Assembly (NCBI GenBank): GCA_018303125.1
Contig: JAGVYS010000005.1
Coordinates: forward strand, 1 to 46,201
Direction: 5' to 3'
From: Candidatus Woesearchaeota archaeon
Lineage (GTDB): Archaea > Nanobdellota > Nanobdellia > Woesearchaeales > WJIZ01
DNA length: 46,201 bases
The notes under the pieces were generated by a model that saw only the letters and a program-made list of their open reading frames with translations, was not told the DNA's origin and did not search any database. This document shows, piece after piece, positions 1 to 46,201 of the stretch. How positions within the stretch are numbered: position 1 is the stretch's first letter; every line of letters begins with the position of its first letter. The position numbers were made by a program, and so were the translations under genes.

Positions 1-1311
1 AGGCGAAGAGTAGGTAAAACCGAGCTCATAAGGCAATTCATCAAACCAATTCCTGAAAACAAAATGTACTTTTATGTGGATTTAGTAGAAAAACAAGGGA
101 TATTAGACTCCATTTCCAAATCGGTGCAGGAACAGCTAGGTGAAACAAGAAAATTTGCAGATTTCAGTGACTTTTTAGATTTCATTGCATTAAAATCAGA
201 AAATAGTTTTGTCTTAGTGATTGATGAATTTCAAAGATTCTTAGAAGTCTCGCCTCAATTCATAACACAATTACAGAACCACTGGGATCAAAAATTAAAG
301 AATAAGAAAATCATGCTTATACTGGTTGGCTCATCAATCGGGATGATACAAAAGATAACTAATAGCAAGGCAGGAGCATTGTATGGGAGAGCAACAAGAA
401 TAAAAATATCTCCTTTTAAATATAGTGATTTCAGATTTATGTTTAAAGAATTAAATGAGGAAGAAAAAATAATCACTTACGCAGTATTTGGAGGAACACC
501 GTACTATCTTGAAAAAGTCAAAAGGGCAGATGGCAACATACACAAAAAAATATTTGAACTTTTATTAAAGAAAGGCGCTGAATTGTTTGAAGAACCAAAA
601 AACCTGCTAGAATACGAGAATGTAAGAATACACGCCAAATATAACTCCATTCTGCAGGCGGCATCTGCAGGCAAAGAAAATGTCAAAGAGATAGGGGATT
701 TTACAGGAATAGACACAAATACTCTGCCCGCATATATCAAAAGATTGGATGAACTGCTAGAGCTGTTTGGAAGAAAAGACCCGGTACTAGGCAAGGAACG
801 GCTAGGCAGGTATGGCTTAAAAGATAATTTCTTTAATTTTTGGTATAAATTCATATTCCCAAACCAAACTGCCCTAAATCTAGGCAACATTAAAATTGTA
901 GAGGGGTATATAAAAGAAAACCTTAATGCCCATATTGGGCGAGTATTCGAAGGAATATGTAAAGAATTGCTTATCGGGCACATAAACAAAGAATTGAATG
1001 GCTATATTATAGATTTTGAGAATATTGGCAGCTGGTGGAACAGAACTGGAGAAGAGATAGATATTGTTGGATATAATCACAAAACTAGAAGAATATTGGT
1101 GGGCGAGGTTAAATGGACTAATAATCCAGTAGATATAGACATTGTTGATGATCTTGTGAGAAAATCCAAATTTATCAGTTTCACAGGAGAATATAAATTC
1201 TTGATTATTTCAAAAAGTGGATTCACAGAGAGAGCGCTAGCAAGGATAAAGGAGATAAATGGAATACATCTGAATTTGAAAGATATTGAGAGGCTATTTG
1301 AGGAAATTTAA
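1..1311 (+). CDS. Archaeal AAA ATPase (DUF234-type C-terminal domain), truncated at the window start
   Basis: The frame is open upstream of the listed ATG and encodes RRRVGKTELIRQF (Walker A). Walker B-like 'FVLVIDEFQRF' follows. The C-terminal 'ILVGEVKWT...' is nuclease-like, as in archaeal ATPase/DUF234 proteins. Confidence 0.85.
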   Translation, partial: RRRVGKTELIRQFIKPIPENKMYFYVDLVEKQGILDSISKSVQEQLGETRKFADFSDFLDFIALKSENSFVLVIDEFQRFLEVSPQFITQLQNHWDQKLKNKKIMLILVGSSIGMIQKITNSKAGALYGRATRIKISPFKYSDFRFMFKELNEEEKIITYAVFGGTPYYLEKVKRADGNIHKKIFELLLKKGAELFEEPKNLLEYENVRIHAKYNSILQAASAGKENVKEIGDFTGIDTNTLPAYIKRLDELLELFGRKDPVLGKERLGRYGLKDNFFNFWYKFIFPNQTALNLGNIKIVEGYIKENLNAHIGRVFEGICKELLIGHINKELNGYIIDFENIGSWWNRTGEEIDIVGYNHKTRRILVGEVKWTNNPVDIDIVDDLVRKSKFISFTGEYKFLIISKSGFTERALARIKEINGIHLNLKDIERLFEEI

Positions 1312-1348
1312 AGTGAACCAGATAATTTATTGAGATTAACCTTGCATT

Positions 1349-1474
1349 TTACAAACACATTTTTACCTGAGTTTCTGAACTCGTTTTATCTTTTGCCACT
1401 GAAGATACGTATTTGCCAAGCCCCTGTTTCTCGACGACAGATTTCCGAATATCTCCTGCTGGACTTGTCCACAT
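1349..1474 (-). CDS. Possible 41-aa leaderless small ORF (MWTSPAGDIRKSVVEKQGLGKYVSSVAKDKTSSETQVKMCL)
   Basis: Manual translation of the minus strand. A TATA-like ATAAATAC begins 25 nt upstream of the ATG. It lies in an otherwise empty intergenic region and is below the ORF-track size cut-off. Confidence 0.3.
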   Translation of the reverse strand: MWTSPAGDIRKSVVEKQGLGKYVSSVAKDKTSSETQVKMCL

Positions 1475-1709
1475 GACAGGGGGGACACAAAGTATTTATC
1501 CAAGCCCATCCATTAACAAGATAAGACTGGCCATTTCTGACGATAAACAGAAAAAAGACCAGAAAGTCAAAAACAGGCATGCTCATCCGCTAATAACTGC
1601 ATCTTGGGTGAGAATGAATTTTAGCTTTTAAATGCTGGCAAAGAAGCATATCGGTGATTAAGGCAATATTCCGGAAACTAATAAATAGCAAGGCGTTTTC
1701 ATAAGGATA

Positions 1710-2504
1710 ATGACCGGTATCCCTATTTTCAAATGCTGCGCATGCGGAAGATGCTGCTCCAACATAAGGGGCCTTGGCTCTAAGGAAGAAAAAGAGTTTA
1801 TCATGGAATATGGCCACGGCAAGCTTCCTGTTATAGAGCTTATTGATGCTGACAGGCTGACTTTTCCGCTCTGGAACTTTGAGGCAAGAAGATTCAGGGA
1901 ATATGAGAGAAAAGCAGGCATAGATGCAGGCATAGTGCCATCAAGGGGAGTTATGGACTTAAAATCGGGCAAGTTCATAGTCATAGCATACCAAATGACA
2001 GCTGATGCTGCATGCCCATTTCTGCTGAAAAGCGGAAAGTGCGGGATTTATGACACAAAAAGGGCTTATGTTTGCCATTTGTTCCCGTTAAAAAGGTCAC
2101 CATACTTGAGGCTCGAAGCAGAAAGCAAAGATATATTCGGAAAGTGCCATACATTAGATAAGTTCAAGGATTTGTTTGATTTCAGCGAAAAAAACGTCCT
2201 GCTTAAGCAGCTTTATGGCAGCCTTGGCGATGCACTGCTTAATGCTGTCCAGCACGATATAGTAATAGAATGGAGCAATAAAGCAGTTATGGAAATGATG
2301 CGCATTGGATTAATTAGGCCTGCAATGAACTATCCAGTGGATTTCCTCATGAAGAGAATAGAAAACTCCATCCATATAGATTTAAGCGATTTCATAGTAG
2401 AGTCAGGCTTCAAGACAAGGGAAGAAATGGACAGAATAACAGAAAGGTTCGAAAACCTTGATGGTGCAAGAGAAAGGCTCAGCAAGGATTCTATCATTAA
2501 TTGA
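1710..2504 (+). CDS. YkgJ-family cysteine cluster protein (putative Zn/Fe-chelating)
   Basis: N-terminal CCACGRCC cysteine cluster, later 'CPFLLKSGKCGIYDTKRAYVCHLFPL', typical of the YkgJ family. Confidence 0.8.
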   Translation: MTGIPIFKCCACGRCCSNIRGLGSKEEKEFIMEYGHGKLPVIELIDADRLTFPLWNFEARRFREYERKAGIDAGIVPSRGVMDLKSGKFIVIAYQMTADAACPFLLKSGKCGIYDTKRAYVCHLFPLKRSPYLRLEAESKDIFGKCHTLDKFKDLFDFSEKNVLLKQLYGSLGDALLNAVQHDIVIEWSNKAVMEMMRIGLIRPAMNYPVDFLMKRIENSIHIDLSDFIVESGFKTREEMDRITERFENLDGARERLSKDSIIN

Positions 2505-2545
2505 TTCTCAAAAATTATTTAAATCATCCTCGACGCTTTCAGGTA

Positions 2546-3148
2546 ATGATAACCCGGCATGATATGAGGAGCCTTGAGGAGTCTGCAGGAATACCCAAGC
2601 TCACACTTATGGAAAACGCAGGCAGGGAAGCTGCAAGGATAATCTCTGAAAAGGCTGGCGCAAAAGGAAAAAGGGTTTTGTTTATCTGCCACCATGGAAA
2701 TAATGGAGGGGATGGCTTTGTTGCGGCAAGGCACCTATCAGGAATTTCTGAGGTTGATGTTCTTTTCATAGGGCAGGAATCTAAGCTAAGCCCTGAATCA
2801 ATGCACAATTTTGAGCTCGTTGAAAAAGATGCAAAGGTACAGTTCATTAGCTTGGACTTTGTGGATTTTTCTGATTATGGTATTATAGTTGATGCAATAC
2901 TTGGCACAGGAGCAAGAGGAGAGATAGGCCATCCTATAAGCACTGTGATAGATAACATTAATTCATCTTCTGCCTTCAAAGTAAGTTTGGATATTCCGAC
3001 AGGTATAGACCCAGAAACAGGCCAATCAGGTTTTTATGCAGTAGAGCCTGACTTAATAATAACATTCCATGACATAAAAACAGGCCTTGAAAAGTATTCA
3101 GGCAAAACCGTAATAGCTGACATAGGCATCCGGAAAAAGCTAACATGA
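2546..3148 (+). CDS. NAD(P)H-hydrate epimerase (YjeF N-terminal domain), stand-alone
   Basis: MITRHDMRSLEESAG..LMENAGREAA..GNNGGDGFVAARHL motif. Start chosen at the internal Met rather than the ORF-track start 2501. Confidence 0.88.
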   Translation: MITRHDMRSLEESAGIPKLTLMENAGREAARIISEKAGAKGKRVLFICHHGNNGGDGFVAARHLSGISEVDVLFIGQESKLSPESMHNFELVEKDAKVQFISLDFVDFSDYGIIVDAILGTGARGEIGHPISTVIDNINSSSAFKVSLDIPTGIDPETGQSGFYAVEPDLIITFHDIKTGLEKYSGKTVIADIGIRKKLT

Positions 3149-3939
3149 AATACATATCGCAAAAAGAGTTGAGGCTTCCCAAAAGAGGCAGTAGGAAAGG
3201 GGAGAATGGACGAGTCCTTATAATAGGTGGCTCAATGGATTATGTTGGTGCGCCTGTACTTGCAGGCTTGGCTGCCCTTCGCTCAGGCGCTGACTGGGTA
3301 ACTGTCCTTGCACCTAAAAAAGCAGGATGGGCTATAAACTGCCTAAGCCCTGACCTTGTTGTGAGGAAAGTAAAAGGAGACTATTTCTTATCTAAGCATA
3401 TCAAGGATGCCAAAAAAGAGGAGAAAAAGCACGATGTCATAGTTATAGGCAATGGTTTGGGCCTTAAGTCAAAGGATTTCATCATTTCATTTGTTAAAAA
3501 ATGTAATAAACCAATGGTAATTGATGCAGATGCACTTAAAGCCATTTCAATTAATATTCCAAGAAAATCAATTCTTACACCGCATAGCAGGGAGCTTGAG
3601 ATTCTGATGAAAAATTCAAATGTAAAGAGTATAGATAAGCTGCAAAGAATTCTCAGGGACAATGTGATAATTGCAAAAGGCTCCATAGATAGGATAATAA
3701 CAAAGGATAAAGTATATTATAATAAGACAGGTAATGCAGGTATGACAAAGGCCGGCACAGGAGATGTTCTTGCAGGGCTTGCTGCAGGCTTCTATGCACA
3801 GACAAAGGATGCAATCATGGCAGCAAAGATGGCAGCATATTACAATGGAATGATTGGCGATATCCTTCTCAGAAAGAAAAAAGGCTTCACTTATCTTGCA
3901 AGCGATATGGTGGGTGAGATAAAAAGAATTTGTAAGTAA
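3145..3939 (+). CDS. ADP-dependent NAD(P)H-hydrate dehydratase (YjeF C-terminal / carbohydrate kinase-like)
   Basis: GSRKGENGRVLIIGGS, VIDADAL, LTPHSRELE, GNAGMTKAGTGDVLAGL. ATGA overlap with the epimerase. Confidence 0.9.
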   Translation: MKYISQKELRLPKRGSRKGENGRVLIIGGSMDYVGAPVLAGLAALRSGADWVTVLAPKKAGWAINCLSPDLVVRKVKGDYFLSKHIKDAKKEEKKHDVIVIGNGLGLKSKDFIISFVKKCNKPMVIDADALKAISINIPRKSILTPHSRELEILMKNSNVKSIDKLQRILRDNVIIAKGSIDRIITKDKVYYNKTGNAGMTKAGTGDVLAGLAAGFYAQTKDAIMAAKMAAYYNGMIGDILLRKKKGFTYLASDMVGEIKRICK

Positions 3940-3954
3940 GAAATTATAAAAAAA

Positions 3955-4743
3955 TTATTGCTTGCCTATTTCTATCCCTCCAGAGGGTAACAATCTTATT
4001 ATGTCGTCAAGATTCCCGCCAAGCTTTGCCTTTATTTTCTTTGCTATTTCAGAGGTCTTCTTATCTCCCTGTTTTAATATGATATACTCTTTGCAATGTT
4101 TTTTCATAGATTCTATTGGGGCAGCCATAATCTTTCCTGATTCCATCTTTCCTATAGCCAAATTAATCTTGTTATCAACATAGTTTGTCTTGCCCCTTAT
4201 CATGAAAGCTCCTTTTGTCAGGTACTCTCCTGCCTGGGCTTCTTTTGTGACCTGCTCTGGCTTGACCCAGAAAACAGGCGAGCTTGATTGCCCGAGCTTG
4301 AAAACCCTTGAGAAAGTTACTGTTGCGTCTGCCACCTCAGATATTGTGCTGCTTCCCGGTTCCTTTCCATCTGTTTTTACAACAAAGAAAGGGCTCCCTG
4401 CCATGTCAGTGTGGAAGATTATATCATCACTGCTGGTGTTTTTCTTTACTATTATCTCATTTGTTGCAGAATCCCTGCCGCCTATAACAAGGAAATCCTC
4501 AGATGTGAAGAACCACCTGAACTTTTCGTACCAATCCCTTTTTACAGGCGCTGTTTCCTTGTTTTTCTCGAAAGTCTCTTTTTCAGTAGCTTTCTTGCGC
4601 TCAAGCACCTCAAGTTTCCTCTGGTAAACATCAAGCGCTTCCCTTGCGCCTTCCATCTTCTTCTTCAGCTTTTTTGCCCTGTTGAAATATACCTCGGCAT
4701 TCTGCTCAACTGACTTGTCTATGAAAAGCTCAATTTCCGCCAT
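3955..4743 (-). CDS. NFACT-R (DUF814) domain protein, RqcH/Rqc2 C-terminal-like, no NFACT-N domain
   Basis: Coiled coil followed by 'WYEKFRWFFTSEDFLVIGGRDSATNEIIVKK...DIIFHTDMAGSPFFVVK', the NFACT-R signature. Confidence 0.85.
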   Translation of the reverse strand: MAEIELFIDKSVEQNAEVYFNRAKKLKKKMEGAREALDVYQRKLEVLERKKATEKETFEKNKETAPVKRDWYEKFRWFFTSEDFLVIGGRDSATNEIIVKKNTSSDDIIFHTDMAGSPFFVVKTDGKEPGSSTISEVADATVTFSRVFKLGQSSSPVFWVKPEQVTKEAQAGEYLTKGAFMIRGKTNYVDNKINLAIGKMESGKIMAAPIESMKKHCKEYIILKQGDKKTSEIAKKIKAKLGGNLDDIIRLLPSGGIEIGKQ

Positions 4744-4852
4744 AACGATGAAGCTGGATTATCCTTTTTTAATGCTTTTGGAGTTATACTATGCCTTGTT
4801 AGTTTTCTATATGGTAAAATACTCAGTCTATGTATATAAAACCAAAATTGTC

Positions 4853-5548
4853 CTATTTTTGAAGAATATACATACCCAAAGACTCCTCGCATGAAAATTC
4901 CAATATCGCCTTGTCGATTGGCTTTAATCCAGATTCCGAAACCAAGGTATCCAAATCAGAGAGAAGATTGTACACTACCACAGGCCTGCCTTTATAATAT
5001 AAACCCGCTGTTCGAATCGTATCAGCTAAAAATTCCTGATCAAATAATAGATCTGAATTATGGTTTGCTTTTTTGCAATCATAAATACCAATAAGGCCAC
5101 CTGGCTTAGCTACTTTAATCATCTCTTCCATGACCCTAGCCGGATTGGATGTGACACAAATTGTATAAGTAGAAACAACAACATCAAAAGAATTACTTTC
5201 AAATTCGAGATTTTCCGCATCTTTAACATAAAATCTTGCATTCTTTCTGCCTAATGTGCCTGCTCTTTTCTCCGCTTCATTGAGCATTTCAGGGGTTATA
5301 TCCACACCGACAAAAGATATGTTTTCTGGATATCTGTGTAAATTCCTCCCTGTCCCAACGCCCACCTCCAGAGCACTTCCTCCTGAAGTTTTTTCAAGAT
5401 GACTAGAAAGAATTCTGAAAAGGGACTTGTATGCTATCCGTGAGGCAGGGTGCAATCTGTGTACGTAATCCATCATAAATTCATCATAGAGACCATTGGC
5501 ACTATCGCCGTATACCTTTAATACTCTTGATTTTTCTAGTGCGGTCAT
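4853..5548 (-). CDS. Class I SAM-dependent methyltransferase
   Basis: ALEVGVGTGRNLHRYP, VGVDITPEMLNEAEKRA, NSFDVVVSTYTICVTSNP. Confidence 0.85.
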   Translation of the reverse strand: MTALEKSRVLKVYGDSANGLYDEFMMDYVHRLHPASRIAYKSLFRILSSHLEKTSGGSALEVGVGTGRNLHRYPENISFVGVDITPEMLNEAEKRAGTLGRKNARFYVKDAENLEFESNSFDVVVSTYTICVTSNPARVMEEMIKVAKPGGLIGIYDCKKANHNSDLLFDQEFLADTIRTAGLYYKGRPVVVYNLLSDLDTLVSESGLKPIDKAILEFSCEESLGMYILQK

Positions 5549-5555
5549 TTTTTCC

Positions 5556-6266
5556 CTAGTACTTTATTCGTAAATTAGCCCCCCAGTAATGTGTTGTCTC
5601 AAAATCCCTATCAAGGGCAAGAGAGACATTGGAAAACAAACCTATGCTGAAATGTTCAGTCAATTTTCTTGAGACAGAAATCCTTGTATCAAGGTGGCTG
5701 AATCCTGATTTTTCCCAAAAGTAGTGATGGTTGTATGCCAGGGTTGTGCCAATAAATACATCAAGATTTCCGGCTTTCGTGGCTCTAAATTGATGGCCTG
5801 CGGAAAGTTCAAGATAGCTTCCTTTGCCTTCCTCAAAATCATGAAGAAAGCTAAGAGTTGGATTAAGTAGCATATTTGCACTTATAACTGTATGAAAATC
5901 ATGTGTGGGCTTCGTACTTGTAAAAGTATAGTGACCGAATCCTGCGGAAAAATTAAATTTATTACTAGAGCAAAAAGTGTAATCGAGAAAAAAATCAAAC
6001 TCCCCTACCCCTAAGTCTTTAGCATTGAGGTAGCCAAAATGGGTAAATGAAGCGTTTCCATAACTTGCTGTAAGTATTGACTGCATATCTGGGTCTTCTG
6101 TAAAAGTAAATCCCCTGATGAATCTTTTATTTACAACTGAGACATCCAATGAAAATTTTGGTGCAACTTTTTGTTCCAGTGATGTTGCTTTTTCGGCAAG
6201 TTCTGTTGAGTCAGCTGCGGCTGTGAGCGTACCTGCAGCTATCAAGGTTAGTATAGGTTTCATCAT
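5556..6266 (-). CDS. Secreted/outer-membrane beta-barrel-like protein (TorF/porin-like)
   Basis: Signal peptide MMKPILTLIAAGTLTAAA; alternating beta-strand pattern throughout; C-terminus ...HYWGANLRIKY with hydrophobic/aromatic residues at -1, -3, -5, -7, -9. Confidence 0.65.
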   Translation of the reverse strand: MMKPILTLIAAGTLTAAADSTELAEKATSLEQKVAPKFSLDVSVVNKRFIRGFTFTEDPDMQSILTASYGNASFTHFGYLNAKDLGVGEFDFFLDYTFCSSNKFNFSAGFGHYTFTSTKPTHDFHTVISANMLLNPTLSFLHDFEEGKGSYLELSAGHQFRATKAGNLDVFIGTTLAYNHHYFWEKSGFSHLDTRISVSRKLTEHFSIGLFSNVSLALDRDFETTHYWGANLRIKY

Positions 6267-6331
6267 TTTTCTATGCCTCCAATTATTTTATCATTGTCAA
6301 GTGGAAACAAAACTATATTTATTAAATTAAC

Positions 6332-6350
6332 CTACCCTGTACAGGGGTAG
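6332..6350. promoter_or_regulatory. Near-perfect palindrome CTACCCTGTACAGGGGTAG, candidate operator
   Basis: Perfect 12-bp core CCCTGTACAGGG (6335..6346) between divergent genes, flanked by A/T-rich TATA-like elements on both sides. Confidence 0.6.
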
Positions 6351-6392
6351 TAATAAGAAAATTTAAATATAGTAAGCATATTCATCATTGAT

Positions 6393-7139
6393 ATGGAAAA
6401 CAAATTGTTATATGATTTTTTGAAGATTGGGTTAACGCAAGGTGAAGCAAAAGTGTATATGGCTTTAACAGTGCTAGGTTCATCTACGATAGGGCCAATT
6501 ATAAGTAAGGCACAGATAGCCTCATCAAATGTGTACGATATCCTAAACAGGCTTCTGGAAAAAGGGATTATCAGTTATATCATGAAGAATAAAGTCCACC
6601 ACTATCAGGCAGCAAGCCCGCAGACGTTGTTGGAATTTCTAAACAAAAAAGAGGCTGAAATAAAGGAGCAAAAAGAATCGCTTAAAAAAATAATTCCTGA
6701 GCTGAAAAGGATGCAGCAGTTTAACCCACACCAAAAAGCTGAAATGTTCTTTGGGCAAAGGGGACTTCGGGCAGCATATGAAAAGCACCTCATAAAGAAG
6801 AGTAGACAAACTGAAAATCTATTTCTTTACGTTCATAAAAAAAGATATGCTGAAAAATCTGATAGGGTATATTTCAGCCTTCTTGATTTGTATCTGAGAG
6901 TTCCGCAGAGAGGGATAACAAATGAATATGCAAGGACATCACAATTTTTTCAGCAGGTAACACAAATAAAAACGCGATATGCTGATTTTCCAATTCCTAG
7001 CCAGGTTGAGATTTGCAACGACTCTGTGCTTCTTGTGTCCTGGGAGGAAACAATTATCACGATATTGATTCAATCAGGGGATATTGCTGAAAACATAAGG
7101 ACATATTTCAAAGAGGTCTGGAAATTAGCTAAAGAATAA
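6393..7139 (+). CDS. TrmB-family transcriptional regulator
   Basis: LLYDFLKIGLTQGEAKVYMAL...SSNVYDILNRLLEKGII..: N-terminal wHTH typical of TrmB. Confidence 0.88.
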   Translation: MENKLLYDFLKIGLTQGEAKVYMALTVLGSSTIGPIISKAQIASSNVYDILNRLLEKGIISYIMKNKVHHYQAASPQTLLEFLNKKEAEIKEQKESLKKIIPELKRMQQFNPHQKAEMFFGQRGLRAAYEKHLIKKSRQTENLFLYVHKKRYAEKSDRVYFSLLDLYLRVPQRGITNEYARTSQFFQQVTQIKTRYADFPIPSQVEICNDSVLLVSWEETIITILIQSGDIAENIRTYFKEVWKLAKE

Positions 7140-7144
7140 AATCG

Positions 7145-8464
7145 CTAAGTCATGACAGAGAGAATCTCTTCCTTCTTCTCCTTAAGAAGTAGCTTTGTCC
7201 TTGCTTCCATGTTCAGCCTGAGCAATGGCTCTGTGTTGCTTGCCCTTACATTGAACCACCAATCATCGTATTCAACCTTTATCCCGTCAAGCCATGATAT
7301 CTTGCCATCAGAATATTTTTCCTCTATACACTTCATTACCCTATCCTTATCCTTCACTTCAAAATTTATCTCTCCTGACGCGAAGTATTTTTCCAATGGT
7401 GAAACAAGCTTGGAGAATGTCTCTTTCCTTGATGAAAGCAGGTTGAGAATGCATATTGCCGCTATTATGCCTGAATCAGTGTAATGAGCATCCTTAAAAT
7501 AAAAATGCCCTGACAGCTCTCCTGCAAAAAGCGCCTTGTCTTTCCTCATCAACTCTTTGATGAAAGAATGTCCAACTCTAGACATCTTAGGTATTCCTCC
7601 CATGGCCTTTATTCTCTCAGGCACAATCCATGAGCTCCTTAGGTCATACAGTATTTCTGAATTCTTATGGTATTTCAGTAGCTCCTCTGATATGAGGGCA
7701 GTCACATAATCAGAAGGCACAATACTGCCTTTTTCATCAACAAAGAATACCCTATCAGCATCGCCATCAAATATTATGCCCAAATCTGCATGCATTTTCT
7801 TTACTTCGCTTATCAGCATATCAGCCGCTCCATTATTCATGGGATTCGGGTCATGTGAAGGGAAATTACCATCAATGTCAAAATTAATAATCTTCGTATC
7901 GCAATCTAAGTAATCATTAACAAGAGAAAAATCCTGCGAGCCCATGCCATTAGAGCCATCAACAACAACTTTAAGGCCCTTAACATCCTTCAAAAATGCC
8001 TTAAGGAATTTCTTGTAATCATTCTTAATCTCAGCTTTCTCTATTTCTCCCTTTTTTGCGGCCTTCTTGAACTTGTTGTCAAGGACAGCTGATTCTATCT
8101 CTTTTATACCAGTATCTCCAGAAACAGGCACAGCATTCCTCTTTGTGAATTTCACACCATTGTACTGCTTTGGGTTATGGGATGCTGTTATCATGGCGCA
8201 TCCGTCTACTTTGAGGTGACAACAAGCAAAATAAGACATAGGGGTAGAAGTCATGCCAAAGTCAATGGCTTTTTTTCCTTGCATCACCACCCCTCTGCAG
8301 AAGGCCTTGAATAGTGAAGGAGAAGAAATTCTCATGTCCCTTCCAACAGCTATAAGATTTCCATCTATAAAATCAGCAAATGCCCTTCCTATCTTCTCCA
8401 TTATAGAATCATCAATTTCATCTCCATATACTCCCCTTACATCATAAGCCTTGAAAATTCCCAT
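7145..8464 (-). CDS. Phosphomannomutase/phosphoglucomutase
   Basis: MGIFKAYDVRGVYGDEI, ITASHNPKQYNGVK, FDGDADRV, RASNTEPLLRL. Start at internal Met. Confidence 0.93.
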   Translation of the reverse strand: MGIFKAYDVRGVYGDEIDDSIMEKIGRAFADFIDGNLIAVGRDMRISSPSLFKAFCRGVVMQGKKAIDFGMTSTPMSYFACCHLKVDGCAMITASHNPKQYNGVKFTKRNAVPVSGDTGIKEIESAVLDNKFKKAAKKGEIEKAEIKNDYKKFLKAFLKDVKGLKVVVDGSNGMGSQDFSLVNDYLDCDTKIINFDIDGNFPSHDPNPMNNGAADMLISEVKKMHADLGIIFDGDADRVFFVDEKGSIVPSDYVTALISEELLKYHKNSEILYDLRSSWIVPERIKAMGGIPKMSRVGHSFIKELMRKDKALFAGELSGHFYFKDAHYTDSGIIAAICILNLLSSRKETFSKLVSPLEKYFASGEINFEVKDKDRVMKCIEEKYSDGKISWLDGIKVEYDDWWFNVRASNTEPLLRLNMEARTKLLLKEKKEEILSVMT

Positions 8465-8560
8465 AAAAATACCTTGCATATCACCTATTTAAAATTTCCT
8501 GAAAACTGTTTGATTTTCCTAGAGTAGTGTCTCTGCATTAAATAAAAGAAAGAAAAGACT

Positions 8561-9166
8561 TCAAACGAAGCCAGGAGGCATAACAGCACCGCCCAAAGAA
8601 GGCATCATTAAAGGCACTAGCAAAACCAGAATTTTAATGACTGCCAGATATGCCGCTACAACTAATGCAATGTAAACAATTACCAATGCTATGACAACTG
8701 TGAAAAAGTCAGTCTGGAACAGCTCTACTGCAGCTCTAAGCGCTACAGCATTAGATAAGACAAGGGTAAATACTGCGACAAGAGATGTCAAGACAGCAAC
8801 AATGATAGTTAAAATCGTCCCCTGGGAAGGTATCAGCCCGACTATAGAATAAACAAGAAATCCTACTACAGCGATAAGTGAGCCATAGCTAAGTGATGTC
8901 AAGGCCTCAAAATATCCGCCCTTCTGGGATAGGACATACAAAGACAACTGGAACAGTAATGCTATCAAAAGTGTAAGTAAAAATGAACCAGCTAAAACCG
9001 CCAAGGCGATAACAAGTGTTGTTCCGTCAAAAGCCATTCTTGATACAAAAATATTGAGAGAGCCTATGAGGGAGGCAATAAACAGCACAAAAAAGGTCTT
9101 CCCAATATTCTTCTCTTCCTTTGCTGAGGCAATAGCCTCCAATGGTGAAACCAGAATATCAAACAT
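8561..9166 (-). CDS. Yip1-domain-like integral membrane protein
   Basis: Multiple hydrophobic segments; 'ALTSLSYGSLIAVVGFLVYSIVGLIP' resembles the YIP1 family. Confidence 0.6.
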   Translation of the reverse strand: MFDILVSPLEAIASAKEEKNIGKTFFVLFIASLIGSLNIFVSRMAFDGTTLVIALAVLAGSFLLTLLIALLFQLSLYVLSQKGGYFEALTSLSYGSLIAVVGFLVYSIVGLIPSQGTILTIIVAVLTSLVAVFTLVLSNAVALRAAVELFQTDFFTVVIALVIVYIALVVAAYLAVIKILVLLVPLMMPSLGGAVMPPGFV

Positions 9167-9282
9167 TTAAACCACCTCGGTTGAAGCTTACCTGTAGATT
9201 ATGTTTAAAAGCTTTTCTAAAATTTTTGGCAGGTGTACAAAACTCTTCAGGTTGCAGTTCTACAGCCACAACGGCCTTAAGT

Positions 9283-9957
9283 CTACACTTCTTGAGTTAC
9301 AGATACTCTCCATTGATTTATTAGTGCATCGAGAGACTCTAAAGTGGCTTCGCTTGTACGATGAATAACTTCTGACCTATACTTAGGATCTAGCCAGTAT
9401 GCAAAGCGCAGTCTACTACTATTTAAACTATTAGAAATATCTACAAGAATAGGGCTAGGTAAATCAAAAGGAAGTTCAACTCTTGTTTTTCTTTCTATAG
9501 GAAGAAATCCGGGACCGTTGAAATCTATGTATCGATAAAACACTGCATTCTTAGGCAATCTGTATTTGAGGATTGTTGAGTGGCGTCTATTTAGCTCATA
9601 TCTCTGAGCACTCGCAAGGCTGCCAACCAAGCTTGCGGAAAGAGTGGGTGAGGCATCATGGTATATACCTAACTCCAAGAGAGAATGCTCATAAGGTGTT
9701 GCGCACACATGATAAAGTGTAAACTCGTCATTCTCCAAGAATTTGTCTATCTGTGAGTCCCACGCCTCCTTAACACCGGGAATAGCAAGCAAATGCCTTC
9801 TTATAATGGAAACATTATTAGAATCAGAAGAATATTCTTCTTTAAAAAAATGACTGGTAGCCAATTCTCCCATAACCAAATCTACAAATTCCTGCCTTGC
9901 CTGGTCAATTGAATCTGTTTCCAGGGGTAGTGCAAAAGGCCGACTCAATTTTTTCAT
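9283..9957 (-). CDS. Hypothetical protein
   Basis: Long uninterrupted ORF with good codon structure; no family recognised. Confidence 0.6.
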   Translation of the reverse strand: MKKLSRPFALPLETDSIDQARQEFVDLVMGELATSHFFKEEYSSDSNNVSIIRRHLLAIPGVKEAWDSQIDKFLENDEFTLYHVCATPYEHSLLELGIYHDASPTLSASLVGSLASAQRYELNRRHSTILKYRLPKNAVFYRYIDFNGPGFLPIERKTRVELPFDLPSPILVDISNSLNSSRLRFAYWLDPKYRSEVIHRTSEATLESLDALINQWRVSVTQEV

Positions 9958-10008
9958 AAGAACACAATTGCGGATGAATTTAAAAAGTATTACTAGGACA
10001 ATAGCAGA

Positions 10009-11256
10009 TTAACAATCTCTTCCAACCCTTAGCAAGGCAGCCTTCCTGTGGGCATCCAATCCTTCCTGCTCAGCCAGCCTTGAGGCTACCTTAACCATGC
10101 TGGCAGGAACTTTTCCATCAATCTTCTGGTACGTAACAATCTTGACAAAATCCCTGACAGATAACCCGCCAGTATACCTTGCAGCTCCGTTCGTAGGCAG
10201 GATGTGGTTTGTTCCGGTGCAATAGTCTCCGAAGACCTCTGCAGCATTATCTCCTATGAATAGTGAGCCATAATTTTTCAGCATAAGCCTCTCTGGATTT
10301 TTGACATGCAGCTCAAGGTGCTCAGGCGATTTCATGTCTGATATCTTAGCGCAGTCCTCAAGGCTCTGTGCTATTATGATTCTCCCGTTTTGCAGGGCTG
10401 CAGCTGCAATATCCCTTGTCTTAAGCTTCTGAAGCTGCATTTCCAGCTGATTTTGAACTTCAATTGCCAATTTTCTTGAGGTAGTCACTAAATTTGGCTG
10501 TGCCGACTTGTCATGCTCTGCCTGAGCAAGCAGGTCAGCAGCTATAAGCTCAGCCTTGCCCGTTTCATCTGCTATAATCAAAACCTCGCTTGGCCCCGCT
10601 ATGAAATCTATTCCAACCCTGCCATAAACTTCCTTCTTGGCTGCTGCAACATACTTGTTTCCGGGCCCGACTATCTTGTCAACTTTAGGTACTGATTCCG
10701 TACCGTATGCCATTGCGCCTATTGCCTGCGCTCCGCCAATATTGAATATCATATCCGCTCCCGCAATATCTGCAGCAGCAACTGTTGCAGGCTTTATCCT
10801 TGGTGAGCATACAATAATCTCTTCAACTCCTGCAATCTTGGCGGGAATTATGCTCATTAGAGCTGATGACGGCAATGGATATATACCTCCAGGCACATAG
10901 CACCCTACTCTGATCAATGGAATCACCTTCTGTCCCAAAATAACACCCTTATTGACCAAAGAAAAATCCTTTATCTGGCTCATCTGCTTCCTAGCGAAGA
11001 ATTCAATGCTTTTGGCAGCTTCTCGTAGGGCAGACAATGTTTCAGAATCAACTTTTTCGTATGCTGCGTTTATGTCTTTTCCTGTGAGCTTGAAAGGAGC
11101 AGTACCTATGTCATCGAATTTTTGAGAGTATTTCCTCAATGCGCTCTCTCCATATTTCCTTATATCAGCAAGAATCTCCCTTGCTATTTCTCCCTCATCC
11201 CCCTGCCTTGGCTCGAAAAATTCCCTGTCCAATTTATCAGCATTAACAATTATCAT
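10009..11256 (-). CDS. hisD: Histidinol dehydrogenase
   Basis: GCYVPGGIYPLPSSALMSIIPAKIAGV, VGPGNKYVAAAKKEVYG, IDFIAGPSEVLIIAD, HILPTNGAARYTGGLSV. Confidence 0.97.
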   Translation of the reverse strand: MIIVNADKLDREFFEPRQGDEGEIAREILADIRKYGESALRKYSQKFDDIGTAPFKLTGKDINAAYEKVDSETLSALREAAKSIEFFARKQMSQIKDFSLVNKGVILGQKVIPLIRVGCYVPGGIYPLPSSALMSIIPAKIAGVEEIIVCSPRIKPATVAAADIAGADMIFNIGGAQAIGAMAYGTESVPKVDKIVGPGNKYVAAAKKEVYGRVGIDFIAGPSEVLIIADETGKAELIAADLLAQAEHDKSAQPNLVTTSRKLAIEVQNQLEMQLQKLKTRDIAAAALQNGRIIIAQSLEDCAKISDMKSPEHLELHVKNPERLMLKNYGSLFIGDNAAEVFGDYCTGTNHILPTNGAARYTGGLSVRDFVKIVTYQKIDGKVPASMVKVASRLAEQEGLDAHRKAALLRVGRDC

Positions 11257-12476
11257 TTTCTCCTTCCTCCGAGCTCATTCTTTATATCGTCCAAGGTTAT
11301 TCCTTTCTTTGCCATAAGGACAAGGATAAAATAAGCAAGGTCAGCTATTTCCCAGACAAGATTGTCCTTGTCTTTGTAATTTATAACTTCCATTGCCTCT
11401 TCCTTAATCTTGGCTTTTACAAGTTCCTCATCCTTTGCTATCAATGAGGTATAAGAGCCTCTTCTTGGATTCTTAATCCTGCCTGCTATAACGCTATACA
11501 ACTCTTCCATGCTGAAATCCCTTTCCCCAAAGCATGAATATTTTCCGGTGTGGCATGCAAAGTTTTTCTGGCTGACAGTGAACAGCAATACATCCCTGTC
11601 GCAGTCATACCTTGCCTTTTTCAGCACTTGGAAATTTCCTGATGTCTCACCCTTTACCCATATTTTCTTCCTGGACCTGCTATAGTAGGTTCCTTTTCCT
11701 GATTCAAGCGCCATGAGCAAAGATTTAGGATTGGAATAAGCAAGCATCATTACCTGACCGTTCTCTTCCTGCACTATGGTCGGAACAAGCCCATTGCTTT
11801 TCTTGAAATTAATCAATGAGACAAATGCTTTTCCCAGCTCAATCCTGCCTGTATAAAGCGCCATGCCAATCTGTGAATCACAGCCTAAATCCTCAAGCTG
11901 GGTTATATCATCAATTGTTGTTATCCCTCCTGCGACAGTCAGGTTTTTCTTCGTTGCCTTTCTTATTTTTTCAATTATGCCGAAATCAAGACCTTCCATC
12001 ATGCCTTCCTTGTTTACATTTGTGAATAAAAATCCTGAGCAATACCTCTCAAGCTCCTTTATTGCCTCAAAAGGTGTCTTCTTCGTTTTTTTAGTCCATC
12101 CTTCAGTTACCACATTGTCATCTTTACTGTCAATAGCAACAATTACCTTGCCGGCAGGAAGCTTCTTCAGGAATTCCGGAGAGGCTTTTGTACCTATGAT
12201 TATTTTTTTGGCGCCATATTTCAAAATCTCTTCTGCCTTATCTTGGCTCCTTATCCCACCTCCGACTCTGCAGTCTGCAATCTTGCATATTTCCTTTATT
12301 AGTCCAGAATTATTTCCCTTGCCTAAAGCTGCATCTAAGTCAATGACAGCAATTTCCCCATACCTGGAAAACTCCCTGGCAAACTGCATGACATTGCTGC
12401 GCTCAAGTACCTTTTCCCTTCCTTGCCTAAGCTGCACAGCCTTTCCATCCATTAGGTCAATGCTCGGTATTATCAT
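11253..12476 (-). CDS. hisA-hisIE: HisA-HisI-HisE three-domain fusion (ProFAR isomerase + PRA-CH + PRA-PH)
   Basis: Residues ~1-228 HisA ([33 protein letters not shown]). ~229-325 HisI ([50 protein letters not shown]). ~326-407 HisE ([39 protein letters not shown]). Confidence 0.95.
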
Positions 12477-13225
12477 TTTCTTACCTCAATTCCTTTTTTC
12501 CCAAGATATTCCTTTACGTTGAGTATAGAGTATGTGCTATAATGGAATATTGACGCTGCCAGTGCAGCATCTGCTTTTCCTTTTATGAAAACATCTGCAA
12601 AGCTTTCTAAATTACCCGCTCCGCCGGAAGCAATGACAGGTATACTGACATTCTCCGAGATTATCTGCGTAAGCTCAAGCTCATAGCCTTCTTTTGTCCC
12701 ATCTCTGTCCATGGATGTCAACAAGAGTTCCCCTGCACCGAGCTTCTCTGCTTCCTTAGCCCATTCAAGTGCGGAAATGCCTGTTGGCTCCTTTCCACTC
12801 TTTATGAAAACCTCATATCTCCCGTTTATTTTTTTGGCATCTATTGCAACTGTTATGCATTGGCTGCCAAATTTTTCAGAGGCTTCCCTCAAAAGGCTTG
12901 GATTTTTCACAGCAGCTGTGTTTATTGAAACCTTGTCTGCGCCTGCTATAAGCAAATTTCTTATGTCATCAATGGAGCTTATTCCCCCGCCTACTGTAAA
13001 AGGGATGAATATTTCCTTTGCAACCTCTTTTACAAGCGATGTGGTTTTCCTTTTTTCAGATGATGCAGTTATGTCAAGGAAAACAAGCTCATCGGCACCT
13101 TCCTCATTGTATCTCTTGGCTAATTCTACGGCATCGCCTGCCTGCTTAAGATCTAAAAAGTTCCTTCCTTTCACTACCTTCCCTTCCTTAACATCAAGGC
13201 AAGGTATTATCCTTTTAGTAAGCAT
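12473..13225 (-). CDS. hisF: Imidazole glycerol phosphate synthase cyclase subunit
   Basis: [69 protein letters not shown]. Confidence 0.97.
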
Positions 13226-13799
13226 CAAGCCACCTCTGCAGCAGCGCAATGCCTGAACTACCACTTTTTTCAGGGTGGAATTGCACAGCTGTAACATTCT
13301 TATCCTGGATTGCGCATGCAAATTCTCCATAATAATCCGTGACTGCAGCTATTATGCCTTTTTGCCCTGGTTTTACATAATATGAATTGACGAAATAAAA
13401 AAAATCCTCCTCAAAAATTCCTTTTTTTGCAGGCGTTATGCTATTCCATCCTATCTGAGGCACTTTTCCTTTCCTGAACCTTACTGACTTGCCATTGTAT
13501 ATCCCGAGCCCTTTTACTCCGACACTTTCATCGCTTTCCTCAAAGAGCGCCTGCATGCCCAGGCATATTCCAAGGAAAGGCTTTCCAGAGGCAATTGAAT
13601 TCCTAATCGGCTCTGCAATGCCTTTCTCCCTCAGGTTCTGCATCATGAATCCAAATGCTCCTACTCCAGGTAGTACTATTCTTTCTGCATCAAGTATTGC
13701 ATCCGGGGTGCCAACTATCATAGACTCTGCTTTAAGGTAATCAAAAGCGTTCTTTACGCTGCTTAGGTTTCCTATTCCGCAATCCACTATGGCTATCAT
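13215..13799 (-). CDS. hisH: Imidazole glycerol phosphate synthase glutaminase subunit
   Basis: [40 protein letters not shown]. Confidence 0.96.
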
Positions 13800-14383
13800 A
13801 TCATTCCTTTTGTGCTTGGCACATCCTCCATTGCCCTCTTATCAGTTGAGCATGCCATCTTGGCTGCCTTCCCGAATGCCTTGAATATTGCCTCTATCTT
13901 GTGGTGGTCGCTTCTGCCATATAGCATCCTGACAACAACATTTGCCCCTAGGCCTATGGAAAATCCATAGAAAAAATCCTCAAGAACATCAGTGTCGAAA
14001 TCGCCGCAATATCTTCTGCCAAATTTTGCATCGTACTGTAGGTATGGCCTGCCGCCTATGTCTAGGGCTACAACTGCCAAAGACTCATCCATCGGGTAAA
14101 TAAAATATCCTGTCCTGTTTATCCCTTTCTTGTCTCCAAGCGCTTTCCCGAGTGCCTGGCCCAATACAATCCCTGTATCCTCTATAGTGTGATGCTGGTC
14201 GACTTTTAAATCTCCTCTCACTTTGATTTCAGTGTCAAACAATGAAAATTTTGAGAAGCTTTCAAGCATGTGCGAGAAAAATCCTATCTCAGTATCAACA
14301 GAGTATTTTCCCTTGCCATCAATATTAAGCTCAACGCTTATTCTTGTTTCTTTAGTTTCCCTGCTTATTTTGGCTTTCCTCAT
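13796..14383 (-). CDS. hisB: Imidazoleglycerol-phosphate dehydratase
   Basis: GFFSHMLESFSKFSLFD, DQHHTIEDTGIVLGQAL, GRSDHHKIEAIFKAFGKA. Confidence 0.97.
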   Translation of the reverse strand: MRKAKISRETKETRISVELNIDGKGKYSVDTEIGFFSHMLESFSKFSLFDTEIKVRGDLKVDQHHTIEDTGIVLGQALGKALGDKKGINRTGYFIYPMDESLAVVALDIGGRPYLQYDAKFGRRYCGDFDTDVLEDFFYGFSIGLGANVVVRMLYGRSDHHKIEAIFKAFGKAAKMACSTDKRAMEDVPSTKGMI

Positions 14384-16698
14384 TTTAGCACCTCTGGTAT
14401 CTGGTTTATATCAGAAATAACCTTTATTGCACCGTTCTTGACAAGCAATTCTTTTAGAGATTTGGAATTTGTGTCTGAAGGAATTACTCCTATGGCCTTT
14501 ATCCCTGCACTCTTCGCAGCCTTCATGTCATCAACACTGTCCCCAATATAAACAGCATTGCTCCTGCCAATTCTATCCAGTGCCATGCTTATGCTGCATG
14601 GGTCTGGCTTTGATTTATTTTCAGGATAATCTTCCATCGCTATTATTGTATCAAAGTACTGCTCCATGCCAAATTTCTCAAGTATATATCGGGCCTCCTC
14701 TCTTGGCCTACCTGTAACTATGCCAAGTCTTGCTTCCTTATATAAGCTTTCAAGAACTTCTTTTGTCAGCAAGAATCTCTCATTATCTATAAGCCCCTTG
14801 TCTTCATTATCTCCCAGATAGAACTCCTGGAACTTCCTGATTATATCATCCTTGCTGCATTTGACATTCCTCTTGAGGATTACTGCTTCCGTAAGGTCCC
14901 AGTCATTATTGTAGCCACCTTTTTCCTTGAACTCCTGTATCTCTTCACGGCTTATCTCTACATTCGCAAAAAATTTGGCAGTCCTTTGTATGGCTGTCCT
15001 GTAGGAATTGCTGACATCTACCAAAACACCGTCCATATCGAACAATACCACATCCTCGGGAATTATATTCTTTATGGCTTCTATAAGCACCCTGGATTGT
15101 TCCATTGTCCCTATTCCTATCCTTATGCAATTCTTCAGCAATGGGTACGTTGACCTGTCCCTTACAAGTATGCCCCTCTCCCTGAGCTGCAGCAAAACAT
15201 AATTGCACCTCTCACCGAAATCTGCCATCATAAAATTGGCTTCGGAAGAAAATACCTTTATGCCGAGCTTTTCAAGCTCTTTCTGCACATACTGCCTGCT
15301 CTCCCTGACCTCTTCGACATAATTACTTATGAATTCCTCATCCTTCATTGCGGCGCTGGCCGCAATAAGCGCAAGGTTATTTACGCTATAAGGTGAGATG
15401 ACCTTTTCTAGATTGGTTATTATTGCCTCGCTTGATATTATGCATCCAAGTCTTAATCCTGCAAGGCCGAAAGCCTTTGAGAATGTCTGCGTAACTATTA
15501 GGTTGCTGTATTTCTCAACAAACCGCTTGCAGCTCTTTCCATAATACTGGCTATATGCCTCATCGACAAGCACTATTGCGTCCTTTGCCTTTTCCAGTAC
15601 AGATATAATGTCTTGCTCGCTTATGGTTGTGCCTGTAGGATTATTCGGGTTGACAAGAACAACAAGCTTCGTTTTATCAGTTATTTTTTCCAGCAATTTT
15701 TGAGTTGGAAAGCTCAGGTCATCATTATAAAGAACATTAGTAATGTTTGCCTCTACTATGTCTGCATAGACTTTGAACATTGTAAATGTGGGCTCAGGAA
15801 TTATTACTTCATCCCCTTTCTCGAGGAAAGTGTCCATGACAACCTTTATTGCTTCGTCCGTTCCATTTGTAGGCAATACATTCTTGCTCCCAGTATCCAA
15901 ATACAATGCAAGTTCCTTCCTGAAATTACCATAATCGGGGTACATGCAAATGTCCTCGACAGAAATATCCCTTAGTGCATCCAGCACTTTTGGTGAGCAT
16001 CCAGAGGTATTTTCATTAAAATCAAGGCGCAGCTTGCCTCTCCTGTCAGAGGTTGGCGGCTCGTACTTGCTCATTTTCTGCACTGCCTCCTTCGGCATTA
16101 TGGAATTTCCAGAAGAATCAGCGCCTATTACGAGGAAATCGCTCTGCATTATTACATCGTACGCTTTTAGATTATACTTTATTAGAGAGCTTCCTGTATA
16201 GACTATATCGATTATTAAGTCAGCTATTCCTTCGCTGCAGCTTGTCTCAACGCAACCATTGATGTAAATCTTCTTGAATGAGAAGCCTTTCCTCTCAAGG
16301 AAATTAAGGTATTTTTTGGCCAATTTCTTGTATTTGGAGGCTATGCACACTGTCAAATCTCTTGGCATTGTTTCAAGGCTTTTTCCTTCTGGCCCTATTA
16401 GGCAGAGTGTTGGCTTGCCATAGATGGCAGAAGGGTCATCCCACGCAATTCTCTTGATTACCTTAAGTTGAGATTCCTTGTTTTCGAGGCAGTATTCCCT
16501 GAACAAGTCTTCTCCAGTTAGGCCAAAGGCATTCTTGCCTTTATTGAGAAATTGCTTTACTAGGAATGGTATGTCCTCTCCCCTTGCTTCTATAAGCCTT
16601 GTGTCCTTTACATCCTTAAAATAAGATAATGCCGATTCCCTATAACTTCTTAGCCCGGAATTTTTTGGAACCAAGATGAATACAACCACCACTTTCAA
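14380..16698 (-). CDS. HisG-HisC-HAD three-domain fusion (ATP phosphoribosyltransferase + histidinol-phosphate aminotransferase + HAD phosphatase)
   Basis: Residues ~1-208 HisG-like (NGCVETSCSEGIADLIIDIVYTGSSLI). ~209-547 HisC (LRLDFNENTSG, NPNNPTGT, DEAYSQYYG, TQTFSKAFGLAGLRLG). ~548-772 HAD (LFDMDGVLVD, IVTGRPREEA, KSKPDP, YIGDSVDDMKAAKSAG). The listed first codon is TTG. Confidence 0.92.
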   Translation of the reverse strand: MKVVVVFILVPKNSGLRSYRESALSYFKDVKDTRLIEARGEDIPFLVKQFLNKGKNAFGLTGEDLFREYCLENKESQLKVIKRIAWDDPSAIYGKPTLCLIGPEGKSLETMPRDLTVCIASKYKKLAKKYLNFLERKGFSFKKIYINGCVETSCSEGIADLIIDIVYTGSSLIKYNLKAYDVIMQSDFLVIGADSSGNSIMPKEAVQKMSKYEPPTSDRRGKLRLDFNENTSGCSPKVLDALRDISVEDICMYPDYGNFRKELALYLDTGSKNVLPTNGTDEAIKVVMDTFLEKGDEVIIPEPTFTMFKVYADIVEANITNVLYNDDLSFPTQKLLEKITDKTKLVVLVNPNNPTGTTISEQDIISVLEKAKDAIVLVDEAYSQYYGKSCKRFVEKYSNLIVTQTFSKAFGLAGLRLGCIISSEAIITNLEKVISPYSVNNLALIAASAAMKDEEFISNYVEEVRESRQYVQKELEKLGIKVFSSEANFMMADFGERCNYVLLQLRERGILVRDRSTYPLLKNCIRIGIGTMEQSRVLIEAIKNIIPEDVVLFDMDGVLVDVSNSYRTAIQRTAKFFANVEISREEIQEFKEKGGYNNDWDLTEAVILKRNVKCSKDDIIRKFQEFYLGDNEDKGLIDNERFLLTKEVLESLYKEARLGIVTGRPREEARYILEKFGMEQYFDTIIAMEDYPENKSKPDPCSISMALDRIGRSNAVYIGDSVDDMKAAKSAGIKAIGVIPSDTNSKSLKELLVKNGAIKVISDINQIPEVLK

Positions 16699-16719
16699 TA
16701 ATTTTTTCCATCATAGGAC

Positions 16720-16729
16720 CTCTATAGAG
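16720..16729. promoter_or_regulatory. Perfect 10-bp palindrome CTCTATAGAG upstream of the hisG-C-HAD ORF
   Basis: Self-complementary CTCTATAGAG between the tRNA-His 3' end and the his operon start. Confidence 0.3.
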
Positions 16730-16743
16730 TTTATCTTGAAAAG

Positions 16744-16814
16744 AGAGATAGAGGGGAATTGAACCCCTGCCATAGGTGCCACAGACCTATATTCTGCCGT
16801 TAAACTACTATCTC
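16744..16814 (-). tRNA. tRNA-His(GTG)
   Basis: Cloverleaf read by hand on the minus strand: acceptor GAGATAG/CTATCTC, D-arm GTTTAACGGCAGAAT, anticodon stem TAGGT/ACCTA with loop CTGTGGC (anticodon GTG), T-arm AGGGG-TTCAATT-CCCCT. Discriminator T; genomic -1 base A. Confidence 0.95.
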
Positions 16815-16943
16815 TATCTGTGAGCCTGAAAAAATTATTAAATGATTTAAGAATAGTTCTACCTATAATGAATACAACCAGCGCTTACTACTGCCTTAGC
16901 CTCTGTGATAACTAATTTCATAGCATTATGGTAATGGTGAGGG

Positions 16944-17822
16944 TTATTTAAAGCTTTCTATGGCCTCAGCAAACAATCCGGCTACATCAATCTTCGCTGC
17001 AGGATTAGGTATGGAATTTGTGGTCACTACCTCTGCACCTGTTTTCTTCAGCTTTCCTAGAGCCCCTTCAGCAAAAATACCGTGAATTGCTATGCATGTT
17101 ACCTTTCTGACGCCAAGTGCCTTGAGCTTAATGATAGTTTTAATCAGCGTATTCCCTGTTGAAATCATGTCATCTATAAGCACTATATTCTTTCCCTTGG
17201 TGTCTACTTTTTCCTGGAACCTCACATCAACATTCCTGGCAGAATGCCTTGTCTTAAGTAAAATAGTGGATTCACATCCTATTATTTCTGCAGTTTTTCT
17301 TGCCCATTTATACGATTCCCAGTCAGGTCCTACTATAAGTGGCTTCTTGACATTTTTCCTTATATGTTCCCCTATCAATGGGTTTGCCGTTAGCCTTTTT
17401 GATTCAACTGAAAATATATGCCCCAGAGATTTCTCCCTGTGAAGATGCGGGTCAAGTATGCATACCCTGTCAACTATGTTATTCATTATCTTGCCGAGGA
17501 AATGGATTGAAGGTATTTCGCCTTTGCTGAACCATGTATCCTGCCTGAAATAAGGGAAATAAGGAGACAGCAAAGTAATTTCTGAGGCGCCCATCTCCTT
17601 CGCTGCCTTTGAGGCAAACATTACCTCTAAAAGGCAAGAGTCAATATCACCATAGAAAGACTGGACAAGATACACTTTCCTGCCCTTCAAGCCAGTCTTC
17701 AGAAATTTTATATGGAGCTCATTGTCGGGAAATTTCTCAACAAAAAGCTCAGAATATGGCATCTTTGCTTTGGCTGCTATTCTGCGCGCAATATGTTTTC
17801 CGTGTGAGCAGGATATAATCAT
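16944..17822 (-). CDS. prs: Ribose-phosphate pyrophosphokinase (PRPP synthetase)
   Basis: FPDNELHIKF, LSPYFPYFRQD, VCILDPHLH, KNIVLIDDMISTGNTLIKT (PRPP loop). Confidence 0.94.
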   Translation of the reverse strand: MIISCSHGKHIARRIAAKAKMPYSELFVEKFPDNELHIKFLKTGLKGRKVYLVQSFYGDIDSCLLEVMFASKAAKEMGASEITLLSPYFPYFRQDTWFSKGEIPSIHFLGKIMNNIVDRVCILDPHLHREKSLGHIFSVESKRLTANPLIGEHIRKNVKKPLIVGPDWESYKWARKTAEIIGCESTILLKTRHSARNVDVRFQEKVDTKGKNIVLIDDMISTGNTLIKTIIKLKALGVRKVTCIAIHGIFAEGALGKLKKTGAEVVTTNSIPNPAAKIDVAGLFAEAIESFK

Positions 17823-18065
17823 ACATTTTCTTTGGAGTATTACTATTTAAAATTATCCTGAAAATAATCGCATTGAAAAGTCATAAGAACCTGCTTCTTG
17901 TGGAATAACGTTTGGCATCAAATTCATAAGTGGTGCGCCTTGTATTTTATTGCAGAAATTTAAGCACAGATATGTACAGCGATTAAACAATTTGTATACC
18001 AGTACGCCTGCTCTTTGCTAGAGAGAATGATTCTTACACATTGTCCTAAATTTTCTTGGAATGAA

Positions 18066-18830
18066 TTAGCTTAGACCAGAAAAAATAGATTTCCAGAAAG
18101 GTTTCTTTTTGCAATATGAACATGTAAAGATTAGGTCTTCTTTCAACTGGAGATTCTTTACTTCAGTAAAACTCGCCATACGTTCCAATAATCTCTCTTT
18201 AGGGCAAATAACATTGCCTGACTTCCAACTAAGATCCGTGTTAGAGCAATATCCAGTTAATGTATCGCAAAATACACCAGGTTCCACTTCTTGGATAATG
18301 TCTTCTCCCTTGGGATTTTTATAATAAAGGAGTTTAAAGTCATGTACAAGCGTGATAGCGATTAAGTCATGGCCTTTCACTGCCTGACATGCGCTATTGA
18401 TTTCATTTATGCATTGCTGAATCGTATTAGGGTCATTGCCATCCTGGTTTGGGCATACGCTGCTTTTCACTTTTGGCGTGGCCGCCTTACACTGCTCGGC
18501 AACTCTACAGTCCGCATCATTGCAGTCAACTGCGCCGTCCATGTCGTTATCCTCACCATCGCTACATTCTTCGAGTATGTCTGTTCCACTTGAGCAATAT
18601 CTGGAGCTATAGCAATCGGAGTCATCGCAATCCGTCCTGTAATCAGCATCATTATCTATTTCGTCATTGCAGATTTCTATTTCTGCATAACTAGCGTATT
18701 CCTTCAGCGAATCAGCTGCTATGTCTTTTCCCTGGCTATACGCTTCCCCTGTAGGATTAACATTGCCGCTACATCCAGCTACAATAAGAAAAAGAAACGC
18801 CATTGAAAACCATAAATAACACCTTGACAT
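18066..18830 (-). CDS. Putative lipoprotein with two Cys/Asp-rich metal-binding-type repeats
   Basis: Lipobox-like LFLIVAGC; tandem EICNDEIDNDADYRTDCDDSDC / EECSDGEDNDMDGAVDCNDADC motifs. Confidence 0.7.
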   Translation of the reverse strand: MSRCYLWFSMAFLFLIVAGCSGNVNPTGEAYSQGKDIAADSLKEYASYAEIEICNDEIDNDADYRTDCDDSDCYSSRYCSSGTDILEECSDGEDNDMDGAVDCNDADCRVAEQCKAATPKVKSSVCPNQDGNDPNTIQQCINEINSACQAVKGHDLIAITLVHDFKLLYYKNPKGEDIIQEVEPGVFCDTLTGYCSNTDLSWKSGNVICPKERLLERMASFTEVKNLQLKEDLIFTCSYCKKKPFWKSIFSGLS

Positions 18831-18961
18831 TTTGTAAATTGCCTCTTGAGTTACCCTGCCTTTTTTTCAGGTATAAAGTATCATCTCGTATAATAGGTAT
18901 ATATATTTTGCCTTTTGAAGTTACCTTCTCGCTTAAAGTAGTGACCAAATAAGTTTCCTTT

Positions 18962-19005
18962 CATTGAGTGTTCTGCATCAAGTGACCGTTCTCCGGTACT
19001 CAATG
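18962..19005. other. Intergenic inverted repeat / hairpin
   Basis: CATTGAGT (18962..18969) pairs perfectly with ACTCAATG (18998..19005); an inner ACCG/CGGT stem stacks directly on the 3' side. Confidence 0.4.
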
Positions 19006-19101
19006 GCTATTGCTTTTTGCATCCAATATTCACTACTTTGTCTTGGCCCTTATCTATTCTGGGTTTTGAGCTATGCCTTGCTTAGTGCAAGTTATAAGGG
19101 T

Positions 19102-19719
19102 TTATCTATTCAAAAGAAATTCTAGTGAATATTGCTTACCGTACTGACTTTCTGCTAGGGTAATCACGGTTCCTTCCCGCAATATAACCATTCCAACATT
19201 GTTATATCTGTTAAGCCACTTATCTCTTAGAGAGTTTACTATAGGATCCATACTAGGATTTAGATTGGTACCTGGATTTAGATTTGCATCAGGCCTTGTA
19301 TGGGCTATACCGATTTTTCTCCCGTTCATGTACGTCCCGTTCACACTTCCTGCATCAAGCAAATTAAATTCCTTGCCGACAACACCTGCCGCCTTTGCAT
19401 CGCAGCACAACACCGCATGAACATCGGATATGTAGGGATTAGCTATCGTGATGCTCACTATTCCTCCCGCACTGTCACGGAAAACATCATAGCCCTCTAA
19501 AAAATTTTTGCGGAGGAAACTTCTATAGTTGTCCTCTGTAATCTGCTCTCGGCCTATGGCAATAACTTGCCGAGGAACCATTTCTTCCAGAAAAATGTCT
19601 ACTTTACCTTTTAAGAGGTTCTGCCCGATTAGGTTATAGGCTCCTCTTGCTCTCATTGCCACTGGACTATTCTTTCCGCTTGATGCTCCTGCTCCCGTTA
19701 ATGTATATTCATGCGCCAT
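19102..19719 (-). CDS. FHA-domain protein
   Basis: VIAIGRE...IANPYISDVHAVLCCD...NLLDAGSVNGTYMNGRKIG matches the FHA core (GR, S..H, NGT..NG). Confidence 0.8.
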   Translation of the reverse strand: MAHEYTLTGAGASSGKNSPVAMRARGAYNLIGQNLLKGKVDIFLEEMVPRQVIAIGREQITEDNYRSFLRKNFLEGYDVFRDSAGGIVSITIANPYISDVHAVLCCDAKAAGVVGKEFNLLDAGSVNGTYMNGRKIGIAHTRPDANLNPGTNLNPSMDPIVNSLRDKWLNRYNNVGMVILREGTVITLAESQYGKQYSLEFLLNR

Positions 19720-19842
19720 TTTTTATCACCAACAAAAGAAATGAAGAGTTAAGTATAAACTTTTTTATTAAACTATATATTTTAGTATAAATAGAATATA
19801 CTTTTAGAAAAGTTTAAATATTAATAAGAATTTCAGTTATTT

Positions 19843-20778
19843 ATGAACAGAAAACTTGTGAGACAGGGGACCAGTACCCTGATGATTAGCCTTCCTGCGG
19901 CCTGGATAAAGCATTTTCACCTGACTAAAGGGTGCGAAGTGGATGTAAACTGGTATGGAAATGATTTGTCAATAAGTGCAAAAGGCATAAAGGAGAAGAA
20001 GGAGTATCACCTTAAACTTGAGTCAAATTTAGATTCTGTAATACGCACACTCATTTCGAATCCTTACAGGGAAGGGTATGATATAATTCATATAACCTTT
20101 GACAGCGAATCACAATATGCCCTGCTTCAAAAAACTTTATCAACACGTCTTATAGGATTTGAAATTATAAAAAGAGAAAAAAATCACTGCATTGTTGAAA
20201 ATGTGACAGAGCCTTCTGGGGATCAGTTTGACAATATTCTCAGGAAGCAGTTTCTGACAATTCGTGAGGGTATAGGGCTCGTTAGGAACAGGCTTGAAGG
20301 CAAGAAAGATTTCAATTTTGATGATGCTATTGAAGAGATTGCGGCGAGGACCCACAAATATGATAATTTCTGCCGCCGCTCACTTATAAAGCAACAGACA
20401 AAAAATCACCCTGAAATGCTATGGGCATTTTTGTCACATATTCAGCACGGATTTCGCGAGATATACTTTCTCAACAGCATAATAAAGGATAAGGCAGATG
20501 AGCGGGTGCTCATGCTATGCAATGATGCGTTAAAGACAATTAGCCTTATTGAGGAGATGTACTTCGAAAGAAAGGTGGAAAACATGATTGAATTACACAA
20601 AATAGAACGCTCCTTGTTACATGATAAAGTAGTGCAACTCCTTACCTCTAATTCTCAGGGAGCGTATGTTCATTTCCTTTTGAATTCCATAAGGACATTT
20701 TATCTCGCCAATAGCCCTATTTTTGGGTATCTGATTAGCGCCCAACAATCCTTTGGACCATCTGGTAAGTGGAAATAG
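19843..20778 (+). CDS. SpoVT/AbrB-PhoU family regulator (archaeal phosphate-uptake-regulator-like)
   Basis: N-terminal RKLVRQGTSTLMISLPAAWIKHFHLTKGCEVDV (AbrB-like) with an all-helical PhoU-like C-terminal region. Confidence 0.82.
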   Translation: MNRKLVRQGTSTLMISLPAAWIKHFHLTKGCEVDVNWYGNDLSISAKGIKEKKEYHLKLESNLDSVIRTLISNPYREGYDIIHITFDSESQYALLQKTLSTRLIGFEIIKREKNHCIVENVTEPSGDQFDNILRKQFLTIREGIGLVRNRLEGKKDFNFDDAIEEIAARTHKYDNFCRRSLIKQQTKNHPEMLWAFLSHIQHGFREIYFLNSIIKDKADERVLMLCNDALKTISLIEEMYFERKVENMIELHKIERSLLHDKVVQLLTSNSQGAYVHFLLNSIRTFYLANSPIFGYLISAQQSFGPSGKWK

Positions 20779-22225
20779 GAGGCTTATACGTCCCGGAGCT
20801 GTTTGTGTCTGCCGATGAGGGCATACATTTTGCCATCCATCCTATGGCTGCTATATGCAACAGCGATACATTTGTTTCGCCTATGCGCATAACTTGACTA
20901 GAGAGTTCGGATCGCAGCCCCTCATCTCTCTCAGCAGAAGTAAACAAGTATGCCAGGTCATCTACAGATATTCCTCTTTTCGCCAAAAATGGCGCAGCCT
21001 GCGTAAAATACTGCAACTGAGGCTGGAATAAATTTCCTGCATGCAACAAAAATGCAGCCTTGGCAGGAGTCATTCCTGATTCTGCGTCAGATACTCCGCT
21101 AATGATTTCACTTGCCGACGTATTTGCAATGGTCCTGAGATATGGCCTTAGTCCGGCAATATGTCGGTTGTATTGCTGAATTAGGTTATATTCCTCTCTT
21201 TGAGAGGTTGAGTGACTGTTATGAAAATATCCGCCAACTAAAATTGAGAAGCTCAGAGCAACTGTTAATAGTTTTGGGTTATTTATTGCTTTCTCATAAC
21301 CTGGCACAGCAATAGAACCAATAAGGTCGCTACAGCCATCACTGAAATTCCTATATCTCTTTTCTGTATCAAGAGTTGTAAGGCGCTCTATTACTGCCCG
21401 AGATTTACGTAACCGTGAAGGGATTCTATCCAAAGCCTGGCCAATATACTTTGCGTGGTTTTCTGTCAATGACCCTTCAATAGAAATCTGCCTTCCGTTA
21501 ACCTTGACAATGCCGTTTTCATAGGGATGGTAGGTAATCCAATGGCACCCTGTCAGCATAAACAATACTGTTTTTCCAAGTGCATATAACTCGCTTTGGT
21601 CGGAATACTGGGTTGGATTGGCTGTGAATGTGGCAAAGAGTAATGGGTCTGTCACCTTATCGCTCCCGCCTATAGTAGCTACCTCCTTTTTAGCATCCTC
21701 TTTCGTTATAAGATAACCAAAATCAGTAAGCCATAATTTAGATAGGTTATTGCTAACTATTACGTTTCCTGGCTTTATATCCCTATGAAATAGCTCATTT
21801 TCATTCAGATGGCTAACAGCATCAACCAGTTGTGGAATAAGGGATCGTGCCTGAGGGACAGTTAGCCCAGAATTCGAAATTCTGCTTTCTAATGATTGCC
21901 CTTCCACGAAATCATAAATTGGATAGATATTACCGTCAGCATTAACGAAATCATAAAGTCTTGTGAGATTGTGCTCTTGAGGAGATGGAACTTCATTAAA
22001 AACATGAAGAGTCTCTCTGTCGGTGGTATAATGCCATCTTCTCGCATGTCTGGCTGTTTGACTGGATATTTCGCCATCAGGTACATCTATTTTTGTGACA
22101 AACTCCTGTGCACCCCTTTTCAGCCTTAAAACTACGCTATTGGCTCCTTCGGCATAGTATTTTATATAAGTATATTTAGCAGATAGTTCCCTTTCCGCAT
22201 TCAGTATCAGTCCATCTATGTCCAT
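20735..22225 (-). CDS. Hanks-type Ser/Thr protein kinase with C-terminal transmembrane segment
   Basis: ELFHRDIKPGNVIVSNN, LWLTDFGYLI, SELYALGKTVLFMLTG; TM segment LLTVALSFSILVGGYF. Confidence 0.9.
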   Translation of the reverse strand: MDIDGLILNAERELSAKYTYIKYYAEGANSVVLRLKRGAQEFVTKIDVPDGEISSQTARHARRWHYTTDRETLHVFNEVPSPQEHNLTRLYDFVNADGNIYPIYDFVEGQSLESRISNSGLTVPQARSLIPQLVDAVSHLNENELFHRDIKPGNVIVSNNLSKLWLTDFGYLITKEDAKKEVATIGGSDKVTDPLLFATFTANPTQYSDQSELYALGKTVLFMLTGCHWITYHPYENGIVKVNGRQISIEGSLTENHAKYIGQALDRIPSRLRKSRAVIERLTTLDTEKRYRNFSDGCSDLIGSIAVPGYEKAINNPKLLTVALSFSILVGGYFHNSHSTSQREEYNLIQQYNRHIAGLRPYLRTIANTSASEIISGVSDAESGMTPAKAAFLLHAGNLFQPQLQYFTQAAPFLAKRGISVDDLAYLFTSAERDEGLRSELSSQVMRIGETNVSLLHIAAIGWMAKCMPSSADTNSSGTYKPPISTYQMVQRIVGR

Positions 22226-22424
22226 GGGTATCCCAACTAAGTAAGTTAAATAACTTCGTTTATAAATTTTTCGCTACTGATAAGTAACAATAATTAAGAG
22301 TTTTTACAAAGCAGAAACCCTGAAAGAGACAACGAAAATCCAGTCATCGTATAATTGGGCTGTATGAGCCAATGTAGAAAATGCCACCAAAATACTTATA
22401 TACTGTCATAAAAAAGCATTTTCA

Positions 22425-22673
22425 ATGCCTGAAATAAATTTCTGCCCTTACTGCGAGGCTGCGCAGCACAAGCTTCTTCATTGCAAGGAAGACATATTCT
22501 TCTGCAAGGCGTGTAGCAGGTTCTTCAGGTTTAGCGATATAAGCATCACATGCGAGAGATGTAAAGGTAACCTTGTAAAGTCAGATTTTGACATGCCTAG
22601 TGGGGGAACTGTTTTTTTCTGCCAGAAATGCAAGAAAACCTTCCCTGCGAAGGAGATTATGGGGAGCGTATAA
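22425..22673 (+). CDS. Small double zinc-ribbon protein
   Basis: Four CxxC knuckles: CPYC, CKAC, CERC, CQKC in 82 aa. Confidence 0.75.
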   Translation: MPEINFCPYCEAAQHKLLHCKEDIFFCKACSRFFRFSDISITCERCKGNLVKSDFDMPSGGTVFFCQKCKKTFPAKEIMGSV

Positions 22674-22737
22674 ATAACCACTAAGTAGTAGTAATAAAAT
22701 AGAAAGATTTAAATAACCTATCTGAGAATAAGCAAGA

Positions 22738-23082
22738 ATGGCATATACAAGGCATGACCCCTTCGATGACGGCCCTTCTTACAGGGCTGCATCTGATGAC
22801 AATATGTATAGTTCTGCTAGATACCATTCCGAAGAAAAGGAAGCTATATACAAGACTGAAATTGCGGAGCAAAAGGAAGATGAAATGACAGAATTCGAGA
22901 AGCATGTTGAAGAAGAAATCAAGCCAAAATATGAAAAGAAAAAAGAGAATGAGGACATAAGGAAGGTAGCTGCAGATGAAATCAGGACACAGCCAGAGGA
23001 AAAAAAGCAGGAGAAGAAAGAAGACATAAAAATAACGATTGATGACGCCATAGACAAGGCAATAAAAGAAGAGAAGCTGTAA
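22738..23082 (+). CDS. Charged, coiled-coil-rich hypothetical protein
   Basis: Long E/K-rich ORF in tight array with the next ORF. Confidence 0.6.
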   Translation: MAYTRHDPFDDGPSYRAASDDNMYSSARYHSEEKEAIYKTEIAEQKEDEMTEFEKHVEEEIKPKYEKKKENEDIRKVAADEIRTQPEEKKQEKKEDIKITIDDAIDKAIKEEKL

Positions 23083-23083
23083 A

Positions 23084-23506
23084 ATGGGACACAAAAATAC
23101 AAGCTCACTGGCATTTGAGGTAGAGAAACAGCTTGCAGGAGATTACAATATATCCGGCCATGGTGACATTGGCGCATTCTACATGTCTGCAGCAAGGGCA
23201 GACCTTCCTGCATATACTGCAATGGCATATCACCCTACACAACATGAAGTCCTTTCAAATTTCAGGTATGGCAGAGTGGAAGTAGGCTATGAGAAGGGAT
23301 TGATTAACACAAGAGAGGCAGTAAAAGGAATACCGTTTGAAGCTTATATGCCTGTCTCTGTGGTAACTCCAGACGGAGTTGGCCGTAACAAGCAGGTAGA
23401 GAAAGACCCGAAGAAAGTCTCGGATGAGATAATAATAGCCATAGCAGAAATTATGATGAAAGACAAAAAGACAAAGAGCGTTAAAAAATCAGGAAAACCT
23501 TATTAA
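23084..23506 (+). CDS. Hypothetical protein
   Basis: ORF starts 1 nt after the preceding stop; no family recognised. Confidence 0.6.
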   Translation: MGHKNTSSLAFEVEKQLAGDYNISGHGDIGAFYMSAARADLPAYTAMAYHPTQHEVLSNFRYGRVEVGYEKGLINTREAVKGIPFEAYMPVSVVTPDGVGRNKQVEKDPKKVSDEIIIAIAEIMMKDKKTKSVKKSGKPY

Positions 23507-23527
23507 CACGCTTCTAAATGTTTATAC

Positions 23528-24757
23528 ATGCCTGATGTGCTCTACATACACCCAGAAGGTGTATTCCCTTCTTTTTCGATTTCCCATTACAAAGGCCTGA
23601 GCAATGCAGGGCAGCATTCCTTCGGGATAATTCCAATGGGCATAATAGGCATTCTTAATAATCTCATTAAGCACGGCATATCTGCAAAAGGCATAAGCAT
23701 TCCTCTCAAGAAAAGGTTAAATCCTGGCTTCAGTCTTGAAGAATATCTTGCATGGTCAAAGCCAAGCATGGTACTGATTGATGTTCACTGGTATGTTCAC
23801 ATAAGTAAGGGCATTGAAGCAGCGGAAATATGCAAAAAGGCAGGATGCACTGTTGTTGTTGGCGGCTTAAGCTCTTCTCTCTTCTGGAAGCAGTTGATTG
23901 GCCTTAACTGCATAGATTTTGTTATAAGAGGCGATGCTGAGCTCCCGATGCTACTGCTCGCAAAATCAATTCTCAAGAATCTTAAATGTGATGCTATTCC
24001 AAATCTCTCAGGAAAAGATTTCAGCAATCCTATTGGTTACAGGTGCACTGACATTGACAATTATGACTATGTAAACATAGACTTTCTTGAGGACAACGAT
24101 GTATATTGCAATATGTTCGACTTCTGGCTGATGGTCGGGAAAGGCTGTCCTTTCAACTGTGAGCATTGTGATGGTGCGATAATGAGGACAGAAGGTTACT
24201 TCGGAAGGACAAGGACTCTTTTCAGGTCACCTCAAAATATAATAAACGATATCAAAAACATAAAGTCAGGCACAGTAGCCTTCTCGCTTGATTTCGGCCT
24301 GATGCCAAAACAGCTCATCAGCGCGATATCAGAGGAAAGATTTGGTATCTGCGCAAGGAACGAGTTCTTTGAACTGCCCGACATTAGAAGCGTAAGCGCA
24401 ATAAAGCATTCTTTCAAGTCGTTCGACCTGGTTTTTTCTCCAATTTCCGGGGATGATGGTGAAAGGCAGGGTCTTGGCAAGAAGTACAAAAACAAGGAAT
24501 TCCTTTCCTTTCTGGAGACACTGAAGAAGGAAGATATCGTTGGAGGGGTAATAGTATATTTCACTAACATGATTATCTCACCTTTCAATGTCAAGGAGAT
24601 TAGCAATGAGCAAAGGAAAAAGCTGGAAAAGGGAATATTAGGCATATTCCCAAATGCGATTGTCGAGACTATGCCTCAGATAATTGACCCAGGTACATTG
24701 GGCAAGGATCTAGATGAAGTGTTTGCAGAATATTCTGCAGCAGGTTATGCAAAATGA
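23528..24757 (+). CDS. B12-binding-domain radical SAM protein
   Basis: N-terminal B12-binding-like Rossmann region (GIIGILNNLIKHG, VVVGGLSSS) then GKGCPFNCEHCDGA (CxxxCxxC). Confidence 0.88.
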   Translation: MPDVLYIHPEGVFPSFSISHYKGLSNAGQHSFGIIPMGIIGILNNLIKHGISAKGISIPLKKRLNPGFSLEEYLAWSKPSMVLIDVHWYVHISKGIEAAEICKKAGCTVVVGGLSSSLFWKQLIGLNCIDFVIRGDAELPMLLLAKSILKNLKCDAIPNLSGKDFSNPIGYRCTDIDNYDYVNIDFLEDNDVYCNMFDFWLMVGKGCPFNCEHCDGAIMRTEGYFGRTRTLFRSPQNIINDIKNIKSGTVAFSLDFGLMPKQLISAISEERFGICARNEFFELPDIRSVSAIKHSFKSFDLVFSPISGDDGERQGLGKKYKNKEFLSFLETLKKEDIVGGVIVYFTNMIISPFNVKEISNEQRKKLEKGILGIFPNAIVETMPQIIDPGTLGKDLDEVFAEYSAAGYAK

Positions 24758-25386
24758 AATTCATAATTTTTCTAATGGCTCCTGCCGTAATGCTACTCTC
24801 AGTTTTATTTATCCTATCCGGCCTTTACATAACTGTAACAAGTGAATCATTTCAGTTAAGAGAGCTTGACAAGCTCGGCATAGGTAATGAATTCGGCATA
24901 GATATAAGCAAATACCACTCAGATGTTCTATCCTACCTCAATGGCAAAAGTGATTCGATGCCAATGGATATAGTTCTTAATGAGAAGGAGCTCATTCATA
25001 TGAGGGATGTTAGGAATGCTTTCTCATTGCTTTCAAATGTCTTTAATGCAATTCTTTTTTCATACCTGCTTTTGCTAACAATAATATATATTTTTTCAGG
25101 CGGCATTAAAATGCCTGCTTTTGCGCTTATGTATACGGGAATTCTGTCACTTGTCCTTGCTTTGGCAATAACATTGATTGGCTTTGACTCTGTTTTCACT
25201 AATTTTCATTTGCTTTTCTTTGAAGGCGACAGCTGGCTTTTCAATCCGGATGAGAATATAATAAAAATATACTCAATCGAATTTTTCTGGAGCATGTTTG
25301 AAAGGTCAATTGCATTCGATATTGTCATAATCCTTTCTGCAGTCATTCCGGGCATTTTATGGAAGGAAAACTTATTAAAAGAATGA
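24754..25386 (+). CDS. DUF1461/TIGR01906-like integral membrane protein
   Basis: Four predicted TM helices; 'NFHLLFFEGDSWLFNPDENIIKIYSIEFF' resembles the DUF1461 signature. Confidence 0.75.
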   Translation: MKFIIFLMAPAVMLLSVLFILSGLYITVTSESFQLRELDKLGIGNEFGIDISKYHSDVLSYLNGKSDSMPMDIVLNEKELIHMRDVRNAFSLLSNVFNAILFSYLLLLTIIYIFSGGIKMPAFALMYTGILSLVLALAITLIGFDSVFTNFHLLFFEGDSWLFNPDENIIKIYSIEFFWSMFERSIAFDIVIILSAVIPGILWKENLLKE

Positions 25387-25401
25387 TATGATGAAAGAAG
25401 T

Positions 25402-26106
25402 ATGGCAAAGCTCATAGCTGCAAACTGGAAGATGAACAAAACCGTAGATGAGACAGTTGATTTCATTTCAGGGCTTAAAAAATCAAAGATCCCGAAGGAA
25501 ATGGAAATTGCTGTATTCCCTCCTTTCACTTCCCTTCATGCTGCTTCGAAGCTGCTGGAAAAATCGAAAATATCTCTGGGAGCGCAGAACATGTATTTCG
25601 AGGAAAAAGGCGCTTTCACGGGTGAAATCTCCCCGCTCATGCTTAAGGAACTTGGTTGCAGATATGTTCTGATAGGTCACTCTGAAAGAAGGCACATCAT
25701 TGCAGAAAAAAACAAGGATATAAAGAAGAAGTTTTCCCTTGCATTGAAATGGGAACTTATTCCTGTACTATGTGTAGGCGAAACAAAGAAAGAAAGAAAA
25801 TCAGGAAAAACAATGGAAGTGATAGAGTCGCAGCTAAAGGGGATTCAAGCTTCAAAAGGAATAGTTATAGCGTATGAGCCTGTCTGGGCGATAGGCACAG
25901 GTGAAAACGCCACAGCAAAGCAGGCATCAGAAATGCATTCTGCCATAAGAAGGATTATTTCAAGGAACAGTATAAGGATAATTTATGGTGGAAGCGTCTC
26001 TCCAGAGAACTCAAGCAATTTTCTAAGGGAAAAGGAGATAGATGGCCTTCTTGTAGGCGGGGCATCATTGGACCTGAAGAAATTCACCTATATCATAAAT
26101 TCCTAA
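25402..26106 (+). CDS. tpiA: Triosephosphate isomerase (bacterial-like sequence)
   Basis: AANWKMNKT, GAQNMYFEEKGAFTGEIS, YVLIGHSERR, AYEPVWAIGTG, YGGSVSPEN. Confidence 0.95.
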   Translation: MAKLIAANWKMNKTVDETVDFISGLKKSKIPKEMEIAVFPPFTSLHAASKLLEKSKISLGAQNMYFEEKGAFTGEISPLMLKELGCRYVLIGHSERRHIIAEKNKDIKKKFSLALKWELIPVLCVGETKKERKSGKTMEVIESQLKGIQASKGIVIAYEPVWAIGTGENATAKQASEMHSAIRRIISRNSIRIIYGGSVSPENSSNFLREKEIDGLLVGGASLDLKKFTYIINS

Positions 26107-26642
26107 TCAACATAAACATATACTTTCTGCTGCTTGTCATACTTGTTGCCTAAAACAGCAGAATTGCCCTTATAGACATCAACATTGATGATGTACGTTC
26201 CATGCTGGGCTCCCTTGTCAAGCTCCAAAGCTATCCCTAAATTTGCTTCCTGATTCTGCCCTATCTTCTCTTTTCTATTTTCTGGCAATATTTTAATTGC
26301 ATTTGGCGGGATATCCTTAACAGCACCGTCAGAAAGGTAGCTGCCCAATTCAGCTGTTATGTAAAAGTCTTCAGTCTCAACAACATTCCTGATTTTCAGG
26401 CCGACAATTACCAAATCCTTTGGCTTGAGGTCAAAAGATGCCTGGCTTAAGCATAATATCTGATTGCCCTGGCATTTTAAATCTGCTATCCTGCTGTCGA
26501 GCTCTGTAAGGGTGAGGTCCTTCAATGACTCTGCCCCCCCTGCCAGATTGTAGATGAACACAATGCCAAAACCGAAGATTGCAAGAGAAAGAATAAGAAC
26601 AACTAGGAAGTTTACCGAAAGCTCTATAGCTCCTTTGTCCAT
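26103..26642 (-). CDS. Pilin/flagellin-like secreted protein
   Basis: N-terminal DKGAIELSVNFLVVLILSLAIFGFGIVFIY, a type IV pilin-like class III signal/hydrophobic helix. Confidence 0.6.
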   Translation of the reverse strand: MDKGAIELSVNFLVVLILSLAIFGFGIVFIYNLAGGAESLKDLTLTELDSRIADLKCQGNQILCLSQASFDLKPKDLVIVGLKIRNVVETEDFYITAELGSYLSDGAVKDIPPNAIKILPENRKEKIGQNQEANLGIALELDKGAQHGTYIINVDVYKGNSAVLGNKYDKQQKVYVYVD

Positions 26643-26643
26643 C

Positions 26644-26862
26644 CTAAGCTATAATCTCATATTCCTTGACAATTATTATCATGAACAGCAAAAGAACTAT
26701 GCCACCAATGACTATCCATGACATACCACCAGTTACATCTCCCTTGAAAATGTTGAAAAGCCCGAAGCCCATTACTGCAAACCCTAGCCATAGAAACTTG
26801 TCAAGAACAAGCTTAAGAATCTCAAACTCCTCTGCCTGAGTCAGCCTTTTTTTCTTTTTCAT
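26644..26862 (-). CDS. Small membrane protein (2 TM)
   Basis: 72 aa with two hydrophobic helices; packed between pilin-like genes. Confidence 0.6.
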   Translation of the reverse strand: MKKKKRLTQAEEFEILKLVLDKFLWLGFAVMGFGLFNIFKGDVTGGMSWIVIGGIVLLLFMIIIVKEYEIIA

Positions 26863-27485
26863 ATGAACTTGATGAAAAATGAATTGGTGATGTATTCAAT
26901 CCCTGCATCCGGAACTGTAAGACTGGTGCCGCACTTTGCGTTACTCACTGGAGTAGATGTAGTGTCATCGCGAAGTACTTTTATTTTGTATAATTTTGTA
27001 CCTGATGCTGTCCTGGCTGTCTTAATTGTGATTGGGTAAACATTTGGCTCGCCTGCATCAAGCTTCTGGGTCAATTTGTCCCAGAGGAATGCCGCTGGCT
27101 TTGCTGCACTTGTCGCGAGATTTGAGTCAGGTAGTATAGGTGTTTCAACATCGCCCACAATCTCATCCAGGCATACAACAAAGGATATGTCCTGTGGCTC
27201 CACATTCTTTACACCTATAACTATGACCTTTTCATCCCCCCCTTCAATATCAATCCTGTCTCCGGGAAAAGAAAGCTTCTTGTCCCCTCTCCTCATTGCA
27301 TCAAGGATATCCTGCTTTGATGCATCAAGGACCTGCTGCTGTATGTCACCTGCGCCGCCGAAAAAGTTCTTTACGAACGCCAATCCAAGGCCAAGTACAG
27401 TCATTGCAATGATAATAATCACGATTGAATTAATAGAAAGTTCAAGTGCACCCTTCTTGCTGCGAAACATCCCTCTTTTTTGCAT
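26859..27485 (-). CDS. Pilin/flagellin-like secreted protein
   Basis: N-terminal RSKKGALELSINSIVIIIIAMTVLGLGLAFV. Confidence 0.65.
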   Translation of the reverse strand: MQKRGMFRSKKGALELSINSIVIIIIAMTVLGLGLAFVKNFFGGAGDIQQQVLDASKQDILDAMRRGDKKLSFPGDRIDIEGGDEKVIVIGVKNVEPQDISFVVCLDEIVGDVETPILPDSNLATSAAKPAAFLWDKLTQKLDAGEPNVYPITIKTARTASGTKLYKIKVLRDDTTSTPVSNAKCGTSLTVPDAGIEYITNSFFIKFI

Positions 27486-27557
27486 ACTCTCACCATGACA
27501 AGAATAATTTATAAACTTTTCGCAAGCGCACCATAAAAGACGCTTGCTAATATGAGA

Positions 27558-28088
27558 TTAAAGCTTTGCTTTCACTGCCTTATCTGATATTATTGCGGAA
27601 TTGCCTGTTGGGTCTTCAATTATAATCCTGAGCGTTTCCTGCCCCCACATGACCCTTTGGAGCTTCTTGAGCTGATTCTTCGCCTTCTTCTTTATTTCCT
27701 CATCTTCCTCGCTGTCCCTTGCGGATTCAATCGCGGATTTTATCCTGTTCAGCACTCCTTCTATGTTGCTTATGTAGCCGTTGGAATTTTCACCGCCTTC
27801 AACCGTAACCATATGCGGTATCTTTATTGTTGCCTCAGAGCTTTTCACTACCCTTATCTTCATGTCTTCCTCTGAGTTGATATCAATAGTAAATTTCACA
27901 GGGTCATGCTTTTCTTCTGTTTCTATGTCTGCCTTGTGATATTTGCAGGATGTACATGACATTGAGAAAAGGAAGCATTTTCCGAAGAATGGGACTTCCC
28001 TATTGTCCTGGACAAGAGTAAGCGTTTTCTTATTGCATATAGGGCAATCTTGGTCGGTTACAACCTCTGGAGCTTTTTCATCTGCCAT
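27558..28088 (-). CDS. ZPR1 zinc-finger domain protein
   Basis: CPICNKKTLTLVQDNREVPFFGKCFLFSMSCTSCKYHKADIE and the ZPR1-like downstream domain. Confidence 0.88.
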   Translation of the reverse strand: MADEKAPEVVTDQDCPICNKKTLTLVQDNREVPFFGKCFLFSMSCTSCKYHKADIETEEKHDPVKFTIDINSEEDMKIRVVKSSEATIKIPHMVTVEGGENSNGYISNIEGVLNRIKSAIESARDSEEDEEIKKKAKNQLKKLQRVMWGQETLRIIIEDPTGNSAIISDKAVKAKL

Positions 28089-28126
28089 AGAAAAAAAATC
28101 AGAAACAGTGATTTAAATAATTTGCC

Positions 28127-28558
28127 TTATTCCTCAAACTCGGTCACTTCAGGAACCTGTTTCTCGCCTTGCTCCTGCTTTGTCCTGTGTATCCTTGCAA
28201 AGGATGGAACGGCTGCTATCCAATCATCACCAAAACCTGCAAGATCGCCATCAATTGCATCACATGTCTTCTTGAGTTTGTTAATGGCCCTTTTCAGCTC
28301 AACCATGTCCTTTTCCTTCAGTGCCTTTATGTTTATTAGCGCGATTGTGTGACCTTCCCTCAATGAATCCAGTATTTCCTTGATGCTTTCGAAATCCTCA
28401 AGAACAAATGGCCTTACCATAACTTTAGATGTGATATCAGAACCTTTTTCGCCTGCATCAAGCTCAACATAATCCTCACGCTTTGAACCTTCCAATATCT
28501 CAGAACTTATGTCCTCTCCGACAAATTTTTCCTTCAGTTTTGAAAAAAATCCAGCCAT
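28127..28558 (-). CDS. sepF: SepF-like cell division protein
   Basis: KVMVRPFVLEDFESIKEILDSLREGHTIALINIKALKEKDMVELKRAINKLKKTCDAIDGDLAGFGDDWIAAVP. Confidence 0.88.
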   Translation of the reverse strand: MAGFFSKLKEKFVGEDISSEILEGSKREDYVELDAGEKGSDITSKVMVRPFVLEDFESIKEILDSLREGHTIALINIKALKEKDMVELKRAINKLKKTCDAIDGDLAGFGDDWIAAVPSFARIHRTKQEQGEKQVPEVTEFEE

Positions 28559-28679
28559 TTTACTCCTCCCGCAAATTCTCTACTCCGGAATTAGAATTTT
28601 GATAGTATTGCATATATATAAAGTTATCGAAATCTGGCCATTTTGACGTGCATATCAGCCAAAATTTGTTAACAGCAAT

Positions 28680-29663
28680 TCATTTCCTTGCCTTAATCCC
28701 AATATTTGCCTGCATAGCGCATGCTGTAATGGCATTCACTATCTTGTCAACCCCGGAGCTCCTGCCACCATTGATAACTGGCTTTGCGAGGCCTACTGGA
28801 AAAGTGCCGAAGAACTCAAAGTTCGTTAGCTGTGTCAATGCATGGATCAGTACATTTCCAACTGTTATTTCAGGGAATATGAATACATTCGCCTCTCCTT
28901 TCAATGGACTTCCGGGGCATTTCCTTTCTGCGGATTCTGGGCTGTATGCCGCATCAAACTGAATCTCTCCATCGATAACTAAGGAAGGGCACGATGCCCT
29001 TACTAGCTCTAGTGCTTCATGGATATCCTTTAGAACAGGATTATCGCCGCTGCCGTGTGTTGAATAAGAAAGAAGGGCGACTTTTGGCACTATTCCCAAG
29101 CTGTTTACGAACCTTGCTGCATTTACAGCTATCTGTGCCAACTCCTTATGGCCTGGCTTTATTACAAAATCAGTGTCAGAGAAAAAAAGCACACGCTCCC
29201 CTACCACAAGGAAGCATACTGCTGTGACAAGCGTTGTATTTTTGTCAGTCCCTATTATCTGCAGGACAGGCCTCATCCATTCTGCCGTTGAGAACTTAAA
29301 TCCGCCGATTGCGCCATCAACAATTCCCCTGCGAAGCTGAAGTGCGGCGTATGCATTTGGGTCATTAAGCATTTCCCTTGCCTTTACTGCAGTCATGCCT
29401 TTATGCTTCCTGATTGAAACTAGCTCTTCAACATCCTTTTCTGTCGGGATGTGTTCCATTATGTCAGCGCCATCAAGAACTATACCGAATTTTCCTGCCT
29501 TTTTGAGTATATTTTTCTTATTGCCAAGAAGCACGGGCACAGACAAGCCAGCTGAAGCTGAAATTGCGGCTGCCTTTATCAACCTGTCATCCTCTCCTTC
29601 AACAAGCAGGATTCTTCTTTTTTTCCTGAGGGCAATCTCCCTCATCAAAGACATGATATTCAT
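28680..29663 (-). CDS. Phosphate acetyl/butyryltransferase family protein
   Basis: ILLVEGEDDRLIKAA, DGAIGGFKFSTAEWMRPVLQIIG, FSDTDFVIKP, ALLSYSTHGSG, GEANVFIFPEITVGNV. Confidence 0.88.
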   Translation of the reverse strand: MNIMSLMREIALRKKRRILLVEGEDDRLIKAAAISASAGLSVPVLLGNKKNILKKAGKFGIVLDGADIMEHIPTEKDVEELVSIRKHKGMTAVKAREMLNDPNAYAALQLRRGIVDGAIGGFKFSTAEWMRPVLQIIGTDKNTTLVTAVCFLVVGERVLFFSDTDFVIKPGHKELAQIAVNAARFVNSLGIVPKVALLSYSTHGSGDNPVLKDIHEALELVRASCPSLVIDGEIQFDAAYSPESAERKCPGSPLKGEANVFIFPEITVGNVLIHALTQLTNFEFFGTFPVGLAKPVINGGRSSGVDKIVNAITACAMQANIGIKARK

Positions 29664-29699
29664 TCCAGAACATAATCAGATGGAACATTAAAAATATTA

Positions 29700-31163
29700 C
29701 TATTTGACAATTCTTGCTATGCCTTTGTCAGCATCAAGCTCAACCAAGTCGCCGTTTTTTATGATAGATGTTGCATGCTTCGTGCCAATAATGCACGGTA
29801 TTCCCATTTCCCTGCTTATGACAGCTGCATGGCTGGTCACCCCTCCCTCATCTGTGATTATTCCTTTTGCCTTCTTAAGCGCAACAATCATATCCGGCCT
29901 GGTCATGGACGTTACTATTATGTCCCCTGCATCAACACTCACAAGGTCATGCACCTTAAGTATAATCTTTGCGGTGCCTCTTGCCTTCCCGGGTGATGCG
30001 CACATTCCCTTTATCTCATGATGTGGTACATCTTTCTCAAATGCATTTTTGAAAACACCCAAGGCTATGTCAGAATCAAATACAACTGCTTTGTCAAGTT
30101 TTTCTATGCATAGCGAGGCTTTCATTCTCCTGTAAAGGACATCCTTGTCAAATCTGCCTTGCAAAACACTTTCCATCTCAGGAAAAATCGTGTAATCCAT
30201 CTCCCTGTCAGAGAATCCTGACCTTTTTCCTATCTCATGCAAAAACTTCTTTTGGTAGGAGTTGGATATGAGCACGCATTTTTTCCTGTCATCCTGCATT
30301 TTTGCAAAAACCTCAACAGCATTTATCAGTGAGACAGCCTTTTCACCGAGCTTCAAAGATTTAATCAGCTTCTTTTTTTCAGATTTTATATGCTCGGATC
30401 TTTCCTTCTCCTTTTTTATTTCATCATCAGGATTTATGCCTAAATTTATTTCATCAGTTATCTTTTGCCTGAAATAAGCTGCATCAAGATTCTTGACTTT
30501 GGCATAGTTGTTTTCTACCCAGTGGAATTTTCTTGCATGCTCTTCAATCATTTTATCGGTGTTCTTTCCTTTCTTCATGTCTTTCATTATGGCAAGCCTG
30601 CCAAGATAATCAAAGCTTATGAAAGACTGTTCAACAGGGCTAATCAGCATATTGTAATCATCACTGCTTATTTTTGCATTTTCTTCTAACATCGGCTTTA
30701 GAAACGTGTTGGCTTGCATTGAAAAAGACTCGAGCAATCCCATCGCGAGAGCATATTCTGCCACATAAGCATCGTAAAATTCAGTGTAAAGTGAAAGAAG
30801 CTGTGAATCAGAAAGCGAGCTGAAGTCGGAGCCATCCATCTTCATGCAGGAGGCTAAGAAAAGCTTCTCTCTTTTTCTCCAGTCTGACTCAAGCTTTAGA
30901 AGGAATGAGCTATCATGGATAATCTTGTCTACAACTTTCTCTCTAAGCCGAGTCATGTCCTGCTCATTGTAATACCAATGCAAGTAATCATCAATGACAA
31001 AAAACACGAATAGCCTGAATGAATCGCCGAAGTAATCATTCAGAGGCTTTAGGAGATTTATGGTTGCAGGATACATAGTGTGAAGGACTGTGTGCAGGCC
31101 CTTCTTAACCCATGTGTGCTTGTTAAGCGAATATTTCTCTATCACTGCAGAATATTTTTCCAT
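29700..31163 (-). CDS. PEP-utilizing-enzyme mobile (phosphohistidine) domain protein lacking the usual partner domains
   Basis: C-terminal GIITDEGGVTSHAAVISREMGIPCIIGTKHA phosphohistidine motif with a helical N-terminal region. Start at internal Met, because the ORF-track start overlaps the divergent gene. Confidence 0.75.
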   Translation of the reverse strand: MEKYSAVIEKYSLNKHTWVKKGLHTVLHTMYPATINLLKPLNDYFGDSFRLFVFFVIDDYLHWYYNEQDMTRLREKVVDKIIHDSSFLLKLESDWRKREKLFLASCMKMDGSDFSSLSDSQLLSLYTEFYDAYVAEYALAMGLLESFSMQANTFLKPMLEENAKISSDDYNMLISPVEQSFISFDYLGRLAIMKDMKKGKNTDKMIEEHARKFHWVENNYAKVKNLDAAYFRQKITDEINLGINPDDEIKKEKERSEHIKSEKKKLIKSLKLGEKAVSLINAVEVFAKMQDDRKKCVLISNSYQKKFLHEIGKRSGFSDREMDYTIFPEMESVLQGRFDKDVLYRRMKASLCIEKLDKAVVFDSDIALGVFKNAFEKDVPHHEIKGMCASPGKARGTAKIILKVHDLVSVDAGDIIVTSMTRPDMIVALKKAKGIITDEGGVTSHAAVISREMGIPCIIGTKHATSIIKNGDLVELDADKGIARIVK

Positions 31164-31220
31164 TATGGCATTATACGCGAGCTTATTTTTAAATATTCTC
31201 AGCAAAAGTTTTATAAGTTG

Positions 31221-31237
31221 ATTATAATTATTATAAT
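31221..31237. promoter_or_regulatory. Perfect inverted repeat ATTATAAT-T-ATTATAAT, candidate ThiR-like operator
   Basis: 8+1+8 palindrome between a TATA-like TTTATAAG and the ATG at 31246. Confidence 0.5.
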
Positions 31238-31245
31238 TTAGTAAT

Positions 31246-32022
31246 ATGCTAAACAAAGCTATAGTTGTTAAGGAGGAAAATATCACTGCGTTAAAGTCAG
31301 CTCTAGTAAGGCAGCTCAATAAGAAAGGCATGACGCAGGAGAAGATTTCATCTGCTCTTGGCATTTCACAGCCAATGGTCAGCAAATACCTGTCGCAGAA
31401 AAATATTTATTCTAATCTTAGTGATTTGGCCGAAAGGATATGCAAGATGGGCTCCATACATTGCTCATATGTTTTTACACCTGCTGAGATTGTAGAAGGG
31501 AAAGATTACTTCATATCCCCTCGGGATTCAATGATTACAGAAGAGAAGTCAGATGTGCTAAACAGCATACATAAGGCAATAAAGCTTATGGAAGGCCATG
31601 ACCTTTCAGCTATTTCCCCTAAAGTAAAGATGAATATCGCCTCTGCTACAAATGGGGCTGTCGGGAAGAACGACATAGCTTCAATACCATCTGGGCTGGT
31701 CATAGCAGACAACAGGCTGAGGACATATCTACAAGCCGAGTTTGGGGCAAGCCATCATCTCTCAGGCATACTGTTGTATGCGATGAAGATTAATAACAAT
31801 ATAAGGTCAGTTGTCAACATAAAGTACAATAATCAAATATTAAAAATCGCAAAGGAGAAAAAAATTTCCTGCCTTTTTCTTAACAATGACTATGGGATGA
31901 TAGGAAAGGAAAGAAAATTTGACATCCTTATACATAAGGGCTCATTCGGCCTTGAGCCTGCTTCATATGTTTTTGGCAGTACGCCAGAGGAGGCTGTGAA
32001 AAAATGCATGATGCTGGCATGA
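31246..32022 (+). CDS. HTH-ThiN domain transcriptional regulator (ThiR-like)
   Basis: HTH KKGMTQEKISSALGISQPMVSKYL plus a ThiN-like domain (PSGLVIADNRLRTYLQAEFGASHHLSGILLYAM...); heads a thiamine gene cluster. Confidence 0.85.
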   Translation: MLNKAIVVKEENITALKSALVRQLNKKGMTQEKISSALGISQPMVSKYLSQKNIYSNLSDLAERICKMGSIHCSYVFTPAEIVEGKDYFISPRDSMITEEKSDVLNSIHKAIKLMEGHDLSAISPKVKMNIASATNGAVGKNDIASIPSGLVIADNRLRTYLQAEFGASHHLSGILLYAMKINNNIRSVVNIKYNNQILKIAKEKKISCLFLNNDYGMIGKERKFDILIHKGSFGLEPASYVFGSTPEEAVKKCMMLA

Positions 32023-32966
32023 GATATTCAAGGCAGGAATTGGTTATAGGAAAGGATGCCCAGAAAAAAATAGAGTCATCATCAGCAGTAGTGATAGGCC
32101 TCGGGGCACTCGGAACAGTAACATCAGAATTGCTTGTAATGGCAGGAATAGGCACATTGAAAATAATAGACAGAGACAGGGTAGAGGAATCAAACCTGCA
32201 AAGACAGTCGATTTATTCAGAGCAAGACATAGGTCAGCCGAAGGCTGAGGTTGCAATGAAAAAGCTAAAAGGCATAAATTCGAAAATTGTTATTGCTTCC
32301 GGGATAGCTGACCTGGACCATGGCAATATTCATGAGATGCTTGAAGGGAATGATATCATTCTGGACTGCACTGACAACCTGTACGCAAGGTTTCTCATAA
32401 ACGACTATTCCAGAAAAAGCTCAATTCCCTGGGTTTATGCAGGTGCGATAAGGGAAAACGGGAATGTCATGGCTATAACGAAAGATACTCCATGCTTCAG
32501 GTGCATAGTCGAGGAGGTAGAGGATTTTGAGACATGCGACACTGTCGGTGTGACAGCTGCTGTTTGCCATGTTATAGCATCAATTCAGTCAGACATTGCA
32601 TTAAGAGTGATTACGGGCACGTTCAAAAAACAGGAGCTCATAAGCCTGGGGATGAACAGCTTAAGGCTTACAAAATCATTGACATCACGAAGCAAAAAAT
32701 GCCCTGCATGCAATGGCAGCTATGAATATCTCTCAGGTGAAAAGGAAAAAAACTCCACTAAATATTGTTCAGGGATATTTGTATTCAGGATGGTCAATTT
32801 AAACATTGAAAGCATATCCAAGAGGCTTATTAAATTGGGTGGGCATTCATCAGATAAATGCATATTTTTCGATAACGTTACAATTTTCCCTGACGGGAAA
32901 GTTATGGTCAAGGCAGAGAGCATTGAAGATGCAAAATCAGAAATATCAAGGTATATTGGAATGTGA
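32019..32966 (+). CDS. thiF: ThiF/MoeB/HesA-family adenylyltransferase (E1-like) with C-terminal extension
   Basis: RYSRQELVIG, VIGLGALGTVTSELLVMAGIGTLKIIDRDRVEESNLQRQ, PCFRC and KCPAC zinc knuckles. Confidence 0.92.
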   Translation: MRYSRQELVIGKDAQKKIESSSAVVIGLGALGTVTSELLVMAGIGTLKIIDRDRVEESNLQRQSIYSEQDIGQPKAEVAMKKLKGINSKIVIASGIADLDHGNIHEMLEGNDIILDCTDNLYARFLINDYSRKSSIPWVYAGAIRENGNVMAITKDTPCFRCIVEEVEDFETCDTVGVTAAVCHVIASIQSDIALRVITGTFKKQELISLGMNSLRLTKSLTSRSKKCPACNGSYEYLSGEKEKNSTKYCSGIFVFRMVNLNIESISKRLIKLGGHSSDKCIFFDNVTIFPDGKVMVKAESIEDAKSEISRYIGM

Positions 32967-34002
32967 TGTCGCTGTCATAGGCGGCGGATGCATAGGCCTT
33001 TCAATAGCTGCAGCCATTTCAAAAAAAGGCATGAAAGTTGTAATTGTTGAAAAAGGCAAAGTGGGCAATGAGGCAAGCTGGGCTTCTGGCGGGATGCTTA
33101 AGCCTCTAACAGAGAGTACAGGAGACGAGAAATTCCTGAAGCTGTGCATGGATTCTTTAGCGTTATATCCTAGATTCATAAAAAGCCTTGAAGAGGAAAC
33201 ATCAATGGACGTTGAGATGGACACATCAGGTGGCATTGTTGTTGCAATGAGTGATAAGGAAATGGAAAACATTGAGAAGAAGCATGCCTTTGCAGCAGCT
33301 CATGGCGTAGATACAAAAGTTCTTTCAAAGCATGCCCTTGCTAAGCTTGAGCCGGGAATTGTAAAGAAAGCCTTTGGCGGCCTACTAGTGCCTACGGATT
33401 TCCAGCTAAACAACAGGAAGCTTTGCAAAGCCCTTGAAAAATCATGCATCATGAATGGTGTCCTCATTCTTGAAGAGGAAGAAGCAAAAGAAATCATAGA
33501 AGAAAATAGCAATGTCATAGGCATGTTGACAAAAAAAAGGCGCATAAAATCATCGATTGTTGTAAACTGTGCAGGGGCATGGTCATCTAAAATAAATCCT
33601 GAGATAAAAGTGAAGCCTATAAGGGGCCAGATGATAAGGCTTGATGCATCATCTATTGATATTCCGGGCCATATAATTACAAGGCATCCGTTCTATATTA
33701 TACCCAGAAAAGACAGAAGCATAATAGTTGGCTCAACAGTAGAGGACGTTGGATTTTGCAAGGATGTAACTGAAGATGGAACGAAATCGCTGAGAAATGA
33801 AGCATGTTCATTAGTCCCGTCCCTTGAGTCTTGCAGTGTGATAGAGACATGGGCAGGGCTCAGGCCAATGGCTGACTTCCCTTACATTGGCAAGCTGAAA
33901 AGAAGTATGTATGCTGCAACAGGCCATTACAGGAATGGCATACTCCTTACACCAATAACAGCAAAAATGATTTCAGAAGAGATTGAAGGTGAGCTGAAAT
34001 GA
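32929..34002 (+). CDS. thiO: Glycine oxidase ThiO-like FAD enzyme
   Basis: CDVAVIGGGCIGLSIAAAISKKGMKVVIVEKG; NEASWASGGMLKP; RPMADFPYIG. Start at internal Met, overlapping the thiF end. Confidence 0.88.
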   Translation: MQNQKYQGILECDVAVIGGGCIGLSIAAAISKKGMKVVIVEKGKVGNEASWASGGMLKPLTESTGDEKFLKLCMDSLALYPRFIKSLEEETSMDVEMDTSGGIVVAMSDKEMENIEKKHAFAAAHGVDTKVLSKHALAKLEPGIVKKAFGGLLVPTDFQLNNRKLCKALEKSCIMNGVLILEEEEAKEIIEENSNVIGMLTKKRRIKSSIVVNCAGAWSSKINPEIKVKPIRGQMIRLDASSIDIPGHIITRHPFYIIPRKDRSIIVGSTVEDVGFCKDVTEDGTKSLRNEACSLVPSLESCSVIETWAGLRPMADFPYIGKLKRSMYAATGHYRNGILLTPITAKMISEEIEGELK

Positions 34003-34196
34003 TTCTAAAGGTGAATGGCTCAGAAGTAAATCTTGGTGTGAGGAATATTCCGGGATTGCTCAAGCATTATGGGATTAAGAAAGGCTCTGTGGTGATTGAG
34101 ATTAATGGAATCATAATTAAGAAGGAAGAGTATGCATCATTTGCTCTAAAGGAAAATGATTCCATTGAAATCATAACAATAGCAGGAGGGGGTTGA
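33999..34196 (+). CDS. thiS: Sulfur carrier protein ThiS
   Basis: 65-aa beta-grasp-like protein ending in ...IITIAGGG (C-terminal GG), between thiO and thiG. Confidence 0.92.
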
Positions 34197-34197
34197 A

Positions 34198-34962
34198 ATG
34201 GTGTTGAAAATAGGGAAGTATACTTTGAAATCAAGGATGATAGTAGGTACAGGTAAGTACGAGACTTTCGATATAATGCAAAAGGCATTGGAAGCCTCAG
34301 GAAGTGACTGCATAACAGTCGCAATAAGGCGCGTTAACTTAAGCGAGCCTGATAAGAACATGCTGAATTTTATTGACAGGAATATGTACATCTTGCTGCC
34401 TAACACAGCAGGTTGCTTTACTGCAGAGGAGGCAATTAGGACAGCAAGGCTGGCAAGGGAGGCATGTTCAACAGACATGATAAAAGTAGAAGTGATAGGC
34501 GACAAGAAAACGCTGCTTCCTGACGTGGAAGAGACACTAAGGGCAACTAAGGTTCTTGTTGACGAAGGTTTTACCGTGCTTCCATATACAAATGATGATG
34601 TTGTCATGGCAGCAAAGCTGGAAAAGGCTGGTGCAGCTGCAGTAATGCCGCTCGGCTCCCAGATCGGCTCAGGGCAGGGGATAATAAACAGTACAAACAT
34701 ATCACTTATTCTTGAGCAGGCTAATGTGCCTATTATAGTTGATGCAGGTGTTGGTACTGCATCTGATGTCTCTGTTGCCTTTGAGCTTGGCGCTGACGGT
34801 GTGCTGCTTAACTCAGCAATAGCACTTGCCAAAGACCCTGTCAAAATGGCAAATGCCATGAGGCTTGCTGCAGAATCAGGCAGGCTTGCCTTTGAAGCAG
34901 GAAGGATACCGAAGAAATTGTATGCAACAGCATCCTCCCCAACTGAGGGCATTTCAAAATGA
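34198..34962 (+). CDS. thiG: Thiazole synthase
   Basis: [76 protein letters not shown]. Confidence 0.96.
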
Positions 34963-35573
34963 TTGACTATTCTCTCTACATTGTCACAGAATCCGGATTG
35001 TCAAACAACAGGCCAAATGAGAAAATAGTAAGAGAGGCAATAAGAGGAGGAGCTGGAATAGTGCAGCTCAGGGAGAAGAAATGGCCAAAGGAAAAATATT
35101 TTGCAGAAGCCATGAAGATATCAGGAATATGCAGGGAGAATAATGTGAGATTTGTTGTTAATGACTACCCTGATATAGCTATGAAGGTAAAGGCAGATGC
35201 ACTCCATCTTGGCCAGGATGACATGAGCCTGAAAGAGGCAAGGAAAATTGTCGGAAAAATGAAGATAGGCAAATCAACGCATTCATTGCAGCAGGCAGAA
35301 GCTGCTATAAAGGAAGGCGCAGACTACATAAGTATAGGGCCTGTATTTCCAACGAGAGAGAAGCCAAATCCGGTGGGGACAGAAACTGTTGGCAAAGTTG
35401 CAAGGCTTAATTTTCCATTTGTGGCTATAGGTGGCATAAAACTGCACAATCTTGATTCATTGCTTGATGCCGGGGCAAAGACAATAGCCGTCATATCAGG
35501 GATAGTGAGTTCTGAAAATATTTATGAAACAACAAAAAAATACGTTGAAATGATAAGAGGTAGAGAAAAATGA
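34959..35573 (+). CDS. thiE: Thiamine-phosphate synthase
   Basis: [62 protein letters not shown]. Confidence 0.95.
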
Positions 35574-37054
35574 TGCAGGAAGGATTGATTTTGATTATTG
35601 TAACAGCATTAATATCAGCTGCCATAGGCCTATGGTATTCTAGAAGGAGAAAAATAACTGTGGAAGGATTCATTACTGCAAGGAGTTCTCTGCCGCTTGG
35701 AATTTCTATACTCAACTTAGTTGCCACAGGAATGGGCGCATGGATACTCTTTTCACCTGCAGAAACAGGGGTGGTTGCAGGAGTAACAGCTCTTATAGGG
35801 TACAGCCTTGGAAGCTCAGGAGCGCTCTTCGCTTTTATTTTTGTCGGCTCACGATTGAGAAAGATTATGCCAAATGGCCACACATTGACAGAATTCATAC
35901 TGGCGCGATTTGGAAATCCCATGTACCTCATTATCCTAGGGGTTATGTTCTTCTACATGGCGCTTTTCCTTACAGCAGAGCTTACTGCTATAGCCCTTGC
36001 ATCGCAGATGGTCTTCGGCATACCGCTATGGATTACTTCATTGATAGTAACAATAGCCACAGTCGCCTACACTGCCCATGGAGGCTTCAGGGCGACTGTT
36101 TTCACTGACATGCTGCAAGGCATATTAATTCTTCCATTGCTTGCCTCTGCCTTCATAGGCAGCCATATTTTCCTGGGTAGTGCTTCAACAATCATAAACA
36201 GCTTGCCATCCTCATTGCTCAACTTGACATCTCGAGCAGGAATAGAGTATGGCATAACTCTCATACTTGCCATAGTAGGTGCCGAACTTTTCAACCAGGC
36301 AAACTGGCAAAGGGTTTACGCGCCAAAAAATGTTTCTATAATGAGAAAGGCATTCTTCATTGCAGGCCTTATAATAATCCCGGTAATACTCATGGCAGGC
36401 ACTTTCGGGCTTTTTGCTGTCGCTACCGGAGTAGCAGAAGTGCCATCTGTTGCCCTCTTCACATTCCTGCTGGAGATAACTCCTAGATGGATAATAACTA
36501 TAGTAATGGTCCTTGCAGTCATTCTTGTGATGAGCACTATCTCTGCATTGCTAAACGGAATGGTAAGCCTTTTCACTGTTGACCTTGTAAGGATAAGGCC
36601 TAATATGACGCAGAGAAAGCTGCTGTCAATAGGGAAAGTTCTAACTATAATAATAGCGCTTCTCGCATTCCTTATTGCAAAGCAGGGCTACAGCGTGCTT
36701 TATCTTTTCCTTATCGCAGACCTTGTTTGCGTGGCTGCTGCGTTCCCTACTGTCTTTGGCATGTTTGCAAAAAGATATTCAGGCATTGCAGCAAGCACCT
36801 CAGCTATAGTTGGAATAATAGCTGGCTCCTATTTCTTCCCAGACAGCACTTTCGCAGGAAATTTCTGGCACTCTGCATTTTTCATTTATCCGCAATTCTC
36901 CTCTGTTTTCCCTGCATGGGGCAATCTTCTGGTTTCATTTGCTGTTGCCCTGCTTGTTCCTGTGGCCTTATCACTTTTATCGATGGCATTCACGAAAAGC
37001 TTTGACTTCAGGAAAATAGGAAGAAAAGGGGTGAAGCTGAGTGCCAAGGATTAG
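35570..37054 (+). CDS. Sodium:solute symporter (SSS) family transporter, candidate thiamine-precursor transporter
   Basis: About 13 hydrophobic helices, GMGAWILFSPAETG, AYTAHGGFRATVFTDMLQ; embedded in the thi operon. Confidence 0.88.
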   Translation: MMQEGLILIIVTALISAAIGLWYSRRRKITVEGFITARSSLPLGISILNLVATGMGAWILFSPAETGVVAGVTALIGYSLGSSGALFAFIFVGSRLRKIMPNGHTLTEFILARFGNPMYLIILGVMFFYMALFLTAELTAIALASQMVFGIPLWITSLIVTIATVAYTAHGGFRATVFTDMLQGILILPLLASAFIGSHIFLGSASTIINSLPSSLLNLTSRAGIEYGITLILAIVGAELFNQANWQRVYAPKNVSIMRKAFFIAGLIIIPVILMAGTFGLFAVATGVAEVPSVALFTFLLEITPRWIITIVMVLAVILVMSTISALLNGMVSLFTVDLVRIRPNMTQRKLLSIGKVLTIIIALLAFLIAKQGYSVLYLFLIADLVCVAAAFPTVFGMFAKRYSGIAASTSAIVGIIAGSYFFPDSTFAGNFWHSAFFIYPQFSSVFPAWGNLLVSFAVALLVPVALSLLSMAFTKSFDFRKIGRKGVKLSAKD

Positions 37055-37670
37055 CGAAAGGCTTTGGAATGAAAACATAGAATATGCGGAAAAATGCCTA
37101 AGCCATCCGTTCGTGAGGGGCATTGCTGACGGCACACTTAAAGAAAGGCATTTCAAAACATACATCGCACAGGATGTATTTTATCTTCAGGCATTTCTAA
37201 GGAGCTATGCATTTGCTATGTCCAAATCAGATGAGATAGGCGTGACAAAAGAGCTCCATGCCTTAATAGGAGGCATTCTGGAGGAAATAAAGCTCCATGA
37301 ATCTTACAGCAGCAAGCTTGGCATAAGCCTTACTGGCATAAAGCCCATCAAGGAGTGCTCTGCATACACTACTTTTCTTTTGGATAAGGCAGCAAATTCT
37401 GGCATAGGCGAGACTATGGCTGCTATGGCGCCTTGCGTAGTCCTCTATCATTTCCTTGGCAGGGAGCTTGAAAAGATAAAAAATCCATCAACACAATACA
37501 ATGAATGGATAATGACATATTCAGGGAATGAAATGGCCAGACTTGCAGAAAAAATTCAGCTTCTTCTCGACAAAAATGCCCCTGACACACAGGAAGTGCA
37601 CGATACATACAAAAATGCTATGAGGCATGAGCTGGATTTTTTCTCCGGGCCGCTCAGGGAAAATGGATAG
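37041..37670 (+). CDS. tenA: TenA/thiaminase II family protein
   Basis: HPFVRGIADGTLKERHFKTYIAQDVFYLQAFLRSYAFA; CVVLYHFLG; GTG start. Confidence 0.92.
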   Translation: MPRISERLWNENIEYAEKCLSHPFVRGIADGTLKERHFKTYIAQDVFYLQAFLRSYAFAMSKSDEIGVTKELHALIGGILEEIKLHESYSSKLGISLTGIKPIKECSAYTTFLLDKAANSGIGETMAAMAPCVVLYHFLGRELEKIKNPSTQYNEWIMTYSGNEMARLAEKIQLLLDKNAPDTQEVHDTYKNAMRHELDFFSGPLRENG

Positions 37671-38577
37671 AGAATTCGAGATTATAAGGAGAATTGCAAA
37701 GAAGCCTAAGAGTAAACATGTAGTCAGTGGGATAGGCGATGACGCAGCTGTTATAGACATAGGTAAGAGGTATTTGCTCCTTACTACCGATTCCCAAGTT
37801 GAAGGAATACATTTCAAAAAAGAGTGGTTTACAGCTGAGCAAGTCGGCATAAAGGCTGCAGAATCAAATATCTCAGACATCCTATCAATGAATGGAACTC
37901 CTTGCCATGCGATGGTAAGCCTCATACTCCCGAAAGAAACAGAAAAAAGATTTGTCATAGAGATGTACAGGGGCATTAGAAAATCATTCTCAAGATACCA
38001 TTGCGACATAGTTGGAGGAAACATCTCGGAAGGAAAAACATTTTCAGTTACAATATCCCTGACAGGTTATGCGAAAAAAGAAAGCATAAAGATGAGAAGC
38101 GGTGCGAGGAATGGTGATTTCATAGTAATCAATGGCTATCCTGGAGAGAGCCTTGCAGGATTTATGCTGCTCAAAAAAGGGATTAAAGGATATGATAAGA
38201 TAAAAAAAGGCCATCTTGAGCCGCATGCTTATCCCGTAGATGTTAAATCACTCCCTTTCATAAACGCAATGATAGATACGAGCGATGGCATAATTGGTGA
38301 TTTGAGACACATCTGCGATGAGAGCAGATGCGGCGCGATATTATACAAGGGCAAGCTGCCCATAAGCAATAATGTTGCCAAAGCAGGAGAGCTTCTTGGA
38401 GAAAATCCGTATGACCTTGCAATTTCAGGTGGCGAAGATTACAGGATGCTTTGCACAGTTCCCGGGAAGCACATAAGCAAGGTCAAGGGTTTCGTGATAG
38501 GTGAAATAACAAGAAAGAGAGGTATCAAAGTTATAGGGGGAAGTGCGCCAAGAAGCTATGAGCATTTCCAGAAATGA
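37663..38577 (+). CDS. thiL: Thiamine-monophosphate kinase
   Basis: GIGDDAAVIDIGKRYLLLTTDSQVEGIHF, GGNISEGKTFSVTISLTG, MIDTSDGIIGDLRHI, ISGGEDYRMLCTV. Start at internal ATG overlapping the tenA stop. Confidence 0.95.
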   Translation: MDREFEIIRRIAKKPKSKHVVSGIGDDAAVIDIGKRYLLLTTDSQVEGIHFKKEWFTAEQVGIKAAESNISDILSMNGTPCHAMVSLILPKETEKRFVIEMYRGIRKSFSRYHCDIVGGNISEGKTFSVTISLTGYAKKESIKMRSGARNGDFIVINGYPGESLAGFMLLKKGIKGYDKIKKGHLEPHAYPVDVKSLPFINAMIDTSDGIIGDLRHICDESRCGAILYKGKLPISNNVAKAGELLGENPYDLAISGGEDYRMLCTVPGKHISKVKGFVIGEITRKRGIKVIGGSAPRSYEHFQK

Positions 38578-39341
38578 TTCAATACATAATTCTTTTCACC
38601 GACTTTAAATCCTGCCTCAAGCGCTGAATGTACAAAAGATATTGCCTTGCTTACAGCATTCTCTATATCCTCGCCTTTTGCAAGGTATGCTGATATCGCA
38701 GAAGACAAAGTGCATCCGGTTCCATGCCCTTCCTTTTTTATCCTCTTATTCTTGAATTCTATAAATCTGCCATCTATATACAATATATCAACGACATCTC
38801 CCGAAAGATGCCCTCCTTTTATCAGGACTGCCTTTGAACCATAAGCTGCTATTTTCCTTGCTGCTTCCTTCATGCCTTTCGAATCAGGGATTTTCACTCC
38901 CGTTATTACCTCGGCTTCAGGTATATTTGGAGTTATTATCATAGAAAGCCCGAAAAGCTCATTCTTCAATGATTCTATGGCGCTGTCCTCAAGCAGCTTT
39001 GCACCGCTTGCTGCAACCATCACAGGGTCAAGCACAACTTTCTTCATTTTGTGCTTCGTTATTGAAGCGGCAACGCACTCTATTATGGCCTTATTAGACA
39101 GCATGCCTATCTTTACTGCATCAGCCCCTATGTCAGACATGACTGCATCAATCTGTGCAGTGATTACGCTCTCAGGGATATTATGGACAGCAGTAACTTC
39201 TATTGTATTTTGGGCTGTTATTGCCACTATAACAGAGCTGCCCCATACCCCCAATGCTGCAAAAGTCTTCAGGTCAGCTTGTATCCCAGCTCCGCCCCCA
39301 GAATCAGAGCCTGCTATTGTTAGTGCCTTGAATTTGGCCAT
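38556..39341 (-). CDS. thiD: Hydroxymethylpyrimidine/phosphomethylpyrimidine kinase
   Basis: [69 protein letters not shown]. Confidence 0.96.
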
Positions 39342-39422
39342 TTTGATGTGGATTGCTTAATAATTTAAATTGCTTTTCAGCAAATCGGTAGGTTTATAAA
39401 ATGTTTTACAACACGCAAAGTT

Positions 39423-39734
39423 ATGAAGAAAATAGGCGGATTTAATAGGAAGACAAGGTCAAAATTCAAGAAGCATGCTAGGGATAAGGGAAAGATTTCA
39501 CTATCAAGATATCTGCAGGTTTTCCAGCCCGGGGATAAGGTTATGCTTGCTATTGAACCTGCTTTCCATAAGGGAAGATATCATCCAAGATTTATGGGAA
39601 AGGTCGGCACTATTATTGGAAAGCCTGGAAAATGCTATGAAATAAAGATATCAGATAGTGACAAGGAAAAAACATTAGTTGTGCACCCGGTGCACCTAAG
39701 GAGTGCAAATGTCATCCCCAAAAGTAATAAATGA
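39423..39734 (+). CDS. rpl21e: 50S ribosomal protein L21e
   Basis: GGFNRKTRSKFKK, F.PGDKVML.IEPAFHKGRYHPRFMGKVGTIIGK. Confidence 0.95.
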   Translation: MKKIGGFNRKTRSKFKKHARDKGKISLSRYLQVFQPGDKVMLAIEPAFHKGRYHPRFMGKVGTIIGKPGKCYEIKISDSDKEKTLVVHPVHLRSANVIPKSNK

Positions 39735-40053
39735 AAAACCTATGAGCCTCTCTGAGGTCAAGGTAGAGATAGAGAATATCAAAAAGCGTGACAAGGAGCT
39801 TGGCTTCAGGACGCAGAAAACAGATGAATACTTACAGCATTTTGTGCAGAATGACACAAAAAAGCTTTCTGATTCCTTGCACAAGCTTGAAATAGCAAGG
39901 CTAAAGGAAGAGCATATTGCAAAGATTGCGGACTTACTTCCGAAAAGCATGGAGGACCTTAAGGGAATCCTGCAGGGATACACCCTGACGGTTACCAAGG
40001 AAAACATGAAGAAGATAGTTGATGAAGTCAACAAATTCCTAGAAAAGGCTTAA
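39709..40053 (+). CDS. rpoF: DNA-directed RNA polymerase subunit F (Rpb4)
   Basis: VINEKPMSLSEVKVEIE...TDEYLQHF...KIADLLPKSMEDLKGIL; conserved position after L21e. Confidence 0.88.
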   Translation: MSSPKVINEKPMSLSEVKVEIENIKKRDKELGFRTQKTDEYLQHFVQNDTKKLSDSLHKLEIARLKEEHIAKIADLLPKSMEDLKGILQGYTLTVTKENMKKIVDEVNKFLEKA

Positions 40054-40416
40054 TTATTGCTTAGACCTATCCACTAATTCTATAAATGATGTCAAAGCCA
40101 TTCTTACAAGCTCATTATTAGTATGAGGAGATTGTGAAAAGTCGGCAAGATATATTGATTTTCCTTTATCGGCAAGTTCGAAATAAACACAAAAGCCTGT
40201 ATTGCCATTCAAATATCCTGAATATCCGATTAAACCAGGTGCTATAGAGGGTGGAGAAAATCTGGTTTGACAAGTAGCGCCCATGAGTTTATCTGCACTT
40301 ACTGTGGGATTTTCAAAGCTAGATAGTAAAGATGGTTCTATTGTCTGTCCCATAATGTAGGATAGCCTATTGGCAAGGCTCCCATAATCCATTAATTGTG
40401 CATCGCTGTTTGGCAT
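40054..40416 (-). CDS. Hypothetical protein
   Basis: Uninterrupted ORF; no family recognised. Confidence 0.5.
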   Translation of the reverse strand: MPNSDAQLMDYGSLANRLSYIMGQTIEPSLLSSFENPTVSADKLMGATCQTRFSPPSIAPGLIGYSGYLNGNTGFCVYFELADKGKSIYLADFSQSPHTNNELVRMALTSFIELVDRSKQ

Positions 40417-40516
40417 CAGGATAGGGTTTTAGAGACAGTTATATATTAATTTTGGAATGAGTGTAGAAACATTTAAAAATAAGGTTCCCAATCATAGATA
40501 CTAGGGGGTTAGGGTA

Positions 40517-41074
40517 ATGGACGGAATAAAGGAAGAAAAAGTTGTAGTGCTGGACTTCCTGCCAAATGGCTATCCTTTTGACACGAGACCAAGCCACCTG
40601 AAAAACCCTGTTGCCCAGGCTATAGGAAAGGAGCATTTCGTTCTTCTTGAGCTTGTTCCTAAGAAAGGAGTATACTTGCAACCTCATGAAGATGCATATA
40701 TAGGAGAAGGGAAGAGGGATAAGATACATCATATAATAGGCAAGCTTCCGATTTCAAAGCTGACCCAGACAGCAGTATCAGAGCTATCTTTCGTGATAAT
40801 GGAATCAATAAGGGCAAATGAGAAAAGGTTCATTGAGTTCTTCAACAAGTCTGTGCCGCTAAGCACCAGGATGCACCAGCTTGAGCTCCTGCCGGGCCTT
40901 GGAAAGAAGCACATGTGGCAGATAGTAGAGGCAAGAAAAGAAAAGGAGTTCGAGAGCTTTGAGGATATAAGGAAAAGGGTAAAGCTGATGCCTGACCCAG
41001 AGAAGGTTGTCCAGAAAAGGATACTGAAGGAGCTGGAAGGAAAAGAGAAGCATAACCTATTCGTTGACTTCTGA
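40517..41074 (+). CDS. DUF655 family protein (HhH-type nucleic-acid-binding)
   Basis: VVVLDFLPNGYPFDTRP, LHQLELLPGLGKKHMWQIVEARKEKEFESFEDI; archaeal L21e-rpoF-DUF655 neighbourhood. Confidence 0.9.
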   Translation: MDGIKEEKVVVLDFLPNGYPFDTRPSHLKNPVAQAIGKEHFVLLELVPKKGVYLQPHEDAYIGEGKRDKIHHIIGKLPISKLTQTAVSELSFVIMESIRANEKRFIEFFNKSVPLSTRMHQLELLPGLGKKHMWQIVEARKEKEFESFEDIRKRVKLMPDPEKVVQKRILKELEGKEKHNLFVDF

Positions 41075-41116
41075 ATCCATAAATTATAAATATCTGTTGG
41101 CTTTTGTAATTCAAGA

Positions 41117-42088
41117 ATGGTAATAGACAGTTCAAATATGAAAAAAGTTCTGCTTGATTTCCCAAAGCAATGCAGGGAAGCCCTCTCATTGTCAAGTGGG
41201 ATAAAGGCCCATGACAGCATCAAGAGCATACTTGTCATGGGTTTGGGTGGCTCTGGTATAGGCGGTGACATTCTGAAATCCATAATGTCCAAGACATCCA
41301 TACATGTTGATGTTGTCAAGGATTATGACATACCTAACTCTGTTGACGAAAATACCCTTGCCTTTGCAGTAAGTTATTCGGGAAACACAGAGGAAACTCT
41401 CAGTGCTGTTACAGAGGCAAAAAACAGGGGAGCAAAGATAATAGCTATAACATCTGGTGGAAAGCTCTCTGAAATTACCGATACTATAATCAGAGTCCCT
41501 ACAGGGCTCCAGCCAAGGAATGCGGTAGGGTACCTCTTTTTCCCTATGGTTGGTGTACTTTACAATTCAGGCATCCTGGATGTAAAGAACAGTGACATGA
41601 ACGAGATGGTAAAAGTTTTGTCAGATTCTGCATATTTCGACGAGAAAGGAAATGAAATCGCGAAAAAGATAAGGGACAAGACACCAATAATCTACAGCTC
41701 ATCTTTCTTTGGGCCTTGCGCGTACCGCTTTAAGTGCGAAATCAACGAGAATTCAAAACATCCTGCATACCACCATGTCTTTCCTGAACTGTGCCACAAC
41801 GAGCTTGTTGGATACAAGGGCATGGAGAAAAGCAGGTTCATTGTCATTCTAATGAAGAGCAACTCAGACCACGAAAGGATAAGGAAAAGGATGGACATAT
41901 GCAAAGAAATATTCGGGGAAAGACTGGAAGTGGAAGAGATAACTGCCCTTGGGACATCAATATACTCAAAGATTTTCTCGCTTATATATCTAGGTGACTG
42001 GGTCTCATACCATCTGGCACTGTTAAACAGGATAGACCCTACACCAGTAGAGGTAATTGAAGACCTTAAGAGAAAGCTTGTTGAGTAA
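41117..42088 (+). CDS. Bifunctional phosphoglucose/phosphomannose isomerase (SIS domain)
   Basis: VMGLGGSGIGGDIL, AVSYSGNTEETL, ...HNELVGY. Confidence 0.92.
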   Translation: MVIDSSNMKKVLLDFPKQCREALSLSSGIKAHDSIKSILVMGLGGSGIGGDILKSIMSKTSIHVDVVKDYDIPNSVDENTLAFAVSYSGNTEETLSAVTEAKNRGAKIIAITSGGKLSEITDTIIRVPTGLQPRNAVGYLFFPMVGVLYNSGILDVKNSDMNEMVKVLSDSAYFDEKGNEIAKKIRDKTPIIYSSSFFGPCAYRFKCEINENSKHPAYHHVFPELCHNELVGYKGMEKSRFIVILMKSNSDHERIRKRMDICKEIFGERLEVEEITALGTSIYSKIFSLIYLGDWVSYHLALLNRIDPTPVEVIEDLKRKLVE

Positions 42089-42164
42089 AGCATTTTCTTT
42101 TGCGGCTACAATTTTTTGTAGCAATTAGGGAAATATTTATATAGCTCAAATGCGAAAAAGAGCA

Positions 42165-42340
42165 TAAACCAAAAAAAAAGGGATGGATAATTCGGTTACC
42201 CTGAAAAGGATGCGAATCATCTAAGCCTCTGTCATATGCCCGCAATTAATACGGAGTCTGGACTATAACTCTCCGTAAGAAACCAGCATTTGTCAAGCTT
42301 CGCCCGATGACGCGAGAAAGATAACCTTTAAAACAAATTG
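42165..42340 (+). ncRNA. Possible structured RNA or long structured leader, unidentified
   Basis: Strong TATA-like ATATTTATATAG (~42133) with no ORF; hairpins ACGGAG...CTCCGT (around 42251-42277), GATG-CGAAT-CATC, and a possible long-range GGTTA/TAACC closing pair. Confidence 0.35.
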
Positions 42341-42415
42341 AGAGGTTAAGACTGAGTCGATAATTGTTTGAGGCACTCTCTCACCGAGTCCAGTTCCCTT
42401 TTGGGGTTTTCTTGT

Positions 42416-42544
42416 ATGGCAAAGAAAAAAAAGAAGGCAGCAAAAAGGCCCAAGAGCCTTAAAAGAAAAAAGAGCAGGAAAAGCAAGGAATCAAAGGTAA
42501 GAAAACTTATCGCTCTCGCCAAGAGAAGAAAGAAGAAAAGGTAA
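42416..42544 (+). CDS. 42-aa hyperbasic (Lys/Arg-rich) small protein
   Basis: Manual translation: MAKKKKKAAKRPKSLKRKKSRKSKESKVRKLIALAKRRKKKR*; 25 of 42 residues are K/R. Absent from the ORF track because of size. Confidence 0.6.
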   Translation: MAKKKKKAAKRPKSLKRKKSRKSKESKVRKLIALAKRRKKKR

Positions 42545-42603
42545 TTTTCTTCAATCTGCCTCAAAGTAGACATGTTTTTAAACGTAAAAAACTTCCGCTT
42601 GTA

Positions 42604-44673
42604 ATGCTCCTGAAAACTCTCAGGATGGAGAACATAAGAAGCTATGACAATGCATGCATAGACTTTCCTCAAGGTTCCATTCTCCTTGCAGGAGACATAG
42701 GCTCAGGCAAATCTACAATTCTTCATGCAATTGAATTCTCACTGTTCGGCCTGAAGCTGGGTGAGCTTTCAGGAAGTGACCTGCTCAGGCATGGAAAAAA
42801 TCATGGCTCTGTTGAGCTCTCACTTGAAGTTGACAAAAATGAGATTACAGTAAAGAGGACTCTAAGGAGGGTAAAGGATAAAATAGGACAAGGACCAGGA
42901 TATATTATCATCAATGGCACAAAGCAGGATTTAATGCCAAAAGAGATAAGGGCAAAAGTCTACGAGCTGCTTAATTATCCCTCTTCGCTTCTTTCAAAGA
43001 ACCATGACCTGATATACCGCTACACTATCTACACACCGCAGGAACACATGAAAAGGATAATATCTGAAAACAGGGAAATCAGGCTCGATACTCTAAGGAA
43101 AGTTTTCAGCATAGACAAGTACAAACGCATAAGGGAAAATGCCTCCCTCTATTCCAGGCAGCTCAGGGATTCAGCCAGCAGAATGGAAGGAATCATATCT
43201 GACTTGGACAAAAGAACAGGAGAAATGGCCGAGGCAGAGAAAAAGCTGAATTTGCTGTCAATAAAAAAGAATTCGATAAGCAGTGTAGTGGCAGAAAAGG
43301 CAATGGTAGTCTCTTCTGCCAGGGAAAGACTAGCCGTACATGAAGAATCCATAAGGCATCTGATGGAGTGCAAAAAAGAAATAGCTGTACTTGAAGCAGA
43401 GTTGTCCTCTCTTTTGAGAAAAAAGGAAGATTGCAATAAGGATTCGGTAAGGCTTGAAGCGCAAATATCTGCCCTAAGAGAAGAGCTGAAGAGCTATGAT
43501 GCCACATCAGTATCAGGAAATCTGAATGCCAAGGATATGGAAAAGCGCTCAATTGAGAGATTTATAGCCGAGCTCAGGGAGACAAAATCGCTGCTCCTGG
43601 GAAGGGTAGAACAGATTGGCGGACAGGCAAAGAAGGTCAAGGATATATCAGAGTGCCCACTATGCCTCCAAAGCGTCCCGCATGAACACAAAAGCAGCAT
43701 CATTGCTTCTGCAGAGGAATCAATCACAAGCATAAGGAAAGAAGTATCGCGCCTAGAACAGGAAGAGGGAACAGCAAAGGCTAGGCTAATCATAGCATCG
43801 GAGGAATACAGGATACTGTTGGAAAAGGATTCTATTGGCAGGGCACTGAAGATAAAAAAGCAGGTTGCTGATGAAAAGAAAGCTTCAATGAATAAGCTCC
43901 TCAAAGATTCAGAATCATGCGGCATAAGAATAGATGAGATAAGCAGAAAGAAAGTTGATTTATCTACCAGAATTGAAAACCTTTCCGGGGCAGAAAAGGA
44001 ATACCTATCTGAAAAATCATCTTTTAATTTCCTCCTCACTGAGGAAAAAAAGTTGGAAATATCTCTTGCAGAGTGCTCAAAGGAATTGGAAGGGGTATCC
44101 TCATACTATGAGGCGATCAATAAAGAGGTTGCAGAAAAGCAAATTATAAGGGAACAGTTAATTAGCATTGCATCTCTCCGCAATTTCCTTGAGACAGGAT
44201 TTTCTAAACTTGTAGATTCAATAGAAAAGCACGTTTTCATGGTCGCTTATAATGAATTCAATTTCTGCTTCCAGAATTGGTTCAGCCTGCTGCTGGAAGA
44301 CGGCAGCATAGCATCAAGGCTTGATGATTCTTTCTCTGTAATTATTGAGCAGAACGGCTACGATGCAAGCGTTGATGGGCTTTCCGGTGGAGAGAAAACA
44401 TGCGTTGCCCTTGCATACAGGCTATCGCTTAACAAGGCAATCAATGACATAATGTCGGGGATAAGGACAAAGGGGCTGATAATACTTGATGAACCAACAG
44501 AGGGCTTCTCTTCAGAGCAGCTTGACAGGGTCAGGAATGTCCTGAATGAGCTCAATATGAAGCAGACAATAATAGTGTCCCATGAGGAAAAGGTGGAAGG
44601 ATTTGTTGACTCTGTGATAAGGGTAAGGAGAGGTCCATCAGGTTGCAGCGAAATAGAAAGGAAAACAATTTAA
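42604..44673 (+). CDS. rad50: Rad50-like SMC/ABC ATPase
   Basis: MLLKTLRMENIRSYDNACIDFPQGSILLAGDIGSGKSTIL; zinc-hook CPLC; VDGLSGGEKTCVALAYRLSL; LIILDEPTEGF. Confidence 0.92.
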   Translation: MLLKTLRMENIRSYDNACIDFPQGSILLAGDIGSGKSTILHAIEFSLFGLKLGELSGSDLLRHGKNHGSVELSLEVDKNEITVKRTLRRVKDKIGQGPGYIIINGTKQDLMPKEIRAKVYELLNYPSSLLSKNHDLIYRYTIYTPQEHMKRIISENREIRLDTLRKVFSIDKYKRIRENASLYSRQLRDSASRMEGIISDLDKRTGEMAEAEKKLNLLSIKKNSISSVVAEKAMVVSSARERLAVHEESIRHLMECKKEIAVLEAELSSLLRKKEDCNKDSVRLEAQISALREELKSYDATSVSGNLNAKDMEKRSIERFIAELRETKSLLLGRVEQIGGQAKKVKDISECPLCLQSVPHEHKSSIIASAEESITSIRKEVSRLEQEEGTAKARLIIASEEYRILLEKDSIGRALKIKKQVADEKKASMNKLLKDSESCGIRIDEISRKKVDLSTRIENLSGAEKEYLSEKSSFNFLLTEEKKLEISLAECSKELEGVSSYYEAINKEVAEKQIIREQLISIASLRNFLETGFSKLVDSIEKHVFMVAYNEFNFCFQNWFSLLLEDGSIASRLDDSFSVIIEQNGYDASVDGLSGGEKTCVALAYRLSLNKAINDIMSGIRTKGLIILDEPTEGFSSEQLDRVRNVLNELNMKQTIIVSHEEKVEGFVDSVIRVRRGPSGCSEIERKTI

Positions 44674-44696
44674 ACACTCTTTTCTGGATAATTTCG

Positions 44697-45920
44697 ATGA
44701 ACAGGCTGTATGCCCATATCCTTGCAATAATAATCTATACGTCCATTGTTATGGCTGCAGGTGGTGGCGGAGGCTCAAGCAGCTCAGGCTCCGGTAGCAG
44801 TTCCTCTGGCTCTGGCGATTCTTCTTCCGGCTCTGATTTCTATTTTAGCTCTCCTATTTGCGACGATACAGGCAAGGTAACTTTCAGGCAAAAGCCTTCT
44901 ATAAAGCCAGTAATTGCAGAAATAGGCTCAGCCAATGTCCAGATAAAGGGAATATGGGAAGGAACTGAATTCATATCAGAGGAGGCTGAAGCAAATGAGA
45001 AGGGTGAATACATAATAAGGGATGCTGTTAACGGTGACAGAAAATTCGAATGTCCCGGACTGAGTTTTAGCTGCAGGATGGTGAATATAAGCATAGGCAA
45101 GTGCACATATTCCAATAAGGGCACAAAGGCACCTTTTAAGCTTGAAGGTCCAAAAACATCCAAGGACAGCCTGAAAATCAAGTTTTCTTTCCCTGATTCA
45201 CCTGTCCTTTCCTATTCAAAAGGAATAAAGTCATCAGAATTGGACAGCTTAAGGATAACCGATGAAGGCCTTTCGCTTTACAGCATTGATGCACCGATAT
45301 ATACAGAATCATTGATGCAGATTTCATATGAAGGCTGCCTTGGAAACTATTATGTCTATTCCCAAATAAAATGCACAGAAGATGAGCCTGCTTCTGAGAA
45401 GAAGGGCTCTGAGCTTAAGTGTGGAGGCTATCTGGACATAGAGGATAGGGTAGGGTGCAGGATAAGCCTAAGGGAAGAAAAATCAAAAGAATACGAGAAC
45501 TTCTTTCCTGAAGAATGCATGGCAAGGGATGACTGGAAAGAATGCCTTAAGGTTTACCAGTCCGTACAAAAATGTTGGAGCTTTCCAAATGGCAATGAGA
45601 GAATTAGCTGCGTCAAGGGACAGCTTGACCTGGGAGATATAGCAAAAGAGAAAGATTCATGCAGCGATAAAAATTGCCTCGCCATGCTTAGAGAGAAGAT
45701 TTACTCGCTTATAAAATTCAGGCTCTACAATCTTGAGGAGGAAGCAGAAATCCTTATGGAAGATGGGGAGCTTGAGAGAAATGACCTCATTGACTTTGTT
45801 GTAAGGATGGAAAAGACCAAGCTTGCCTTCAACAATGCAAAAACAAAAGCAGATAGGAAAGCAGCCATACTTAAAGCCAGTGAAGCCTGGAAAGGATTGG
45901 TTGCGAAGGTGAAAAAATGA
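44697..45920 (+). CDS. Secreted protein with Gly/Ser-rich low-complexity linker
   Basis: Signal-like MNRLYAHILAIIIYTSIVMAAG then GGGGSSSSGSGSSSSGSGDSSSGS, then a Cys-containing extracellular-type region. Start at internal Met. Confidence 0.7.
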   Translation: MNRLYAHILAIIIYTSIVMAAGGGGGSSSSGSGSSSSGSGDSSSGSDFYFSSPICDDTGKVTFRQKPSIKPVIAEIGSANVQIKGIWEGTEFISEEAEANEKGEYIIRDAVNGDRKFECPGLSFSCRMVNISIGKCTYSNKGTKAPFKLEGPKTSKDSLKIKFSFPDSPVLSYSKGIKSSELDSLRITDEGLSLYSIDAPIYTESLMQISYEGCLGNYYVYSQIKCTEDEPASEKKGSELKCGGYLDIEDRVGCRISLREEKSKEYENFFPEECMARDDWKECLKVYQSVQKCWSFPNGNERISCVKGQLDLGDIAKEKDSCSDKNCLAMLREKIYSLIKFRLYNLEEEAEILMEDGELERNDLIDFVVRMEKTKLAFNNAKTKADRKAAILKASEAWKGLVAKVKK

Positions 45921-46093
45921 GATGCCTTATTGCCTTAGCCCTGATTTTCCTTGTGGCCTGTTCTCCTGTTGCAGATGTTGAGCCTGAAGAAGAAGTATTG
46001 GTTGAGGAGAATGCCTCAGCTGAGCAGGAAAGCATAAAAAATCTTTATGACGGGCTGGATGAAGCAATGAATGAGCTTGACCTTGTTGAATAA
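45917..46093 (+). CDS. 58-aa acidic lipoprotein
   Basis: Manual translation MRCLIALALIFLVACSPVADVEPEEEVLVEENASAEQESIKNLYDGLDEAMNELDLVE*; lipobox LVAC; ATGA overlap with the preceding gene. Confidence 0.7.
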   Translation: MRCLIALALIFLVACSPVADVEPEEEVLVEENASAEQESIKNLYDGLDEAMNELDLVE

Positions 46094-46117
46094 GTCATGC
46101 CATTGTAAAAACTAAAA

Positions 46118-46161
46118 GGGCGGCTATCTGAAGGTTGAAACCTTCAGCGTTTCCGCCGCCC
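46118..46161. other. Strong two-tier hairpin at the window edge
   Basis: Outer stem GGGCGGC (46118..46124)/GCCGCCC (46155..46161); inner stem CTGAAGGT-TGAA-ACCTTCAG (46128..46147); asymmetric internal loop TAT / CGTTTCC. Confidence 0.6.
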
Positions 46162-46201
46162 ACGAAATTCAAAACCCCATTAAACTCTTCTGTTCTCTTG
46201 T

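Follow-up and report, generated by a model that had tools for sequence, protein, structure and literature searches.

How is translation begun, and what might control it, in a histidine operon whose first gene appears to encode three enzymes at once? The locus that raises this question lies in a 46,201-nt stretch of DNA from a Candidatus Woesearchaeota archaeon (hereafter the window; its genome is G000), the minus strand of which carries a complete his operon, composed of hisG-hisC-HAD, hisB, hisH, hisF, a fused hisA-hisIE and hisD, with prs upstream (Table 1). In the reading that we favour, with a probability of roughly two in three, the enzymes of steps 1, 7 and 8 head this operon and their synthesis would be gated by programmed +1 frameshifting at a histidine codon.

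Table 1. Features of the his locus in the window, in ascending order of position
Feature	Position	Strand	Basis or remark
hisD	10009..11256	-	domain search
hisA-hisIE fusion	11253..12476	-	Pfam and NCBIfam
hisF (true start probably within ORF)	12473..13330	-	domain search
hisH	13215..13799	-	GATase domain and operon position, conserved in relatives
hisB (IGP dehydratase)	13796..14383	-	domain search
Whole gene, proposed reading	14380..16714	-	ATG 16714, putative +1 frameshift at ATT-CAT
HAD domain TIGR01548, candidate histidinol-phosphate phosphatase	14383..15054	-	profile score, motifs, context
HisC domain (histidinol-phosphate aminotransferase)	15064..16101	-	TIGR01141 over cut-off, PDB HisC matches
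HisG domain (short-form ATP phosphoribosyltransferase)	16120..16698	-	PF01634, PDB relatives, alignment
Frame-0 reading of hisG start, MMEKIIESGGCIHLGSKKFRAKKL then stop	16640..16714	-	predicted to be used when the His codon is decoded
Shift site 2	16676..16681	-	slip codon ATT 16681-16679, His codon CAT 16678-16676
+1 continuation of leader	16711..16869	-	52 open codons across tRNA-His
Shine-Dalgarno-like GAGGT ahead of ATG 16714	16718..16722	-	sequence
tRNA-His (GTG)	16743..16814	-	sole copy found in G000 by DNA search
Leader ORF, MKLVITEAKAVVSAGCIHYR then stop	16859..16921	-	ATG 16921, between prs and tRNA-His
Shift site 1, ATT then His codon CAT	16868..16873	-	second cassette copy, in leader
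prs (PRPP synthetase), upstream neighbour	16944..17822	-	domain search
TATA-like TTTAAATA, about 31 nt ahead of leader ATG	16945..16952	-	sequence

The fusion and its distribution

Read from the open frames of the window, positions 14380-16698 of the minus strand form a single 772-aa ORF that opens with TTG. The first-pass annotation placed HisG, HisC and a HAD phosphatase on this one chain, which is borne out, each of them exceeding curated cut-offs. Pfam matches HisG at residues 47-198 (E 4e-22), Aminotran_1_2 at 222-542 (2e-61) and HAD_2 at 551-738 (4e-27), all above the gathering cut-off, and NCBIfam scores TIGR01141 (hisC) at 318.6 bits versus a cut-off of 276.6 and TIGR01548 at 150.6 versus 140.2. 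The kinship with HisG claimed for the N-terminal part thus holds, PF01634 being the profile matched there above its gathering cut-off. The HisG part retains the motifs TGEDLF and DIVYTGSSL and its PRPP-site motif is conserved in the alignment, the HisC part retains NPNNPTG and TFSKAFGLAGLR, and all four HAD motifs are present (DMDGVLVD, TGRP, K-PDP and GDSVDD). An AlphaFold model computed with 26 related sequences displays three confident folds (mean pLDDT 86.5) and a weak linker at about residues 195-230, between HisG and HisC; the best PDB matches of the HisC domain are HisC.

With a PF01634 core and no HisG_C, the HisG of the window is the short form (HisG_S). HisG_C (PF08029) was searched for in G000 and is absent, and a search for HisZ in this genome (about 95% complete) found a single HisRS-like gene, which scores above the cut-off of TIGR00442 (hisS) and below that of TIGR00443 (hisZ), in agreement with the earlier view of a short HisG devoid of both C-terminal domain and HisZ. 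In G170 and G236, hisS directly follows hisD, and one may ask whether HisS stands in for HisZ as the partner of HisG.

Among 353 genomes of the order, HisG is joined to HisC in G000 and G243 only. The latter, from another family, encodes a three-domain ORF of 778 aa (58% identity) with the same Pfam content and a HisG-HisC junction free of Met. Since the identical fusion occurs in another family, the notion that the ORF of the window is a sequencing or assembly artefact is rejected as barely credible, even though hisG stands in its own frame in most relatives. A tree of the HisG, HisC and HAD domains groups G000 with G243 as sisters (99% bootstrap), a pairing that is weak (39%) in a tree of the remaining operon genes, and a single origin of the HisG-HisC join is therefore likely. 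About 15 other genomes of the order encode HisC-HAD as one protein, with hisG as a gene of its own that in most cases overlaps or abuts. Separate genes in close relatives, which had been named as speaking against the fusion, were thus found in part: hisG is separate in most of them, while the HisG-HisC join holds in G000 and G243 and HisC-HAD is fused widely.

HisC-HAD is indeed the widespread type of fusion. It is found in bacteria within Gastranaerophilales, Aminicenantes, Myxococcota, Planctomycetes, Gemmatimonadota and Roizmanbacteria, and hisC, HAD and hisB are unfused neighbours in KSB1, Acidobacteria and Gottesmanbacteria. A search of genome contigs with the whole 772-aa protein found no relatives, but the HAD alignment did find bacterial ones. 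Six long N-terminal extensions of bacterial proteins were examined with Pfam as possible HisG-HisC-HAD fusions; HisG was found in none, and they are probably mere open frames in GC-rich DNA.

Known his fusions comprise hisNB, hisIE, HIS4 and HIS7 (PMC1963479), and the chain described here resembles hisNB in that his enzymes are fused with a (predicted) HolPase joined to another his enzyme. A 2007 survey listed no fusion involving either hisG or hisC and, in archaea, hisIE only (PMC1963479); a 2024 archaeal survey reported HisIE and HisA/F-HisIE fusions, mentioned none with HisG or HisC and detected no fused HisB phosphatase (PMC11237513). HisG-HisC-HAD is therefore a type of his fusion missing from both.

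A candidate histidinol-phosphate phosphatase

The HAD domain belongs to TIGR01548, members of which either separate hisC from hisB in his operons or are fused to HisC. Such HisC-linked HAD proteins, fused or adjacent, are found in archaea and in several bacterial phyla. Of 14 control genomes, those of Haloferax volcanii and Synechococcus elongatus matched the family, which is present in all 15 Haloferax genomes searched. The gene order in one of these is HAD, DUF7534 and an F420-dependent oxidoreductase, which in H. volcanii is npdG, HVO_0433 (PMC8305020); lying two genes from it, the Haloferax HAD is therefore HVO_0431. A pair of identical transposon mutants assigned to this gene are reported as His auxotrophs (PMC4300041), and a 2021 review has put HVO_0431 forward for the missing phosphatase (PMC8305020). 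However, the insertion coordinate printed for HVO_0431, 1,198,248, is 5 bp from that of HVO_1312 (PMC4300041) and does not fit the region of HVO_0431, so that either the gene or the coordinate may be a clerical error, a conflict which may weaken the link between HVO_0431 and auxotrophy. The Haloferax protein, of the same family and tied to His prototrophy, stands alone, whereas its counterpart here is fused to HisC (and HisG).

That TIGR01548 HAD proteins are histidinol-phosphate phosphatases is well supported as a prediction from genomic context and HVO_0431 genetics, and the same two lines, linkage to hisC and the auxotrophs, support the candidate role that the first-pass annotation had given to this domain. 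An activity on another substrate, with the domain residing in the operon for other reasons, seems improbable. HAD phosphatases are promiscuous, the nearest solved structures are generic HADs (the closest, 6iah, is recorded simply as 'Hydrolase' and has the DV..SY signature in common with the domain) and G000 carries an IMPase-type gene. Yet fusion or adjacency to hisC spans archaea and several bacterial phyla, the HVO_0431 mutants are auxotrophic, a search of G000 for a PHP gene found none, and IMPase-type genes are missing from several relatives. Histidinol-phosphate phosphatase (HisN) is the commonest low-confidence step of amino-acid pathways in GapMind (28% of 148 prokaryotes), and in S. 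elongatus it is listed there as a gap (PMC7311316). Taken with HVO_0431, the HisC-HAD fusions suggest that TIGR01548 is a missing family of this phosphatase in archaea, in several bacterial phyla and possibly in cyanobacteria too.

Reading frames at the 5′ end of hisG

The domain content seen at first stands, but a change of frame at the 5′ end of hisG, a leader peptide and a tRNA-His had been overlooked, and the TTG start is probably wrong, an ATG in another frame (16714) being likelier. Frame 0 of this ATG reads MMEKIIESGGC, then ATT, CAT (His) and an early stop. The HisG frame is at +1 relative to it and resumes at 16677, and the frame change can be placed after ATT, the C of CAT being skipped, so that ...GGC-I runs into ILVPKNSGL. 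The product would most likely be a 777-aa HisG-HisC-HAD, MMEKIIESGGCI-ILVPKNSGL...

This offset is conserved. When no site was assumed, 15 of 20 hisG genes proved to have an ORF that begins with ATG, shares this +1 offset and carries [GD]C[IL]H, or a close variant of it, at its end, and further genomes add frame-0 peptides of the [GD]C[IL]H type; it is these peptides that constitute the independent evidence for the arrangement. Sites located by motif in 22 genomes have ATT (11) or CTT (11) as slip codon and CAT (16) or CAC (6) as the next, hence His at every site, counts that are partly circular because the site finder required the motif, and not independent since the genomes are related. One of the 22 (G034) is doubtful, being devoid of a frame-0 ATG, and the other 21 or so represent ten families. 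A Shine-Dalgarno match of at least 4 nt precedes the frame-0 ATG in 17 of 21 genomes. As to the slip itself, +1 re-pairing from AUU to UUC involves a mismatch, that from CUU to UUC being better.

Several relatives help to place the start of the protein. Two that are in one frame, G238 (DCIIVVPNN) and G283 (DCTVILPKN), align to the predicted shift products without gaps, and G238 falls within the shifting relatives in the tree, its site differing as if through the loss of a single base. In families f63 and f24, five genomes have a longer frame-0 N-terminus before a similar site, with the sequence RF[IV][AG]EGLGAPEA in four of them. In G005, G322 and G140, the HisG frame contains no ATG, GTG or TTG upstream of the conserved core, and in G002 the one start-type codon of that frame is inside the tRNA. 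RNA structure at the two shift sites is nothing unusual (z -1.3 and -0.3), an internal Shine-Dalgarno-like element 3 nt before the slip codon (GGTGAT or GGTGG-like) is weak and occurs in some genomes but not in others, and substitutions before the shift in pairs from families f10 and f62 show a mixed pattern by codon position, third positions not being dominant.

The codon that follows the slip codon was surveyed more widely in 842 kb of related DNA, in which 94 short ORFs contain [GED]C[ILVFM]X followed by an early stop. X is His in 43 of them, and ATT or CTT immediately precedes X in 41 of these 43 versus 9 of the other 51 (p 2e-15); because the loci were gathered around his genes, this His excess is an association with his operons and says nothing of elsewhere. 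Such cassettes sit ahead of hisG (including long hisG) and hisI, and in G138 ahead of tRNA-His and hisS. The His codon is CAT at 16 of 22 hisG sites and 22 of 29 leader sites, versus 20% within the bodies of his genes. CAT is decoded by the GTG tRNA through wobble, and the HisG frame could contribute to the preference.

The leader was studied through 29 examples that carry the cassette. The spacing of the TATA-like box in the window suggests a leaderless mRNA, and in 19 of the 29 the leader ATG is 29-34 nt past such a box, a spacing like that of leaderless archaeal mRNAs. Downstream of the leader cassette, the median open stretch is 33 codons in the +1 frame versus 11 in the +2 frame (26 of 29, Wilcoxon p 6e-5), and in 11 genomes, G000 included, the +1 frame crosses tRNA-His. 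In the window its stop, TGA, overlaps the ATG of hisG, as does the +1 stop in G243 and G170; in G238 and G283 the stop is a few bases from that ATG, and in G141 and G146 the +1 frame merges with the frame-0 start of hisG. Elsewhere, His codons close the +1 frame of the leader, either ahead of the tRNA or past it (HHHC, HHQ, HHR or FHG, then stop). The leader of the window has one His codon, no His run and a fold that is not unusual; in comparable leader pairs, third codon positions were not dominant among substitutions in two of three.

A putative histidine-gated switch

The following scenario would account for this arrangement. Ribosomes would begin at ATG 16714 and reach a state in which ATT is in the P site and CAU comes next. 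With charged tRNA-His plentiful, CAU would be decoded, translation would stop 11 codons on and the enzyme would not be made; with charged tRNA-His scarce, a pause at CAU would favour a +1 slip from AUU to UUC, and HisG-HisC-HAD would be translated. The fusion would place histidine steps 1, 7 and 8 behind one gate, and histidine shortage itself would turn on histidine synthesis. A more tentative extension, which we rate at slightly less than even odds, makes the locus a two-step sensor with two His-codon +1 sites in series, in which charged tRNA-His would choose between expression of the tRNA and of the enzyme. At high levels both CAU codons would be decoded and both short peptides terminated, while ribosomes slipping in the leader would traverse tRNA-His, possibly affecting its processing, and stop on the ATG of hisG, thereby linking both switches.

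Two other readings bear on this frameshifting scenario. HisG might instead start in its own frame, at TTG 16698 or at a GTG, the frame-0 ORF being an overlapping leader peptide in which ribosomes stall at His. Such codons are available in the window, as in most relatives, and leader peptides with codons for the amino acid concerned are a known regulation for operons of this kind. However, this start would not serve the genomes, listed above, whose HisG frame lacks a start codon or has it within the tRNA; the Shine-Dalgarno match mostly precedes the frame-0 ATG; the one-frame relatives have the frame-0 N-terminus joined to HisG, and its longer form in f63 and f24 includes a shared sequence; and stalling at CAT would leave the GTG hidden beneath the ribosome. 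We consider an own-frame start unlikely. Alternatively, the frameshift might be real yet constitutive, fixing the enzyme at a low level with no sensing of histidine, and many programmed frameshifts are indeed unregulated, their efficiency being unpredictable from sequence. We regard this as somewhat less likely still, since the A-site codon is His at every site, in a his operon and beside tRNA-His, since leaders elsewhere end in the His runs described above, and since further cassettes precede hisI, hisS and long hisG.

By kind, the proposed switch would be closest to the programmed +1 frameshifting of prfB (release factor 2, CUU UGA). It shares with prfB a short frame-0 start and a CUU-like slip codon and, as predicted here, a slow A-site codon that reports the product's own function and a +1 shift that yields the enzyme; the hallmark of this class, a conserved overlap at +1 offset whose P-site codon is slippery, is present. 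Unlike in prfB, where it is a stop, the codon in the A site is a sense one for His (CAY) at every site, the host is archaeal, the operon is biosynthetic and the internal Shine-Dalgarno match is weak. For archaea, one cellular case of -1 frameshifting (fucA1) has been reported and one in magnesium chelatase suggested (PMC8211752). The switch would also resemble hungry-codon frameshifting (Gallant), the shift being set off, on our prediction, by a codon with scarce aminoacyl-tRNA, a mechanism for which no example making starvation-specific proteins is known (PMC5009743). If the reading is true, this gap would be filled by a conserved cassette, a few dozen bases long, that gauges the supply of histidine, and the operon would be, in the open-access literature searched, the first natural one known to run on hungry-codon frameshifting. 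A likeness to attenuation of the hisL type lies in the leader peptide with its His codon(s) upstream of hisG and, in some relatives, in leaders terminated by runs of His, of which a few have hairpin-like sequence past the stop. However, the leader of the window, with its one His codon, does not show the hallmark His run and terminator hairpin, and the proposed switch would act on the reading frame rather than on a terminator.

In several genomes, ARAGORN calls a tRNA-Tyr upstream of hisG in which, by eye, the anticodon loop is CTGTGG, and we therefore think that these are tRNA-His with an intron at 37/38.

tRNA-His, leaders and cassettes

The order tRNA-His then hisG is found again in many relatives. 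The tRNA-His of several relatives apparently contains an anticodon-loop intron, and ARAGORN calls it tRNA-Tyr.

Features in the window
Feature	Position	Strand	Remark
tRNA-His	16743-16814	(-)	44 nt ahead of the HisG-HisC-HAD ORF as called
HisA-HisIE fusion	11253-12476		

As read from sequence, the leader (the short ORF predicted to frameshift) in loci L025, L026, L030, L033 and L216 ends in FHG* or IHG* and passes at once into a hairpin-like GGGTAGC...GCTATCC, which overlaps the stop. In L230 (genome G227), the +1-frame start of a racemase-like gene (GGMGPEATAEL) also lies at a cassette (slip codon, then His codon), at position 312.

Clustered and fused his genes

The gene immediately downstream of hisD is hisS in both L181 (G170) and L178 (G236), so that genes for tRNA charging and for synthesis are clustered. 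HisA/F-HisIE fusions similar to that in the window have been reported from four archaeal metagenome assemblies (PMC11237513).

TIGR01548 in other organisms

TIGR01548, the family of the HAD domain, was found in Synechococcus elongatus, a control in this search that GapMind lists without a known HisN (PMC7311316), and the protein is a candidate for this phosphatase. For the Haloferax volcanii member, HVO_0431, the insertion coordinate printed in Table 5 of PMC4300041 is 5 bp away from that of HVO_1312, which is probably a clerical error.
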